From the NCBI RefSeq assembly GCF_900537085.1, contig NZ_UNRE01000005.1, positions 168,542 through 232,541 on the forward strand: a DNA stretch of 64,000 bases, given 5' to 3'. Below, piece by piece: positions 1 through 64,000 of the stretch (within the stretch, counting starts at the first letter, position 1; each line of letters begins with the position of its first letter). This DNA is from Agarivorans sp. Alg241-V36 (GTDB lineage Bacteria; Pseudomonadota; Gammaproteobacteria; Enterobacterales; Celerinatantimonadaceae). Both the position numbers and the translations under genes were made by a program. The notes beneath the pieces were generated by a model, which did not search any database, had not been told where the DNA came from, and saw only the letters and a list, made by a program, of their open reading frames with translations.

Positions 1-597
1 GGTTTGCTGGTTAAACCAAAGAGAAGCTTCACCAAAACGACATTCAGCAAGCACTGGATGAAGAAACATCCTAACCTGCTGAAAGAGGAAGGGTTACATG
101 ATGCAGAGCATGTACTGGTTAGCGACATAACCTATCTTGAATAAGACCAAGGTGTACACTATCTGTCGCTGGTGACCGATGCTGCTTCTCGTAAAATAGT
201 CGGTCATCACTTGAGTGAGGACATGAAAGCTGACAGCGTAGTGAAGGCCCTGAAAATGGCGGTTAAAGATAAGCGCTATATCGCTAACACGGTACACCAC
301 TCAGACCGAGGCTCACAATACTGCTCGGCAGTTTATCAGGATGAACTGTTGATAAACCAAATTCGACCCTCGATGACAGACGGTTATGATTGCTACCAAA
401 ATGCGTTGGCGGAAAGGATAAACGGAATACTGAAGCAGGAGTTTTTACTGTACCGATGTAAAACGCTTAAAGAAATGAAGATACTTGTAAAAGAATCGAT
501 AGCGATATACAACGCTATGAGGCCGCATCTGAGTTTAAATATGAAAACGCCCAATCAGGTGCACAATAGAAAAGGCCAGCTACTGGAGCTGGCCTAA
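1..597 (+). pseudogene. IS3-family transposase OrfB (DDE integrase), nonsense-mutated and 5'-truncated
   Basis: Reading frame 1 is open from the window edge and encodes an rve-type integrase core. The catalytic triad is visible as D in SDITYLE, D in HSDRGSQY and E in NALAERINGILKQEF. A TAA at 142-144 interrupts the frame directly after SDITYLE, where intact relatives usually have a short residue run before DQG. The same frame then continues uninterrupted to the TAA at 595-597, so a single base change, for example from a serine codon TCA, would explain the break. A GTG at 172 could restart translation but would leave out the first catalytic Asp. This looks like a recently inactivated transposase. 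Confidence 0.85.
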
Positions 598-601
598 AAA
601 T

Positions 602-626
602 CGTCAACCTATCTTAGGACGGGTCA
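602..626 (+). repeat. Candidate right terminal inverted repeat of the IS element
   Basis: These 25 bases follow five bases after the transposase stop and end in GACGGGTCA. Read on the minus strand they begin TGACCCGTCCTAAG, a typical start for an IS3-family end. The assignment comes from position and the TG...CA terminus. The partner end is outside the window, so the repeat cannot be matched here. Confidence 0.55.
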
Positions 627-715
627 TGTTATTCCATGATAGTGGCTTATAAAGCGGTGACTTTAAGCTGTCATTTTTTTATCATAGCCGCCAAAGATAC
701 AATCAATGGTTATTT

Positions 716-1504
716 ATGCGCATCGCTTTAGGCATCGAATACGATGGTGCCGGATATTTTGGTTGGCAGCGCCAACGAGACGTTCAATCAATTCAGCAAG
801 AATTAGAATCTAGCCTTTCAATCGTGGCGAATAGCCCAATAGAAGTGCAATGTGCAGGAAGAACTGACGCTGGCGTTCACGCCACTGGCCAGGTGGTGCA
901 TTTTGACTCGCCAGTTGAGCGCAAAATGGCAGCGTGGACTCTCGGTGTAAATGCCAACATGCCGAAAAATGTTGCGGTGCGTTGGGCTCAGCCTGTAAAT
1001 GATGAATTTCATGCTCGTTTTAGTGCTACTGCTCGCCGTTATCGTTACGTTATTTATAACAGTCGATTTCGTCCCGCTATTCTGGCTCAGGGTTTGAGCT
1101 TTTATCATCAGCCGCTTGATATCGATTTAATGGAACAAGCCGGGCAAGCACTGCTTGGTGAGCAAGATTTCACTTCTTTTCGTGCTGTGCAATGTCAAAG
1201 CCGCAGCCCGTTTCGCCGCGTAGAACACTTAACAGTGAGTCGTCACAACGATTATGTTGTGGTGGACATTAAAGCGAATGCGTTTGTGCATCATATGGTG
1301 CGTAATATTGTCGGCAGTTTAATTAAGGTGGGGCAGCAAGAGCGTCCTGTAGAGTGGATTGCTGAACTGTTAGCGATTAAAGATCGAGCTCAAGCCGCGG
1401 CCACAGCAAAAGCTGCTGGTTTGTATTTAGTTCAAGTTGATTATCCTAGTGAGTTTGGCTTACCCATTTCACCTATTGGACCGCTATTTTTGCCAGCAAG
1501 TTAA
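716..1504 (+). CDS. truA: tRNA pseudouridine(38-40) synthase TruA
   Basis: TruA converts uridines 38, 39 and 40 of the tRNA anticodon stem-loop to pseudouridine in the cytoplasm. The 262-residue product has the usual family length. The catalytic motif [12 protein letters not shown] places the nucleophilic aspartate at residue 51, and the N-terminal [13 protein letters not shown] is also family-typical. The C-terminal [11 protein letters not shown] segment is a conserved TruA element. The ATG start gives the canonical N-terminus, but no strong ribosome binding site is visible. In many gammaproteobacteria truA precedes accD, as here. The IS remnant just upstream has separated it from its usual upstream neighbours. 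Confidence 0.97.
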
Positions 1505-1638
1505 AAAAAACTGTACGATAATGAAGGGTTAGACCAGTTTTATGTAAAACATTGCGGCCAATTGTGGTTTAATTGCCGCCATTCAATGCATTCTGTTATC
1601 AAGGCGATTTTATCGCCTATTGAGAAGTAAGGTTCCCG

Positions 1639-2571
1639 ATGAGTTGGTTAGAGAAAATTCTTCCGAAAAGTAAAAGTGCTTCTGGTAAGCGACGCAATAT
1701 TCCAGAAGGTGTGTGGACGAAGTGTGCTTCTTGTGAGCAAACTTTATACCGTGCAGAGGTAGAACGTAACCACAATGTTTGCCCTAAGTGTGACCACCAT
1801 ATGCGTATTGGCGCGCGTGACCGCTTAGAAGCCTTCCTAGACCAAGATGGTCGTGAAGAATTGGCTGGAGATTTAGAGCCTCGCGATAAGCTCAAGTTTA
1901 AAGACAGCAAAAAATATAAAGACCGTATTGCCAGCGCTCAACGCAATACTGGTGAAAAAGACGCACTAGTAGTAATGAAAGGTGAACTTAAAGGTTTACC
2001 AGTAGTGGCTTGTGCCTTTGAATTTGCCTATATGGGTGGTTCTATGGGGTCGGTAGTGGGCGCACGTTTTGTCGCTGCTGTGGATAAGTGTTTAGCTGAA
2101 AATCGCGCTTTGATTTGTTTTTCTGCCAGTGGCGGCGCGCGTATGCAAGAAGCGTTATTTTCACTAATGCAAATGGCGAAAACCTCGGCTGCTTTAGCCA
2201 AAATGCGCGAAAAAGGTTTACCTTATTTCTCAGTACTTACTGACCCAACCATGGGCGGTGTGTCTGCAAGCTTTGCTATGTTGGGTGATATCAATATTGC
2301 CGAGCCTAAAGCTTTAATTGGTTTTGCTGGTCCTCGAGTTATCGAACAAACGGTTCGAGAAAAATTGCCCGAAGGCTTTCAACGCAGCGAGTTCTTACTA
2401 GAAAAAGGCGCTATCGACATCATTATTGACCGACGCAATATGCGTGATCGCATTGCTGGAATGGCTTCAAAAATGATGGGCATTGTAAGCACCGATACTG
2501 AAGTATTGGTTGAAGCTATCGATGCTGATGAAGAACTAGGAACGACTATTTCTGCTAACGAAAAAGAATAA
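1639..2571 (+). CDS. accD: Acetyl-CoA carboxylase carboxyltransferase subunit beta
   Basis: AccD pairs with AccA to move the carboxyl group from carboxybiotin to acetyl-CoA, the committed step of fatty acid synthesis. The 310-residue protein starts with the four-cysteine zinc ribbon (C29, C32, C48, C51), followed by a crotonase-fold carboxyltransferase domain with the [10 protein letters not shown] oxyanion-hole segment and a downstream [11 protein letters not shown] motif. The ATG at 1639 follows GAGAAGTAAGG, a good ribosome binding site. The stop is separated from the folC start by one base, which implies translational coupling. Confidence 0.97.
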
Positions 2572-2572
2572 T

Positions 2573-3844
2573 ATGTCGTCTAAGAAAGAAGCTCAAAGCC
2601 GGTCTCTTGCAGACTGGCTTTGTTATTTAGAAGCCCAGCACCACAGCGCGATTGATTTAGGCTTAGAACGGGTTGCCAAAGTCGCCGACCATGCAAAGCT
2701 TCGTTATTTAGATGCCACGGTGATTACGGTGGCGGGAACCAACGGAAAAGGGTCTACTTGCGCATTGCTTGAGCAGATCTTGGTAGCTCAAGGTTATCAA
2801 GTAGGCGTTTATAGCTCTCCGCATATTCTTGACTATCGAGAGCGGGTAAGAATAAATGGCCAGCTACCCGAAGCTGATGCCTTTTGCCAATCATTTTCTG
2901 CTATCGAAGAACTTCGCCAAGAAACCAGCTTAAGTTATTTTGAATTTGGTACGCTTGCCGCGGTTTGGATGTTTGCCCAACAGCCTTTAGATTATGTCAT
3001 CTTAGAAGTGGGCTTAGGTGGACGTTTAGACGCCACCAATATTGTCGAGCCAGATGTAAGCGTAGTGACCACGGTAGCAGTTGATCATGTTGATTGGTTG
3101 GGTGACGATATTCAACAAATTGGTCGTGAGAAAGCCGGCATATTTCGCGAGAATGGCAAAGTGGTAGTAGGGGACAGCAATATAGTTGCTAGTGTCTTGG
3201 AATGTTCAGCTCAACTTAACTGTCATCAGCTAGCCGCTGGGAAAGAGTATCAGCTAGAACAAGAGGCCGATAGTTGGGCTTATCGTGGCCCAAAGCTAAG
3301 TTATCAAGGGCTGCCTTACCCGCGTTTGCCTTTAGCCAATGCCGGAACCGCAATTGCAACCTTAGAGCAACTAGGGCTTGAAATACCTAGCGCCGATTTG
3401 TCGAAAGCAATCAACCAGTGGCAGCTTGCAGGTCGCTTGCAGGTTATCTCTGAAAAGCCATTGGTAGTGGTAGATGTGGCACATAACCCGCAGTCTGCTA
3501 GCTACTTAGCTTCTCAATTACCCGCACTGGCTAATGGCCGTAAAATTATTGCGCTGTGTGCGATGCTGGGTGATAAAGATATGCAGCAATCAGTGCAACC
3601 CTTAATTGGCATGGTAGAGCACTGGCATATTAGCGGTTTAGCTGGTCCTCGTGGTGACGATGGTAGTGCATTGGCGAGTTGCTTAACTGCTCAAGCAAAC
3701 TTAACTCGTTACCCACAATTGTCTGAAGCTTATTCTGCAGCCCTCAAACTATTAGATGATAAGGCCATGTTAATTGTGTTTGGTTCTTTTTTTACCGTGG
3801 CTGAGATATTAGAATTGTCTCCTCCAGCAATAGCAGAGAGTTAA
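2573..3844 (+). CDS. folC: Bifunctional dihydrofolate synthase / folylpolyglutamate synthase
   Basis: FolC adds L-glutamate to dihydropteroate to make dihydrofolate and then extends the polyglutamate tail. It is a Mur-ligase-type ATPase of 423 residues. The phosphate-binding loop VAGTNGKGST lies at about residues 53-62. YFEFGTLAA and LEVGLGGRLDATN are conserved catalytic-domain segments, and VVVDVAHNPQS belongs to the C-terminal domain. The ATG sits one base after the accD stop, and the gene is followed after two bases by dedD. This accD-folC-dedD order is common in gammaproteobacteria. Confidence 0.97.
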   Translation: MSSKKEAQSRSLADWLCYLEAQHHSAIDLGLERVAKVADHAKLRYLDATVITVAGTNGKGSTCALLEQILVAQGYQVGVYSSPHILDYRERVRINGQLPEADAFCQSFSAIEELRQETSLSYFEFGTLAAVWMFAQQPLDYVILEVGLGGRLDATNIVEPDVSVVTTVAVDHVDWLGDDIQQIGREKAGIFRENGKVVVGDSNIVASVLECSAQLNCHQLAAGKEYQLEQEADSWAYRGPKLSYQGLPYPRLPLANAGTAIATLEQLGLEIPSADLSKAINQWQLAGRLQVISEKPLVVVDVAHNPQSASYLASQLPALANGRKIIALCAMLGDKDMQQSVQPLIGMVEHWHISGLAGPRGDDGSALASCLTAQANLTRYPQLSEAYSAALKLLDDKAMLIVFGSFFTVAEILELSPPAIAES

Positions 3845-3846
3845 CA

Positions 3847-4422
3847 TTGACTGCACAGTTTAAAAACCGCTTAGTGGGAACCATCTTCTTAGTAGCTCTT
3901 GGGGTTATTATCATTCCCGATATTCTTGATGGTAAAAAAACGCGAGTTGAAGAAGAATTTAACGCGATCCCATTTGCGCCTAAAGTTGACTCTCTTCCGC
4001 CTTTGCTTATCGACCTACCCAATGAACAAGAGCTGGCTGCTACCGAGCAAGCCGATGGTGCGAGCGGTGCTGAGCAAAACGGTAGTTCGCAACAGGAAAC
4101 TCTCGCTAAAAAAGACAGCGGTGATACAAAGCCTGCTGCTAAAGCTGTGGATACACCCCAGCTTGAGTTTGCCAAACCTTCTTATATCGTTCAGTTAGGC
4201 ACGTTTAAAAACTCTCAGAACGTTACCCGATTGGTCGCAAAACTAAGAGAAGCTGGCTTTCAAGCTCACTCATACCCTGAACCCGCTGTAGAAGGGGAGT
4301 TAAACAGAGTGTTTGTTGGGCCAAATGTATCGAAAAAAACTCTTGAGCAGCAGCAAAGTAAATTGAAGGAACTCACAGGCTTAAGCGGTAAAATCCGCGA
4401 GTTTGATCCTTTGTTTAAGTAA
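3847..4422 (+). CDS. dedD: DedD-type SPOR-domain cell division protein
   Basis: DedD proteins localise to the division septum, where their SPOR domain binds denuded peptidoglycan. The 191-residue product has a short cytoplasmic start (QFKNRLVGT), one membrane segment at about residues 9-26, a charged and Gln/Ala-rich linker, and a C-terminal SPOR domain from about residue 112 that begins YIVQLGTFKN. The start is TTG, two bases after the folC stop. It yields an N-terminus aligning with E. coli DedD, so this start is preferred although TTG is weak. The gene is likely translated by coupling with folC. Confidence 0.9.
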   Translation: MTAQFKNRLVGTIFLVALGVIIIPDILDGKKTRVEEEFNAIPFAPKVDSLPPLLIDLPNEQELAATEQADGASGAEQNGSSQQETLAKKDSGDTKPAAKAVDTPQLEFAKPSYIVQLGTFKNSQNVTRLVAKLREAGFQAHSYPEPAVEGELNRVFVGPNVSKKTLEQQQSKLKELTGLSGKIREFDPLFK

Positions 4423-4460
4423 GTATGAAAAAATACAAGTACGCATTTTATTTTTGTTTC

Positions 4461-4469
4461 TGGTAGAAT
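4461..4469 (+). promoter_or_regulatory. Possible extended -10 promoter upstream of cvpA
   Basis: TGGTAGAAT matches the extended -10 pattern TGnTAtAAT with one deviation and lies about 30 bp before the cvpA start. No good -35 hexamer is visible at the right spacing. This could drive cvpA-purF separately from the accD operon. It is a weak sequence call. Confidence 0.35.
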
Positions 4470-4499
4470 TCGCAGCGTTTTTCAACAAGTAGAAAATTT

Positions 4500-4991
4500 A
4501 TGGCTTGGGTAGACTACGTCATCATCGGCGTAATAGTATTGTCGGCATTAATTAGCTTGGTTCGCGGCTTCGTTAAAGAGGCCCTGTCGCTGGTCTCTTG
4601 GGTAGCGGCTTTTTTCATCGCGTCACAGTTTTATCATGATCTATCCAGTTATTTCACTCTCATTGAAAACCCTTATTATCGCAGTGGCGTAGCCATCGTT
4701 CTGCTGTTTATAGCCACCCTTATACTTGGTGCGCTGGTTAATTACTTATTTAGTCACTTGGTCAACTCAACGGGTTTAACCGGTACCGATAGGGTATTGG
4801 GGATCTGTTTTGGAGCTATCCGAGGGGCATTAGTGGTAAGCGCTTTGCTGTTTGTATTGTCGTTTACTGGTTTTCCAGAATCCTCATGGTGGAAGGGATC
4901 GTTATTGATTCCCGAGTTCACAGTGATTGTTCAATGGTTTTTTGAGTTTTTAAAAGATTCTTCTAGTTTTTTACATAACTACCAATCTTAA
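4500..4991 (+). CDS. cvpA: CvpA family membrane protein
   Basis: CvpA is a small inner-membrane protein first named for its need in colicin V production; its molecular role is still unclear, though it affects envelope integrity. The 163-residue product begins [20 protein letters not shown] and has four hydrophobic segments at roughly residues 5-22, 28-45, 62-85 and 103-122. Conserved features include the early VRGFVKEAL and the GTDRVLG loop. It directly precedes purF with a 14-base gap, an arrangement known from E. coli, so the two are probably co-transcribed. Confidence 0.92.
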
Positions 4992-5005
4992 TAAGGAAAA
5001 GCTTC

Positions 5006-6529
5006 ATGTGTGGTATTGTCGGCATTGTCGGTGCTAGTTCCGTTAACCAAGCGATTTATGATGCGCTAACAGTTTTACAGCATCGTGGTCAAGACGCTGC
5101 GGGTATCGTTACTATTACCGAAGGCATGTTTAAACAACGCAAAGCCAACGGATTGGTAAGAGATGTGTTTGAAGTTAAACACATGCAGCGTTTACGTGGG
5201 AATTTAGGAATAGGCCATGTGCGTTACCCAACCGCAGGTAGCTCTAGTGCTGCTGAAGCCCAGCCTTTTTATGTTAACTCTCCTTTTGGTTTAGCCTTAG
5301 CGCACAATGGTAACTTAACCAACGCCAAAGAGTTACGCGAAGAAATGGCCAAGCGAGCTCGCCGTCATATCAACACCACCTCTGATTCAGAAGTGCTACT
5401 TAATGTGTTAGCGCACGAGCTAGATAGCATCGTTAAAGATGAATTATGTGAAAAGCAGGTGTTTACCGCGATTAGCAGGGTGCATAAGAAGATTCGTGGT
5501 GCTTATGCTGTTGCTGCGTTAATCATTGGCCAAGGTATGGTGGCATTTCGTGACCCTAACGGTATCCGTCCTTTGGTTCTTGGTAAGAAAACCAGTGATG
5601 AAAACCCAGAGAAGATGGAATACATGGTTGCCTCTGAAAGTGTAGCCCTTGATGCTGTCGGCTTTGAGTTTGTGCGTAGCGTAGCCCCTGGTGAAGCTGT
5701 TTATGTAACTGAAGATGGTCAGCTATTTACTCAGCAATGTGCAGAAAACGCGGCTCATAACCCGTGTATTTTTGAGTATGTTTACTTTGCTCGCCCTGAT
5801 TCTATTATCGACAAAATTTCGGTTTATGGCGCTCGAGTAAATATGGGTACCAAACTTGGTGAGAAGATTGCGCGCGAATGGGATGATTTAGACATTGATG
5901 TTGTGATCCCAATTCCTGAGACCTCTTGTGATACGGCGTTGCAAATTGCCATGCACCTTGACTTGCCTTACCGCCAAGGCTTCGTTAAAAACCGTTACAT
6001 TGGCCGTACCTTTATTATGCCGGGGCAAACTCAGCGTCGTAAATCGGTTCGCCGTAAACTGAATGCCATTGATGTTGAGTTTAAGGGCAAAAATGTACTG
6101 TTAGTTGATGACTCGATTGTTCGTGGTACCACTTCAGAGCAGATTATTGAAATGGCTCGTGAAGCAGGCGCAAACAAGGTTTACTTTGCTTCAGCATCTC
6201 CAGAAATCCGATTCCCTAATGTTTACGGCATTGATATGCCTTCAGCGAATGAGTTAGTTGCTCATGGTCGAGAAGTTGACGAGATTTGCCAGTTGATTGG
6301 TGCTGATGGTCTGATTTTCCAAGACCTGGAAGACTTAATTGTGGCTTGTCGCGAAAGTAACCCTGAGATTCAAACTTTTGAGACCTCAGTATTCAACGGT
6401 AAATATGTAACCAACGATATTGATCAAGATTACTTGAACTACTTAGATCAGCTGCGCAATAACGATGCGAAAGCCGTTCAAGCTCACGAAGAAGTAGCAA
6501 ACCTAGAGTTACATAACGAAGGTAGTTAA
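5006..6529 (+). CDS. purF: Amidophosphoribosyltransferase (PurF)
   Basis: PurF catalyses the first committed step of purine synthesis, making 5-phosphoribosylamine from PRPP and glutamine. The 507-residue product begins MCGIVGIVG, so after Met removal Cys2 becomes the N-terminal nucleophile of the glutaminase domain. The C-terminal phosphoribosyltransferase domain carries the PRPP loop [14 protein letters not shown]. The start follows AATAAGGAAAAGC, a good binding site. A clear terminator follows the gene. No convincing PurR operator was found before cvpA-purF. Confidence 0.97.
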
Positions 6530-6553
6530 TACTTTTAGTGTTCTTTAGATATT

Positions 6554-6581
6554 AAAAAAGCACCCAGATGGGTGCTTTTTT
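6554..6581 (+). terminator. Intrinsic terminator after purF, bidirectional
   Basis: A perfect stem reads AAAAAAGCACCCA, loop GA, TGGGTGCTTTTTT. It is GC-rich at the top and has A and T runs on both sides, so it can stop both purF and the convergent minus-strand ligase operon that ends at 6603. Confidence 0.9.
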
Positions 6582-6602
6582 GTTATAGCGTCGAGGGTAA
6601 TA

Positions 6603-7559
6603 CTACCTAGAGAATTCAGTTTTACTGAATTCAACTCGCTCAAGCGGGTCTCTTTGAATCCCTTCGGCTATAATTTTCTCAACCAGTTTAAGGCGGGGTA
6701 AAATACCCTCACCATTGGCGATTTGGATAGCTAGGCCTGGTCGGGCATTAAGCTCTAACAGCATCGGGCCATTGGATTTATCCAGTACCATATCGGTACC
6801 CAAATACCCCATCCCTGACATTTCATAACAGCTAGAGGCCAGTTCAAGTAGGCGTTGCCAATGAGGAACTACCAACTCCTTCAGCGGCCGGTCAGTATCT
6901 GGGTGTTTTTCTATCGGTCTATCAAACTGTACAGCATGTAATGCGCGGCCAGTACCAATATCAATACCAACTCCCACAGCACCTTGGTGTAAGTTAGCCT
7001 TACCGTCTGAAGCAGCAGTAGAAAGGCGCATCATAGCCATAACGGGATAACCCTGAAAAACAATCACTCGCACATCTGGCACACCTTCAAAGCTGAAGCC
7101 ATCAAAACACGAATCGAATTCGATTAAGGCTTCAATCACCGCTACATCTGGGCTACCACCTAGTGAGAACAAGCCCGCTAAGATATTTGAACAGTGACGC
7201 TTAACATCTTCTTCATGAGTAGGCGCACCACTGGGTTTAAAGAATACCCCAGACTCTTGCTTGGTAATCACCAAAATGCCTTTACCACCGGAGCCTTTAG
7301 CTGGCTTTATCACAAAGCCAGGGTGCTTATGCAGTAAAGGAATGATGGACTGAATATCATGCTGAGTGCGCACCACTCCAATTAGAGCTGGAATAGTAAC
7401 GTCATCACGCTGAGCAATAATTTTAGTTTTAAGTTTATTGTCCACAAGAGGATAAAGCTTACGCGGATTATACCGGCTAATATAGCCGGTATTGCGCTGA
7501 TTCATCCCCATGATGCCCTTGCGGGCAAGTTTAAAGGGGCTAGTGAATTGACTAAGCAT
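6603..7559 (-). CDS. RimK-like ATP-grasp alpha-L-glutamate ligase-like protein
   Basis: The 318-residue product belongs to the ATP-grasp superfamily near RimK, whose members link amino acids such as glutamate to peptide ends or small acceptors. The ATP-binding part shows FVIKPAKGSGGKGILVIT, and the metal-binding end shows LLELNARPGLAIQIAN. Its substrate is unknown. The ATG overlaps the stop of the upstream 7TM gene by one base (TAATG) with GGAGGG just before, so it is translationally coupled. It is the last gene of a three-gene operon also found in other gammaproteobacteria, where the three products are thought to act together on a peptide. The specific reaction here is not known. Confidence 0.85.
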   Translation of the reverse strand: MLSQFTSPFKLARKGIMGMNQRNTGYISRYNPRKLYPLVDNKLKTKIIAQRDDVTIPALIGVVRTQHDIQSIIPLLHKHPGFVIKPAKGSGGKGILVITKQESGVFFKPSGAPTHEEDVKRHCSNILAGLFSLGGSPDVAVIEALIEFDSCFDGFSFEGVPDVRVIVFQGYPVMAMMRLSTAASDGKANLHQGAVGVGIDIGTGRALHAVQFDRPIEKHPDTDRPLKELVVPHWQRLLELASSCYEMSGMGYLGTDMVLDKSNGPMLLELNARPGLAIQIANGEGILPRLKLVEKIIAEGIQRDPLERVEFSKTEFSR

Positions 7560-9088
7560 TAGCCCTCCTTATCCGCAAGAGGCTTAAAGCGGCGTAATTC
7601 TAATAGACGGTATCCGGTGTAGTTACCCAGAATCAAAATAACACCTAGTACAATAAATTGAATACCCATGAAGTTAAACGTTAAATGGCGAACGTATTCG
7701 TTGTTCATGGCGAGGAAAGCCAAAACAGCAACTAGCAAACTACCGCCGCCTTGCATAACCACTTCTTTAGGGCCTTCTTCTTCCCACAGTACCGACATCC
7801 GTTCGATGGTCCAAGAAAGAATAATCATCGGGAAGAAGGTGATTTTTAAGCCTTCAGTTAAACCTACTTTGAAACTCATTACACTGAAGATAGAAATGAT
7901 ACCAATTACCGTTATGATTACCGCGGATATTCGCGATACCAGCAGCAAGTTTAAGTGGGATAGGTAACCTCGTATCACTAAGCCAGTACCAACAACCAAT
8001 AGGAAGCCAATTAGTCCGGTCATTAGTGAGGTTTGCATAAATGCCATGGCGATAAGCACTGGCATAAAGGTACCAGAGGTTTTAAGCCCTACTAGTACTC
8101 GCAGTAAAACCACAATTAGCACACCAATAGGGATCAGTAAGATGCCTTTAAATAGTGCTTGTTCTTCCAGTGGTAAGCTATCGATAGAGAAGTTAAGGAA
8201 ATCTGCTTCACTAATTTTAGGAGCAACCGCTGACTGAGCGCTTTGCTCTACCAGTAACATTGAGAAGGTCACTTGAGAATCTTTACCACCAACTACTTCA
8301 AGTAAGCTGTTGCCGTTGTATTCCCATAATAAAGTGTTGTCTGGTCGACCTTGAATACCGGTGGCCAAATCAAATATTTGCCAATCATTTTCATCTTTAA
8401 ATACTTGAATATATTCGGTAATACCTTGGCGGCGGCGACCATCTTCTAGCTGTAAGCCTCGAACAATACGTGCAGGAACATCGGCATTGTTTAATAGGTC
8501 TACCACTAAGCGATTTTTAGGTTTGTAATCTAAAATTAGGCCGGTATTTTGGCTTTTACTCGCGGTGTCGCCGGTTAAGGCTTTAATTAGCTCGCGGGTA
8601 AAGCTATAAGCATCTGCCGAAACCTCTTCTGCTTGCTTGGCTAAATGATTAGCGGCAGTGAAGTAGGGTTCTGGGTATTCGGTAAATGGGGTATCAGGCA
8701 TTTTAGGCTGATAAATATCTGCGGCTTTTGGATCAACCAAGAAGTCTACTTTATAGTACATCTCTTGGTGACCATCGGCAGTTCGCTTAGTCCAAATAGC
8801 GCGAGGATTATCTTGGTCATTCACAAAAGATAAGCCGTAAGCTAAAGATGCTGTTGATTCGTGGATACGGGTATAGCCACGTTGGGTTAGTGGCAAAGCA
8901 AGAACTGCTTCAACGCTTTCACCTTTGGCGTCAAATTCTACTTTGGCTTCTATCGACCAAATCTGACGCTTTTCGCCAGGAAACCAAGGCACTTCAAATT
9001 GAACATGCCGATAAAGTGTCATGCTTATTCCTATCAGCATGCACAGGGTAACAATAAAATAAAATATATTGCGAGAACTCATGGGCAT
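7559..9088 (-). CDS. Inactive transglutaminase-like protein with C-terminal 7TM domain
   Basis: The 509-residue protein has an N-terminal membrane anchor (about residues 7-24), a periplasmic region of about 280 residues that resembles a transglutaminase fold without the catalytic triad, and about seven closely packed membrane segments from about residue 315 to the end. The stretch NRLVVDLLNNADVPARIVRGLQL matches the transglutaminase-core region of this family, but the expected Cys is absent. It is encoded between the RimK-like ligase and the PF05618 lipoprotein with one-base overlaps on both sides. The context suggests a membrane platform that presents or senses the product of the other two. 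Substrate and partners are unknown. Confidence 0.82.
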   Translation of the reverse strand: MPMSSRNIFYFIVTLCMLIGISMTLYRHVQFEVPWFPGEKRQIWSIEAKVEFDAKGESVEAVLALPLTQRGYTRIHESTASLAYGLSFVNDQDNPRAIWTKRTADGHQEMYYKVDFLVDPKAADIYQPKMPDTPFTEYPEPYFTAANHLAKQAEEVSADAYSFTRELIKALTGDTASKSQNTGLILDYKPKNRLVVDLLNNADVPARIVRGLQLEDGRRRQGITEYIQVFKDENDWQIFDLATGIQGRPDNTLLWEYNGNSLLEVVGGKDSQVTFSMLLVEQSAQSAVAPKISEADFLNFSIDSLPLEEQALFKGILLIPIGVLIVVLLRVLVGLKTSGTFMPVLIAMAFMQTSLMTGLIGFLLVVGTGLVIRGYLSHLNLLLVSRISAVIITVIGIISIFSVMSFKVGLTEGLKITFFPMIILSWTIERMSVLWEEEGPKEVVMQGGGSLLVAVLAFLAMNNEYVRHLTFNFMGIQFIVLGVILILGNYTGYRLLELRRFKPLADKEG

Positions 9089-9801
9089 TAATCCTTAAAT
9101 GTCGGCTTCGCTTGGGTAAATTTTTGGCTTATATCTACCACACTTATATCCTTAAGAAAGCTACGTCCCAGTAGCACTGGATAACTAAGGTGGTTTCGGT
9201 CGGTTAGGGTAAATTGGGCTTTTTCAGAAATCGGGCCTAGTTTCACTAGCATTGAGACTACCGGGCGTTTATCAACTTTGTTAGTTGATGATTGAGTTAC
9301 CTCGGCGGTGCGTATTACTGGGCGTTCTACAATAATATCGCTATCAAGGGTTTTATGGCGCATGTTAAAGCGTACCCAATTTTTACCGTCGCGCTCAAAT
9401 TTTACAATGTCGGTAGCATTAAGTGATGATGTTGCTGCACCAGTATCGATACGCGCTTGAAAGGCCTTTTTTTGTCCCTCTAGACTTACCCACTCAGATT
9501 CACCTAATACAGTTTTATTACCAAGTTTGTAACTCGTTTGCTTACCACAGCTCTGTGGGCTTGCCTTTGAAGAGGCTACAGGTGCAGGAACAATGGCGAC
9601 AACTTTCTCTTCAAGTTGGTCAAAACGTTGCTGTTGTGCAGCGAGTTGTTCAGAAATAGATTCACATTGACTCAAAACCGAAGTCTGCTGAGCCGAGAGA
9701 GCTGACAATTGTTCGAGAGTTTGATCGTTAGATTGAGAGGCTTGTTGGCTCGCGCAAGCGGTAAGCGCGAGAGACAATGAAATTATTGAAAGCTTTTTCA
9801 T
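9088..9801 (-). CDS. PF05618-family retropepsin-like lipoprotein (annotated as ATP-dependent zinc protease family)
   Basis: This 237-residue protein starts with a lipoprotein signal ending LALTAC, with the lipidated Cys at residue 16. A Gln-rich probable coiled coil follows at about residues 20-70. The C-terminal domain carries ARIDTGAATSSLNA, with the DTGA motif at residues 119-122, and LLGRSFL near the end, the usual marks of a single-domain retropepsin-type aspartic peptidase. The older family name 'zinc protease' is not supported by any metal motif here. It is the first gene of the minus-strand trio and its stop overlaps the next ATG by one base. It probably acts at the membrane surface in the periplasm on the ligase-related substrate. 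Confidence 0.85.
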   Translation of the reverse strand: MKKLSIISLSLALTACASQQASQSNDQTLEQLSALSAQQTSVLSQCESISEQLAAQQQRFDQLEEKVVAIVPAPVASSKASPQSCGKQTSYKLGNKTVLGESEWVSLEGQKKAFQARIDTGAATSSLNATDIVKFERDGKNWVRFNMRHKTLDSDIIVERPVIRTAEVTQSSTNKVDKRPVVSMLVKLGPISEKAQFTLTDRNHLSYPVLLGRSFLKDISVVDISQKFTQAKPTFKD

Positions 9802-9873
9802 AGTTCAAATCCATTAGGCAAAAGTAAAAACTGCGGTTTAAGTAATTGTTTTAGCATAGCGTATGAAAACTGT

Positions 9874-10848
9874 TTAGTCTGGATTAATTGCAATTAAAAC
9901 AGCACGTTTGGGAGCCGGTAGCCCTTCTACAGTTTTCGAATTATCATTTGGGTCTAAGTAATCTTCAAGCGACTCGTGGGTCATCCATGAGGTACTTCTT
10001 TGCTCCTTGGTTGAGGTAACATCAATATCCACAACTCGTACATCAATAAAGCCGACTTTTTCTAGCCAGAGCTTTAAGGCGGCGGTACTTGGCAAAAACC
10101 AAACATTAGGCATTTTGCCGTATCTGCCAGCAGGCACCAGTACTTGATTTTCATCGCCATCTACCACTAAGGTTTCAAGCACCAGCTCGCCGCCTTTATG
10201 TAGTTGTTCTTTTAACTGAATCAGGTGATCCATTGGCGAGCGGCGATGATAAAGCACTCCCATCGAAAACACCGTATCAAAGGCGCGCAGTTTAGGAAGC
10301 TCTTGAATGCCTAAAGGCAACAAGTGAACGCGTTGGTCATTGTTGGCAAAATTGCGAATGGCTTCAAACTGCATAAGAAAGAGGGTAGAAGGGTCGATAC
10401 CTACTACAAACTCAGCGTCATCCCCTAGCATTCGCCACATGTGATAGCCGCTGCCACAACCCACATCTAATACATAACGATGTTTTAGAGGAGAGATATG
10501 ATTGCGGATACGCTCCCACTTCCAATCAGAACGCCATTCGGTATCGATGTTTATACCATAAACTTCAAATGGGCCTTTACGCCAAGGGTGTAAGTGGCGC
10601 AGTAAACTCTCAATTTTTTTTCGCTCGCCTTCAGGCATTTCTTCGGCTTTGCCAATACTGACTTTATCTTTAAGTTCTATGTGAGCGCTTGTTTGTTGGG
10701 GAAATTTATTGAGCACACGCTGCCAGCGTGGAAAATCGCCATGAGCATGTTCTTTTTGCCAGTCACCTAGTTGTGCAGGGAGTGTATATAGCCAGTGCTT
10801 TAGGCGGTTTTTAGCAATTATTTGGTAAAAATCAGAGAAGTCTATCAT
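9874..10848 (-). CDS. cmoB: tRNA U34 carboxymethyltransferase CmoB
   Basis: CmoB transfers the carboxymethyl group of carboxy-SAM to 5-hydroxyuridine 34 to form the cmo5U wobble base. The 324-residue length matches the family. The SAM-type binding motif [16 protein letters not shown] lies at about residues 126-141, and [17 protein letters not shown] is also characteristic. The ATG at 10848 gives a standard N-terminus. Its partner cmoA, which makes carboxy-SAM, is usually the adjacent upstream gene but here lies about 6 kb away at 17011-17739 on the same strand. Confidence 0.95.
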
Positions 10849-10968
10849 TGGTTACAAGAGCTTGATATTACGTAGTTATATGTGGCTAATTGTAGCAAGC
10901 TTTAGCAATTATTGGTGATATTGCTGCAAAGATACTTGGCTAAAGTTGGCATTTGCTCACTAAACGCT

Positions 10969-11691
10969 CTAATCCACCCTGTCGATTTTTATCCATTTTA
11001 TAAGCTGCCCATTTTCGTCGCTCCAATTGCCGCTATCACATACATCAATAGCCTTACTTGCGATGATGAGTTGGTCTTTAAAGTGAAGGCGCATTCCTAG
11101 CCGCTGAAATTCACCGATAGCCGATTTACTTAGCGGCTCATGCACCTTAACAAATACGATCAAAGGGCTACGTTGAGCAATGAAGTCATCGTTTAAAGCA
11201 CTAAGTAATTGTTGGCTATTGTTACTACTGATACTTGCTAGTGCTAGCGTTTGTCCTTGGTAACGGGCAAGCGCTAAAAAGGGAGCAGGTTTTAGCTGGC
11301 TTTGATTGGAGTTATAAGCACTAAACCATTCGAAGCTTTGTTCTCGCCAAGCATAAGATAAGGGGAAGTCACTACTTTTACTTGAGTTGAAGTTTATCTT
11401 TTTGTTGTTAGGTGAATAATTTCTATAGTTTTGTTGTTGTGCGTCGATATTTAAAGAGGGAAGAGTTGCCACCAAGATACTATCATTAATGGTGGAACGC
11501 GCTTCAAGTGAGAGCTTATCTAGTTGGGTCATCACTGATGACTGCGTTGTGCTTATGGTTATAGCGGATTGAGAACAATCATTAATGAGCAGCGAATCGT
11601 AATCCAGTTGCTCTACTTGTACGGTGGCTTGTACTTGAGCTGTTAGGCAAAGTAAGGCAACTGACGCTAAAACTCTTTTTATTAAAATCAT
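10969..11691 (-). CDS. Secreted hypothetical protein
   Basis: The product is not recognised. From the ATG at 11691 it has 240 residues and begins MILIKRVLASVALLCLTAQVQATV, a convincing Sec signal peptide. The frame stays open upstream to 11751, but those extra residues lack signal-peptide character. No start has a strong ribosome binding site. The mature part is rich in Ser, Asn and Gln, has two cysteines (in INDCSQS near the start and in DVCDSG near the end) and no transmembrane helix, so a periplasmic or extracellular location is likely. It lies between cmoB and a divergent chemoreceptor gene, with no sign of a shared function. Confidence 0.6.
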   Translation of the reverse strand: MILIKRVLASVALLCLTAQVQATVQVEQLDYDSLLINDCSQSAITISTTQSSVMTQLDKLSLEARSTINDSILVATLPSLNIDAQQQNYRNYSPNNKKINFNSSKSSDFPLSYAWREQSFEWFSAYNSNQSQLKPAPFLALARYQGQTLALASISSNNSQQLLSALNDDFIAQRSPLIVFVKVHEPLSKSAIGEFQRLGMRLHFKDQLIIASKAIDVCDSGNWSDENGQLIKWIKIDRVD

Positions 11692-11800
11692 AATTAAATA
11701 CATAGGGTTAGTGTGAGCACCATTGATGCTAGCACATATTCTAAATAACAAGAAAATCGGTCAATAATAAATACAGCGGGATGCTGGCAAGGGGTGTTTG

Positions 11801-13666
11801 ATGGGCAACTTATCGATTAAACAACGTTTAATCTTAACAATCTTAATCCTGTTAGCGGTGTTAAGTGGGGTGCAAGCATGGTTTCAAGCTAGGACTTTAT
11901 CTGAAGAAACTCGCTTAGATATTGCGGGTGATGCCAAACAGTTGTCGCAAGCTGCTACTGACCAAGTCAGCTTGTGGTTTGATTCCAAACTGGCGATTGC
12001 CAGAGGAATGTCTTCAGATCCCAACTCATCTGGCTTTGTATCTGATCTTGTTCAAGCCAAACAAAGTGGTGATTTTATCTATTTTTACTTTGGTAGCAGC
12101 CAAGGGAAAATGACCATGCATGACCCAAACGAAACCTTACCAGATGGTTATGACCCCAGAACCCGGCCTTGGTATAAAGGAGCGCAAGCTAATGGTTCAT
12201 TTGTTTCCGACCCGTACGTTGATGCTACCTCGGGTCAAATGGTTATATCGGTAGCTCAACGAGTTAGCGGCGGCGTTTACGCCGGTGATTTGGGCTTAGA
12301 TGTTGTGACTCAACGAGTGTTAAACCTTGCCAGCGAACAGGTTTATCCGGTAATTGTTGATCAGCAAGGTTTGGTGATAGTTCATAGTGATAACAATTTA
12401 GTGCTAAAAAAAGCCACTGAGTTGTCTTCTGAACTCAGCGCTAGCTTCATTGAAAAAACCGCTAACACTGGAGAGATGAGCGATCTAAATGTAAGTGGCA
12501 AAGATAGCTTTGTAAGCATTACGCCTATAGATGGTACTGACTGGTATTTGATGTTTGTTTATGACAAGAAAATAGCCTTAGCGCCAGTGCAAGCCATGGT
12601 GCAAAGTTCGGTTATTTTTGCTGTTATTCTATTTATTATCATTGCCGTCGTAATGCTTAAAGTGATTTCTGCGATGCTTAAACCAATCGAAGTATTAGGC
12701 GATGCGATTCACGAGCTATCTTCGGGTGATGGAGACCTTACAAAACGCATTAACTTAGAGCGAAGTGACGAAATAGGCACCTTAGCTGCGGGAATTGATA
12801 GTTTTATTGACCAATTACATGCCTTAATGAAAGACATTGCACAGGATGCTGATCGCTTACAGCAGGCAGCAGCGCTTACTAACAGTTCAACCAGTGAGTC
12901 AAACCTACAGATTGAGCGTCAGCAAGCTGAAGTTACCCAAGTAGCTACCGCTGTTAATGAGATGGCAGCTACTGCCAATGAAGTTGCCAACAATGCTGAA
13001 CAAACGGCTGAAGCTGCACGCGAATCCGCAGATTCTTGTGAGCAAGGCAAAGTATTGATTGGCCGAAACCAACAGCAAGTGAATAGCTTGGCTGGCCAGT
13101 TAGATGGTGCAGCGGAAACCGTGCAAGAGCTAGAGAGGAATACTCAAGAAATTAGCGATATCTTATCAACCATTCAGGGCATTGCAGAACAAACTAACTT
13201 GTTGGCACTAAATGCTGCTATTGAGGCCGCGCGAGCCGGTGAGCAAGGGCGCGGATTTGCGGTTGTTGCAGATGAAGTACGTAACTTGTCGCAGCGCACT
13301 CAAAGCTCAACAGAAGAAATTAAAGCGATGTTAGAGCGTTTGCAGGGCAATACCCATAGCACCGTTCAAACTATGGATGAAAGCCAACAACTAGTAAGAA
13401 TAAGTGTTGAAGAGGCCACTAAAGCAGCAGAAATGCTAGAGAATATTACTAATTCAATTACCCACATTAGCGATATGGCCACGCAGATTTCTAGTGCCGC
13501 AGAGGAGCAAAGAGCGGTAACTGAAGAGGTGGGGCGTAATACGCAAGGCATTCAAGATGCATCCTTAGAGTTGGCTGAGCAAGCAGCAGGTAGCTCGCAA
13601 CGAGCGACTGAACTAGATGAAATTGCCGATAAGCTACATAAAGAAGTCGGTGCGTTTAAGATATAA
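11801..13666 (+). CDS. Methyl-accepting chemotaxis protein with dCache sensor domain
   Basis: This 621-residue chemoreceptor has TM1 at about residues 9-27, a periplasmic dCache domain of roughly 240 residues, TM2 near residues 270-290, a HAMP domain and a cytoplasmic signalling hairpin. The hairpin tip is [20 protein letters not shown]. The ligand domain contains [11 protein letters not shown] and [14 protein letters not shown], similar to the amino-acid-binding dCache signature, so an amino acid or related ligand is plausible but unproven. The ATG at 11801 is chosen over a TTG three bases earlier because AAGGGG at 11789-11794 is correctly spaced for it. Confidence 0.93.
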
Positions 13667-13680
13667 ACGCTTTTATACTA

Positions 13681-13704
13681 AAAGGCCTGCGAAAGCAGGC
13701 CTTT
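13681..13704 (+). terminator. Terminator between chemoreceptor and chrA, bidirectional
   Basis: The hairpin AAAGGCCTGC, loop GAAA, GCAGGCCTTT is a perfect 10-bp stem with a stable GNRA-type tetraloop and T-rich flank. It lies between convergent genes and can serve both. Confidence 0.85.
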
Positions 13705-13709
13705 TGGTT

Positions 13710-14873
13710 TTAGCTCAAAAATAATAATCCTGCGCCACCGAGGCATATTAACATTACGTATAGTGGCAACTTAAACACTCGCAACAAGCAAAAGCCAAAT
13801 AAGGCTAATACTACCTCCAAATTAGAGTGGATGGCGCTGGTGAAAATAGGTTGATACAGAGCCGCTACAAGTAAGCCAACCACTGCGGCGTTTACCATTT
13901 GCATTGCTGCAGAGAACTTCGCCTTGTTGGCTAAGGCTTGCCAAGCATCAACAAAGGCCAAAACCAATAGGAAACCCGGTAGAAAAATCGCTATGGTGGC
14001 AACTAAGGCATAAACAATAGGACTTTGTTCACCGACTATCGCCCCAAGGTAGCTAGCAATAGTGAACATTGGGCCTGGCACAGCTTGAGCTGCAGCATAG
14101 GCGGTTAAAAACTGTTCTTGGTTTACCTCATTAACTAAGGTTTGTTGCAGCAATGGCAGAACAACATGACCACCACCAAATACCCAACTACCTGCTTGAT
14201 AGAATTGGCTAAAGCTTGTTGCTAGTTGCGGTAGCTCAAAAAAGGCTAGCAGAAGCAAAACACCAAACACCAGTAGATAAGGCAGCTTAATGGCGCCGGA
14301 TTGTTCATTTGGTTTGGTTGCTATGGGTTTAAGTGCGTTTAACTTTTTTTGCAAGCTAAGCCCAGCAATGGCCGCTATAGCCAAACACAATAACTGCGTA
14401 CTCAAATTGGGCAGCAATAACAATGCCGCAGCGGTGATAAAACAAGCACAACTTAAATATAAGTTACTGCAAAACTGGCCATACATTTGGCGAACAGCAT
14501 CAACTACAACAACCAAAGCCGCTATTTTTAAACCTGCGATTAGCCCCAATACCAAAGGATTATTGTCGCTATAGCTTGCTGCTAGAGCCAAGGCTGTCAT
14601 TAATGCGGCAGAGGGCAGGGTAAAGCCAATAAAAGCGGCTAGCGCACCGAGTTTTCCGGCGCGACGCAAACCTATAGCGAAACCTACTTGCGAAGAACCC
14701 GGACCGGGAAGAAATTGACTTAAGGCCACCAAGTTTGCGTATTCTTGCTGACTCATCCAGTTTCGGTTGTCAACAAACTCTTGTTTAAAAAAGCCAATAT
14801 GCGCAGCTGGGCCACCAAAACTAACTAAACCTAAGCGAAGAAACGCGACAAATACTTCTATTATTGCTGTCAT
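13710..14873 (-). CDS. chrA: ChrA family chromate transporter
   Basis: The 387-residue product is a long-chain ChrA with two homologous CHR domains. The N-terminal half shows SFGGPAAHIGFF and LPGPGSSQVGF; the C-terminal half shows WVFGGGHVVLPLL and AVPGPMFTIASYLG. About ten hydrophobic segments are visible. Family members export chromate, but many chromosomal copies are not proven to do so. The ATG at 14873 is preferred over a TTG at 14894, because it begins directly at the conserved first domain. No chromate regulator is next to it. Confidence 0.9.
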   Translation of the reverse strand: MTAIIEVFVAFLRLGLVSFGGPAAHIGFFKQEFVDNRNWMSQQEYANLVALSQFLPGPGSSQVGFAIGLRRAGKLGALAAFIGFTLPSAALMTALALAASYSDNNPLVLGLIAGLKIAALVVVVDAVRQMYGQFCSNLYLSCACFITAAALLLLPNLSTQLLCLAIAAIAGLSLQKKLNALKPIATKPNEQSGAIKLPYLLVFGVLLLLAFFELPQLATSFSQFYQAGSWVFGGGHVVLPLLQQTLVNEVNQEQFLTAYAAAQAVPGPMFTIASYLGAIVGEQSPIVYALVATIAIFLPGFLLVLAFVDAWQALANKAKFSAAMQMVNAAVVGLLVAALYQPIFTSAIHSNLEVVLALFGFCLLRVFKLPLYVMLICLGGAGLLFLS

Positions 14874-15021
14874 AATTCTTAATGTTATAAGCAAAAATTC
14901 GATTTTATGAAGCTTTTGTTACAGGAATATTTCCTTTAACAAATTGTTTAGCATGTACTAAGTGACTGTAGTGAAATAAGCTTAAGCGGCGTTGAGCGAA
15001 GTAAAGGAATAGGTCGTTTTC

Positions 15022-16473
15022 ATGAGTGCTTATAATAATGCCTTAAAGCATTGGTTATTAATCATCCCTGTATTGTTGATACAAGCCTGTAGTACTAAGC
15101 CTGAACTGTATTCTTGCGAAGGCGCGTTAACTGACTTTGACCAGCTACTCGAACGAGAGATTGGAACGCTCAATGCCAAACGCATTTCTAAGCATCCTGG
15201 CTTACGCTATGACCGTTTTGTCTACAGCTATGTTAGAGAGCTAGATAAGGGCTCAAATGTTAGCCAGCAGGATCTTATCGCCTACATGAGCGATGCAGCC
15301 AAAACTGGCCTACTGTTGGAGTGGCAGAACCTAAACAGCCAACAAATGGGTGAATGGAAACAGCGTTATCCAGAATATTCATCAGATACTTTTATTGAAA
15401 GCTGTGTGGCGAAAGCTAAGCAGCAATATCTGGCTCAAACAGAGCAAAGCGCAGCGCTGCTTAGCAGCTTGTTACCAGATGATGATTACTCAGATACAGC
15501 AAAGTTTTTCGGCATTTACCCAATTAGCTCAAAAGTATTTGCCAGTGCGGTTAAAAAAGAACAGCAGAGCTTAACAGAACACTGGCAGCAAGCTTCACTT
15601 GAGGCTCTCTCTGGGTTTAATCCAAACCAAGCAATACTTTATACACCTGAACCGCAAAAGCATTTAGCTCCCCCCTTAAGCCTAGAGCACTTAAGCTTTG
15701 ATCACTTAGGCAGGCTAAGTAACGAGCAGCAAGGCCAGCACTTGCTAGATAAGTTTGCCCCGCAGTGGTTAATAGAAAATGCACATCAAGACAATCTGCC
15801 GGGCAGCCCGGTTTGGCAGGGCGAACAGCTGCAAGTAGATACAGATAAAGCCACTAGCTTTTCACTGATTAGCTATGGCAGGTATAAGCAGCAAACCACC
15901 ATTCAGCTCAACTATGTAATGTGGTTTAAACAGCGGCCTGAACTTAGCGCGGTTGATTGGGTAGCAGGGCAGCACGATGCGGTTATTTTTCGTATTCACC
16001 TAACGCCTCAATTAGAGATACTGGCTTACGATAGCATTCACCTTTGTGGCTGCTGGTATACCTTAATGCTGCCAAATGACCAAGCGTATCAAGCCGTTCA
16101 AGATAGTTCTCAAGAGCCTGTATTGATGTATAGAGTGGATGCTCAAAGTAAAATGCGTATTAGCATTAGCGCCGATACCCATCACATTGTGGGATTGGCT
16201 CCAGCAGAAGAACATCCAGATTTGAAGACTATTGAATATCAGTCTTTAGCTTGGCAGCAGCTAAATGTGTTAGCTAAATCTGAGCTGACAAAAAGCGTAT
16301 TTGATAAGCAGGGCTATGTTCATGATTCACAGCGTTTGGAACGTTGGTTTTTTTGGCCAATGGGAGTAAAACAACCGGGTAGTTTACGGCGCTTTGGTGA
16401 CCATGCCATAAGCTTTGTTGGTGAGCGTTATTTTGACCAAGCCTACTTGTTAGAAGAACTAGGTGTGCAATAA
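15022..16473 (+). CDS. Large lipoprotein of unknown function
   Basis: The 483-residue product begins with a lipoprotein signal whose lipobox is LLIQAC, placing the lipidated Cys at about residue 23; the next residues (STKPE) carry no Asp at +2, so outer-membrane sorting is expected. The rest is soluble and Gln-rich, with no recognised domain. A short cysteine-rich HLCGCWYTLML lies near residue 340. The start follows AAAGGAATAGG. It is monocistronic by spacing, with the HIT gene 58 bp downstream. Function is unknown. Confidence 0.8.
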   Translation: MSAYNNALKHWLLIIPVLLIQACSTKPELYSCEGALTDFDQLLEREIGTLNAKRISKHPGLRYDRFVYSYVRELDKGSNVSQQDLIAYMSDAAKTGLLLEWQNLNSQQMGEWKQRYPEYSSDTFIESCVAKAKQQYLAQTEQSAALLSSLLPDDDYSDTAKFFGIYPISSKVFASAVKKEQQSLTEHWQQASLEALSGFNPNQAILYTPEPQKHLAPPLSLEHLSFDHLGRLSNEQQGQHLLDKFAPQWLIENAHQDNLPGSPVWQGEQLQVDTDKATSFSLISYGRYKQQTTIQLNYVMWFKQRPELSAVDWVAGQHDAVIFRIHLTPQLEILAYDSIHLCGCWYTLMLPNDQAYQAVQDSSQEPVLMYRVDAQSKMRISISADTHHIVGLAPAEEHPDLKTIEYQSLAWQQLNVLAKSELTKSVFDKQGYVHDSQRLERWFFWPMGVKQPGSLRRFGDHAISFVGERYFDQAYLLEELGVQ

Positions 16474-16531
16474 TGCTTGGCACTTACTTTAGTGCCTTGC
16501 TAACTATATAAAATATTTAGGAATAAAGACG

Positions 16532-16951
16532 ATGAGTTACGATAATAACAATATCTTCGCCAAAATTTTGCGTGGTGAAATGAGCTGCTTAAAAGTATAT
16601 GAAGATGAACATACTTTAGCGTTTATGGATATCATGCCTCAAGCTGATGGTCACACCTTAGTTATTCCAAAAGAAGCTGCAGAAACCTTATTAGAACTGT
16701 CTGATGAAGCAGCTGCCGCTACCATTAAAACCGTGAAAAAAGTGGCTAAAGCGGTTAAGCAGGCTATGCAAGCCGAAGGTGTGAGTTTAGTGCAATTTAA
16801 CGGTGCAGCAGCGGGCCAAACGGTTCCCCATATTCACTTCCATATTATTCCTGGATCTTTAGCCGACGCGCGCAGTCACGCTAGAAATATGGTGGATAAT
16901 GAAAGCCTGAAACCTTTTGCGGATAAAATCTCAGCCTTATTGGCTAGCTAA
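16532..16951 (+). CDS. HIT family nucleotide-binding protein
   Basis: The 139-residue protein has the histidine triad HIHFHIIPG, with His at residues 100, 102 and 104, and an N-terminal NIFAKILRGE typical of the Hint/HinT branch. Such enzymes hydrolyse AMP-lysine or related nucleoside phosphoramidates. The length and lack of extra domains fit a housekeeping HIT hydrolase. The ATG follows TTTAGGAATAAAG, a good ribosome binding site. Physiological substrate is unknown. Confidence 0.92.
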   Translation: MSYDNNNIFAKILRGEMSCLKVYEDEHTLAFMDIMPQADGHTLVIPKEAAETLLELSDEAAAATIKTVKKVAKAVKQAMQAEGVSLVQFNGAAAGQTVPHIHFHIIPGSLADARSHARNMVDNESLKPFADKISALLAS

Positions 16952-16965
16952 TTACTGATAGCTAA

Positions 16966-16992
16966 AGCCTGCACTTTTTTTGAGAGCAGGCT
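16966..16992 (+). terminator. Weak hairpin between HIT gene and cmoA
   Basis: AGCCTGC pairs with GCAGGCT across a 13-base loop that contains the T-run. There is no T tract after the stem on the plus strand, so this is only a possible terminator of the two convergent genes. Confidence 0.35.
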
Positions 16993-17010
16993 TGGCTAAT
17001 TAGCACTCAG

Positions 17011-17739
17011 TTATTTGATGGCCACCAATGAGCCAAAGTTAAAGCATTGAAACCACAACTCACTGGCCGAGAAGCCGGCATCAGTAAAGCGCTGCTTATG
17101 TTGCTCAATGGTATCTGGTACTAATACATTGTCTAAAGAGCTGCGCTTTTGACTTATTTCTAATTCGCTATAGCCATTGGCTCGTTTGAAATCCAGATGA
17201 AGTTCGCTAATTAAGCCTTGGATGCTGGCTTGGCTAAAGTGAAACTTTTCACTCACTATCAATATTCCGCCAGTTTTCATGCCTTGGTGAATCTTCTTCA
17301 GCAATGTTAAACGTTGCTCTTGGGCAACAAATTGTAGAGTGAAGTTAAGCACCACAACAGAGGCCTCACTTATTTCGATGTCGCAAATATCCTCGCAGAT
17401 AACAGCAACGGGTACTGAGCCGCGAAAAGCATCTAAATGTTTTTGGCAACGTTCGACCATGGCAGGGGAGTTATCGACGGCCACAATCTCGACGTTCTCT
17501 TGTTTTACCGCACGGCGCATGGCCAGTGTTGCAGCACCTAGCGAGCAGCCTAAGTCATACAGCTTGCTGTTGGGCTGGTGAAACTGTTCGGTTAAATGGC
17601 CAATAGTAGAAATGATGTTGCTGTAGCCGGGCACCGATCGCTGGATCATGTCGGGGAAAACCTCAGCAACCTGGTCATCAAATTTAAATTCGCCCAGCTG
17701 AGTAATGGGTTGAGAGAAAAGCTTATCTTTGCCTTGCAT
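17011..17739 (-). CDS. cmoA: Carboxy-S-adenosyl-L-methionine synthase CmoA
   Basis: CmoA converts SAM and prephenate to carboxy-SAM, the donor used by CmoB. The 242-residue product carries the hallmark [19 protein letters not shown] and the SAM-binding [16 protein letters not shown] near residues 61-76. The start is the ATG at 17739. It lies back to back with aspS, with about 250 bp between. In many gammaproteobacteria cmoB follows cmoA directly; here six other genes of the window separate them or lie near them, while strand is conserved. Confidence 0.96.
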
Positions 17740-17892
17740 GGCGGAGTCTCGTAGAAAACGTGTGTGAATTAAGCGCTGTTAATCGTTAAGCGGGCTATTG
17801 TAACCAGCAAATTCCTGCTTGTCTTTGGCAAATTTAAGCCCTTCGCTAGATTTATTGCTCTATCACTATTCTTATTTGTAGTCGCTTTCCTT

Positions 17893-17898
17893 TATACT
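17893..17898 (+). promoter_or_regulatory. Possible -10 element of aspS promoter
   Basis: TATACT lies about 90 bp before the aspS start within an AT-rich stretch. The candidate -35 at 17870-17875 (TCTTAT) is poor, so only the -10 is suggested. Confidence 0.35.
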
Positions 17899-17986
17899 AT
17901 CGCCCTTTCACTGAACAAAGCTAACCAGCGCTTTGTTCAAGATGATTATTCGCTGAAATTTTAAAACGTAAAACGGGAAAGGCCAA

Positions 17987-19747
17987 ATGCGCACTGTTTA
18001 CTGTGGACAAGTAACCAAAGAGCTAGTTGATCAAGAAATAAATTTAGTGGGTTGGGTAAATCGACGCCGTGATTTGGGCGGTGTTATTTTCATCGATTTA
18101 CGTGACCGTGAAGGCATTGTGCAAGTGGTGTTTGACCCGGATCGTGAAGACGTATTTAGCACTGCAAACAGTTTGCGTAACGAGTTTTGTGTTCGACTAA
18201 AAGGTCGCGTGCGTGCTCGTCCAGAGAGCCAGATAAATAGCGACATGACTACCGGTGAAGTTGAGTTATTAGGCTTAGAGCTTGAGATCTTAAACCGCTC
18301 AGCACCTTTGCCGTTAGATAGCAACCAAGACAACTCGGAAGAGCAGCGCTTAAAGTACCGCTACTTAGATTTACGTCGCCCTGAAATGAGCCAGCGTATG
18401 GTGTTCCGTGCCAAAGTAACCGGCTTTGTTCGTCGCTTTATGGAAGACAATGGCTTCCTAGATATTGAAACGCCGATCCTTACTAAAGCTACGCCAGAGG
18501 GCGCGCGTGACTACTTAGTACCAAGCCGTACTCATAAAGGCCAGTTTTTTGCTTTGCCGCAATCGCCGCAAATCTTTAAGCAATTACTAATGATGTCGGG
18601 CATGGACCGTTACTACCAAATCGTAAAATGTTTCCGCGATGAAGATTTACGTGCTGACCGCCAACCTGAATTTACTCAGATTGATATCGAAACCTCATTT
18701 ATGAGCTCAGACCAAGTAATGGCTGTTACCGAGCAGATGGTTCGTGAGCTGTTTGTTTCGATGTTAGACGTAGATCTTGGCGAGTTTCCGCAAATGACTT
18801 ACGCAGAAGCGATGCGTTTGTACGGTTCAGACAAGCCTGATTTGCGAAACCCTATGCAGCTAGTAGATGTTGCAGACTTGCTCAAAGAGGTTGAGTTTAA
18901 AGTATTCTCAGGCCCAGCCAATGACGAGAAAGGGCGTGTAGCAGTATTACGGGTACCTGGCGGCGCTAAGCTTTCACGTAAGCAAATTGATGATTACGGT
19001 AAATACGTAGGCATTTATGGTGCTAAAGGCCTAGCGTGGATGAAGGTTAACGACTTGTCGGCTGGCCTTGAAGGTCTACAATCACCCATTCTTAAATTCC
19101 TGAACGAAGACGTGGCGAAAGCTGTTGTTGAGCGTGCCGGTGCACAAGATGGTGACTTAATTCTATTTGGCGCAGATAAAGCTAACATCGTATGTGAAGC
19201 GATGGGCGCACTGCGCTTGAAAGTTGGTGAAGACTTAGGCCTAGTGTCTGACGAGTGGAAACCGCTGTGGGTTGTTGACTTCCCAATGTTTGAAGAAGTG
19301 GACGGTCAGTTCCATGCTATTCACCACCCATTTACAGCGCCAGTACAGGGCGTAACAGCAGAGCAGCTTACCGCTTCACCTGAAGGTGTATTGTCTAATG
19401 CCTACGACATGGTGTTAAACGGTTGTGAACTTGGTGGTGGTAGCGTGCGTATTCACAAACAAGATATGCAAGCGGCAGCCTTTAAAGTACTAGGCATTAG
19501 TGATGAAGAAGCTCAAGAGAAGTTTGGCTTCTTGTTAGAAGCGCTGCAATATGGTGCTCCACCACACGCTGGTTTAGCCTTTGGCTTGGACCGCTTAGTG
19601 ATGCTAATGACTGGCGCAAGCTCGATTCGTGACGTGATGGCTTTCCCTAAAACTGCCACTGCAGCTTGTCCGTTAACTAGCGCACCAAGTGCAGCCAACC
19701 CGGCAGCACTAGAAGAGCTAGCACTAAATGTAAAACTGCCTGAGTAG
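17987..19747 (+). CDS. aspS: Aspartate--tRNA ligase
   Basis: AspRS charges tRNA-Asp. The 586-residue product has the bacterial architecture: an N-terminal OB-fold anticodon-binding domain, a class II catalytic core and a GAD insertion. Motif 2 appears in [19 protein letters not shown] and motif 3 in [30 protein letters not shown] is also characteristic. The ATG follows AACGGGAAAGG. A strong terminator follows the stop. Its linkage to cmoA and yebC-ruvC resembles the ancestral gammaproteobacterial order. Confidence 0.98.
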
Positions 19748-19760
19748 ATTTTACCTGATT

Positions 19761-19791
19761 AAAAAAGGCGAGCATCTGGCTCGCCTTTTTT
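19761..19791 (+). terminator. Intrinsic terminator after aspS, bidirectional
   Basis: A perfect 13-bp stem (AAAAAAGGCGAGC / GCTCGCCTTTTTT) with a 5-base loop lies between the convergent aspS and GGDEF-EAL genes. The A and T runs on both sides allow termination in both directions. Confidence 0.92.
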
Positions 19792-19816
19792 GTATCTACT
19801 GTTTCTTAGCGCTTAG

Positions 19817-22291
19817 TTAACTTGTGCCGTTAGAGTGGCTGGGCGCTTGAGGAATTTTGAATAAAGGATGCAGGTGCAACACATTGCCATCTTTATCTAG
19901 CAACGCGCCTTTCTCGGTACATTGTTGATAAAAGGCCAGCGCTTCTTGTTTGGTTTGGGGCCGACCAAAGAAGTAGCCTTGCACTTTATCAAAACCGTTT
20001 TTCTTCAGCCAATTCGCATGCTCAAGGGTTTCGACTCCTTCCACCAAAATCTCGTAATCAAGAGTATCCATAAGCCTACGCATGCTTAAAACAATGTTTT
20101 GCGTAGACACCGATGTGATGGCGTTATGGCCAAACTCGCGGTCAAACTTAATTTTGTCGCAAGCTAGGTTGCTTAAATAACTTAGAGAGGTAAAGCCCTT
20201 ACCAAAGTCATCAAAGGCCACACGAATCCCTGCGGCTCTAATCTCATTAAGCTGGGTTTTAACTTGCTGATAGTTTTGCACTGCTACGCTTTCGGTAATT
20301 TCAAGCTCTAGGTAATTACTGCCTACGTTTACGGTTTTGAATTTACTAATGAGCTTTTGAGCAAAGTGCTTATCTTCAAATTGTCGCCCGCTAATATTGA
20401 AGGCAATGGTTAACTCTTCATAGCCCTTGCTGGTTAGCTCTTCAAGCAAGGCTAAAGACTTATCGATTACCCAGTAACCCAGCGGTAGAATGTGTCGGCC
20501 TGATTCAACAGTATCAAGGAACTGACCAGGGTTCATTAGGCCTTGAGTAGGGTGATTCCAGCGGAGTAATAATTCAAAGCCAGTGACCCGTTGGTGCTGC
20601 ATTGACACTTGTGGTTGCAAGTAAAGCTCTAGCTCATTATTGCTCATGGCATTTTGAAACTGGTTCTCAATGGTGAACACCATGTCGTTTTGGCGGGCTA
20701 ATTCGATATCAAAATGGGTGCAGCAGTTTCTGCCTTTGCGTTTTGAAGAATACATGGCTAAGTCGGCATATTTCACCAACAATTGCGGCTCGTATTCAGC
20801 TTGTTTGGCTGTGGCAATACCAATACTCAGCGTTACCTTCATCGAAATACCCGAAATAGTAATATCGCGAGCAATTTCTTGGGCCAAGCTATACGCAAAA
20901 CCTAGTACGCTATCTTTGTCTTTTTGATTGATAAGAAGAGTGAATTCATCACCGCCGAGCCTGAAGGTACTGGAAGCGAACTGACTGAGACGCATAATGC
21001 GTTTAGCGACTTGTACTAACAGCAAATCACCAAAGTCATGGCCCAAGGTATCGTTAATGGTTTTAAAGTTATCGAGATCAATATATATCAGGCTGAGCTC
21101 TTCGCCTTGTTTAGCTGCTTCCTCTAAAGCCTCACCGAGCTGCTTCAAAAAGGCGGTTCGGTTAGGCAGCTCTGTGAGTGGGTCTTCCATGGCCATTTTT
21201 TCGAGCACTTTAGTATTGGCCGCAATGCTTGAGCGCATGTCTGAAAAACTGTTGGCGAGTTCAATGGATATATGGTCTAAGGAGTCAAATTCATCATTAA
21301 ATAGGTGTAATTTATTTTGTGGTTTGTAGCTTTCATTTTCTAAAATCGTTGGCAAGCTTGCGGTGTGGTAGCGCAGGTTGCTTAGTGGCCGACGCATAAG
21401 CATAAGGCCAATTGCGATGGCTAAGGCCATGGTGAACAATAGCAGCATTGTTAGCTGGTTCTCGAAGCGAGTTTGTAAGAAAACTTGTTCGCTCCAATCT
21501 TTTAGAATCACTAACTTAAGAGTGCTATTTGAGCTGTCTTTAATGGGGTAGAGCTTACCAACAATAGTTTTATCTTCTACCTTGAATTCCATGTTGTCAT
21601 GATTGCGATACTCAATTGCGCTGTCGAACCATTGCTGACTTAGCACCTGAGTATTGGTGGCTAATAATATGCTTTTATATAAGGGGCGATCTAAATCGAC
21701 TATCGCTAGCTCAATGTCATCACGTTGAGTTACGTTAATTAGCGCATCTGCCAATTCAAGTTGAAAGGCTAAAACACCTTGTTCAGCATTGAGAGTTCTG
21801 ATGGGAAGGGATATCCACAGATAACATACTTCGTAACACTCGATGAGGCGCATCGGCTTTGAGCGCAAGGTGACTTGTTCAAGCAGCTCTTTAGGTGGCG
21901 GGGAATCTAATACACTACAAGCATAATTATCTATGGCAAATACCGTACAGCCGTTGGCAATTGGCATCAACCATTGTAAATCTGGTAACTGGCGGTTGAG
22001 GTAACGCTCAAGGTCTTGCATGCTTTCTGCTTGACTCAGTAAGGTTTGAGCTTCAAAAATATACGTGATGCTATCGCTTAAACGTTCGATTTGGTCGTTA
22101 AATTCTAAAGCATAGTTATCTAGGTAGCTTAGTTTCAATTGCGCTTGTTGGTTTTGGTAGTGTTCCATTGCAGTTAAACCAAAAATAGAAACTACAATGC
22201 CTGCCGCGAGAATGAGCACCAAAGTGAGTTTTAGTCGCACGCTAACGTAGCGATTTTTGAGATCCACCAAGGGGAACTTGCTTAACTTCAT
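19817..22291 (-). CDS. Membrane-bound GGDEF-EAL protein (c-di-GMP turnover)
   Basis: The 824-residue protein has TM1 at about residues 20-40, a periplasmic sensor domain of about 240 residues with several cysteines and no recognised fold, TM2 near 281-299, a GGDEF domain with intact RLGGDEF (446-450) and an EAL domain from about 545. The EAL signature reads ELL (573-575), keeping the catalytic Glu; NISGRQF, LEITES, DDFGKG and EGVET retain the remaining acidic and Asn ligands. Both activities are therefore possible. It is the last gene after the PstS-like and porin-like genes on the same strand, 75 bp behind the latter, and probably forms one operon with them. Confidence 0.92.
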   Translation of the reverse strand: MKLSKFPLVDLKNRYVSVRLKLTLVLILAAGIVVSIFGLTAMEHYQNQQAQLKLSYLDNYALEFNDQIERLSDSITYIFEAQTLLSQAESMQDLERYLNRQLPDLQWLMPIANGCTVFAIDNYACSVLDSPPPKELLEQVTLRSKPMRLIECYEVCYLWISLPIRTLNAEQGVLAFQLELADALINVTQRDDIELAIVDLDRPLYKSILLATNTQVLSQQWFDSAIEYRNHDNMEFKVEDKTIVGKLYPIKDSSNSTLKLVILKDWSEQVFLQTRFENQLTMLLLFTMALAIAIGLMLMRRPLSNLRYHTASLPTILENESYKPQNKLHLFNDEFDSLDHISIELANSFSDMRSSIAANTKVLEKMAMEDPLTELPNRTAFLKQLGEALEEAAKQGEELSLIYIDLDNFKTINDTLGHDFGDLLLVQVAKRIMRLSQFASSTFRLGGDEFTLLINQKDKDSVLGFAYSLAQEIARDITISGISMKVTLSIGIATAKQAEYEPQLLVKYADLAMYSSKRKGRNCCTHFDIELARQNDMVFTIENQFQNAMSNNELELYLQPQVSMQHQRVTGFELLLRWNHPTQGLMNPGQFLDTVESGRHILPLGYWVIDKSLALLEELTSKGYEELTIAFNISGRQFEDKHFAQKLISKFKTVNVGSNYLELEITESVAVQNYQQVKTQLNEIRAAGIRVAFDDFGKGFTSLSYLSNLACDKIKFDREFGHNAITSVSTQNIVLSMRRLMDTLDYEILVEGVETLEHANWLKKNGFDKVQGYFFGRPQTKQEALAFYQQCTEKGALLDKDGNVLHLHPLFKIPQAPSHSNGTS

Positions 22292-22366
22292 TGGCTATTC
22301 CATTGATTTAGCATAAGGCAATAACAGGCTAATTAATTGCTTACTTACTAAGCATAGAGTGAAATA

Positions 22367-23560
22367 TCAAAAGCGGTAACTTAGTTGCAGCGCAAACAAG
22401 CGCCAATATCGCTCAGGATTATTGTTTCGAGTTGGGTTAAGGTCTCGAACTGGAGGAAGCATAGAGGTACCTACAAACCAATGGTGTTCTAGCTTTAATT
22501 GAAAGTTACGATGGAAATTCCAAGTTGCTCCAAGGGTAAAATCTTCAAGGTCGCGCAGGTTTGTTTCAATATCATCATCAATAAAATGACTGTTGTCATA
22601 ACGAGCTAGCAAATTCCATTGCTGATTCACAATGTAAATACCTTGCAGGTAATAGGCGTTCATATCGATGCTGCCATCAAAAATTGGGGCTAAAGGTTTA
22701 GAGGCATCGGTTTTCCCTTCGGCATAAGTGCCACCACGTCGCATGGTGAACTCACCCGTTAATTCGTAGCTCTGTTGCGCATATTGCAGCGACGCAATGT
22801 ATTGGTCGGTATCAATAGTAAAATCGAAAGGTAAACTCGCAGAGCTAGCCGGTGGTGTCACATATATCGAATCTTTTAAGTGCATTTTTAAGCGGCGATA
22901 TTCTAAGCCTAAGTACCAATTGGCGTTGGGACGAGCAGAAAAGTGCAGTGAACTATTCCATTCGCTTTCAAAGGTGCCACCTTGTTCTTGACCGAAGAAG
23001 CGGCGACTAAAGCTTTCATCAAAGGCTTCTTTACCAATAGATGCGGCAAATGTGTATTGCTGACCATTTAGTGTGAAATAGTCTAAATCTAGTCTTACAC
23101 CGTCGGCCCTCAAGCTTTGCTCTTTGAGAATATGCGGGTAAACCGATAGCGGTAGTACAATACTGGGGCGAGTAAAGGGCACGTCACGAGTCTCACCATA
23201 AATGCCATTGGATATTTTGAAACGGCCCAATTTAAAGCCAAGTTCCCAGTCTTCGTTTGTAGGGACCTTGTAGTTAAGGCTTAAATAATCTACCTCTACA
23301 CCTGACTCGAACCAGTCACCACTTTCTTGGGCAATTACTAAGCCTGATACTGACCAGTTAGGGTTGATATACCAGAAACCTCGAAGACCTGCTTCAAGCA
23401 CCGGGCCGCTATCGCCCGAGTTATAACCGTAATAGTTATTAGCGTTTACATCGATATAGCTGGCTGAAACAAAGCCACCCCAAGAGAGTTTACCTTTAGC
23501 CTGCGCAGGAAAAAAAACAACGCTTAAGCTAGTCAACAACAGTAGAATGAAGTTCTTCAT
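22367..23560 (-). CDS. Porin-like outer-membrane beta-barrel protein
   Basis: The 397-residue product begins with a clear signal peptide (MKNFILLLLTSLSVVFFPAQA). The mature part is rich in aromatic residues and short alternating strands such as WNLLARYDNSHF and RYWRLFALQLSYRF, ending in Phe as outer-membrane barrels do. It looks like a porin-type barrel, but substrate is unknown. A strong ribosome site, AAGAGGTGAG, precedes the ATG, which lies inside the end of the PstS-like gene (32-base overlap). The overlap supports one operon with that gene and the downstream GGDEF-EAL gene. Confidence 0.75.
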   Translation of the reverse strand: MKNFILLLLTSLSVVFFPAQAKGKLSWGGFVSASYIDVNANNYYGYNSGDSGPVLEAGLRGFWYINPNWSVSGLVIAQESGDWFESGVEVDYLSLNYKVPTNEDWELGFKLGRFKISNGIYGETRDVPFTRPSIVLPLSVYPHILKEQSLRADGVRLDLDYFTLNGQQYTFAASIGKEAFDESFSRRFFGQEQGGTFESEWNSSLHFSARPNANWYLGLEYRRLKMHLKDSIYVTPPASSASLPFDFTIDTDQYIASLQYAQQSYELTGEFTMRRGGTYAEGKTDASKPLAPIFDGSIDMNAYYLQGIYIVNQQWNLLARYDNSHFIDDDIETNLRDLEDFTLGATWNFHRNFQLKLEHHWFVGTSMLPPVRDLNPTRNNNPERYWRLFALQLSYRF

Positions 23561-23993
23561 TGCTCACCTCTTGGCTGGTGTATCCAATAGCGTTGGGATT
23601 ATTTTTTATAGTGTCTAGCATTTCTTGTTCAGAGTTCACAATGGTTGGAGCAATAGCTGTGCCCGTGTAGATTTGGCGTTCCCAAATACGAGTTAGCTGA
23701 TAGGGAAATAGTTTGAGTGCGTCTAAACAAAACTGTTTATGCAGGTCGTTATTGTCATCCATTACAACCAATTCAATAATTTGGCCATCAGGCCAGTTTT
23801 TTTGCCTTAGCGAAAATATGGCACGGATCTGTTTAGCACTAAGCTCGACCTGCTGGTTGGAATGAGTGAGCAACCATACCTCAGCATGAATGGGTATGCT
23901 TAAACTTACTAAAGAAAATAGCGCAACAATTTTTAAAGCTATTGTTCTTCGCTTTAAAAACTGAATTAGATTACGCCAATAAATTACAATCAT
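23529..23993 (-). CDS. Small PstS-like periplasmic phosphate-binding-type protein
   Basis: The 154-residue product has a secretion signal preceded by a basic 17-residue stretch (hydrophobic core about 19-33, ending PIHAEVW). The rest resembles the first lobe of PstS-type binding proteins: QIRAIFSLRQKNWPDGQIIELV and the later NPNAIGYTSQEVSNEEL are familiar from that family. Many such short proteins are encoded beside porins and signalling genes. No PstABC transporter is nearby, so a sensory role is more likely than transport. This is inference. The gene heads the operon with the porin-like and GGDEF-EAL genes. Confidence 0.75.
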   Translation of the reverse strand: MIVIYWRNLIQFLKRRTIALKIVALFSLVSLSIPIHAEVWLLTHSNQQVELSAKQIRAIFSLRQKNWPDGQIIELVVMDDNNDLHKQFCLDALKLFPYQLTRIWERQIYTGTAIAPTIVNSEQEMLDTIKNNPNAIGYTSQEVSNEELHSTVVD

Positions 23994-24407
23994 AGCCTTC
24001 CGTGGTTAGCTCATAACTATTGTGTTAAAGATTATGTCTTTAAATATAGGCTAATTTTTTCAATAAGTTAAGTTAAATGATTTTTTGTTTATCATTGTTT
24101 AAATATCCAACAGGGTGTCTTAGCTTGTCTGTTATTTTTATTAGAATTATCAATAGAAAGGCGAGATTTAAAGCTAATCGTTATCTGATAATTATGTAAT
24201 ATCAATGAATAACATTACAAATTCCATGGTTAAGTGCTTATCGTAAAAATGGGCTTTGCTTCTACTGGATCCATCTAATATTTCTTATCGTTTCACTAAA
24301 GTGGAGCGCTTTGTCGAGTTAGATCCATGTTCAGCTAGATAATTCTAGGCTTGTCATATTGTTAGCGTTTATCATCATGACTTAATTATAAACGAGGGAG
24401 AGATTCG
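23994..24407. other. AT-rich intergenic region between two divergent transcription units
   Basis: This 414-bp gap holds the upstream regions of the PstS-like operon (minus) and yebC (plus). No open frame, tRNA or terminator was recognised. TTGTCA at 24352-24357 could be a -35 for yebC, but the expected -10 is poor. The yebC ribosome site GAGGGAGAG lies at the right edge. Confidence 0.5.
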
Positions 24408-25151
24408 ATGGCAGGTCATAGTAAATGGGCCAACATCAAGCATCGCAAAGCTGCTCAAGACGCAAAACGCGGCAAAGTGTTTACCAAGTTTATTCGAGAG
24501 TTAACGGTAGCAGCTAGGGAAGGCGGCTCAGATCCTGATGCAAATCCTCGATTACGAGCCGCAATAGATAAATCCCTATCGAACAATATGACTCGCGATA
24601 CTATCAATCGAGCGGTTCAACGCGGAGCGGGAGAACTTGATGGTCAGCAACTCGAGACGGTGATTTATGAAGGTTATGGGCCTGGAGGAACTGCGGTATT
24701 AGTAGAAACCATGACTGATAACCGTAATCGCACAGTGTCTAGCGTTAGACACGCTTTCTCGAAAAGTGGCGGCAATTTAGGCACCGATGGCAGTGTGTCC
24801 TACCTATTCGAGAAAAAGGGCATTATTTCTTATTCCGCCGAAAGTGACGAAGACGCGATTATGGAGGCTGCACTGGAAGCAGGTGCAGATGATGTATTAA
24901 GCCACAATGATGGCAGCGTAGATGTATACACTAACCCACTGGAGTTTGGTCAGGTAAAAGATGCGCTAGATGCTACAGGGCTGGTGGCTATTAATTCCGA
25001 AGTCACTATGATTGCTTCAACCCAGGCAGAATTAGACGCCAGCACCGCTCCAAAACTATTGCGGTTAATTGATATGTTAGAAGATGATGACGATGTTCAA
25101 GAGGTTTATCACAATGGTGAGATTTCTGATGATGTCGCAGCGCTGCTTTAA
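24408..25151 (+). CDS. yebC: YebC/PmpR family protein
   Basis: The 247-residue protein begins [22 protein letters not shown], the near-invariant start of the family. YebC-type proteins were described as DNA-binding regulators and more recently as translation factors that relieve ribosome stalling on proline-rich sequences. Conserved blocks include [17 protein letters not shown] and [15 protein letters not shown] strong ribosome site precedes it. The gene lies six bases before ruvC, the common arrangement. Confidence 0.96.
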
Positions 25152-25157
25152 CCAACC

Positions 25158-25679
25158 GTGAGTATTATTTTAGGCATTGATCCCGGCTCGCGGATCACCG
25201 GTTATGGTTTAGTTAAACAAGCCCAGGGACGAATAGAGTACTTAGGCAGTGGCTGTATTCGCACTAATGAAAAAGAATTACCGCTAAGATTGAAGCAAAT
25301 CCATGCTGGGGTGAGTGAAATTATTACCCAGTTTTCACCCGACGAATTTGCGATAGAACAGGTATTTATGGCTAAGAATGCTGATTCTGCCTTAAAGCTT
25401 GGTCAAGCGCGGGGGGCGGCTATTGTATCGGCAGTAAGCCAAGACTTGCCGGTGGCAGAGTACTCGGCACGGCAAATTAAGCAAGCAGTAGTAGGAACCG
25501 GTGCTGCCGACAAATCACAAGTTCAACATATGGTTACCCAGCTTTTAAACTTGTCGGCTAGCCCACAAGCAGACGCCGCAGATGCTCTTGCTGTTGCTTT
25601 ATGTCATTGCCATACCAGACAAAGCTTAATTGGAATGGCGGGCAAAGTGAGAGGTACAGTGAGGCGTCGACTTCGCTAA
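25158..25679 (+). CDS. ruvC: Holliday junction resolvase RuvC
   Basis: RuvC cleaves Holliday junctions during recombination repair, loaded by RuvAB. The 173-residue product keeps the four catalytic acids: D8 in [15 protein letters not shown]67 in FAIEQVF, and D138 and D141 in [14 protein letters not shown]. The start is GTG, six bases after the yebC stop. In most relatives ruvA and ruvB follow directly. Here the next gene is lon, so ruvAB must be elsewhere if present. Confidence 0.96.
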
Positions 25680-25737
25680 ATTTTTGTATGAAAAAACAGC
25701 AGTCAGAAGTTTTTTTTGAATTATTCTGCGTAACTAA

Positions 25738-25765
25738 TTGAAACCATCAAGTTTGACCCAATATA
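25738..25765 (+). promoter_or_regulatory. Sigma-32 (RpoH)-type heat-shock promoter of lon
   Basis: TTGAAA at 25738-25743 and CCCAATATA at 25757-25765 are separated by 13 bases, matching the E. coli RpoH pattern (CTTGAAA and CCCCATnT with 11-16 bases between). It lies about 40 bp before the lon ATG. lon is a classic RpoH target, so position and family support the call. Confidence 0.75.
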
Positions 25766-25804
25766 TTGCTGATAGAGATTATTAGCTAAGGTAAAGAGGA
25801 CGAC

Positions 25805-28153
25805 ATGACCTTAGAGCGTTCAGAACGTTTCGAAATTCCCGTATTACCGCTACGCGACGTGGTGGTGTATCCACACATGGTTATTCCATTGTTTGTTGGT
25901 CGTGAAAAATCTATTCGTTGCTTAGAAAGTGCAATGAGCCAAGATAAGCAAGTATTGCTAGTGGCTCAAAAGGACGCAAGCAATGACGACCCGCAGGTAG
26001 ATGACCTATACACGGTAGGTACCGTTGCTAATATTCTTCAATTACTTAAGCTGCCAGATGGTACCGTTAAAGTACTAGTTGAAGGTAGTCAGCGCGCTAA
26101 GCTTGAGCAAATCGTTCAAGAAGAAGAGTACTACGTAGCCGCCGCAGAATATGTAGTATCTGCCCAACCTGATGAAAAAGAGCAAGAAGTAATGGTGCGC
26201 TCTGCCATTAGTCAGTTTGAAGGCTATATCAAGCTAAACAAAAAGATCCCACCAGAAGTACTTACTTCTGTATCGGGTATTGATGACGCTGCACGTTTAG
26301 CCGACACCATGGCTGCTCACATGCCGCTCAAGCTAGAAGACAAACAGTCGGTGCTTGAAATTGCCAGTATTCCAGAACGTCTTGAATACCTAATGGCAAT
26401 GATGGAGTCTGAAATCGATTTGCTACACGTTGAGAAAAAGATCCGTGGTCGCGTGAAAAAGCAAATGGAAAAAAGTCAGCGTGAGTATTACCTCAACGAA
26501 CAGATGAAGGCTATTCAAAAAGAGCTGGGTGAGTCAGAAGACGGCCAAGACGAGTTTGAGCAGCTTTCTCAACGCATTGACGAAGCCAAAATGCCTGAAG
26601 AGGCAAAAGAGAAAACGCTGGCTGAACTTAACAAGCTTAAAATGATGTCGCCAATGTCAGCTGAAGCCACAGTAGTGCGCGGCTATGTTGATTGGATGCT
26701 TAGTGTACCTTGGGTTAAACGCTCAAAAGTGAAGCGAGACCTAGCGAAAGCCGAGCAGGTGCTTAATCAAGATCATTATGGTTTAGAAAAAGTAAAAGAA
26801 CGTATTTTGGAATACTTGGCAGTGCAAAGCCGAGTTAACAAACTCAAAGGTCCAATCCTATGTTTAGTGGGGCCTCCTGGTGTAGGTAAAACCTCACTGG
26901 GTCAATCTATCGCTAAATCAACCGGGCGTAAGTATGTACGTATGGCCTTGGGTGGCGTGCGTGATGAAGCTGAAATCCGCGGACACCGCCGAACTTATAT
27001 TGGTTCAATGCCAGGTAAGCTGATTCAAAAAATGTCTAAAGTGGCAGTGAAAAACCCACTGTTTTTACTGGATGAAATAGACAAGATGGCCTCTGACATG
27101 CGTGGCGATCCGGCCTCAGCATTGCTAGAAGTGTTAGACCCTGAGCAAAACAATAGCTTTAACGATCATTATCTGGAAGTTGATTACGACTTATCAGATG
27201 TGATGTTTGTTGCTACTTCGAACTCAATGAATATTCCTGGTCCATTGCTTGACCGTATGGAAGTGATTCGTCTATCGGGTTATACCGAAGATGAAAAACT
27301 GAATATTGCTAAACAGCATTTAATTAGCAAGCAGATTAAGCGTAATGGTTTGAAAGAGCATGAGATTGTTATAGAAGACAGCGCAATCATCGGCATCATT
27401 CGTTACTACACCCGCGAGGCTGGTGTGCGTAGCTTAGAACGCGAAATCTCTAAGTTATGTCGTAAAGCAGTAAAAGAAATTTTGCTTAATAAAGACACTA
27501 AGAAAGTAGAAATACGCCAAGATAATCTTAGTGAGTACCTTGGAGTGCAGCGTTGTGATTATGGTAAAGCCGATGAAAACAACCGAGTAGGTATGGTAAC
27601 AGGCCTTGCTTGGACCGAAGTTGGCGGCGACTTATTAACGATTGAAACTGCATCGGTACCTGGTAAAGGCAAACTTAGCTATACCGGTTCTCTTGGCGAC
27701 GTAATGCAAGAGTCGATTCAAGCCGCGATGACAGTGGTAAGAGCCCGCGCTGACAAGTGGCGTATTAACAGCGATTTCTATGAAAAACGCGATATTCACG
27801 TACACGTGCCAGAAGGTGCAACACCAAAAGATGGTCCAAGCGCCGGTATTGCGATGTGCACCGCTTTAGTCTCTAGCCTAACCGGTAACCCAGTTAAAGC
27901 CGAAGTGGCAATGACCGGTGAAATTACCTTACGTGGCGAAGTTTTGCCGATTGGCGGCTTGAAAGAAAAGCTATTGGCTGCTCACCGCGGTGGAATTAAA
28001 ACCGTTCTTATTCCACAAGAAAATGAACGTGATTTAGAAGAGATACCAGAAAATGTTATTGGCGACCTGAAAATCATCCCAGTTCGCTGGATTGAACAGG
28101 TTCTGGAAGCGGCTTTAGAGCAAAATCCTGAAGGCTTTGAAGTAAAAGCTTGA
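25805..28153 (+). CDS. lon: ATP-dependent protease Lon
   Basis: Lon is a homohexameric AAA+ serine protease that degrades misfolded and short-lived regulatory proteins in the cytoplasm. The 782-residue product has the LonA layout: N-terminal substrate-recognition domain, ATPase with Walker A GPPGVGKT and Walker B FLLDEIDKM, and a C-terminal protease with the Ser679/Lys722 dyad (DGPSAG and LKEK). Numbering equals E. coli Lon. The ATG follows AAAGAGGA. The sigma-32-type promoter upstream predicts heat induction. clpX, the usual upstream neighbour, is absent; ruvC takes its place. Confidence 0.98.
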   Translation: MTLERSERFEIPVLPLRDVVVYPHMVIPLFVGREKSIRCLESAMSQDKQVLLVAQKDASNDDPQVDDLYTVGTVANILQLLKLPDGTVKVLVEGSQRAKLEQIVQEEEYYVAAAEYVVSAQPDEKEQEVMVRSAISQFEGYIKLNKKIPPEVLTSVSGIDDAARLADTMAAHMPLKLEDKQSVLEIASIPERLEYLMAMMESEIDLLHVEKKIRGRVKKQMEKSQREYYLNEQMKAIQKELGESEDGQDEFEQLSQRIDEAKMPEEAKEKTLAELNKLKMMSPMSAEATVVRGYVDWMLSVPWVKRSKVKRDLAKAEQVLNQDHYGLEKVKERILEYLAVQSRVNKLKGPILCLVGPPGVGKTSLGQSIAKSTGRKYVRMALGGVRDEAEIRGHRRTYIGSMPGKLIQKMSKVAVKNPLFLLDEIDKMASDMRGDPASALLEVLDPEQNNSFNDHYLEVDYDLSDVMFVATSNSMNIPGPLLDRMEVIRLSGYTEDEKLNIAKQHLISKQIKRNGLKEHEIVIEDSAIIGIIRYYTREAGVRSLEREISKLCRKAVKEILLNKDTKKVEIRQDNLSEYLGVQRCDYGKADENNRVGMVTGLAWTEVGGDLLTIETASVPGKGKLSYTGSLGDVMQESIQAAMTVVRARADKWRINSDFYEKRDIHVHVPEGATPKDGPSAGIAMCTALVSSLTGNPVKAEVAMTGEITLRGEVLPIGGLKEKLLAAHRGGIKTVLIPQENERDLEEIPENVIGDLKIIPVRWIEQVLEAALEQNPEGFEVKA

Positions 28154-28191
28154 GTCAATGCAAATAAACGATATTCAATCGTGAAATAGTA

Positions 28192-28233
28192 CTTGCCAGC
28201 CTTGTTCAAGGGCTATAGCCTAAGGCTGGCAAG
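28192..28233 (+). other. Strong inverted repeat between lon and hupB
   Basis: CTTGCCAGCCTT (28192-28203) is the exact reverse complement of AAGGCTGGCAAG (28222-28233), giving a 12-bp stem with an 18-base loop. No T run follows, so a factor-independent terminator is unlikely. It may act as an mRNA processing or stability element for the lon transcript, or as a Rho-related end. Confidence 0.7.
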
Positions 28234-28311
28234 GAAGCCGTTGATAACAATATTGATGGTATATTTTAACTAGATGTAGACTGACGAACCTCATTCTGAG
28301 CCGCGATTTTT

Positions 28312-28325
28312 AGGGAAGCTTCCCT
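28312..28325 (+). promoter_or_regulatory. 14-bp perfect palindrome upstream of hupB
   Basis: AGGGAAGCTTCCCT is a complete palindrome about 40 bp before the hupB GTG. It could be an operator or simply a hairpin in the leader. No known regulator site was matched. Confidence 0.4.
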
Positions 28326-28365
28326 GCGGTGAGAAGAAAAGGAATAACAACAAGGGGAACCAATT

Positions 28366-28638
28366 GTGAATAAAGCTCAACTCGTAGACAAAATCGCTGA
28401 AGGCGCTGACATTTCTAAGGCCGCTGCAGGTCGTGCGCTGGATTCTTTCATTGACGCGATTTCAGACACACTTAAAGAAGGCGACAACGTTGCTTTGGTA
28501 GGTTTTGGTACCTTCCAAGTTAAAGAACGTTCAGCCCGTACCGGTCGTAACCCTCAGACTGGTGCAGAGATTCAAATTGCCGCTGCTAACGTACCATCGT
28601 TTAAAGCAGGTAAAGCGTTAAAAGACGCTGTAAACTAA
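28366..28638 (+). CDS. hupB: DNA-binding protein HU-beta
   Basis: HU is a nucleoid protein that bends DNA nonspecifically. The 90-residue product begins [18 protein letters not shown] and has the beta-arm sequence with [10 protein letters not shown] containing the intercalating Pro. The C-terminal [12 protein letters not shown] is also typical. The start is GTG with AAGGGGAA before it. Its place after lon and before ppiD matches the E. coli order and supports the beta-subunit call. A terminator follows. Confidence 0.96.
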
Positions 28639-28663
28639 CTGTCAGACGCAATTGCGATCTGTC

Positions 28664-28691
28664 AAAGGCGCATCCATTCGATGCGCTTTTT
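28664..28691 (+). terminator. Intrinsic terminator after hupB
   Basis: GCGCATC pairs with GATGCGC across a five-base loop and is followed by TTTTT. It lies 30 bp before the ppiD start and so probably makes hupB largely monocistronic. Confidence 0.85.
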
Positions 28692-28722
28692 CATTATTTA
28701 ATGTGGTAAAGAGTAATTAAGC

Positions 28723-30591
28723 ATGTTGGAAAAGCTCCGTGAAGGAAGCCAAGGTCCGGTAGCCAAAATCATCCTAGGTTTGGTCATTTTATCTTTCGCT
28801 CTGGCGGGTGTAGGTAGCTACATCGCAAGCCCTAGTGAGCAATTAGCCGCCGAAGTTAATGGTGAGTCCATTAGCCGTGCAGAATTTGATCAAGCATATC
28901 AAAATGAGCGTGCCCGCTTAGAAAGCCAGTTTGGTGCAGCGTTTAATCAACTAGCCGCTGACCCAGGTTATATGGCTCAGTTTAGAAGCAACGTATTAGA
29001 CCGAATGATTGGTGAGCGCTTGCTTGACCAAGCTGCAGAGAACTACGGTTTGCGAGTGAGTGACGCGCAAGTTAAATCACAGATTTTAGGCATGCAAGAA
29101 TTTCAAGTAGATGGTCGTTTTGATAACGAGCGTTACTTAGCTGTTCTTTACCGCGCTAACCTACAACCTGCTCAATTTCGCGATATGATTCGCAACGACT
29201 TAACCCGTCGTCAATTGCAGCAAGCTTTGTTAGGCAGCGAGTTCGCTTTACCTAGTGAAGCAGAATTATTGGTTAAGCTAAATCAACAAACTCGCGACGT
29301 ACGCTACGTTACGGTTCCTGTTGCTCAGTTTGCTAACCAAGAAGCGCCAAGCGAAGAAGATTTACTGGCTTACTACGAAGAACGTAAAAACACTTTCCGT
29401 ACCGAAGAGTCGGTAGATGTAGAGTACATCGTTGTTGATGCAGAAAAAATTGCTGCAAGCATAGAAGTTAGCGATGAAGACATTCAGCAGTTTTACGATG
29501 CTAATCAGTTAACATACTCTCAACCAGAGAAGCGTAAAGTTGCGCATATCTTGCTTGCTGATGAAGCTAAAGCTGAAGAGCTATTAGCTAAAATCAATCA
29601 AGGTGAAGACTTCGCTACGTTAGCTGCTGCAGAATCAGAAGATACTTTCAGCGGTCAAGAAGGTGGTGAGTTGGACTGGTTTGAAAGTGGCGTAATGGCG
29701 CCAGAGTTTGATACTGCGTCTTTCGCACTGGTTAACAAAGGCGACGTTAGTGAGATTGTTAAAACCGAATTTGGTTTCCATCTTATCAAGTTGTTAGACG
29801 TGCAAACTTCACAAGCTAAACCTTTAGACGAAGTGAAAGAACAAATTAGTCAGCGCTTGCAACAAGAACAAGCACAAGATGCGTTCTACGAGCAAGCCCA
29901 ACGTCTTGCAGAAGTATCTTTTGAGATCCCTGACTCATTAGTAGACGTAGCTAGCGAAACAGGCTTAGAAGTTGAAACAATTAAAGGCTTAACGCGTGCT
30001 GGTGCAAATGGCGCCTTAGGCGAGCCACAAGTTGTTAATCAACTATTTAACTTAGACTTCATTGCTGAAGGCCTAAATAGCGATGCTATTCAGCTGTCAG
30101 ATAACAGCTCAATTGTTGTTCGTGTTATGGCTCACCAAGCTTCAGAAGTGAAACCTTATGAAGAGGTTAAAGCACAAATTAACACTGCGCTTACTCAGTC
30201 GCGTTCAACTAAGGCTGCGCAAGATTACGCTGATAGTTTAATCGCAGCGCTAGAGAGTGGTGAAGGCCTAGACGCTCTGTTGTACGAGCAAGAGTTAAAA
30301 CTTGATTCTAAGTTTAAAGTAGCTCGAGACAGCCAAGACTTTGAGCCTCAAGTAGTACGTCATTTGTTTATGATGGCAAAACCCTCTGAGCAAAAAGTAG
30401 CTAGCCGTATTACTACCATGAACGGTGATCAGCTAGTTATTCAGTTAACAGCAGTGAACGAAGCAGAATCTGTTGATGCAAGTGAAACTAACCAATGGTT
30501 ACAACAACTTAGCAATGTTAAAACTGAAGCAAGTTATCAAGTATTGATTGATGTCTTAAAAAGCAAAGCAGAAATCCAAAACTTGTTGTAA
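28723..30591 (+). CDS. ppiD: Peptidyl-prolyl isomerase / periplasmic chaperone PpiD
   Basis: PpiD is an inner-membrane-anchored chaperone at the Sec translocon. The 622-residue protein has an N-terminal membrane segment at about residues 13-35 (IILGLVILSFALAGVGSYI), a SurA-like N-domain, one parvulin domain around residues 265-365 (RKVAHILLAD..., GGELDWF..., GFHLIKL...) and a C-terminal chaperone part. Length equals E. coli PpiD. The lon-hupB-ppiD order is conserved. It has a strong terminator. Confidence 0.96.
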   Translation: MLEKLREGSQGPVAKIILGLVILSFALAGVGSYIASPSEQLAAEVNGESISRAEFDQAYQNERARLESQFGAAFNQLAADPGYMAQFRSNVLDRMIGERLLDQAAENYGLRVSDAQVKSQILGMQEFQVDGRFDNERYLAVLYRANLQPAQFRDMIRNDLTRRQLQQALLGSEFALPSEAELLVKLNQQTRDVRYVTVPVAQFANQEAPSEEDLLAYYEERKNTFRTEESVDVEYIVVDAEKIAASIEVSDEDIQQFYDANQLTYSQPEKRKVAHILLADEAKAEELLAKINQGEDFATLAAAESEDTFSGQEGGELDWFESGVMAPEFDTASFALVNKGDVSEIVKTEFGFHLIKLLDVQTSQAKPLDEVKEQISQRLQQEQAQDAFYEQAQRLAEVSFEIPDSLVDVASETGLEVETIKGLTRAGANGALGEPQVVNQLFNLDFIAEGLNSDAIQLSDNSSIVVRVMAHQASEVKPYEEVKAQINTALTQSRSTKAAQDYADSLIAALESGEGLDALLYEQELKLDSKFKVARDSQDFEPQVVRHLFMMAKPSEQKVASRITTMNGDQLVIQLTAVNEAESVDASETNQWLQQLSNVKTEASYQVLIDVLKSKAEIQNLL

Positions 30592-30615
30592 GCTTAGTGC
30601 TTACGTAAGATACTG

Positions 30616-30642
30616 AAAAAAGGACGTTTTACGTCCTTTTTT
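30616..30642 (+). terminator. Intrinsic terminator after ppiD
   Basis: AAAAAAGGACGT, loop TTT, ACGTCCTTTTTT forms a perfect 12-bp stem with a T run immediately after ppiD. Confidence 0.9.
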
Positions 30643-30659
30643 AGTTTTTGGAGAACAAC

Positions 30660-31019
30660 GTGAAGAAATCCATTGTGCTGCTAGTGGCACTTCTTGGTAT
30701 TGCCTTGGGCGTAATGTCTTTTGTTTACTTCGCTTATCCGGAGTTAGTTGGCTTAGAGCGAGAGCACAAAGTTAATCCTATTGTAGGCACCTGGGAAGCT
30801 GAACATGACTTTTATGGCAAGAAAGAGCGCCTAGTGTTTTCAGAAGATGGCCAAGTTAAATCAGGCAGTAGGGTAGCCACCCAATACAAAATAAACGGTA
30901 ATCGGGTAGTGGTGACTTCAGCAGATAAAGTGATTGAATACCGTATTTCAAAAGATGGTCAAACATTGGATGCTTACTTACCAAGAGCAGGGCGTATTCG
31001 TTACAAAAGAGTCAATTAA
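30660..31019 (+). CDS. Small membrane-anchored hypothetical protein
   Basis: The 119-residue product has one N-terminal hydrophobic segment (about residues 5-25) and a soluble beta-rich C-terminal part with GTWEAEHDFYGKKERLVFS and RVVVTSADKVIEYRIS, reminiscent of small lipocalin- or META-like barrels, but no family is recognised. The GTG at 30660 is chosen because GGAG at 30650-30653 is correctly spaced; a TTG at 30648 would overlap that site. It lies 18 bp after the ppiD terminator and may be partly expressed with ppiD. Location is probably periplasmic with an inner-membrane anchor. Confidence 0.7.
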   Translation: MKKSIVLLVALLGIALGVMSFVYFAYPELVGLEREHKVNPIVGTWEAEHDFYGKKERLVFSEDGQVKSGSRVATQYKINGNRVVVTSADKVIEYRISKDGQTLDAYLPRAGRIRYKRVN

Positions 31020-31052
31020 AAAAGCCCTTAACAGAAGCTGTTAAGGGCTTTT
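31020..31052 (+). terminator. Intrinsic terminator shared with fabV, bidirectional
   Basis: AGCCCTTAACAG, loop AAG, CTGTTAAGGGCT is a perfect 12-bp stem bounded by A and T runs. It lies between the convergent hypothetical gene and fabV. Confidence 0.92.
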
Positions 31053-31073
31053 GATAGCTTTTAAAATTAGAAA

Positions 31074-32276
31074 TTAATCTAAAGTTACTACCTCAAATGG
31101 CACTGCTGTTGCCACATCTTCTTCGTAATCAACACCGCTTACACCAAAGCCAAATAGCTTCAAAAACTCTTCTTTATAATATTCGTAGTCGGTGTGTTCT
31201 TTAAGGTTCTCAGTGGTAATTTGTGGCCATAAATCAACACATGCTTGTTGAATATCTTCACGTAATTCCCAATCGTCTAAACGTAAGCGATTGTGCTCAT
31301 CTACCGGTGCTGTTTCGCCTTCTAGGTAAAGACGTTCGTTAAATAGGCGATAGATTTGTTCCATACAGCCTTCATGCAAACCTTGCTCTTTCATGATTTT
31401 GAAAACCATTGAGATATACAAAGGCATCACCGGAATCGCTGAGCTAGCTTGAGTCACAACACTTTTAAGTACAGCCACATTAGCTGAGCCTTGTTTACTG
31501 CTTAGTTTTTCATTCAGTGCTGTTGCAGCGCGGTCTAGGTCCATTTTCGCTTTGCCTAAAGCACCGTCCCAATAAATTGGCCAAGTTAGCGCGGTACCGA
31601 TGTAACTGTAGGCAACGGTTTTACAGCCTTCTGCTAGCACGCCAGCTTCATCTAAGGCTTTAATCCAAAGTTCCCAGTCTTCGCCACCCATTACTGTTAC
31701 GGTATCAGCGATTTCTTGCTCAGTCGCAGGCTCTACACTCGCTTCGATAATGGTATCTTTATTGGTATCTACTGCTGTTGCTGTATAAGTTTCACCGATA
31801 GGTTTTAAGCTAGAGCGAATCAGCTCTCCGCTATCTGGTAGTTTGCGAACAGGAGAAGCTAGTGAATAAACCACGAGGTCGATTTGTCCAAGATCTTCTT
31901 TAATTAAATCAACAGCAGCTTGTTTAGCTTGGTGCGAGAAGGCATCACCGTTGATGCTTTTAGCGTAAAGGCCAGCCTCATGGGCTTTTTGGTCAAATGC
32001 AGCAGCATTGTACCAACCCGCGGTACCAGGTTTCTTTTCAGTGGCAGGCTTTTCGAAAAATACGCCAATGGTTGCCGCATCACTACCAAAAGCTGCTGCA
32101 ATGCGCGATGACAAACCATATCCGCTTGAAGAACCAACCACCAATACTCGCTTAGGGCCATTACTTACTTTGCCTTGCTGTTTGGTGAAATCGATTTGCT
32201 CTTGTACATTAGCCGCACAGCCTACTGGGTGAGTGGTAGTACAGATAAAGCCTCGGATCTTGGGTTTGATGATCAT
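31074..32276 (-). CDS. fabV: Enoyl-[acyl-carrier-protein] reductase FabV
   Basis: FabV reduces trans-2-enoyl-ACP with NADH in the last step of each fatty acid elongation cycle. It is the triclosan-tolerant enoyl reductase found in Vibrio, Pseudomonas and relatives. The 400-residue product shows the start [17 protein letters not shown], the cofactor loop [17 protein letters not shown] (about 44-60) and the family's Tyr235-X8-Lys244 catalytic pair in [10 protein letters not shown]. Start is the ATG at 32276, with AAAGGAATTAG upstream. It is divergent from the LuxI-fold acyltransferase at 32571. Whether a fabI also exists is unknown from this window. Confidence 0.96.
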
Positions 32277-32570
32277 ACTAATTCCTTTAAGGTGTCCGAT
32301 AATAAGGCGCTGAATACATGATTGTTATAGCGCTAAAAAATGCAGTGATTCTAGCATGTTTACCGCTAAAGTTGCATTTAGCCTAGCTGATCAGAGCAGT
32401 TAGAAGCGGCTAAATTTATCTTGTTTAGTTAACTCGCTTAGCGGCTATAGTTGTAGTGATATAAATTTATTATCAAAAGAACTATACATTATCTTATTTA
32501 GGTAGTATCAATAACATAACGCGATAAAAACATATAACTCAAAACACTTAAGGGAATAAGGGTTAAGCTT

Positions 32571-33434
32571 TTGAAAAGTAAAATATTGCCGACCAGCATC
32601 AAAGGGAAGGTGGTTGGTTTACCCACCAGTAAAACCACTCAGCATGCCGCTAAAAAGAAAGCCGCAGAAATTGCTAAGCATTATGAGACCTATTTTCAAC
32701 CCATGGTGGCTTTAAACGATGAGGATGTAGATAGTGTTTACCGGCTTCGTCACGATGTTTATTGTGAAGAGTTAGGTTTTGAGCCGGTTAATCCGCAAAG
32801 AGTAGAACGTGACGAGTTCGATGATTATTCTGATTATTGCCTGGTACGACATAAATCCTCTAATACCTATGCAAGCACCGTTAGGGTGGTGGCTCCTTCT
32901 GGTGAGCAATTACTACCCTTAGAAAAGTATTGCGAAGGGGCCATCACTGATGAAGAGTTGCACCCGCAAAACTTTGCTCGTGAAGATGTTTGTGAAATTT
33001 CTCGATTAGCCCTTAGAGCCACATTCCGACGACGTAAAGCGGATAAATTTAAAGACTCTGCGGTCGGTGGTATCAATATTAATGAGCTCTATGAAGAGGA
33101 GCTGCGCTGCTTTCCCTTTATAACTGCCAGCATGTATCTAGCGGCTACAGTGTTGGTGGAACGGCATAATATCAAGCATGCTTATGTGATGATGGAGCCA
33201 CGTTTAGCACGCAGCACAGCGCTCTTGGGAATTAAGTTTCAGCAAATTGGCCCTGTTGTTGAGTATCACGGACAACGCGCCCCTTATTACATTACTGCTG
33301 AGAAGATTCGTAGTGACCTCCCCATCACCTTGAAACCCTTAATGGATATGATAGAACGCGAAGTTAACGCTTCATTGTCTATGTCGCAGGTAGTGGGTGC
33401 CCAAGAAAGCATTCTTTATCGCGGTAATTCTTAA
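32571..33434 (+). CDS. PEP-CTERM/exosortase-associated-type acyltransferase (GNAT, LuxI-like fold)
   Basis: The 287-residue product matches the exosortase-system-associated acyltransferase family, related in fold to acyl-homoserine-lactone synthases. The segment RHDVYCEELGF followed by ERDEFDDYS (residues 60-87) mirrors the catalytic R...F...W...E.D pattern of LuxI proteins. CEISRLALRATFRRR and AVLLGIK-like ALLGIKFQQIGP are family features. The start is TTG at 32571, with AAGGGAATAAGGG upstream; a later start at Met45 would cut into the conserved domain. No exosortase, PEP-CTERM or polysaccharide genes are nearby, so its role is uncertain. The neighbouring fabV supplies acyl-ACP chemistry but a link is only inference. 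Confidence 0.72.
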   Translation: MKSKILPTSIKGKVVGLPTSKTTQHAAKKKAAEIAKHYETYFQPMVALNDEDVDSVYRLRHDVYCEELGFEPVNPQRVERDEFDDYSDYCLVRHKSSNTYASTVRVVAPSGEQLLPLEKYCEGAITDEELHPQNFAREDVCEISRLALRATFRRRKADKFKDSAVGGININELYEEELRCFPFITASMYLAATVLVERHNIKHAYVMMEPRLARSTALLGIKFQQIGPVVEYHGQRAPYYITAEKIRSDLPITLKPLMDMIEREVNASLSMSQVVGAQESILYRGNS

Positions 33435-33443
33435 GCGCTTCTG

Positions 33444-34223
33444 CTATTTGCGAAAGGCATTTTGGTAGGCGTTAATCAGTCGTTGGCTTAGCTCGTGCTC
33501 GGGCTGAGTAAAAAATGCTTCGGTATTTTTAAATTCTACCGCTTTGCCTTGCTGCATCACTAGTACTTTATCTGAGAAGTGCCTAACCAAACCCAAATCA
33601 TTGGATACAAAGATATAGCTAATAGCAAAGCGTTGCTGTAGCTCTAGCAATAGGTTAATGATTTGAGCTCTAACCGAGACATCAAGGGCGGCAATACTTT
33701 CATCAATAACGATGATTTTGGGGCTCAAAATTAGCGCTCTGGCAACGGCGATACGCTGTTTCTGACCACTTGATAACATGCTAGGGAAGAACTCGGCGTG
33801 CTCTTCTAATAAACCTACCAATTTTAATGTAGCAATTACTTTTTGCTGCTGCTCTTGCAGCGAAAGTGCGGTATTTAGAATGAGTGGCGCAGATAAAATT
33901 CGACCGATGTTGGAGCGCGGGTTGAGCGAGCTATTGGGGTCTTGAAAAATCATCCTAATTAAACGGCATCTGCGGGTGTAATCACCAAACTTTAAAGCTT
34001 CGCCATTAACAAATATGTCGCCGTTACTCGGCTTGTTAATACCCGCTAGTACTTTGGCTAAACTAGATTTACCTGAACCTGACTCACCAATTATGGCTAA
34101 GCTTTCACCCATGTTAAGTTCGAAACTTATATCATCGATGGCGGCAAAACGTTGTCTGCTCAACCAGCCTTTGTGAACATATACGTGTTGAGATAAATTT
34201 CTTACGTGCAGTAAATTAGCCAT
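33444..34223 (-). CDS. sapF: Peptide ABC transporter ATP-binding protein SapF
   Basis: SapF is one of two ATPases of the Sap transporter, linked to antimicrobial peptide resistance and, in E. coli, putrescine export and potassium uptake. The 259-residue product has Walker A GESGSGKS, signature [15 protein letters not shown] (with Ser in place of the first Gly) and Walker [13 protein letters not shown]. It overlaps sapD by eight bases. The operon order sapA-B-C-D-F is intact. It ends nine bases from the convergent acyltransferase gene with no clear terminator between. Confidence 0.9.
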
Positions 34224-35223
34224 TGTTGCCCGCTTTTTGCTCTAGGTTTAAAGGATAGTGGCAAGCATATTGATGACCTTTCACTTTTTTTAGTTTGGGC
34301 TGAGTAACGCATTTTCGTTGCGCTTTGGGGCAGCGTGGGCCAAGCCGACAGCCTATGGGTAAGTGCTGTAAAGCTGGAATTGAGCCGGGTAGGCCGGGTA
34401 AAAGAGCCTTACGCTCGAAGGGCTTATTAAATTGCGGTGCTGAGCTCAGCAATGCTGAAGTATAAGGGTGCCTAGAACTTCCAACCACTTGCTCAGAGCG
34501 ACCCACTTCTACCATTTGGCCGCAATATATTACGCTAATGGTATCTGCTAAATCAGACAGCGTGTTTAAATCATGGCTAATCAACAAAATGGCAGTGTTA
34601 TTAAGTTTATTCAGTTTGTGCAATAAACGCAGTATCTGGCTGGCCGTCGTCACTTCCATGGCGGTGGTAGGTTCATCGGCTACTAACAGCTTGGGTTGTC
34701 CAGCAATCGCCATCGCAATCATAACTTTTTGGCAAAGCCCATCCGATAACTCATAGGGGTAGCTACGCATCACCTTATGGTGGTCTTTTACGCCCACTTT
34801 ATGCAGTAAGGCTTGTGCTTGTTTCTTTCGCCATTGAAAGCGTCGCCAAAATCCGCCTTTAATATTGTGGCAGGGAATAGCCTCTTCGATCTGTTTGCCC
34901 ACTTCTTCAGAGGGATCTAAACATGAGCTAGGTTCTTGAAATATCATGGCAATTTCATGACCAAGTACTTTGCGTCGCTGACGGGTAGTTAGTGACATTA
35001 GATCAACGTCACCCAAACGCATGCGATCAGCTTTAATCGTCCAGCTGGGTTTAGTCACTCCTAGTAATGCTTTGGCAATCAGGCTTTTACCTGAGCCTGA
35101 TTCACCTACCAAGGCCTTTATTTCGCCTTCTGCCATGGTAAGGCTCACGCGGTCGACCGCTTTAACTATGCCGGCTGGCGTATTGATTTCAATGGTTAGA
35201 TTGCGAATGTCTAATAAAGCCAT
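34216..35223 (-). CDS. sapD: Peptide ABC transporter ATP-binding protein SapD
   Basis: The 335-residue product is the longer Sap ATPase. It has Walker A GESGSGKS (about residues 38-45), Walker [13 protein letters not shown], and a C-terminal oligopeptide-transporter extension with the cysteine pattern C-X5-C-X6-C-X13-C ([15 protein letters not shown]...YACHY), which often holds an iron-sulfur or metal site. The signature reads [12 protein letters not shown], where the usual LSGGQ is altered, as in E. coli SapD. It overlaps sapC by one base and sapF by eight. Confidence 0.93.
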
Positions 35224-36110
35224 TAGTCGACTCCTTGAATCATCGCTTGGCGTAAACCTTCGCCTACCATGTTCACACTAAGAATACTGGTCATGATAAC
35301 AAAGCCCGGTAGAGTTACTGTCCAAGGTGCAGAGAAGAGTAAATCTTTACTTCCACCTAACATCGCGCCCCATTCTGGTAACGGCGCCTGTGCGCCGATG
35401 CCAATAAAGCCTAAAGCGGTGATGTCGATAAGTGATGAAGAAAAACTACGACTAATTTGAAACACAATTGAGTCAGCGATATTGGGGAGCACGCCGTTTT
35501 TTAGAATACGGTAGTTAGTGGCGCCATCTAGGCGAATCGCCGTAATGTATTCTTTTTGAATTTCACTTGAAACAGCAATGTAGGTAAAACGAATAAACTG
35601 CGGGATTTGTGCTAGTGCAATCGCAATCAGAGTATTTTCTAAACCAGTCCCGAGAAAAGACACCACCATAATGGCAATTAACAATGAGGGGATTGATAAG
35701 GCTGTATCCATCACGTGGTGGAGAACGCTGGATTTAATCCCACGGCTCATGCCGGAAAGAATGCCAATGGGAATGCCAATTAAAGCGGCAAGGGTTACCA
35801 CTATAAAGCCGCCACCAAAGGTTAATTGGCACCCGTAGATTAAACGGCTAAGTAGATCTCTACCTAAATCATCTGTACCTAAAAAGTTATCGACATGCCC
35901 CTGCTGATTCCAAGACGGAGGCTGTAATAGGTTGTCACCTTGAAAATCCAGTGGGTAAGGCGCAATCAGTGGGCCAAATAAGGCTAACACTAAAAAACCG
36001 AGTAGCACCCAAAACCCAATCATCGCGACAGAATTGTCTCTAAAACGAATCAGTACCTGCTGTAAGGCACTGGAAATGGTCGTTTCAGAAAATACATTAG
36101 TGCTGAGCAT
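35223..36110 (-). CDS. sapC: Peptide ABC transporter permease SapC
   Basis: The 295-residue permease of the DppC/OppC type has an N-terminal cytoplasmic stretch, one early membrane segment (about 30-52) and five more. The ABC-contact loop appears as [20 protein letters not shown], with [15 protein letters not shown] as a further family motif. It overlaps sapB by 14 bases. Role as a partner of SapB is inferred from family and operon. Confidence 0.93.
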
Positions 36111-37062
36111 AAACTTCTCTTCGACGCAGTGGGTGAATAAGCGCAGTAAATAAATCGGTTAAAACAAAGGTAATAATTACTAAAGTCGCTACCGCTAGCA
36201 TACCGCCTTGAATGGCGATGTAATCTTGCTGATAGATACTTGAAATTAACCAACGGCCAATGCCTGGCCAGGCAAATACCACTTCTAGCACCATGGCCAT
36301 GGTTAATACATTGCCAAATTGTAAACCTAAGCTGGGAAGAATAGGGGGCAGGGCGTTATGCAAGGCATGTCGAGTAACTATTTGCCACTTAGACAAGCCT
36401 TTTGTAGCCGCTGCCTTAATGTAGTTTTCACTCATCACCTTGGCCATGGAATTGGATAGTTGACGGATCACTTCGGTGGTGGGTACTACAGCCAGTACCA
36501 AGGTAGGTAGGGCTAAGTGGCTTAATATACTCATGAGCGCCGGCCAACGAGCTTGAGGCTCTAACCACATCACGTCAATAATGCCAAAGCCAGTTACTTG
36601 GGGAATCTCTAATAGCAAGTCATAGCGCCCCGATACTGGAAACCAGCCTAGCAGTAGCGAAGAGTTCATCACCAATAGTAGCGCTAACCAAAATACAGGG
36701 ATGCTGTAACCCACCATCGTAACACTAAGAATCAGGTTTCTAATCCAGTGTTGATGGTAAATTCCAGCCAAAGCACCTAGTGGAATTCCTATAATAAACG
36801 ACAGTAGAAAAGCAGAAAAACAAAGCTCTAAGGTAGCGGGGAGAAAGCTCACCAGCTCATCAAACACGGGCTTGCCACTAATGCTGGATACACCCAAGTC
36901 ACCGTTAATATTCTGTACAACAAATAAGGCATATTGTTTAAACCAAAAATCATCGGTTTCAACAAACAGGTTTTGATTTTGCTGAAAAACGAAAGCAATC
37001 AAGTTGATGATTAAAAAGGTAATCACCAATAGGTTTATGCGTCGAATAAAATATCGGAGCAT
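36097..37062 (-). CDS. sapB: Peptide ABC transporter permease SapB
   Basis: The 321-residue DppB/OppB-type permease starts MLRYFIRRINLLVITFLIIN and has six membrane segments. The ABC-contact loop is NYIKAAATKGLSKWQIVTRH, and VFAWPGIGRWLISSIYQQDY is the usual C-terminal element. It begins three bases after the sapA stop and overlaps sapC. Confidence 0.93.
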   Translation of the reverse strand: MLRYFIRRINLLVITFLIINLIAFVFQQNQNLFVETDDFWFKQYALFVVQNINGDLGVSSISGKPVFDELVSFLPATLELCFSAFLLSFIIGIPLGALAGIYHQHWIRNLILSVTMVGYSIPVFWLALLLVMNSSLLLGWFPVSGRYDLLLEIPQVTGFGIIDVMWLEPQARWPALMSILSHLALPTLVLAVVPTTEVIRQLSNSMAKVMSENYIKAAATKGLSKWQIVTRHALHNALPPILPSLGLQFGNVLTMAMVLEVVFAWPGIGRWLISSIYQQDYIAIQGGMLAVATLVIITFVLTDLFTALIHPLRRREVYAQH

Positions 37063-37065
37063 GGC

Positions 37066-38664
37066 TTACTTCCTATAGGCGTTGTTGAACGAAACGCCTC
37101 CAAATGGATTCCAAGTAATGCCGTGAACGCTATCGTTGTAGGAATACATTTTTAATGCGTGTGTTAAAGGCAATACTGGCACATCTTGCTCAATGAGTTT
37201 CTGAATTTTGTAATAGTTTCTTACTCGGTCAGCAAGGCGAGGAGAAGCGGTTGCGGCGTTGAGTAACTGTTCAAAGTGGCCATTACACCAGCGGCTAAAG
37301 TTATACCCTTGTTCTACCGCATCACAAGAAAACTGCTGCCTAAAGAAGTCATCGGGGTCACTGTTATCGGTAGACCAACCTACCAATAATAAATCGTAGT
37401 TTACTTCTGGGGCTCTTAGGTAGCGACGCAAAACTTCCCAGTCAAGTAGACGTACATTCACTTGGTAACCATCATTGACCAAGTCGTTGCGAATTAACTC
37501 GGCAGTTTTACGTGGTTGAGGATTGTAGCTTTTGGCTTCGTTCAACACCCATAACTCAATGGGATCTTGTTTGGCCTTTTCGACATAAGGATAAACGAGG
37601 TGATCTTGTTCTGGCGAGCGAGATTGATGGCGGTAAGCCCAAGATGAAGGCGAGAGCACACCCGCTGCTATGTCGGCTGTCGACAAATACACTGAATCAA
37701 CGATGCGTTGTTTGTTTACTAATCCGGCTACATTGCGGCGAATTCGCACGTCGGCAAAAGGAGGCTTTTGGGTATTAAATGCCAAATAAGAAACATTTAG
37801 CCCAGCCTGTACCGATACTAATAGTTCTTCGCGCGCTTTGAGCACTTCTAGCTGATTAGCAGCCGGCTGCGCCATAATATCGCATTGACCAGTGAGCAAC
37901 TTGGCTAAGCGAATAGACGAGGTTGGAGTTATATCAAATACCAACTGTTGCATCGGTGGGGCACCGCGCCAGTGTAACCAATGGCGGTAGTATCGAATAA
38001 AGTGATCTTTACGCTGGTTAACGTAATAAAACGGCCCGCTGCCAATCGGTAACTGGTCAAATTGTCCTAGTTGGTTTGCTTGACTGAGTTTGTCGGCATA
38101 CTCGGCTGACAAAATCACCGCGTAATCGCTGGCAAGATTAGCTAAAAATGCCGCATCGGGTCGTTTTAACTCAAACTCAACAGCACTTTCTGAGAGCTTG
38201 GTGAGCTTACGAATATTGCTGCCAAAGCCAATATTATTGAAAAAGGGATAATCGCCGTTGGCCAAAATGTATAGCGGATGTTCAGTGTCTAAAATGCGTT
38301 CGAAACTCAACATTACATCATCGGCATTTAGATTACGCGATGGGCTAAAGTAATCGGTTTTATGAAAATGAATACCTTGGCGTAAGTCGAAACGATAACG
38401 TAAACCGTCTTCACTCACCTGCCAGTTATTCGCTACGCCGCCAATCAATTGCTGAGTAATAGGATCAACTTCAACCAAACGGTCGTAAAGATGCCGCGAT
38501 GTCACCGCAATTGCATTAATTGAGCTTTCAAGTTGCGGATTAAAAGTAAGTGGCGCAGTTTCGGTACAATAGACTAAACCAAGCTTTTTTACGTCTTTTT
38601 GCTGGTCGCAGCCAAGTAGCAAAAAAGCCAGACACATCACTGTGCCAATTGAGAATGCATTCAT
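37066..38664 (-). CDS. sapA: Sap transporter substrate-binding lipoprotein SapA
   Basis: The 532-residue product is a family 5 (Dpp/Opp-type) solute-binding protein. The N-terminus MNAFSIGTVMCLAFLLLGC looks like a lipoprotein signal with Cys19, followed by DQQ; Asp at +2 would predict inner-membrane retention. E. coli SapA has a cleaved signal instead, so the lipid anchor is a small difference. Family motifs include YRFDLRQGIHFHKTDYFSPSR-like sequence around residues 90-110 and LLVGWSTDNSDPDDFF. It leads sapBCDF. Substrate is uncertain. Confidence 0.93.
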   Translation of the reverse strand: MNAFSIGTVMCLAFLLLGCDQQKDVKKLGLVYCTETAPLTFNPQLESSINAIAVTSRHLYDRLVEVDPITQQLIGGVANNWQVSEDGLRYRFDLRQGIHFHKTDYFSPSRNLNADDVMLSFERILDTEHPLYILANGDYPFFNNIGFGSNIRKLTKLSESAVEFELKRPDAAFLANLASDYAVILSAEYADKLSQANQLGQFDQLPIGSGPFYYVNQRKDHFIRYYRHWLHWRGAPPMQQLVFDITPTSSIRLAKLLTGQCDIMAQPAANQLEVLKAREELLVSVQAGLNVSYLAFNTQKPPFADVRIRRNVAGLVNKQRIVDSVYLSTADIAAGVLSPSSWAYRHQSRSPEQDHLVYPYVEKAKQDPIELWVLNEAKSYNPQPRKTAELIRNDLVNDGYQVNVRLLDWEVLRRYLRAPEVNYDLLLVGWSTDNSDPDDFFRQQFSCDAVEQGYNFSRWCNGHFEQLLNAATASPRLADRVRNYYKIQKLIEQDVPVLPLTHALKMYSYNDSVHGITWNPFGGVSFNNAYRK

Positions 38665-38736
38665 GGGAAGCTGATATCCTGATAACTGCTTGATAATTTA
38701 CCATTAACCATCTGCTTATCTCAACTAATGAAAGGC

Positions 38737-39717
38737 TTAGCCTTGAGTATTAATGTGATGTTTTTTGATCAAACCCCTTAGTTGATGGTAGCTGATCTGC
38801 AGGGCTTTAGCGCTGGCGGTTTGCTTGTAATGATTGTTAGCTAAGGTCTTAGTAATCAATTGCTTCTCAAAGTTAGCCACTTGTTGATTAAAGCCACCTT
38901 GTTCAAGGCTCTCTTGCTGACTGTTATGAGTTGGTTTTAGTGGCCGCCACGGAGAAGCAAAAGGATCTAGGTTAATGGCATCCACCATCCCTTGATTATC
39001 GCTGCTTTCTACTACCGCACGTTCCACTACGTTTTTGAGCTCTCGAATATTGCCCGGCCACGAATATTCATTTAGTTGAGTTAACACGGTTTTGCTAAAA
39101 CTGGGAACATGGGAGAAATTTAACTCTCTCGCCATTTTGTGAGCAAAATGCTCCGCCAAGAGTTGAATGTCTTCAACGCGGTGGCGTAAGGGCGGCAGGG
39201 TGATCACCGCAAAGGATAATCTGTCTAGCAAGTCAGCCCTAAATTCTCCTTGTTCCACTAGTTCAGGTAAGTCTTGGTTGGTGGCGCACACGAGTCTTAC
39301 GTCTACTTCAATCGACTTGTTGCTGCCTAGCCGCTCAATTTTGTTGTATTCAATGGTGCGTAATAGCTTCTCTTGCACTTCATTTGGCATGTTGGCGAGT
39401 TCATCCAAAAACAAGGTGCCTTTATCGGCTTGCTCAAATCGCCCAATTCGTTGTTGCGAGGCGCCTGTATATGCTCCTACCTGGTGGCCAAAAAGCTCCG
39501 ACTCAATCAGGTTAGGGTTTAAACTCGCACAATTTAAGCTGAGGTAATGTTTATCCCAGCGCTCCGACAAAAAATGCAAGCGCTCGGCTATCAGCTCTTT
39601 ACCGGTACCGCGTTCACCAATAACCAGTACCGGTCGGTTTAGCGGGGCCAACAGTGATACTTTGTCTAGTACTTCCAAAAAACTTGGGGCGTTACCTAAT
39701 AGGCTTGGGGAATCCAT
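38737..39717 (-). CDS. pspF: Phage shock protein operon activator PspF
   Basis: PspF is a sigma-54-dependent AAA+ activator without a receiver domain, held inactive by PspA and released by membrane stress. The 326-residue product has Walker A GERGTGKE, the sigma-54 contact loop GAYTGA (GAFTGA variant), Walker B GTLFLDELANM and a C-terminal Fis-type helix-turn-helix (about residues 290-322). It is divergent from pspABC with 172 bp between, which holds a palindrome and a sigma-54 promoter. sapA follows on the same strand. Confidence 0.96.
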   Translation of the reverse strand: MDSPSLLGNAPSFLEVLDKVSLLAPLNRPVLVIGERGTGKELIAERLHFLSERWDKHYLSLNCASLNPNLIESELFGHQVGAYTGASQQRIGRFEQADKGTLFLDELANMPNEVQEKLLRTIEYNKIERLGSNKSIEVDVRLVCATNQDLPELVEQGEFRADLLDRLSFAVITLPPLRHRVEDIQLLAEHFAHKMARELNFSHVPSFSKTVLTQLNEYSWPGNIRELKNVVERAVVESSDNQGMVDAINLDPFASPWRPLKPTHNSQQESLEQGGFNQQVANFEKQLITKTLANNHYKQTASAKALQISYHQLRGLIKKHHINTQG

Positions 39718-39728
39718 TGTGGTCTCTT

Positions 39729-39745
39729 TGACTAAAAGTTGGTCA
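39729..39745. promoter_or_regulatory. Candidate PspF upstream activating site
   Basis: TGACTAAAAGTTGGTCA is a near-perfect 17-bp palindrome (one mismatch per arm of seven) 12 bp upstream of pspF and about 75 bp upstream of the pspA -24 element. That position suits an enhancer used for pspA activation and pspF autoregulation. The match to known PspF sites is by position and symmetry, not by a verified consensus. Confidence 0.5.
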
Positions 39746-39818
39746 GTATAACTATATAGCCAGTGTGTGGTGTTGTCATTTTTATATAAAAGTTATAAAT
39801 ATCAGTGTATTGACAACT

Positions 39819-39834
39819 TGGCACACGACTTGTA
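39819..39834 (+). promoter_or_regulatory. Sigma-54 promoter of pspABC
   Basis: TGGCAC-N5-TTGTA places GG (39820-39821) and GT (39832-39833) at the -24/-12 spacing. E. coli pspA has the same GT variant at -12. It is 56 bp before the pspA ATG. Confidence 0.85.
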
Positions 39835-39889
39835 ATCAATTATCTCGAAAACATAGATTGATCCCTTTCGACCTTATTAGGAGTGCACC

Positions 39890-40558
39890 ATGGGAATGTT
39901 TAGCCGTTTAACAGATATTATTAATTCCAACATCAGCACTATGTTAGATAAAGCCGAAGATCCACAAAAGATGCTACGTCTTATCATTCAAGAAATGGAA
40001 GACACCTTGGTGGAAGTTCGCGCTAGCACTGCAAAAGTACTGGCCGATAAAAAGCAGCTGATCCGTAAAATTGAACACTTAGAAGAGCAGGCCAGTGATT
40101 GGCAAGCTAAAGCTGAGCTTGCCTTAAGTCGCGAGCGGGAAGATCTAGCGCGCTTAGCCTTAGTAGAAAAAAAGCACATTCAAGAATCAATTAAGCAACA
40201 GCAAAAAGAGCTAGGCTTAGTGGATGATAGCTTGTTGCAGTTGCAGCAAGAGATTGAGCAGCTAGAGCTCAAATTAAGCGAATCAAGAAATCGCCAAGCC
40301 GGTTTATTGGCGCGTCAGACAACAGCTAAAAACCGTCATGCTGTAAGACAACAATTAGACAATGAACGCGCTCTAAAAACCCGTGAAAAATTTGAACAGT
40401 TTCAAGCTAAAATCGATCAACTAGAGGCACGCGCTGAAGTGTTTGGTAAAGAAAGCGATAACAACCCAGACCTCAACAAGCAGTTTGCCGAGCTAAGTGC
40501 CGACGCTGAAATTGCCGAAGAGTTAGACAAACTTAAAGCCAAGTTAGAACAAAAATAG
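39890..40558 (+). CDS. pspA: Phage shock protein A
   Basis: PspA is an ESCRT-III-like membrane-repair protein and inhibitor of PspF. The 222-residue product is almost entirely helical coiled coil, with the amphipathic N-terminus MGMFSRLTDIINSNISTMLDKAEDPQKM and no hydrophobic transmembrane segment. Its length equals that of E. coli PspA. It leads pspBC, and a sigma-54 promoter lies upstream. Confidence 0.97.
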   Translation: MGMFSRLTDIINSNISTMLDKAEDPQKMLRLIIQEMEDTLVEVRASTAKVLADKKQLIRKIEHLEEQASDWQAKAELALSREREDLARLALVEKKHIQESIKQQQKELGLVDDSLLQLQQEIEQLELKLSESRNRQAGLLARQTTAKNRHAVRQQLDNERALKTREKFEQFQAKIDQLEARAEVFGKESDNNPDLNKQFAELSADAEIAEELDKLKAKLEQK

Positions 40559-40566
40559 GAGAATGT

Positions 40567-40791
40567 ATGTTGACCGTATTGGTGACGCCGTTAATTTTGT
40601 TTATGGCCATAGTGGCCCCGCTTTGGCTTATTTTACATTATAAAAGTAAGCGCCAAGTGGAACATGGGATTAGTGAACAAGAGCGCGAGCAGCTAAACGC
40701 TTTGGCTACTCGCGCAAAAGATATGTCGACCCGAATTCAGGCACTAGAGAGCATTTTAGATGAAAGCGTGCCGCATTGGAGGGAGCGCTAA
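40567..40791 (+). CDS. pspB: Phage shock protein B
   Basis: The 74-residue product has one N-terminal membrane segment (about residues 3-23, LVTPLILFMAIVAPLWLIL) and a cytoplasmic helix ending in DESVPHWRER. PspB works with PspC to sense stress and bind PspA. It lies eight bases after pspA and overlaps pspC by one base (TAATG). Confidence 0.95.
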   Translation: MLTVLVTPLILFMAIVAPLWLILHYKSKRQVEHGISEQEREQLNALATRAKDMSTRIQALESILDESVPHWRER

Positions 40792-41165
40792 TGTTTGATA
40801 AACCACTGTATCGCGATCCACAAAAAGGCAAAATTGCTGGGGTATGCGCCGGCTTAGCTCACAGCCTTGGCGCTGAAACCTGGTTAATTCGCATCATTGC
40901 TGTGACCTTAGCAATTACCAACCTAGGTCTATTTTTTATCATTTATGGAGCGGCTTGGTTATTTATGGACAAGCGGCCTAGCAACTTAAAGGGAGACGAC
41001 GGGGTAACCATTAAGTCAAAAGTATGGCAACGCGGCGAAACACCTAGCCAAGCGGTGGGCGAGTTGGAACATCAATTTGATGATTTTGAACAGCGTTTGC
41101 GCAAAGTAGAAAAAGTGGTGACAGCCCGTGATTTTGAGCTTCACAGCCAGTTCAAAAACCTTTAA
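40791..41165 (+). CDS. pspC: Phage shock protein C
   Basis: The 124-residue PspC-domain protein begins MFDKPLYRDPQKGKIAGVCAGLA and has a reentrant and a transmembrane hydrophobic segment (about residues 30-65), then a cytoplasmic coiled tail (GELEHQFDDFEQRLRKVEK). The ATG at 40791 is chosen over a TTG at 40776, because GGAGGGAG (40778-40785) is its binding site and gives the usual one-base overlap. pspD is not present downstream. Confidence 0.94.
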   Translation: MFDKPLYRDPQKGKIAGVCAGLAHSLGAETWLIRIIAVTLAITNLGLFFIIYGAAWLFMDKRPSNLKGDDGVTIKSKVWQRGETPSQAVGELEHQFDDFEQRLRKVEKVVTARDFELHSQFKNL

Positions 41166-41196
41166 TTCAGCGCAATTTGCAAATACCTAGTTCAAA

Positions 41197-41232
41197 TTAA
41201 CTCAAGTGAATCTTAAATGACGCTTGGGTTAA
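41197..41232 (+). terminator. Possible terminator after pspC
   Basis: TTAACTCAAG and CTTGGGTTAA can pair with one G-U wobble across a 16-base loop, and a run of six T follows about nine bases on. The long loop and delayed T run make it uncertain. The rest of the 259-bp gap before tyrR holds no other recognised element. Confidence 0.35.
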
Positions 41233-41424
41233 GCTTACTTTTTTGGTTAGACTAAAGAAGTATATACATAATTGGGCAGTCTAAACCACTGGCTTGATAG
41301 GGAAATAGGAGTGCTTTTTGCGTTTAGTATGGATTGTTGGAGAAGGCGGTATGTGGTGTTGCTGTGAGTTTTTGCAGGCCCTTCAGCTGCTGTCTACATC
41401 ACTAAAAGAGCAAGCGGCAACAAC

Positions 41425-42897
41425 ATGCGCATAGAGTTAAACTGCCAACAAAACACCGAAGTTTTTAGCGCGGTTCTCGGCGTTTTAGTCAAACATGGTT
41501 TAGCGCTACAGGCCATGCAGAGTGTCGACACTGGGCACTTGTTTCTTCATCTTACCGAATTAGAGCTTCCTCTTACACAGCAACTGCTTAGCGAGTTTCG
41601 ATGCCTAAATGGTGTGTCTGATGCGCGTATCGTCTCAGCATTGCCCTCAGAAGTTGAGCACAAAGAAGTTCAAATTTTGCTGGATAACGTGCCTTATCCG
41701 GTGGTGCTTATTGATAAATCAGGCGAGATTCGCCAGTTTAATCAGGCCTTTGAACAATCCTGTGGTGACACACCGCACCCGCTAACCAACAGCGATATAA
41801 GTAAGTTTTTACGTGGCTTTAGTGTGCAGCGTTGGTTTGGCAGTGGCTCGGGTAAACGTGAGCTCGCAGAAATTCAACTTAGCGGCCGAGTATATATGGC
41901 CGACATTATTCCTCTTTCAGAAACCGCCCTGTTTTCGCACTTACCTGGCGCAATTATGCTGTTTAAATCAGCGCATTGGTTAGAGTCTAGTTTCGATTTA
42001 TCACAGATTGAGCTTGGCATTAGCGAAGGCCGTTTAGTGGCCACTAGCGATGAAACCAGCAACGTGCTAAATAGCTTAAAACGTTTGGTTGAACACCCTA
42101 TGCCTAGCTTGTTGTTTGGTGAAGCAGGTGTGGGTAAGCGCTTTTTAGCCCGCTTATTAAACGAACTATCCATGGGCAGCGATGAGCGCTTTCATGTGGT
42201 GAGTTGCCATAGTCAAGAATATAGCTTGTCTGAACAACTGGCTGAAATTGCCGCCGAGCAACCTAATACGGTATTACTAAGTAACATTGAAAAGCTCAAA
42301 AGCAGTGAAGTAGAAGATGCTGTTAGCTCGTTAAGTGCCCCTCAACTAGGCATTAAACACCTGTTGTTTTCTAGCCGATATACGCCTGAGCAGTTGGCAG
42401 CCTTGTGGGGCGGAGACTGCTACTATTCTTTGATTAAAAATAGCATCAATGTTCCGCCGCTTCGTCAACGTAAAGAAGACATTGTGCCTTTGGCGCAGTC
42501 TTGGTTAGATTTCCAATACGCCAAGCATCAAGAAGTGCCGCCGCCTATGGGCAGAGAAGTAAAACGCTACTTAAGCTCATTAAGTTGGCCTGGCAATATT
42601 CCTCAGCTTTACCAAGTACTGCAGGACTCGTTAGATATTGGCAGTATGAAAAAGTGGCAAGTGAGCGACATTAAGTATCACCATGAAAAAGTGGTGGATA
42701 ACGTTAGTATCGAGAGCTTATTGCAGCAAGACTACCACTCGGCGATGGGAGAGTTTGAACACTTATTGCTCAGCTACCACTATCCTCAACACCCTAGCTC
42801 ACGCTTATTAGCGAAGAAGTTAGGTTTGTCTCACACGGCAATTGCCAATAAATTACGTGAGCACAACATTCGCAACAAAACCGACTTAGATAACTAA
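41425..42897 (+). CDS. tyrR: TyrR family regulator with degenerate ATPase core
   Basis: TyrR represses or activates aromatic amino acid genes. The 490-residue product follows the TyrR layout: ACT-like domain from MRIELNCQQ to about residue 75, PSEVEHKEVQ, PAS domain (about 80-190), AAA+ domain and a C-terminal helix-turn-helix (SSRLLAKKLGLSHTAIANKLREHNI-like, about 455-480). The ATPase is damaged: Walker A ends GKR (232-239) where Ser/Thr is usual, and the Walker B stretch NTVLLSNIEKLKS lacks the Asp-Glu pair. The GAFTGA loop is also missing, as in all TyrR. ATP hydrolysis is unlikely, so ligand-driven oligomerisation may differ. It may be a diverged paralogue. Its place next to psp genes is as in relatives. 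Confidence 0.85.
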   Translation: MRIELNCQQNTEVFSAVLGVLVKHGLALQAMQSVDTGHLFLHLTELELPLTQQLLSEFRCLNGVSDARIVSALPSEVEHKEVQILLDNVPYPVVLIDKSGEIRQFNQAFEQSCGDTPHPLTNSDISKFLRGFSVQRWFGSGSGKRELAEIQLSGRVYMADIIPLSETALFSHLPGAIMLFKSAHWLESSFDLSQIELGISEGRLVATSDETSNVLNSLKRLVEHPMPSLLFGEAGVGKRFLARLLNELSMGSDERFHVVSCHSQEYSLSEQLAEIAAEQPNTVLLSNIEKLKSSEVEDAVSSLSAPQLGIKHLLFSSRYTPEQLAALWGGDCYYSLIKNSINVPPLRQRKEDIVPLAQSWLDFQYAKHQEVPPPMGREVKRYLSSLSWPGNIPQLYQVLQDSLDIGSMKKWQVSDIKYHHEKVVDNVSIESLLQQDYHSAMGEFEHLLLSYHYPQHPSSRLLAKKLGLSHTAIANKLREHNIRNKTDLDN

Positions 42898-42911
42898 GCA
42901 AGTAACTTGCT
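42897..42911. repeat. Short perfect inverted repeat after tyrR
   Basis: AGCAAGT, A, ACTTGCT overlaps the tyrR stop. It is too short for a strong terminator and has no T run. The rest of the 263-bp gap up to leuB has only a plain leader, with ACGGAGACG as the ribosome site. Confidence 0.3.
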
Positions 42912-43160
42912 AGGGTCACCAATGTTTAGATTTTCGGTGGCCAGCTAAGCCTATCTCCGTTTTCTTCGCTATCTCAAATATGGCGCCACTGTTGCTACTT
43001 TGTTTAGAGTCTTCACTAAACCTTTTCAAAAATTAAAGCTTTTAGTAAAAACAGCGTTGAAATAGCCCTTCAAAGCGCGATCGGTGGTTTACCCGTGCGC
43101 TGGTTTTGCTATGATGCGGCAAGCAAAAAAATAAACTAATGCAACGGAGACGCAAACACA

Positions 43161-44267
43161 ATGAAGACCTATAAGATCGCCTTATTGGCCGGCGACGGCA
43201 TCGGCCCAGAAGTAATGAAGCAAGCGGTCAAAGTACTTAAAGCGGTTGAAGCGCGTAACCCTGAAGTAGCATTTGAGTTAAACGAAGCACTATTTGGTGC
43301 AGTTGCCTACTTCGAAACGGGTAAATCTTTCCCCGCTGAAACCATCGCTATTTGTGATGAAGCAGACGCAATCTTGAAAGGCACCATTGGCCTTAACCAC
43401 GAAGATTCTAAAAAGATCCCAGTAGACGAGCAACCAGAGCGTGGCGCGCTACTTCCTTTACGTCGTCGTTATAATACCTACGCTAACTTCCGCCCAGTAT
43501 ACTTACCTCAAGAACTCGCTCACTTCTCGCCACTTAAGCCAGAAGTCATTGGTGACGGCATTGACCTGATGATTATCCGCGAGCTAGTGGGTGGTTTGTA
43601 CTTTGGCGAGAAAGAAGTTGGCAAAGACGACAATGGCAAGCGTTACGTTCGTGAAGTACTTGAGTACGATGAAGATCAAATTCGCGACATTCTAAAAGTG
43701 GGTTTTGAAACGGCCCAACGCCGTAAGAAAGTCATGCATAACATCCACAAAAGTAACGTACTAAAATCAAGCGTACTGTGGAACGAAATTCTTGAAGAAG
43801 TGGCAGTAGACTACCCAGACGTAGAAGTTAAGCACATCTTGGTTGATGCAGCGGCTACTTACTTATGTTTGAATCCAGGCCAGTTTGACGTGATGGTGAT
43901 GGAAAACATGTTTGGTGACATTTTAAGTGACCAAGGCGGTGGTATTCTAGGTTCATTAGGCCTAATGCCTTCTGCATGTGTTGGTCCAGAGAAATCTTAC
44001 TACGAGCCTTCTCACGGTAGCGCACCTGATATTGCAGGCCAAAACATCGCTAACCCATACTCAATGATTGGTTCAGTAGCATTAATGCTTGAAATGAGCT
44101 TTGGTATGGAGCAAGAAGCGAAGAACCTATGGCACGCTATGAAGTCAGTATTTGCCAACGGTTACGGCACACCTGACCTTGCTAAAGGCGAAGACGCTAA
44201 ACTGATTGATACCGACGCCTTTGGCGACATGGTAGTTGATGAGTTGAATAAAGCACCGCGTGCTTAA
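43161..44267 (+). CDS. leuB: 3-isopropylmalate dehydrogenase (LeuB-type)
   Basis: The 368-residue beta-decarboxylating dehydrogenase oxidises 3-isopropylmalate in leucine synthesis, or a related hydroxy acid. It shows MKTYKIALLAGDGIGPEVM, GALLPLRRRYNTYANFRPV, and the metal/NAD site ENMFGDILSDQGGGILGSLGLMPSA and YEPSHGSAPDIAGQNIANPYS (in order). leuA, leuC and leuD are not nearby, which is unusual for leuB. A second leuB in an operon elsewhere, or an isocitrate/tartrate-like substrate, cannot be excluded. A terminator follows. Confidence 0.85.
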   Translation: MKTYKIALLAGDGIGPEVMKQAVKVLKAVEARNPEVAFELNEALFGAVAYFETGKSFPAETIAICDEADAILKGTIGLNHEDSKKIPVDEQPERGALLPLRRRYNTYANFRPVYLPQELAHFSPLKPEVIGDGIDLMIIRELVGGLYFGEKEVGKDDNGKRYVREVLEYDEDQIRDILKVGFETAQRRKKVMHNIHKSNVLKSSVLWNEILEEVAVDYPDVEVKHILVDAAATYLCLNPGQFDVMVMENMFGDILSDQGGGILGSLGLMPSACVGPEKSYYEPSHGSAPDIAGQNIANPYSMIGSVALMLEMSFGMEQEAKNLWHAMKSVFANGYGTPDLAKGEDAKLIDTDAFGDMVVDELNKAPRA

Positions 44268-44283
44268 TTCGTAGAATGATAAT

Positions 44284-44307
44284 AACCAGCCTGCGGGCTG
44301 GTTTTTT
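44284..44307 (+). terminator. Intrinsic terminator after leuB
   Basis: AACCAGCC, loop TGCG, GGCTGGTT with a run of T immediately after is a compact and strong factor-independent terminator. Confidence 0.9.
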
Positions 44308-44381
44308 GTTATAGCGCTCCAATCAGTCAGTATGAAGGCATTACAAGGTGCTTTGTACAAACCAAGCTGGATTTAACTACC

Positions 44382-45560
44382 ATGAAAAAATCAACCAAAA
44401 TAGTCAGTGCTGGTCGCGATAAAAAGTGGACCCAAGGCTTAGTTAACCCTCCTGTTTCTCGCGGCTCTACTGTTGTATTCAACAGTGTTAAAGAGATGAA
44501 GCAAGCTACCGCCAAGCGTCACGATAAAACTTTGTTTTACGGGCGCAGAGGCACTCAAACCCACTTTGCTTTTCAAGAAGCCATGGTAGAGATTGAAGGC
44601 GGGGCAGGATGTGCATTGTACCCTTGTGGTACAGCTGCAATTAGTGGCGCGTTGTTGTCTTTCTTGAAGCAAGGTGACCATCTGCTAATGGTAGATACTG
44701 CCTACGAGCCCACCCGCGATTTATGCGACAAATTGCTAACCCGCTATGGCATCGAAACCACTTATTATGACCCAATGATTGGCGCTGGTATTAGCGAGTT
44801 AATCCAGACTAATACCAAAGTTATTTTTTTAGAGTCTCCCGGTTCACTTACCATGGAAGTTCAAGACTCTCCAGCGATAGTGGCTGCTGCGCGCGCTGCC
44901 GAGCAAGATATCGTGGTGATGTTAGACAATACCTGGGCATCTCCAATTAACTTTAGCCCATTTGATTTCGACATCGATATTTCTATTCAGGCTGCCACTA
45001 AGTACATCGTTGGGCATTCTGATGTGATGTTAGGCACCGCGGTTGCTAATCAACGCTGTTGGGATCAATTGCGTGAAAACTCTTACCTATTGGGTCAGTG
45101 CACTTCACCTGACGACATTTATTTAGCCATGCGCGGCATGCGTACTCTCGGTGTTCGGTTAGCTCAGCATGAGAAAAATGCTTTAGAAGTGGCTAATTGG
45201 TTAGCCCAGCGTGATGATGTTGACCACGTTCGTCATCCGGCGTTAGCCAGTTGCCCTGGGAATGAATTTTTTAAGCGAGATTTTCAAGGTTCCTGCGGCC
45301 TGTTCTCTTTTGTGATGAAAGGTGGCAACCAAGCGGCCTTGACAGCACTGCTAGATGGAATGGAGCATTTTAAGATGGGCTATTCTTGGGGCGGTTACGA
45401 AAGCTTAATTATGGGTGTTAACGGTGTAAACAAGTTACGTACTGCCACCCAGTGGAAAGCAGAAGGTACCTTGATTCGAGTGCATATCGGCCTTGAGGAT
45501 ACCAGTGATTTAATCGCCGATTTAGAGGCTGGCCTAGCGAGATTTAACGCTGCCTTGTAG
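44382..45560 (+). CDS. metC: Cystathionine beta-lyase (MetC-type, PLP)
   Basis: MetC cleaves cystathionine to homocysteine, pyruvate and ammonia. The 392-residue product is a Cys/Met-metabolism PLP enzyme. The Schiff-base lysine is K207 in QAATKYIVGHSD, with YPCGTAAISG (phosphate-binding) and DNTWASP (Asp182 contacting PLP nitrogen). Its family pattern matches MetC of E. coli rather than MetB (no strongly conserved MetB residues identified by eye). ATG at 44382 is preceded only by a poor ribosome site, TGGATTTAAC. No methionine operator was found. A terminator follows. Confidence 0.9.
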   Translation: MKKSTKIVSAGRDKKWTQGLVNPPVSRGSTVVFNSVKEMKQATAKRHDKTLFYGRRGTQTHFAFQEAMVEIEGGAGCALYPCGTAAISGALLSFLKQGDHLLMVDTAYEPTRDLCDKLLTRYGIETTYYDPMIGAGISELIQTNTKVIFLESPGSLTMEVQDSPAIVAAARAAEQDIVVMLDNTWASPINFSPFDFDIDISIQAATKYIVGHSDVMLGTAVANQRCWDQLRENSYLLGQCTSPDDIYLAMRGMRTLGVRLAQHEKNALEVANWLAQRDDVDHVRHPALASCPGNEFFKRDFQGSCGLFSFVMKGGNQAALTALLDGMEHFKMGYSWGGYESLIMGVNGVNKLRTATQWKAEGTLIRVHIGLEDTSDLIADLEAGLARFNAAL

Positions 45561-45584
45561 TGCTTAATCCCGTGGCTGTTTGTT

Positions 45585-45609
45585 AAGTCGCCTATATGGC
45601 GACTTTTTT
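45585..45609 (+). terminator. Intrinsic terminator after metC
   Basis: AAGTCGCC, loop TATAT, GGCGACTT followed by TTTT. Confidence 0.9.
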
Positions 45610-45708
45610 GTGGCTAATTATCACAATTTGATAACATTTGCCTAATCGGCTTGTTGCGTGAAATTTGCTTTGTTAGCGTTAATGCATAATTAAAGCAAAG
45701 GAATGCCC

Positions 45709-46785
45709 ATGTTATCTCAAGCAACTTTAAAATGGTTTACCACACTGGCAATGGCGAGTTTACTTGCAGCCTGCGGAGGTGGAGGCGGTGAAAGTGAAAA
45801 TCCATCAACGCCTTTATCAGGCGAGCAACTGTTTAGCCAAGCCGATTCAGCAGGTAATCAGTTTTCTTGTAGTACCTGTCATGCCACCAGTGAGAATGGC
45901 CAAGGCTTAGATGAACAAGGCCTACATAGACCAGCCCATTCCTTACTCAATGCGACCCATCGAAACGCTTTTTATAATGGCAGCTTTAGCGAGGTGATAG
46001 ACGCGGTAAACAATTGCCGAGTAGATTGGATGGATGCGAGCCCCTATGCCAGTGATAGTGCACAGTGGCTGTCTCTTGAAGAGTACTTAGTTAGTTTGAG
46101 CGATAACGGAGATGCGCCAGAAATCACCTTTAACCAAGTCGCAGCTATTAGCTATTTTAGCGCTGCCGACCCAAATGAGGGTCATGATTTATTTAATCAA
46201 ACTTGTGCCACTTGTCATGGGCAAAATGCTGCGGGGAGTAATTTAGCAAGAACTCTGGTAGCCAGCGGCTTAAGTGCTCAACAGGTGGCCAGCAAAGTGC
46301 GCAGTTCTGGACCTACCAGTAGTAGTTATTTTAGCAATCTTTCTGGAGGCAATATGCCATTTTGGAGCGAACAGCGACTAAGCGACGCTGAGCTAGCCGA
46401 TATTGCCACTTACCTTGAGAGTATTAATACTGCGCAAAGCTATACCTGTAATGCTAGCGACCATCCAAAGGTTGGCCAAGTAGCAATGTTAAGCACGTTG
46501 TCGCACGGTGTGAGTGGGCGGGTGGAAATTTTAGATAACTGCACCATTGAAGTCAGTGAGTTTAACTACGATGGTGGCGGGCCTGATGTACTGTTTTATG
46601 GCGCACCAAGCAGCAACTATAACCAAGGTGGATTTGCCATTGGCGACACAATTAATGGCCCAATCTACAACAATGATACTTTGCAGCTAAGCCTTGATAA
46701 TGCTGAACAACTCGATCAATTAGCAGGCATTAGCGTCTGGTGTCGAGACTTTAGCGTTAGCTTTGGCGATGGTTTATTTAATTAG
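45709..46785 (+). CDS. Diheme cytochrome c lipoprotein with C-terminal DM13 domain
   Basis: The 358-residue product begins with a lipoprotein signal ending LLAAC (Cys22), then a Gly-rich linker. Two haem-binding motifs, CSTCH (54-58) and CATCH near residue 163, show two c-type domains; MPFWSEQ is a likely Met ligand of the second haem. The C-terminal 100 residues (from about HGVSGRVEILDNCTIEVSEF to ISVWCRDFSVSFGDG) match the DM13 domain, thought to have a redox role through its conserved Cys. ATG at 45709 is chosen because AAAGGA lies just before an earlier in-frame ATG (45703) and is better spaced for this one. Probable site: outer-membrane or periplasmic face. Electron partners are unknown. 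Confidence 0.88.
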   Translation: MLSQATLKWFTTLAMASLLAACGGGGGESENPSTPLSGEQLFSQADSAGNQFSCSTCHATSENGQGLDEQGLHRPAHSLLNATHRNAFYNGSFSEVIDAVNNCRVDWMDASPYASDSAQWLSLEEYLVSLSDNGDAPEITFNQVAAISYFSAADPNEGHDLFNQTCATCHGQNAAGSNLARTLVASGLSAQQVASKVRSSGPTSSSYFSNLSGGNMPFWSEQRLSDAELADIATYLESINTAQSYTCNASDHPKVGQVAMLSTLSHGVSGRVEILDNCTIEVSEFNYDGGGPDVLFYGAPSSNYNQGGFAIGDTINGPIYNNDTLQLSLDNAEQLDQLAGISVWCRDFSVSFGDGLFN

Positions 46786-46793
46786 TGGCTACG

Positions 46794-46818
46794 CAAAGGC
46801 GAGCAACGCTCGCCTTTG
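46794..46818 (+). terminator. Terminator between cytochrome and GGDEF-EAL genes
   Basis: CAAAGGCGAGC, loop AAC, GCTCGCCTTTG is a perfect 11-bp stem between convergent genes. The T run is short. Confidence 0.75.
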
Positions 46819-46840
46819 TTAATTGTTGGTTTTAGCTTTG

Positions 46841-49618
46841 CTATTCGCAAGGTTGTGGTTTGCCAATGCCATAGCCTTGAACAAAATCCACACCTATCTC
46901 TTCTAGTACCGCGTGGATCTCGGCATCCTCTACGAACTCGGCCACGGTTTTCATATTCATTAGATGGGCGATAGCGTTAATTGATTCAACAATGGCTCTG
47001 TCGGTTGGTTCTTTTACGATGTTTACCACCAAACTGCCATCAATTTTTACGTAATCAACCGGAAGGTTTTTTAAATAGCCAAATGATGATGCACCGCTGC
47101 CAAAATCATCGAGGGCAAAGCGTACACCCATTGCTTTCATTTCTTGGATAAACTCTAGCGCCCGCGATAGCTGTGAGATTGCTGCAGTTTCGGTGATCTC
47201 AAAGCAGATGTTTTTGGGATTAACCTGCGAGCTTTGCAGTAAGTCTTTTACCCGGCTTACAAATTCATCGTTACTTAAACTTAAACCTGATAGGTTAATG
47301 GATACCACTGTATCTTCTTCGGGGAAGTATTGCTGGTAGCGCTCTAACACGGTTTTAAGCACCCATTGGTCAATTATGGTGATTACGCTGTGCTTTTCTG
47401 CCGCTGGAATAAACAAATTGGGAGAAATAGTTTTACCGTGGTCATCACGGTAGCGGATTAAAATCTCATAGTGTTTTTGGGCGCTTTGTTGGCTGGTTGG
47501 TGCAATAAGCTGTTTCACTAAGTAAAACTGATTTTGCTCCATGGCTTGAGCAACATTAGCAATGTAGCCCATTTGCTGCTCTTCATTAAACAGCTCTTCG
47601 TCGTTGAGGTTAGCTATGTATACGCGACCGCGGCCAGCCTCTTTGGCTTTATAGCAAGACAAATCCGCTTTGCTAAGTAGCTCGGTGTCGTTTAATGCGC
47701 CGGTAATAGGCACCATGCCAATGCTTACGCCTACATTAAATAGTCGCTGGTTCCAGTGAAAGCGGTAGCTGTCTACCTGCGCAATAATGTTCTCGCATAG
47801 CTGCTGGGCCTCTGCCAAGCTCTTATTTAGTAATATTAAGCCAAACTCATCGCCACCTAAGCGGCCAACAATATCTAGGTTTGAGGTACAGCGTTTAATC
47901 ACCGTAGCCACCTCTGCCAGCATGGCATCTCCGATAAGATGACCAGCAGTATCGTTAACTAACTTGAAGCGATCTAAATCTAAGAAGCAGACAAACCCGC
48001 CTACAGCTTGTTGCTGCGATTGTTCCACATAGTTTTTTAATTGTTCGTTAAAGCTTGAGCGATTGATTAGGCCGGTTAATTCATCATAAGTGGCTTGATA
48101 AGCGAGTTTTTTGCTCAGTAGGTGCTCTTCGGTAATCTCTTTACTGATGCCTCGGTAACCAATATACGCGCCGTACTTGTCAAACACTGGCTTACCGTTT
48201 AGCAAGAATATCTTAATATCTTTACTCGACAGTTTTAGTTTAAAAGTAAGGTTGTTTACCGGTTTTTGATAGGCGAGGGCGGTTTCGTATTCCAGCCAAG
48301 GAAAAGTAATATCAGGGTCATTTTTACATAACTCAGCTAAAGTTTTGCCAATTAACTGTGGGGGCGCTAGCCCGTAAAGCGCCTGGGTTTCGCCCGACAA
48401 ATAGCTAAAACGTTGCTCGGTATCTGTTTCCCAGAAAACGTTAGCGCCCGCATTGGCCAAATCGCGGTAGCGGTTTTCGTTTTCCGCTAGAATATGGCGA
48501 GTAATACTGCCGCGCCGGATCACTTCAGCTAACAGGATGATGATCAGAATGCTTGCCATAAAGGCCGATACCACAAGGCGCACCATCAGTTTATATTTTT
48601 CGTAGAAGGTATCTTCTTTGTTGACGATGACAGCATCTTTGGGCAGTGAACTTTGTTTAAATCCGTGCTCTTTCAACTGCTCCCAGTTAAATACCCATTG
48701 GCTACGCGCTAAGGTAATCGCTTCTATTTGCTCTGGGGGCTCACCATCTAAAAGGCGTTTTACTAGCTCAGCAGCTCGCATTGCATGTTGACGACCATCT
48801 AGTTCATCAGCACCAACAGCGCCATATTTAAGCGTGGTAATGGCAATGGTGTAGATTGGGTTGTTAGTCCAAGTTACCAGTTGTTCGGTGCCGAGATTCC
48901 AATTTAGCAGTGCGTTGTTTTGATTGGGGTTTGTTAGTTGGCCAAGTAGCAGCACTGGCACATTACTAGAAAACTGGCTAAATACTTCACTTATTTCGTC
49001 TAGGGCAAGCTCTTCAATAACGTGAATTTTGCTGGGGGCTTCAGGTTTGCCAAATACCAAACGTGCTTTAGCTAAGTTGGCTAATCCAGTAGCGCTTTTA
49101 TCGACAATGAGTACCAGTTCATCAACCCCGCTTTGGCTTTTAATGCTGGTAATGGTGCCTGCAATATCTCGGTTCTCAAATACCCCTGTCATATTGTGTG
49201 TATTGAGAACTTCGTCTGTGACGCGGTTGATGCCTAAATAAACGATAGGGATACTGCTGAAGAACTGTTGGCGATTATGACGGATTAGCTCAAATGCTGG
49301 ATCATCGGAAACAACAATCACTTTTAGTTCGGTATTAGCGTATTTTGTTTTGAGGTAGTCTAAAAAACTAATGTCAAACTCGCCTTGTGGATAACGCTTA
49401 GCATCTAGGTACTCATGGAACAATCGAGTATCTTGCTCATCCTTGAATGAGCTGTCTAGGCCCTGTTTTAGGTAACCTGTCCAAAAGTGTTCGGCATGGT
49501 AGGAGTGAATCACTAATACATTATTGTTAGCTTGGGCGGAGAAGCTTAAGGCGGATAATAGCGCCACAAGTGGCAATAAGCCTTTTAAAAGAAGCTGTAG
49601 AATACCAGAGGTTTGCAA
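46841..49618 (-). CDS. ABC-substrate-binding-domain sensor with PAS, GGDEF and EAL domains
   Basis: From the chosen TTG start the product has 925 residues: signal peptide (about 1-30, ending FSAQA), a periplasmic ABC_sub_bind-like domain (VLVIHSYHAEHFWTGYLKQG..., about 31-330), one membrane helix near 345-365, a PAS domain (about 380-495), GGDEF with intact LGGDEFGL (588-592) and an EAL domain from about 670. EAL reads EIL; SINLSG, FEITET and DDFGSG are kept, while the usual EGVE is EFVED. Both activities are possible. The TTG at 49618 has AAGGAG five bases before it and begins exactly at the signal peptide; an upstream ATG (49681) and GTG (49714) lack such sites. A periplasmic ligand probably controls c-di-GMP. 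Confidence 0.85.
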   Translation of the reverse strand: MQTSGILQLLLKGLLPLVALLSALSFSAQANNNVLVIHSYHAEHFWTGYLKQGLDSSFKDEQDTRLFHEYLDAKRYPQGEFDISFLDYLKTKYANTELKVIVVSDDPAFELIRHNRQQFFSSIPIVYLGINRVTDEVLNTHNMTGVFENRDIAGTITSIKSQSGVDELVLIVDKSATGLANLAKARLVFGKPEAPSKIHVIEELALDEISEVFSQFSSNVPVLLLGQLTNPNQNNALLNWNLGTEQLVTWTNNPIYTIAITTLKYGAVGADELDGRQHAMRAAELVKRLLDGEPPEQIEAITLARSQWVFNWEQLKEHGFKQSSLPKDAVIVNKEDTFYEKYKLMVRLVVSAFMASILIIILLAEVIRRGSITRHILAENENRYRDLANAGANVFWETDTEQRFSYLSGETQALYGLAPPQLIGKTLAELCKNDPDITFPWLEYETALAYQKPVNNLTFKLKLSSKDIKIFLLNGKPVFDKYGAYIGYRGISKEITEEHLLSKKLAYQATYDELTGLINRSSFNEQLKNYVEQSQQQAVGGFVCFLDLDRFKLVNDTAGHLIGDAMLAEVATVIKRCTSNLDIVGRLGGDEFGLILLNKSLAEAQQLCENIIAQVDSYRFHWNQRLFNVGVSIGMVPITGALNDTELLSKADLSCYKAKEAGRGRVYIANLNDEELFNEEQQMGYIANVAQAMEQNQFYLVKQLIAPTSQQSAQKHYEILIRYRDDHGKTISPNLFIPAAEKHSVITIIDQWVLKTVLERYQQYFPEEDTVVSINLSGLSLSNDEFVSRVKDLLQSSQVNPKNICFEITETAAISQLSRALEFIQEMKAMGVRFALDDFGSGASSFGYLKNLPVDYVKIDGSLVVNIVKEPTDRAIVESINAIAHLMNMKTVAEFVEDAEIHAVLEEIGVDFVQGYGIGKPQPCE

Positions 49619-49623
49619 TTTGG

Positions 49624-49629
49624 CTCCTT
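49624..49629 (-). promoter_or_regulatory. Ribosome binding site that decides the TTG start of the sensor
   Basis: AAGGAG on the minus strand lies five bases before TTG 49616-49618. No comparable site precedes the upstream ATG or GTG. Confidence 0.6.
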
Positions 49630-49857
49630 GCCTTAATCTTGTGTTCACTGCACCAGGATGTGGTAACAGTATTAATTGCATTTTTAAGCCTAGGTCATTG
49701 GCTGATACTAGCACTTAGATGTAAATAATCGCACAAAGATTGTGATATATCGTTAATTGATTAAATGCCAATTAACAAAGCGTGAACTAAGTTACAGCTT
49801 TACTTAGTTGAGCTACTTTCAGCTAATCAATCGCTTTAATACTTTAATAAATAGGGC

Positions 49858-50610
49858 CTAAGGCTTTAGCTTTTGTTGTTGATAGCTAAGAAGTAATTGG
49901 CGAAAGGCTGAGGTTTGTTTGGTTTTTTCAAGAGCCTGTTTAAATTGTTCAATAATGGTGTCGTCAACCGATGAGTTAAAGGCGTAACAAAGCTGTTCTT
50001 CCTTGAGTACCCATTTGATCTCGTAGTCTGCAAGAGAAAAGCCGCCAGCCTTGGCGGCGTGTCTAATGGTTTGTTCGGTACCAGCGATTAAGTCTACCCT
50101 ATTGGCGACTAGCATTTTTATTAGGTGGTGGTAGCTATCGGTAAGCATTAAGCTGGCATCGTCTACTTCATTGTTCAGTAGAATTTGCTCGCCAACATCG
50201 GCACTTAACACACCGGTTGTTAACTCATCTAGCTGAGCAAAGGATTCTATTTTTGCTGTGCCCTCGGCCTTTCCCATTAGCACCACATTTACCGTATCTA
50301 TCGGGCATACCCATTTAAAAAACTGCTCTCGCTTGTTAGTACGCACCGTAGCAAATAACACTGTATTAGGCTTTTGCCCTAGCAGGTAATAAGCGCGCTC
50401 CCAAGGCATCACTGTTATTGTTTGCTCGGCTTGTTCCATCTGTTGCCACATAAGCTTTAATAACTCGACCGAGAAACCTTGTGCTTGGCCTTTATCGTCT
50501 AGGTAATTAAGTGGGTAGGCATCCTCGGTGAGGTAATCGAGTTTATCCAGCGACGCGAGACTAGATAAACTAAAGCAATAGATGCAGAACAGGGTTAGCA
50601 AGCGGTGCAT
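49858..50610 (-). CDS. Periplasmic amino-acid-type solute-binding protein
   Basis: The 250-residue product is a family 3 solute-binding protein of the short kind often found without a transporter. MHRLLTLFCIYCFSLSSLASL is a signal peptide; TEDAYPLNYLDDKGQAQGFSVELL and MPWERAYYLL are family hallmarks. The ATG at 50610 has a fair ribosome site (GTGAG); an earlier GTG at 50622 has none. No permease genes adjoin. It lies upstream of the large sensor on the same strand but with a 240-bp gap, so a functional link with that sensor or with the sortase locus is only a guess. Confidence 0.8.
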   Translation of the reverse strand: MHRLLTLFCIYCFSLSSLASLDKLDYLTEDAYPLNYLDDKGQAQGFSVELLKLMWQQMEQAEQTITVMPWERAYYLLGQKPNTVLFATVRTNKREQFFKWVCPIDTVNVVLMGKAEGTAKIESFAQLDELTTGVLSADVGEQILLNNEVDDASLMLTDSYHHLIKMLVANRVDLIAGTEQTIRHAAKAGGFSLADYEIKWVLKEEQLCYAFNSSVDDTIIEQFKQALEKTKQTSAFRQLLLSYQQQKLKP

Positions 50611-50734
50611 AGCGACACTCACGATGATGAATTAGCTTAAGTATAGAAAGTGAGTTACGAAGCTTGCTAGATTTCTGTGAAATGTGCGCTAGGTAGTATT
50701 TTGACTCACTACTTTAAAGCTCCATTTTTAGTGA

Positions 50735-52897
50735 TTACTTGAGCGGAAGCCTTACACAAAATTCTACGCCGCTGTTGTCGGTAAAGTTTCGCGCACTAAT
50801 GCTACCACCATGAAACTCTGTAACGAGTCTTGCGATGTACAAACCTAAACCAAGGTGAGGTTTTTGCTGCGCTTGCTGGCTACGAATAGACACCATCGAT
50901 TCAAAAATTTGTTCCACCATGTTATCTGGCAGAGTAGGGCCGTAGTTACTAATTAACAATACAGCATCTTTGTTATCCTGCTGAAAGCTGACTTTAATGG
51001 CTTTTCCAGGAAGACTAAACTCCATGGCATTGGCCACCAATTTATCCATCAGCTGGGCAATGTATTCAGGTACCCCGTTAATCAGCATGGTGTTGGGGCT
51101 AATATCACAATCAAAGGCTTGTTCGGGGTAGGTATATTGGTAGCCTTGCATACAGCCAGAAATGACCTTATTCAGCGGGAATTCACTGGTATCGGCTTGA
51201 GATAAACTTTGCTCTAAGCGCGTTGCTTCGCTCATGTTATTAAGGATCATGTTCAAACGGTTTACCCCTTCTTGGGCACGGTCGACATATTTTTGGGTAT
51301 CTTGATCATGAGTTTTTAAGCTTAAATGCTCTAAAGATGAACGCACTACCGCAACCGGAGTTCGCAATTCGTGAGAAAGGCGCGATGACATGTTTTCCAA
51401 ATAGTGGGTGTATTGGCCTAAGCGGCCGACAATATTGGCAAAGCTACGCGATAAATCACCAATTTCATCTCGGTCTTTAGCGCCGTTAAATGGAGCGGTA
51501 ACACGCCCTTGGCTATCAATGGCTTGCTCTGCTTGGTCGCGCAACTTGCGAATACGGCTGGAAATGCTCGAAGCAAACAAAAACAGAGCTAATGTGCCTA
51601 CCCCCATAACTAGCAAAATAATGTTAAATAGGCGCTCCAGCGCGCGGTTACGCAGGGTGCGGATACCGTTGGTGGTTTCCTCTGCTACCACCACACCCAT
51701 TACTTTATCGTCAATCCAAATTGGGCTGGCTGCGGCTAATACCACTGCTCTTCCGTCGGGAGTTAAACGCCAAGTAGAGCCGGGTTTGCCGCTTAATGCT
51801 TGCTGGATATGGCTACCTTCTAGCTGGGTGGAGTCTTGTAAGGAGTCAACAAAATCCTGAGGCGGTTTGGTTAATACCTTGTAGTAAAGAGGATGAAGGT
51901 ATTCGCTGGTGAATTTGTTCCACCAGCTTTCTTTATTCACTGGGCTTAAGCTGCGCGCCCAGATGCTTTGAGTACTGCGAATATCGCCCGATTTTGCCAG
52001 CACTCGCCCGTGTTTATCTACTACCCAAATGCGCGAGCTGTTGTGGCTCATGCCTTTAATTATGCTTTCTATCTCAGGAGAGGGTACTAACACCGTGCCA
52101 AGATTATCCACAGTATCGATGGCCGAGGTACCTACAATAGACACTAGCTCACGCTTGGGAGTTCGGTTTACATCATAAACAGAGAACCCCAATTTGCTGC
52201 CAACCATAGTGAGCGGAATACGCAGCTCAATGTTGTATCCTTTTGCGGTTTTTAACCACTGGCCTTGAATTTTTACTTCCGGCTTTACCGGCGTTGTTTG
52301 GTTGGGATCGAGTGGTAACTCAAAAGCGTTGATCCAACCATCTTCGGTAGTGGCAACAATGTAGCGGCGGAACTGGCCGTCAGGCGCTAAAGTCGCGATC
52401 GCCAAATGGTCGTTATTGTCTACCCGCAAAGTGTTTTTACCGCGATACACCACATCACTGTCGGTCACTTCAAAATAGGCGTATAAGTAGCGGCCAAATT
52501 TGCCGACCATGTGAGTGAATTCGCTTTCTAGTGGGCTATCGGGCTTGGCTTGGTAGATTACGTGTTCTTTACCGTAGCGCAGCATTCGATGTTGGTAATC
52601 TTGCCAATCGTTTAGCTTGCCATCTAATTGAATCGGCCCCGATAAAGGGTAGGCATACAAGTCGCGGCCTTTTTGAACTTGGCTTAAAAAACTGGCTTGG
52701 CTGTTAAACAGTTTTGGCCGCTCATGCAGGGCGGTTGCCAGTGCCTGAGTGGTGCCTTCCAAGGTCTTCTCTTGGCCTAAGCGCAGGTACTTTTCCATTT
52801 CCCACACATATTGATAACCAAGCCAAGGCAGGCACAACAAGAACAGTGACAAGATGGTGACCTTGGCGCGCAGGCCAATTGGCAATACTGGCAACAT
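50735..52897 (-). CDS. pdsS: Proteobacterial dedicated sortase system histidine kinase (PdsS)
   Basis: The 720-residue sensor kinase has TM1 near residues 10-28, a large periplasmic part, TM2 near 425-445, HAMP, a DHp domain with His509 in SHELRTP and an HATPase domain (LISNYGP, GLGLYIARLV). The periplasmic region contains a CBM9-like domain (GPIQLDGKLNDWQDY, YLYAYFEVTDSDV), suggesting recognition of a carbohydrate. The ATG overlaps the stop of pdsR by one base. It belongs with the downstream-divergent OmpA protein, sortase target and sortase of this locus. The ligand is unknown. Confidence 0.9.
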   Translation of the reverse strand: MLPVLPIGLRAKVTILSLFLLCLPWLGYQYVWEMEKYLRLGQEKTLEGTTQALATALHERPKLFNSQASFLSQVQKGRDLYAYPLSGPIQLDGKLNDWQDYQHRMLRYGKEHVIYQAKPDSPLESEFTHMVGKFGRYLYAYFEVTDSDVVYRGKNTLRVDNNDHLAIATLAPDGQFRRYIVATTEDGWINAFELPLDPNQTTPVKPEVKIQGQWLKTAKGYNIELRIPLTMVGSKLGFSVYDVNRTPKRELVSIVGTSAIDTVDNLGTVLVPSPEIESIIKGMSHNSSRIWVVDKHGRVLAKSGDIRSTQSIWARSLSPVNKESWWNKFTSEYLHPLYYKVLTKPPQDFVDSLQDSTQLEGSHIQQALSGKPGSTWRLTPDGRAVVLAAASPIWIDDKVMGVVVAEETTNGIRTLRNRALERLFNIILLVMGVGTLALFLFASSISSRIRKLRDQAEQAIDSQGRVTAPFNGAKDRDEIGDLSRSFANIVGRLGQYTHYLENMSSRLSHELRTPVAVVRSSLEHLSLKTHDQDTQKYVDRAQEGVNRLNMILNNMSEATRLEQSLSQADTSEFPLNKVISGCMQGYQYTYPEQAFDCDISPNTMLINGVPEYIAQLMDKLVANAMEFSLPGKAIKVSFQQDNKDAVLLISNYGPTLPDNMVEQIFESMVSIRSQQAQQKPHLGLGLYIARLVTEFHGGSISARNFTDNSGVEFCVRLPLK

Positions 52898-53589
52898 TAG
52901 GCAAGGCTATCCCAGCGATAACCCATGCCATATACCGTGTCGATGCATTCAAAATTGGCATCGGCGGCGAGAAACTTTTTGCGGATCCGTTTTACGTGAG
53001 AAGTAATGGTGCTGTCATCAACAAATATTTTTGCTTCTGTCATCAGCTCTTGGCGGCTACGCACATGCCCTGGGCGCTTAGCGAGTGCGTGCACCATCCA
53101 AAACTCGGTCACGGTGAGTTCGATGGTTTGTTGATTCCAGCTGACTTGCATGCGGTTGCCATCAATTGCCAGTGGGCCGCGTTCTAGCAAATTGTTTTCT
53201 TCTGGCGCTGCACCAACTAACTCCGAGCGGCGAAATAGCGCGGCAATGCGCGCCACTAAATGAGGAAAACTGATGTCTTTGGTTAGGTAATCGTCGGCAC
53301 CTAAACGTAAACCACATACCGTATCAAAGTCACTATCGCGCGCAGTTAAAAAGATAATAGGTAGGGTGCTAGACATTGCACGCAGCGATTGGCAAAGCGA
53401 AAACCCACCGTCTATTTCATCTTCTAAACCAATATCAATAATGGCGAGATCGGGTAGGCGAGTATTAAAAGCGGCTAGTGCACTGGGGCGATTGGCGTAA
53501 GCCTGCACGCTATAACCTTGCTGTTGTAATACGTCTTTGTAGTTTTCGCGGATCGCCGCTTCATCTTCTACGATGGCAATTCGTTTCAT
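52897..53589 (-). CDS. pdsR: Proteobacterial dedicated sortase system response regulator (PdsR)
   Basis: The 230-residue OmpR-type regulator has a receiver domain with phosphoacceptor Asp52 (LAIIDIGLED) and a winged-helix domain with the recognition region TVTEFWMVHALAKRPGHVRSR (in two parts). It lies just before pdsS and divergent from pdsO. It probably controls the sortase genes through the intergenic repeats at 53668-53730. No other regulator is near. Confidence 0.92.
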   Translation of the reverse strand: MKRIAIVEDEAAIRENYKDVLQQQGYSVQAYANRPSALAAFNTRLPDLAIIDIGLEDEIDGGFSLCQSLRAMSSTLPIIFLTARDSDFDTVCGLRLGADDYLTKDISFPHLVARIAALFRRSELVGAAPEENNLLERGPLAIDGNRMQVSWNQQTIELTVTEFWMVHALAKRPGHVRSRQELMTEAKIFVDDSTITSHVKRIRKKFLAADANFECIDTVYGMGYRWDSLA

Positions 53590-53667
53590 GTGGATACTTA
53601 AGTTCTAAGCTGCTGACTTGCATAGACTATACATTATTTTTACGCGGCAATGGGCGCTTCAGTCAAA

Positions 53668-53730
53668 TTGCCATTTTGTTGCCACAATTGATAAGCGAAC
53701 TGCCATTTTTAGCGCCTGATAAAGCCATTT
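53668..53730 (+). promoter_or_regulatory. Candidate PdsR binding region with direct repeats
   Basis: TTGCCA occurs at 53668-53673 and again at 53679-53684, an 11-bp period typical of OmpR/PhoB-family half sites. GCCATTT also recurs at 53670, 53702 and 53724, i.e. 32 and 22 bp apart (about three and two helical turns). The region lies between divergent pdsR and pdsO. The binding protein is inferred. Confidence 0.5.
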
Positions 53731-53810
53731 CAGGAGTGTTTAATTGATTCATCGAAAGGGCAAGCACAAGCAAGCCCAATAAATTAAACACTACTGAGAA
53801 GGACATACTC

Positions 53811-54551
53811 ATGAAAAAGCACCTAATTGCATTAACAGTTATCAGCACTTTAAGCCTTTCTAGCCAAAGCATGGCAAATAATGACACTCAACCAACAGAG
53901 CGTAACGGTAAAACAGAAATGATTGGCTTTGGTTCTGGTGCCGCGGTAGGCGCATTGGTAGGTGGGCCCGTTGGCGCATTTATTGGCGGCTTTACCGGCG
54001 TTTGGATTGGTAAGTCGGTGGCCGATGAAGAAGAGCTAGCCGCTCAGCAGCAACAGTTGGGCGAGCAGCAACAAGAGATAGACGTTCTCGCTAAGCGAAG
54101 TGAACAGCTTGAATCGTTAACCGAGCAGCATGCGCGAGTAAATGCACAGTTGTCGCAGCTCAAAATGGCCCAGCAGCAAAAGCTTGAAGAGCTGGCGATT
54201 GGTTTGAATGTGCAGTTTAAAACCGGCTCGTCTTTGATTGAACCTCACTTTAAACAACAGCTTGATGACGTGGTATACGCCATGAGTTTAGCGCCAGATT
54301 TAAAGCTAGATCTTACCGGTTACGCCGATCGCCAGGGTGACTCAAGTTACAACCAAGCGTTATCTGAGCAACGCTTAGCCGAAGTGCGCAGTTACCTGAT
54401 AAACAATGGGATCGATGAATCTCGTTTACATTCTCAAGCCTTTGGCGATACCGCCCCGCTTAACGCTGAAGCAAATTTAGAAAACAACTTTTTTGACCGC
54501 CGAGTAACCCTAAAGCTGATGTCTGAACGAGGCATGTTAGCAGCACAATAA
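53811..54551 (+). CDS. pdsO: Sortase-system OmpA family protein (PdsO)
   Basis: The 246-residue product has a signal peptide (about 1-22), a glycine-zipper (GSGAAVGALVGGPVGAFIGG) that may insert into a membrane, a Gln-rich coiled coil (about 75-120) and a C-terminal OmpA peptidoglycan-binding domain (LDLTGYADRQGDSSYNQALS and FFDRRVTLKL). It is the first gene of the plus-strand sortase operon. It probably links the outer layers to peptidoglycan. Precise role in the system is unknown. Confidence 0.9.
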   Translation: MKKHLIALTVISTLSLSSQSMANNDTQPTERNGKTEMIGFGSGAAVGALVGGPVGAFIGGFTGVWIGKSVADEEELAAQQQQLGEQQQEIDVLAKRSEQLESLTEQHARVNAQLSQLKMAQQQKLEELAIGLNVQFKTGSSLIEPHFKQQLDDVVYAMSLAPDLKLDLTGYADRQGDSSYNQALSEQRLAEVRSYLINNGIDESRLHSQAFGDTAPLNAEANLENNFFDRRVTLKLMSERGMLAAQ

Positions 54552-54577
54552 ATCAACCAGCTAAAGGAGATAGCGTT

Positions 54578-56761
54578 ATGAAACTAGACATGCTGCAAAT
54601 CAGCACCCGCTTTTGCTATAGCCTCTCTTTTGGCGGCGCACTCATCGTATTATGGGCGGCATTTATGTCGCCCAGCCAAGCGGCTTTGTATAGCGAAGGC
54701 CAAGCCGCAGATGAGTTCGAACAAGCCAGCTTGGTTTATATCGACAGTAATGGCCAACGGCAACATAGCTTACCCTTGTCTACTGAAGTAGACATGCAGG
54801 TCTCTGGCATGACCAACCGAGTTACCTTGAGTCAAACCTTTGAAAACAATAGCGAAGACTGGGTAAATGGGACTTATATGTTCCCATTACCCAATGATGC
54901 TGCTGTTGACCAAATGCAGTTGATAATAGGCGAGCGCATCATTGAGGGGAAAATCCAAGAAAAGAAACAAGCCAAACGCACCTTTGAAACGGCAAAAAAA
55001 CAGGGCAAGCGTGCTAGTTTAGTTGAGCAGTTAAGGCCAAATGTTTTTACTACTGCTGTCGCCAATTTAGGGCCAAATCAACGCTTGGTGGTGAAGATTT
55101 CTTATCAGCAACAGCTCACTTATCAAGATGGCGAGTTTAGCCTGCGTTTCCCCATGGTGGTTAACCCGCGCTATACCCCACAAATTTTTAAAGACCAAGT
55201 TAGAAAAACACTGGCAGACGAAAGTGAAATGCCCTTGTCTTTAGCCAGTTTGCTGCAAGAGCCCTATCAAGAGCTCAATAATAGCAGCGAGTTTAACCAC
55301 GCTTATCAATTGTTAAGCCATAGCGCACGCCAGTATTCACAAGCTGCAACTAACAAGTCACTTCGAGCAAGTATAAAGATTGCGCTAAACAGTGGTTTTG
55401 AACTGGAAAGCTTAGAGAGCCTTTATCACCCTATAGATAAGAGCATTCGTAGCGATGGCACCATAGACATAAGCTTGCTCGATACTAAGGCCAATCGCGA
55501 TTTTGTCTTAAAGTGGCGGCCGATAGTGGGTAGCCGACCAGAAGCCGCGCTATATAGTCAAACTGGTTTAACTCACCCAAGTAATCAATTACCGGCGAAA
55601 GATGACTACGCCCTGTTAATGCTGATGCCACCACAAGGTAAACCTGCCGATATTATCGACATTCCCAGAGAATTAATTTTGGTGATTGATACCTCTGGCT
55701 CAATGTCGGGCGAGTCGATGATTCAAGCGCGAGAGGCCTTGCATGAAGCGCTATCTGGCTTATCCGAGGGTGACTACTTCAATATCATTGAGTTTAACTC
55801 AAACTATCGCCGCTTTATGGCGAATGCAGTCAGCGCCAATGCCAGCAATAAAGCCAAAGCACGCCGCTTTATTAACGGCTTAAGTGCCAACGGCGGCACC
55901 GAGATGTTTTCTGCATTAAATATTGCGCTTAGCGATCCCAAGCAAGCTGCGACTAATGCCTTACGCCAAGTTATTTTTATTACCGATGGTGCGGTTAGTG
56001 ATGAACAATCGTTGTTTGAGTTAATTGATAATCGCCTCGCTGATAATCGCTTGTTCACCATTGGCATTGGCTCGGCGCCGAACTCCCATTTTATGCAACG
56101 CGCGGCAGAGATAGGCAAGGGTACGTTTACCTACATTGGCAAGCAAAGCGAGGTTAAACAACAGGTCACCCGTTTGTTTAAACAGATAGCTCACCCTGTG
56201 GTGAGTGATGTGCAGCTTGCCTTTAGTGATGGCACCGTGCCTGAGTATTGGCCAAGCACCATTCCCGATTTGTACTTAGGCCAGCCACTTATGCTTAGCC
56301 TTAAGTTACCTAGCGGGGCGCATCCGCAGTTAGTGGTGAGCGGCAATATTGGTGGGCAGTTTTGGCAACGTAGCCTTAATTTGCAAACCAAGCAGCCAGC
56401 CGCAGGTTTAGATTTACTGTGGGCGCGGCACTATATCGCGGCCTTAGAGCTTAGCAATCGTTATTTATATGAAGAACGAATAGAAAAACAAGTACTTGCC
56501 TTGGCACTCAAATATCACCTAGTGAGTTCGCAAACCAGCCTAGTAGCAGTAGACGTGACCCCAGCAAGGCCAGCTAACCTACCCATGGTGAATAAGCAGA
56601 TAGATGGCGGCATGCCTCATGGCTGGCAGCAACCAGCGGTGCTACCGCAAACCTCTACCGCTAGCCGTTTGTGGATGTTGTTAGGTGCAATGTTGTTAGC
56701 GCTTGCAGGGCTGTCATTTACGCTAAGGTCTAGAGCTTCTCAAGGAAAGGTTTCTATTTAA
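54578..56761 (+). CDS. Marine proteobacterial sortase target protein (VIT-VWA) with LPQTS sorting signal
   Basis: The 727-residue protein has an N-terminal hydrophobic signal (about 12-35), a VIT domain (about 50-180, SQTFENNSEDWVNGTYMFPL), a VWA domain with MIDAS Asp371-X-Ser-X-Ser (DTSGS) and a C-terminal cell-wall-sorting-type tail: LPQTS at 689-693, a hydrophobic stretch (about 698-716) and RSR. The tail ends GKVSI. The last position of the usual LPxTG is Ser. It is followed by a sortase gene, and this is normally the sole substrate of that sortase. The VWA suggests binding of a protein or surface ligand. Confidence 0.92.
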   Translation: MKLDMLQISTRFCYSLSFGGALIVLWAAFMSPSQAALYSEGQAADEFEQASLVYIDSNGQRQHSLPLSTEVDMQVSGMTNRVTLSQTFENNSEDWVNGTYMFPLPNDAAVDQMQLIIGERIIEGKIQEKKQAKRTFETAKKQGKRASLVEQLRPNVFTTAVANLGPNQRLVVKISYQQQLTYQDGEFSLRFPMVVNPRYTPQIFKDQVRKTLADESEMPLSLASLLQEPYQELNNSSEFNHAYQLLSHSARQYSQAATNKSLRASIKIALNSGFELESLESLYHPIDKSIRSDGTIDISLLDTKANRDFVLKWRPIVGSRPEAALYSQTGLTHPSNQLPAKDDYALLMLMPPQGKPADIIDIPRELILVIDTSGSMSGESMIQAREALHEALSGLSEGDYFNIIEFNSNYRRFMANAVSANASNKAKARRFINGLSANGGTEMFSALNIALSDPKQAATNALRQVIFITDGAVSDEQSLFELIDNRLADNRLFTIGIGSAPNSHFMQRAAEIGKGTFTYIGKQSEVKQQVTRLFKQIAHPVVSDVQLAFSDGTVPEYWPSTIPDLYLGQPLMLSLKLPSGAHPQLVVSGNIGGQFWQRSLNLQTKQPAAGLDLLWARHYIAALELSNRYLYEERIEKQVLALALKYHLVSSQTSLVAVDVTPARPANLPMVNKQIDGGMPHGWQQPAVLPQTSTASRLWMLLGAMLLALAGLSFTLRSRASQGKVSI

Positions 56762-56845
56762 TCTAGGTCGTCCATCTCTGAGCTACTGGCTAAAGCTTGC
56801 TAGCTCAGGCTCTTTCACTTTGCAGATAAACAGCGTTTAGGGAAC

Positions 56846-57469
56846 ATGATGAGCATAAGTTTTTTAGCCAAACACCCAGTACCTTGTAGCCTGTTTTTGT
56901 TGGGCATTTTGGTATTAGGCCACGGAGCTTATATTCAAGCAAAAGCATATTTGGCCCAGTTTTTAATTGCTCAAGCTTGGCAGCAAACCTTGGACGACCA
57001 GCAAGTTCATAAACCTTGGCAGTGGGCCGATACCTATCCGGTTGCCAAGCTGAGTTTTGTGACCAAACAAGAAAGCATAGGCTTTAAGCATCAAGTTGAG
57101 TCTGTTTATGTGCTGGCGGGGGCATCGGGTAGAACCTTGGCATTTGGTCCAGGTTTAGTACTTAGCGGGGCAAAAATTGGCGAGGTAGGCAACACCGTGA
57201 TTGCTGGGCATCGCGATACCCATTTTGCCAATCTAGCAGCCGTAAACAAAGGCGACTTATTACAGGTTGAAGCGAGCAATGGCGAAATTTTGCTATATCA
57301 GGTGGTGAATACACAAGTTGCTCACCAAAGTGATACTCAGTTTATGGCGCCCAGTGATGATAACCGCTTAACCCTGATCACCTGTTACCCCTTCAACCAA
57401 CTGAGTGGCGGGGCAGAGCAGCGCTATATAGTGGAAGCGCTGTATGTGAATAAACCCTCGGCTATATAG
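56846..57469 (+). CDS. Class GN-type sortase
   Basis: The 207-residue sortase has an N-terminal membrane anchor (about 14-36), His122 in AGHRDTHF, Cys180 in LITCYPF and Arg193 in EQRYIVEAL, all three catalytic residues in the family order. This Gram-negative dedicated sortase processes the VIT-VWA target encoded just upstream. What acceptor receives the target is unknown because a Gram-negative wall lacks the classic cross-bridge. Start ATG 56846 follows TAGGGAAC; a second Met directly follows. Confidence 0.93.
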   Translation: MMSISFLAKHPVPCSLFLLGILVLGHGAYIQAKAYLAQFLIAQAWQQTLDDQQVHKPWQWADTYPVAKLSFVTKQESIGFKHQVESVYVLAGASGRTLAFGPGLVLSGAKIGEVGNTVIAGHRDTHFANLAAVNKGDLLQVEASNGEILLYQVVNTQVAHQSDTQFMAPSDDNRLTLITCYPFNQLSGGAEQRYIVEALYVNKPSAI

Positions 57470-57479
57470 CTGAGGGCTG

Positions 57480-57503
57480 AAAAGGCCACTAATGCGGCCT
57501 TTA
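57480..57503 (+). terminator. Terminator between sortase and DUF3179 genes
   Basis: AAAGGCC and GGCCTTT pair across an eight-base loop and are flanked by A and T. The genes on both sides converge here. Confidence 0.6.
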
Positions 57504-57527
57504 GTTGTTAAATTGCAATAAGCTTTG

Positions 57528-58604
57528 TTAGCTTAGCACTAGGGTGTTAGGGAAGAATTGCGTCCAAATACCATAGTGAACTCCATTATGAGTAGCGACC
57601 TGCTTACCTTCGCTGTTAAGCAACCTTACTATCTCACCATCACTTTCAATTTGCAGGGTTTCTCCGCCAAACTCAAAGGCAAAACCGTTATTCTTGCGAG
57701 CAAAGTTAGGGTCAATGGCAAGTTGCTGATGGCCGTTGTCATAGCCAAATATCTCTAACTTAGGGTTTAGGCGCGTATCGTCTAGGTTTAAGGTATCGAA
57801 GATAAAGTCTGGGTTCTCAATATTGCGTTGGTCTTTAAGTGGTTGTTCAAATAAACCTAACAATACTTCATCTAACAAACGCTCCATTCCATAAATGTAT
57901 ACTTGAGCATCAGGGTACATCTCTTTAGCCGTTTGCCACTCCATTTGAGTGTTAGGTAGTACCGACGTTTTGTGCTCGGTAAACTCAGACTGCATGGTGA
58001 TTTGCTGGATGGCAGTACCATTATTAATGTCTTTAAACACTAGGTTGTTATGCACTTGGCCTAATACCTGTAGGTTTGACTCGCCCAAGCCATAGTCGGT
58101 TTCTACTACCATAGGCAAATTTGATAAACCACAGTAGGTAACGGCATATTCATTACCATCCTGTTCAAAGCCTGCAACGTGAGGCACTTGTAAATGATAG
58201 CGAGGGAAGATGTAGCTTTGCTCGCCCATTTCTACAACATAAACTCGTGAATCTTCTTGAGGGATCAGCGCGTCGGCTTGTTCAACCGAGTAATATTGAG
58301 CGCTAAATTGTTCTGTTGGAAAGGCCGTAGGCATGGCGTACGATTGCGCCCAAAAGGTGAGGGCAACACCAGCGGTGGATAATGCCATCCAAACCGGTTT
58401 CCAAGAGCGGGTTTTGGCATTGGCATACCACAACACCGCTAATGCAATAGCTTGACCAGTCCAGTAATAAGGCATGTAACGGAAGTAGTGCAAGACTAAA
58501 TCTCTAGGAACACCAATAGTTTGCCCTGGTTCGGTCATTAACACCGCACAAAAAATAGCAAAGCTGGCTAACACTAAGGCGTATAAGTTAAAGAGTATTT
58601 TCAT
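57528..58604 (-). CDS. DUF3179 family membrane protein
   Basis: The 358-residue product has three to four hydrophobic segments in its first 120 residues (FNLYALVLASFAIFCAVLM, AIALAVLWYA, ALSTAGVALTFWA) followed by a soluble DUF3179-type domain with YAVTYCGLSNLPMVVETD. The function of DUF3179 is unknown. The ATG at 58604 is chosen over 58679 because AGGGGA lies five to six bases before it. It is monocistronic and converges on the sortase operon. Confidence 0.85.
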   Translation of the reverse strand: MKILFNLYALVLASFAIFCAVLMTEPGQTIGVPRDLVLHYFRYMPYYWTGQAIALAVLWYANAKTRSWKPVWMALSTAGVALTFWAQSYAMPTAFPTEQFSAQYYSVEQADALIPQEDSRVYVVEMGEQSYIFPRYHLQVPHVAGFEQDGNEYAVTYCGLSNLPMVVETDYGLGESNLQVLGQVHNNLVFKDINNGTAIQQITMQSEFTEHKTSVLPNTQMEWQTAKEMYPDAQVYIYGMERLLDEVLLGLFEQPLKDQRNIENPDFIFDTLNLDDTRLNPKLEIFGYDNGHQQLAIDPNFARKNNGFAFEFGGETLQIESDGEIVRLLNSEGKQVATHNGVHYGIWTQFFPNTLVLS

Positions 58605-59006
58605 TGTTTCCCCTGGGTGCAATTGTTTTGTGCGCGCAGAGAGTCTAATCATCAATTGTGGGACAATGCCCGCCATCACTCTTGCACGCTAACTGAAAGA
58701 AAATGACAACCTTTGGTTGCCTAAATGCTTACAACGGGGTGAATTGTTACATAGTGATTGGTGGTGAATAAGCTGTATAGGTGAGAAGTATTGTTGCAAA
58801 TTATGAATCAATATCGGTAGTTCAATATTGTGAACGGGGCTTAAATCAAGCAAAAGCTGTATACCGAAGAGCGGGTTACCTGCATCAACCAGACATTTTG
58901 GCTGGCAATTAACTAATAGCTTAAAATTAGACCACTGTTGAAAAGCCTAGGCAGTTCGTATTACCTTTAGGTCATCTTAAATATTCGATAGTGTAAGGGA
59001 ACTATA
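58605..59006. other. Intergenic region between DUF3179 and Rob-like genes
   Basis: This 402-bp divergent gap has no recognised frame. CAACC, TTT, GGTTG at 58707-58719 is a short palindrome. No clear -10/-35 pair was seen. The ribosome site AAGGGA at 58995-59000 belongs to the next gene. Confidence 0.4.
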
Positions 59007-59873
59007 TTGTCGCATCTGTCACCTCAACTCATTCGCATTAATAAATTGCTGGCCTATATACACCAAAATATTGAGCAGAGTATGAGTGTGCACGATTTAG
59101 CGGCCCAAAGCTGTTGGTCGCGCTGGCAGTTGCAACGTGTTTTCCAAGAACTTACTACCAAAAATTTAGCCAAGTACGTCCGTGAGCAAAAACTAAGTCG
59201 AGCCGCAGAGCAGTTATTAGATGGGAATGCGCGCCTGACAGATATTGCCCTGCAATACGGCTTTAGTTCGGAAGTCAGTTTTAGTCGTGCTTTCAAGCAG
59301 CACTTTGGTGTAGCGCCCGGTGCATATAAACGCAGGGGCGAGCGTTTAGGCATTAGTGCGCCAATGGTGTTAATGGATAACTACCGCAGCCAAACCCAGC
59401 GTATGATAGAAGTGCGCATCGAGAGCCGTCCAGCGCTTGAGGTTTGGGGGGTGGCAGGGCAAATAGATAACTTATACACACCTCAAGCCGATTTTAAATT
59501 GAAGGTGCCAGCCTTATGGAAGGCTTTTCATCAATTTCACCCTGAGCAGCGTGAAGGCTTAACCGGTGTGGTGGATACCTTAAATATACATTCCAGCGGA
59601 AAATTAAATTATTTAGCCGGAAGCCAAGATCTTAAGCAATCCAACCAGCAGCTACAGTGCTGGCAAGTTCCCGAGCAGCTATATGCCATTGTTAGTCACC
59701 AAGGCCTTATTCAAGATTTAGCGGCCACCATTGACTGGTTTATTCACCAGTGGTTGCCTGAATCCCAGTACCAAGGTGTAGATGGTTATGAGCTAGAATG
59801 CTACCCCTCAAACTATCTACCACAGTCGCCGTCAGCGACTATGGAATATTTTTTGCCCATTCAAAAACGATGA
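59007..59873 (+). CDS. Rob-like AraC family regulator with GyrI-like effector domain
   Basis: The 288-residue protein has an N-terminal AraC double helix-turn-helix (about 8-110: SVHDLAAQSCWSRWQLQRVF and FSSEVSFSRAFKQHFGVAPGAYK-type sequence) and a C-terminal GyrI-like domain (about 130-285), the architecture of Rob (289 residues). Such regulators respond to small hydrophobic or cationic ligands or control stress and efflux genes. TTG start at 59007 is six bases after AAGGGA. It is adjacent to the siderophore receptor, but the domain order differs from PchR-type siderophore regulators, so iron control is uncertain. Confidence 0.9.
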   Translation: MSHLSPQLIRINKLLAYIHQNIEQSMSVHDLAAQSCWSRWQLQRVFQELTTKNLAKYVREQKLSRAAEQLLDGNARLTDIALQYGFSSEVSFSRAFKQHFGVAPGAYKRRGERLGISAPMVLMDNYRSQTQRMIEVRIESRPALEVWGVAGQIDNLYTPQADFKLKVPALWKAFHQFHPEQREGLTGVVDTLNIHSSGKLNYLAGSQDLKQSNQQLQCWQVPEQLYAIVSHQGLIQDLAATIDWFIHQWLPESQYQGVDGYELECYPSNYLPQSPSATMEYFLPIQKR

Positions 59874-59966
59874 TTTGAATCAAGCTCAATTCACTTAGTC
59901 ATATAAATCCGTCTTTTTGCACCAAATTGTTATGTTTTTAAAAAGTGATCCGTATAGAATTACAAA

Positions 59967-59981
59967 TGAGAATTATTATCA
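59967..59981 (+). promoter_or_regulatory. Fur box upstream of the TonB receptor
   Basis: TGAGAATTATTATCA matches the 7-1-7 Fur pattern TGATAATnATTATCA at all but one position. It lies 43 bp before the receptor ATG. Iron-dependent repression by Fur is expected. Confidence 0.85.
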
Positions 59982-60023
59982 GTATCATTTAACTTAAAAC
60001 TAACAAAAGACAACAAACGGATC

Positions 60024-62162
60024 ATGTTTAAAACTAAAATCACTACAATTGCTGCGTTGGTTGGCTCTTTATTGAGCGTGCCTGCATTGGCTCAAGAAGC
60101 CACTTCTACTGAAAAACAAGCAGATGAAAAGCTTACGGTGTTGGGTAAAACTTACCGTAACACGGCAACTAAAACCTCATTACTGCCTGAAGAAACGCCA
60201 CAGTCTATCTCTACAGTAGACCGAGAAACTCTCGATCTTCGTGGGGTAAACTCTGTGTCAGAAGCTCTACGTTATGTACCTGGGGTGCATACTCAGTTGC
60301 GTGGCGGAGCGGTAAGCCGCTTAGATTTGTATAATATTCGTGGTTTTACTAACTATCAAAACTACTACGACGGTTTACAACTTCAATACAATGCGTGGAA
60401 CTTGCAGCCGCAAATTGATGCATTTGCCTTAGAACAAGTTGAAGTATTTAAAGGCCCAACATCGGTACTTTATGGTGCTATGCCTCCTGGGGGCATGGTT
60501 AACTTGATTGCCAAGCGCCCAACTATGGAGCGAGCAACCGATGTAAGCGTTGCGTCAGGCAGCCATAACCTGTTAGAAGCAACGGTAGATTCACGCGGCC
60601 AAATTGGCGATAGCAATGTAGCGTATCGTTTCTTAGGTAAGGCTACCAAGCAAGACGGCATGGCGGATACCTCTAAGCAAGAGCGCTATATCATAGCACC
60701 ATCTATTGATTGGCACGTAAGTGATAAAACACTAGTTAACTTTAATGCTTACTATCAAAATGATCCTCACGCCGGTATTTACACCACCATGCCAGCTTAT
60801 GGCACGGTGCTAGATAATCCTAATGGCAAGCTATCGAAGAATTTATTCACCGGTGATGAAAATTGGAATAAATTTGAACGTGAATTTGGCTTGTATGGCT
60901 TTAAGGTTAACCATGAGTTCAATAGCAATTGGACCCTGTTACACGCCACTCGCTACCTAGATGCGAAAGCCTTACAGCACAATACCTACAACGTTGGGCT
61001 AGAGGCTGATGGTCGCACGGTTAACCGCCGCGCTTATTTAACCGACGAGACCTCAAAAGGCTGGACTACCGATACTCAACTAAATGGTAACTTTGTTACT
61101 GGAGTAGTAGAGCATAGTTTACTGATTGGTTTTGATTGGCAGCAATTAGATTCTGAGGTGACTTATTACGATGGCGCGACCACCTCAATTGATATTTACA
61201 ACCCAGACAATAACCAGCTAAACCCTAATGAGGTTTACGATTACATTAAAAGTAATCCTGATTACTACAACCAAGTGAATAGCTATAAAACCACGCAAAC
61301 GGGCTTATATATTCAAGACCAAATGCGTATCGAACGATTAGTTGTTATGGCTGGCGCGCGCTTTGACCAATACAAAAGTGACAGCGTTTATCATTTGGCG
61401 GGTGACTACACTGATACTATTGATCAAAATAATACCTCTTATCGCTTAGGTGGTTTGTACGAGTTTGATAATGGTATTTCGCCTTACATTAACTACGCAG
61501 ACAGCTTTGAACCAACGCCAGGTACCGATAAAGATGGTAATGCCTTTGAGCCGTCTACTGGCAGCCAATGGGAAGGTGGTGTTAAGTACAACTCTGCAGA
61601 TATGAGCCAAATGCTTAACTTAGCTGCTTTTCATATCACTAAAGAAGGCGCGTTAACACAAGATCCAGATGGTGCACCGCACAATCAAATCCAAGTGGGT
61701 GAGTCTGTATCTAAAGGCTTTGAAGCAGAGGGGCGTTGGTGGGCAAGCAGTAACTTGGATATTACCGCAAGCTATACCTATCAAAATGTTGAGATCACCA
61801 AAGATAACTCAGGTTTAGAAGGTAAAACACCGGTTTGGGTACCAGACCAACTTGCTAACCTTTGGGCAAACTATCACTTCTATAGCGGCAGCTTAGATGG
61901 CCTAACGCTAGGTGGCGGAGTACGTTACATCGGCGAAACCCAAATAGATGCTGCAAACAGCAGTACTGTGCCAGGCTATACCGTAGCCGATGTATCACTA
62001 AACTATGGCTTAGGTCGCTTGGGTAGTGGTATGGAAAGATCGGCAGTATCCTTGGCTGTGACTAACTTGTTTGATAATGAGTCATACAGTTGTTACGACA
62101 CCCTAAATTGTTGGGCAAATGACGAGCGCCGTGTGGTTGCTCGAATTAAAATGGGCTTCTAA
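60024..62162 (+). CDS. TonB-dependent ferric siderophore receptor
   Basis: The 712-residue outer-membrane receptor has a signal peptide (about 1-23), a TonB-box-like EKLTVLGK, a plug domain (TPQSISTVDRETLDLRG; VEVFKGPTSVLYGAMPPGG) and a 22-strand barrel ending IKMGF. No N-terminal STN signalling domain is present, so it does not drive a sigma/anti-sigma pair. The FhuA/FpvA-type plug fits hydroxamate siderophores, but the ligand is not determined. Fur box upstream. It heads the siderophore utilisation genes. Confidence 0.95.
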   Translation: MFKTKITTIAALVGSLLSVPALAQEATSTEKQADEKLTVLGKTYRNTATKTSLLPEETPQSISTVDRETLDLRGVNSVSEALRYVPGVHTQLRGGAVSRLDLYNIRGFTNYQNYYDGLQLQYNAWNLQPQIDAFALEQVEVFKGPTSVLYGAMPPGGMVNLIAKRPTMERATDVSVASGSHNLLEATVDSRGQIGDSNVAYRFLGKATKQDGMADTSKQERYIIAPSIDWHVSDKTLVNFNAYYQNDPHAGIYTTMPAYGTVLDNPNGKLSKNLFTGDENWNKFEREFGLYGFKVNHEFNSNWTLLHATRYLDAKALQHNTYNVGLEADGRTVNRRAYLTDETSKGWTTDTQLNGNFVTGVVEHSLLIGFDWQQLDSEVTYYDGATTSIDIYNPDNNQLNPNEVYDYIKSNPDYYNQVNSYKTTQTGLYIQDQMRIERLVVMAGARFDQYKSDSVYHLAGDYTDTIDQNNTSYRLGGLYEFDNGISPYINYADSFEPTPGTDKDGNAFEPSTGSQWEGGVKYNSADMSQMLNLAAFHITKEGALTQDPDGAPHNQIQVGESVSKGFEAEGRWWASSNLDITASYTYQNVEITKDNSGLEGKTPVWVPDQLANLWANYHFYSGSLDGLTLGGGVRYIGETQIDAANSSTVPGYTVADVSLNYGLGRLGSGMERSAVSLAVTNLFDNESYSCYDTLNCWANDERRVVARIKMGF

Positions 62163-62207
62163 AAAAGGGTGATGGAGCTAGCGGCTTATCGCTAGCTCCA
62201 AGCAGTA

Positions 62208-62954
62208 ATGACGGTAGATAACGACATAAAATATAATCAACTGCTGCAACAATTCGCTGTTGCAGCTTTTGAGTTTCTAAGCCCTGCAGAATCGGCTGAA
62301 CAATGGGTGAGTAAAGGCACCAGTCAGAGCTTCGAGCAGTTGTATCAGTTTTGGCAGTTTCAGCACCCAGAAGCCGGCAAAATATATTGGCAAAGCCGCA
62401 GTTGGAGCATGTTAGCTTGGCAGCCAATTAGCTTGGCCTTAATTGCTTATTATCAAGTGCAAGCTAGTCCTGACTTTTCCCGCTTAAAGCAGCGCTATCA
62501 CCTTGGTAATGTGTTTGGTTATCAGTTTGAACATTCTGAAAAAGCCTTATGGCAGCAATTTGATACGCCCTCACTACTGCGAAAATCTATCGCACAGTCC
62601 TTGCGAAGGGTGTTGGATCAATTACTCGAGGACTTTTCCCAAGTCACCAGAATTAGCCCTAGTACTGCCTATCGTAACATTAGCGATGGTTTGTTCGACA
62701 TGATGTTAAGAGGAGCAAAAGCTAGCTCGCAGAGCATACAGATAGAGCAGCTAGAACATGAATTTAAACACTGGGTAGAAGATTTAGGCTTACCGCTTCA
62801 ACCAAGAGCTCATTTATTTGAAGATACGGCAGATGAACTGCAGGTGGCTCGAGTGAGTTGTTGTATGGATTATAAAAAACAGCAGGGGCGCTATTGTGTT
62901 GGCTGTCCATGCGAGCCGAATCAAAAGCAGAACAAGAAAACATGTATCAATTAA
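62208..62954 (+). CDS. Siderophore ferric iron reductase (FhuF-like, 2Fe-2S)
   Basis: The 248-residue product ends in the FhuF-type cluster motif C218-C219-X10-C230-X2-C233 (VSCCMDYKKQQGRYCVGC), which binds a 2Fe-2S cluster. Such enzymes reduce the ferric siderophore in the cytoplasm to release iron. The N-terminal part is not closely alike to FhuF by eye but fits the siderophore-iron-reductase subfamily. The start ATG has no strong site; the stop overlaps the next ABC gene by 13 bases. Strong context between receptor and ABC components. Confidence 0.88.
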   Translation: MTVDNDIKYNQLLQQFAVAAFEFLSPAESAEQWVSKGTSQSFEQLYQFWQFQHPEAGKIYWQSRSWSMLAWQPISLALIAYYQVQASPDFSRLKQRYHLGNVFGYQFEHSEKALWQQFDTPSLLRKSIAQSLRRVLDQLLEDFSQVTRISPSTAYRNISDGLFDMMLRGAKASSQSIQIEQLEHEFKHWVEDLGLPLQPRAHLFEDTADELQVARVSCCMDYKKQQGRYCVGCPCEPNQKQNKKTCIN

Positions 62955-63712
62955 CAAACATCCACGTTGAACGTGGCAAAAGAACCATTTTAGCGATTGA
63001 TGAACTTAGCATTGACCCTACTGCATTCACCGTGGTGTTAGGTCACAACGGTTCGGGTAAATCAACATTGCTTAATTTGCTCACTCAACAGTTTGCGCCG
63101 GAGAAGGGCGAAATTAGCCTAAACGGTAAGCCACTTAGTGATTACAAAGCCCGACAGCTTGCCCAGTTAGTTGCTTACTTGCCACAGCAGTTGCCGCAGG
63201 TGGCAGGCATGACAGTTCAAGAGTTATGTAAATTGGGGCGTTTTCCGTGGCGCGGCAGTTTTGGCCGCTGGCAGCCTGAAGACTATCAAGCTATTGAGCA
63301 GGCCATTACTCAAACTGATTTACTGGATTATCGCGAAAGCTTTGTTGATGAACTGAGTGGCGGGGAACGCCAGCGAGCGTTTATTGCTATGTTACTTGCT
63401 CAGCAGTCTCCTTTATTGGTGTTAGATGAGCCAACCTCTGCTCTAGATATTAGCCATCAATACCAGCTCATGGAATTGCTACAAACCCTAAATAAGCAAA
63501 CGCAAAAAGGCATTGTGGTGATTATTCATGAGCTTAATTTAGCCCTGCGGTATGCCACTAATGTCATTGCACTTAAAGATGGAGAAGTGGCTTTTTCTGG
63601 CCCTAAAGCCTTGCTAGAAAACGAAAGCACTTTATCCGAGTTGTTTGCTAGCAATATTAAGTTACTCAATCACCCACAGGATAACAGCAAGGTCGCCACA
63701 GTATGTTTATAA
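62942..63712 (+). CDS. Ferric siderophore ABC transporter ATP-binding protein (FhuC/FecE-type)
   Basis: The 256-residue ATPase has Walker A GHNGSGKST, signature LSGGERQRA and Walker B PLLVLDEPTSALD, with the FhuC/FecE-type NLALRYATNVIALKDGEV. The ATG at 62942 is chosen over an upstream one (62894) because it starts at the conserved MYQLTNIHVERG. It overlaps the reductase stop and the next gene's start (by ten bases). It supplies energy for import of the siderophore through a permease that is not in the window. Confidence 0.93.
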   Translation: MYQLTNIHVERGKRTILAIDELSIDPTAFTVVLGHNGSGKSTLLNLLTQQFAPEKGEISLNGKPLSDYKARQLAQLVAYLPQQLPQVAGMTVQELCKLGRFPWRGSFGRWQPEDYQAIEQAITQTDLLDYRESFVDELSGGERQRAFIAMLLAQQSPLLVLDEPTSALDISHQYQLMELLQTLNKQTQKGIVVIIHELNLALRYATNVIALKDGEVAFSGPKALLENESTLSELFASNIKLLNHPQDNSKVATVCL

Positions 63713-64000
63713 AGTTTGTTGCCAAAGTATTGTTGTTTTGCTCGGTTGTTGCGGTGGCGAAGGCTGAAATTACGGTTGAAGATAGCTTAGGTAAACATTC
63801 CCTTAAAGCACACCCAACCCGCGTTGCAGCATTAAACTGGGATGTGGCAGAGCAAGTGCTTGAGTTAGGTATAAAGCCCATTGCGATGACAGATATCGGC
63901 GGTTATCAAGAGTGGGTCGTGCAACCCGCTGTGCCAGAAGGTGTGGTTGATATTGGTACTCGAACTGAGCCCAATTTATCCTTGTTAGCTGAGCTAAAAC
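63703..64000 (+). CDS. Periplasmic ferric siderophore-binding protein, 3' end beyond window
   Basis: The frame opens at ATG 63703 inside the end of the ABC ATPase gene and runs to the window edge (99 codons visible). It starts with a signal peptide (MFIKFVAKVLLFCSVVAVAKA) followed by EITVEDSLGKHSL, RVAALNWDVAEQVLELGIKP and GGYQEWVVQPAVP, the N-lobe pattern of FhuD-type binding proteins. It should receive iron-siderophore from the receptor and deliver it to the permease. Only the first third is available. Confidence 0.9.
   Translation, partial: MFIKFVAKVLLFCSVVAVAKAEITVEDSLGKHSLKAHPTRVAALNWDVAEQVLELGIKPIAMTDIGGYQEWVVQPAVPEGVVDIGTRTEPNLSLLAELK

What the first reader, a model, noticed from the sequence alone, without database searches (positions are those of the whole stretch)
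50735..57469. Complete dedicated sortase system with a non-canonical LPQTS sorting signal
The locus contains kinase, regulator, OmpA-type protein, VIT-VWA target and sortase with intact His122/Cys180/Arg193. The target's tail reads LPQTS (689-693), then a hydrophobic stretch and RSR; the usual motif ends in Gly. The kinase has a CBM9-like periplasmic domain, so the trigger may be a carbohydrate. The acceptor of the sortase reaction in a Gram-negative cell is unknown. The system itself is known in marine proteobacteria; the altered signal and the acceptor are the open points.
Basis: partly seen in the sequence, partly recalled or inferred. Interest (0 to 1): 0.7.

Follow-up and report, generated by a model that had tools for sequence, protein, structure and literature searches.

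The report
Gram-negative sortase with ordinary LPxT signal
A Gram-negative bacterium carries a known five-gene kit thought to cut and re-attach one envelope protein; its supposedly odd LPQTS tag is a conserved variant of this family's LPxTA-type tag, which resembles that of Gram-positive class D sortases and suggests the cell wall as the attachment point.

Summary
The locus holds a kinase, regulator, OmpA-like protein (PdsO), VIT-VWA target and sortase; all five pass the NCBIfam cut-offs of the proteobacterial dedicated sortase system. The tail reads LPQTS at residues 689-693 and H122/C180/R193 are intact.

The premise that the usual motif ends in Gly is wrong for this family. Over 167 targets with a sortase hit beside them, position 5 is Ala 125, Gly 28, Ser 12, Asp 2; the consensus is LPxTAT. 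Six of seven species of the window's genus have Ser; its codon varies (TCT/TCA/TCG) while the residue stays and the membrane helix behind it drifts. The signal looks constrained, not degraded.

The sortase is nearest class D, the LPxTA enzymes, without being class D. A review says that B. anthracis SrtC cuts LPNTA, joins the protein to m-diaminopimelate and shares an operon with its target and a two-component pair (PMC3297441). I infer the same acceptor here, untested. PdsO has no hit in 103 of 167 loci, so it is hardly a general acceptor.

New: an 11-bp direct repeat upstream of pdsO in 40 of 44 PdsO loci, a candidate operator. System known; interest moderate.

The parts
50735..52897 (-). sensor histidine kinase; CBM9-like plus Cache-like periplasmic sensor, then HAMP, HisKA, HATPase_c
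   Evidence: TIGR03785 1079.5 bits; HisKA and HATPase_c over their Pfam cut-offs, HAMP and Cache models below theirs; 23 of 44 family sensors match CBM9_1, the window's does not; Foldseek CBM9 and WalK on a low-confidence model
52897..53589 (-). OmpR/PhoB-type response regulator
   Evidence: TIGR03787 419.1 bits; next best CreB 173.1 bits
53668..53727 (+). candidate operator of the regulator: TTGCCATTTTGTTGCCA (11-bp direct repeat, 53668-53684) and further GCCA half-sites in near-11-bp phase
   Evidence: conserved in the 7 species of the genus between diverged flanks; in 40 of 44 PdsO loci with up to two mismatches, 31 exact; the 38-base form occurs once exactly in the genome
53811..54551 (+). 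PdsO: signal peptide (read by eye), glycine-rich stretch, OmpA-type domain
   Evidence: TIGR03789 278 bits; OmpA PF00691 over its cut-off, Gly-zipper PF13441 just below; D173 and R188 in 51 of 51 PdsO aligned
54578..56761 (+). sortase target: VIT domain (residues 68-176), VWA domain (about 365-525) and sorting signal
   Evidence: TIGR03788 740 bits; VIT and VWA in Pfam; D371, S373, S375, T441, D470 each in 167 of 167
56642..56656 (+). sorting motif LPQTS (residues 689-693), followed by TASRL, a membrane helix and RSR
56846..57469 (+). class GN sortase, H122/C180/R193
   Evidence: TIGR03784 236.8 bits; sortase fold, mean pLDDT 90.4; only sortase found in the genome

Best explanation
This is an ordinary, intact member of the Gram-negative dedicated sortase system, and LPQTS is a working variant of the family signal LPxT(A/S/G). 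Inferred mechanism: Sec exports the VIT-VWA protein, which stops in the inner membrane by its C-terminal helix. The membrane-bound sortase cuts after the Thr of LPQT-S, forms a thioester on C180, and passes the protein to an amino group. The most likely acceptor is the side-chain amine of meso-diaminopimelate in peptidoglycan or lipid II, as described for class D SrtC of B. anthracis. The result would be a VWA protein covalently fixed to the thin periplasmic wall. PdsO, an OmpA-type protein that keeps the two residues expected (from memory) to bind diaminopimelate, would hold the same wall non-covalently in the subset of species that has it. The divergent two-component pair, sensing through a CBM9-like plus Cache-like domain, would drive the operon from the TTGCCA direct repeats. 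Shown by sequence: gene identity, conservation of the signal, single sortase and single detectable target, class D nearness, the repeats. Inferred: cleavage, acceptor, location, regulation.
For: Position 5 over 167 targets: A 125, G 28, S 12, D 2; position 6 T in 126. 6 of 7 species of the genus have Ser, 1 Ala; Ser codons TCT, TCT, TCA, TCG, TCA, TCT. The 10-residue signal block is 0.95 identical on average among the six Ser species, against 0.42 in the membrane helix, 0.73 in the 12 residues before it and 0.64 in the linker further up. Ser against the rest needs 6 changes on the tree. For the window sortase class D scores 85.4 and 82.5 bits against 43.6 (E), 41.9 (C), 30.8 (F); of 19 sortases scanned 19 match both class D models, 19 class E, 18 class C, 13 class F, best E-values lowest for class D. 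Best solved relative by sequence is 2ln7, a class D enzyme of B. anthracis, E 8.4e-14, next 4.1e-7. Published class D signals: LPNTA cut between T and A and joined to m-Dpm, operon basI-srtC-sctR-sctS (PMC3297441, passages); LPxTAT in 26 of 27 anchors of B. cellulosilyticus and LPDTST in one (PMC3617157, Table 3 in section 13). One sortase and one signal in the genome. Sortase next to the target in 82 of 82 long-flank loci that were chosen for having a sortase hit.
Against: No cleavage, mass or localisation data. The structure search does not single out class D: chains of several classes score alike. The window sortase is below the class D cut-offs (85.4 against 140; 82.5 against 165). The test for sortase residues that follow position 5 found none, but had too few independent pairs to reach significance, so tolerance is inferred. 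A deletion of a gene called srtA in Shewanella oneidensis had no significant effect on current density (PMC8176591, passages), so no function is shown there; I did not check that this gene is the class GN sortase. C. perfringens SrtD, also class D, prefers LPQTGS (PMC4498605, passages), so class D is not uniform.
Confidence: 0.55

Rival explanations
1. The acceptor is a protein of the same operon, above all PdsO: the sortase couples the VWA protein to PdsO and so to the outer membrane.
For: PdsO is encoded directly before the target in the window; 52 of 167 loci have a PdsO hit upstream of the target on its strand.
Against: 103 of 167 loci have no PdsO hit at all although at least 900 bases before the target frame are held; 4 have a hit elsewhere only and 8 are too short to judge (of the 82 long-flank loci 52 have none, 27 have it, 3 elsewhere). 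The search used one query, so very divergent ones may be missed. No lysine of the mature PdsO is conserved: best K137, 34 of 51. Among 56 dereplicated long-flank loci no other neighbour family is found in more than 13; that one I take by eye for diguanylate cyclases, the next (10 loci) for a metabolic enzyme.
Confidence: 0.1
2. The enzyme works as a membrane-release protease: it cuts the target off its helix and water resolves the thioester, so the VWA protein becomes soluble in the periplasm.
For: No acceptor is proven. Many loci show only target plus sortase of the five genes. In the same protein family other tails belong to other processing enzymes (PMC3237569, section 12).
Against: Sortase fold and triad are kept, including R193, as in transpeptidases; a class D relative is described as transpeptidating to m-Dpm (PMC3297441).
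Confidence: 0.25
3. LPQTS is a degraded signal and this sortase no longer acts on its target.
For: Ala is the family rule; the window differs.
Against: Ser kept in 6 of 7 species over synonymous codon turnover; block 0.95 identical while the helix drifts to 0.42; catalytic residues intact; LPQTST also in L060 and L061, and Ser in L032, L053, L142 and L163; LPDTST in one published anchor of a class D host.
Confidence: 0.04

Closest known systems
Proteobacterial dedicated sortase system (TIGR03784, 03785, 03787, 03788, 03789)
   Same: All five genes pass the curated cut-offs; the gene order (kinase and regulator divergent, PdsO-target-sortase) recurs in relatives; one sortase and one detectable target in the genome
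   Different: Position 5 of the signal is Ser, a minority state (12 of 167)
Class D sortase SrtC/SrtD of B. anthracis with BasI and SctRS
   Same: Nearest class by profile and by PDB sequence; LPxTA-type signal; sortase, target and two-component pair together
   Different: Gram-positive, sporulation role, BasI target; window sortase below the class D cut-offs; Gram-negative envelope
LPXTAT anchors and class D subfamily-4 sortases of Bacillus cellulosilyticus
   Same: LPxTAT with Thr at position 6; one LPDTST anchor
   Different: 27 targets and 4 sortases, most targets polysaccharide enzymes; not a dedicated system
VIT-VWA (vault-like) proteins with PEP-CTERM or GlyGly-CTERM tails
   Same: Same protein body with tripartite C-terminal tail (PMC3237569, section 12); 8 of the 17 tails here without a sortase hit contain PEP near the end
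   Different: Cognate enzymes are exosortase or rhombosortase, not sortase

Membership tests
Proteobacterial dedicated sortase system | Each protein over the curated cut-off of its NCBIfam model | tested here: met
   5 of 5
Proteobacterial dedicated sortase system | One sortase and one target per genome, side by side | tested here: met
   One sortase; one signal; 84 bases between target and sortase genes
Proteobacterial dedicated sortase system | C-terminal motif, membrane helix, basic tail | tested here: met
   LPQTS, helix, RSR; over the family 147 of 167 tails have net charge of at least +1 after the helix
LPXTG (class A type) substrate | Gly at position 5 | tested here: not met
   Ser in the window; Thr-Gly at positions 4-5 in 13 of 167 relatives
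Class D sortase | Over the curated cut-off of NF058671 or NF033746 | tested here: not met
   85.4 against 140; 82.5 against 165
Class D sortase | LPxTA(T) substrate | tested here: inconclusive
   Ala 125 of 167, position 6 Thr 126 of 167 in the family; Ser in the window
Class D sortase | Transfer of the target to m-diaminopimelate | not testable with these tools
   needs mass spectrometry
Sortase (C60) in general | Sortase fold with His, Cys and Arg | tested here: met
   pLDDT 90.4; the 50 PDB rows shown are sortases; triad 166 of 167
CBM9 | Match to CBM9 in sequence and fold | tested here: inconclusive
   23 of 44 family members match CBM9_1, the window's does not; the profile search of the PDB finds no CBM9; Foldseek CBM9 first on a poor model

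The most novel reading that the evidence does not exclude
Class GN sortases are the Gram-negative branch of the class D (LPxTA) system and covalently fix a metal-binding VWA protein to diaminopimelate of the thin periplasmic wall. This would be a further enzymatic route, apart from that of L,D-transpeptidases and Lpp (recalled), for covalent protein attachment to Gram-negative peptidoglycan. In the PdsO clade it is switched by one dedicated operator. In some lineages the enzyme has even moved from a Thr to a Gly cleavage residue (LPxG).
Probability: 0.4. Interest if true: 0.7.

Novelty: new member of a known kind. Interest (0 to 1): 0.4.

Why it matters
The odd-looking signal turns out to be a key to the open point. 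Once the family's consensus (LPxTAT) is seen, the nearest studied enzymes are class D sortases, for one of which the acceptor is described as diaminopimelate, a residue that Gram-negative walls also carry (recalled). That turns 'acceptor unknown' into one muropeptide experiment. The conserved direct repeat gives the regulator a testable target.

Tried and rejected
Degraded signal: rejected. PdsO as general acceptor: disfavoured. A recurring neighbour gene as acceptor: none found. Co-variation of sortase residues with the signal: 870 residue states against each of 7 traits, with independent pairs on the tree. No listed state averaged six differing pairs, which the tool says is the least that can reach 0.05, so the test is underpowered rather than clearly negative. 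The strongest lead for position 5 is V133 (5.1 pairs one way, 0.4 the other), with F17 equal (one search was a first run whose output was cut). Fold comparison to choose the sortase class: not discriminating. Sequence profile of the sensor against the PDB: only hits of E 0.2 and up, none a CBM9. Plasmid collection, near mode: no match. Promoter scan of 53580-57600: 1 hit, shuffles 5.6 on average. Rfam and tRNA scans of the window: nothing.

Rows dropped: of 189 sequences (188 loci plus the window stretch) L001 is the window itself, L002, L003 and L059 gave no target over 150 bits, L047 had no stop; 184 tails remained, 167 with a sortase hit and 17 without. The motif was found by script; three rows (L038, L092, L156) were mis-picked and set by eye from the tails. 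Aligned counts differ by one at two positions (P 152, T 143; P 151, T 144). Sampling is one genome per species and uneven; weighting at 70, 80 and 90% identity leaves Ala at 81.5, 78.3 and 78.0%. In one search the line named body is not a fair comparison because of insertions, and I do not use it. PdsO was first counted as 51 with, 106 without, 10 unclear; a recount without a distance limit gives 52 with, 4 elsewhere only, 103 without any hit, 8 too short (L071 had been missed), and I use the recount. The residue conservation of PdsO rests on the 51.

Literature: ten searches listed no paper that by its title or abstract start treats the class GN acceptor; none was aimed at an operator of the regulator. 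The library lacks most subscription journals. Comfort and Clubb 2004 and Marraffini and Schneewind 2007 were not held, so earlier mention of LPxTA in Gram-negatives cannot be excluded. Section 12 of PMC3237569 and section 13 of PMC3617157 were read; of the other papers cited I saw passages only.
Full report
WHAT IS THERE. The window's genome (4.7 Mb, 14 contigs) has one sortase. One sorting signal was found: the Pfam anchor model has a single match over its cut-off, this tail, at 22.3 against 20 bits (the protein scan at E up to 0.001 did not list it). A profile of 58 related tails, the window's among them, gives E 5.6e-11 here and 0.146 next. Catalytic H122, C180 and R193 are each kept in 166 of 167 sortases; the exception is one row that differs at all three. 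D371, S373, S375, T441 and D470 of the VWA domain are each kept in 167 of 167 targets; that these are its metal site (MIDAS) is recalled.

IS LPQTS ODD. I collected relatives of the target at E up to 1e-80: 9 of 12 genomes of the family, 42 of 398 sampled in the phylum, 80 of 394 in the order, 59 of 369 in the class, these samples overlapping; and 20 named loci. Of 184 tails, 167 have a sortase hit in the locus. Position by position: L 80, Y 43, M 19, F 12 at 1; P 151, A 14 at 2; Q 100 at 3; T 144, G 23 at 4; A 125, G 28, S 12, D 2 at 5; T 126, L 22 at 6. Thr-Gly as in LPxTG is found in 13 of 167. So the family signal is LPxTAT and the residue at 5 alternates among small ones. On a tree of the target without its tail, position 5 changes 18 times, Ser against the rest 6 times and Gly against the rest 10 (FastTree, with several long branches and many open forks). 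The commonest six residues are LPQTAT (34), then YPQGGT (11), then LPQTST and LPKTAT (8 each).

IS IT DEGRADED. It does not look so. Within the genus, 6 of 7 species have LPQTST and one LPQTAT. The Ser codon reads TCT, TCT, TCA, TCG, TCA, TCT, so the base drifts and the residue stays. The ten-residue block is 0.95 identical on average among the six, the helix behind it 0.42, the stretches before it 0.73 and 0.64. No sortase residue was seen to go with the change at position 5, but the test had too few independent pairs, so a tolerant pocket is likely rather than shown.

WHICH SORTASE CLASS. The window sortase scores 236.8 bits to class GN, then 85.4 and 82.5 to the two class D models, 57.7 to the general model, 43.6 to E, 41.9 to C, 30.8 to F. 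Of 19 sortases scanned, 19 match class D, 19 class E, 18 class C and 13 class F, with class D giving the lowest E-values of these. It stays below the class D cut-offs, so I do not file it as class D. The nearest solved chain by sequence is 2ln7 (E 8.4e-14; next 4.1e-7), titled in the fold search as B. anthracis SrtD. The predicted structure (pLDDT 90.4) is a sortase but lies about equally near chains of several classes. Published class D facts, from passages and one section that I read: SrtC cuts LPNTA between Thr and Ala and its acyl intermediate accepts m-Dpm, in an operon basI-srtC-sctR-sctS with a two-component system (PMC3297441); 26 of 27 anchors of B. cellulosilyticus read LPxTAT and one LPDTST (PMC3617157; the paper's text calls all 27 LPXTA); C. 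perfringens SrtD prefers LPQTGS over LPNTGS (PMC4498605), so class D is not uniform. The same review says that in bacilli and listeria the amino group used by sortase A comes from m-Dpm as well.

THE ACCEPTOR. The gene neighbourhood argues for a general envelope component. The sortase lies on the same strand, overlapping or within 100 bases of the stop-to-stop target frame, in 82 of 82 long-flank loci (chosen for having a sortase hit). A PdsO hit lies upstream of the target in 52 of 167 loci; 103 have none at all with at least 900 bases held, 4 have one elsewhere only, 8 are too short. No lysine of mature PdsO is conserved (best 34 of 51), and no other neighbour family is found in more than 13 of 56 dereplicated loci. 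Diaminopimelate is the parsimonious acceptor, by analogy with class D. This is inference; rivals are release by hydrolysis and a protein partner. PdsO keeps D173 and R188 in 51 of 51, which I equate from memory with the diaminopimelate-binding pair of OmpA-type domains.

REGULATION. Between regulator and pdsO lies a block conserved across the seven species of the genus while its flanks drift. It begins TTGCCATTTTGTTGCCA (53668-53684), a direct repeat of 11-bp period as OmpR/PhoB/CreB-type regulators use (recalled), and GCCA recurs further on in near phase. Allowing up to two mismatches it is present in 40 of 44 PdsO loci with a divergent regulator (31 exact; the 44 include all 7 of the window's genus) and in 4 of 25 such loci without PdsO, one of them, L062, exact. 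In the 69 regions together 53 sites lie in 21,896 bases of one strand; the rest of the loci has 102 sites in 1.17 million bases counted over both strands. The longer 38-base form occurs once exactly in the genome, and three more places match with two mismatches, against one for the control pattern, so the regulon may be this operon alone. Against: the short form matches 85 places in the genome with up to one mismatch, 6 of them exactly, control 12, and nothing shows binding.

SENSOR. CBM9-like is supported for the family (23 of 44, best 8e-6) but not by the window's own sequence, and the model is poor (pLDDT 54.6). Foldseek's best rows are a CBM9 and sensor domains, WalK among them. A carbohydrate or wall-state trigger is plausible, not shown.

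WHAT IS KNOWN. Haft and colleagues describe LPXTG-tailed vault-like proteins with a dedicated Gram-negative sortase, and relatives with GlyGly-CTERM or PEP-CTERM tails (PMC3237569, section 12; author name recalled). A 2023 paper says that the role of sortases in Gram-negatives remains unknown (PMC10581121, passages). A deletion of srtA in S. oneidensis left current density unchanged (PMC8176591, passages).

VERDICT. Observation confirmed; the 'altered signal' is ordinary variation; the acceptor question stays open but now has a testable candidate. New member of a known kind; interest 0.4.

Noticed in passing
L029, L041, L042, L053, L054, L077-L080, L109, L110, L115, L118, L122, L128, L132, L136, L138, L139, L156, L158, L159, L187: In 23 of 167 targets position 4, the Thr that should form the thioester, is Gly (YPQGGT, LPQGAS, FPAGAT), with 7 changes on the tree and all 23 neighbouring sortases with H, C and R in place. 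A sortase that acylates at Gly would be unusual.
   Followed up: partly
window 53668-53727: Conserved direct-repeat array upstream of pdsO, the candidate operator of the regulator.
   Followed up: yes
L172, L174, L178, L181-L185: 8 of the 17 target-like proteins without a sortase hit carry PEP in tails that look like PEP-CTERM (by letter match and eye), the passenger swap described in PMC3237569.
   Followed up: partly
L041, L042: Target and sortase pairs in MAGs named Candidatus Sulfomarinibacter (Acidobacteriota) and Holophagae bacterium, outside Pseudomonadota.
   Followed up: no
sortase residues 33-62: Class GN sortases share near-invariant K33, L40, W58, W60, A61, D62 before the catalytic domain (at least 162 of 167 each); function unknown.
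   Followed up: no
L045, L046, L048-L052, L055, L058, L153, L157-L159, L168, L187: Loci without PdsO whose divergent kinase and regulator score lower to the window's; of 25 non-PdsO loci with a divergent regulator only 4 show the TTGCCA repeat, so another operator is likely.
   Followed up: no
window 49858-50622 and 57528-58679: Neighbours: a family-3 solute-binding protein and a DUF3179 protein, with no sign of belonging to the system.
   Followed up: no
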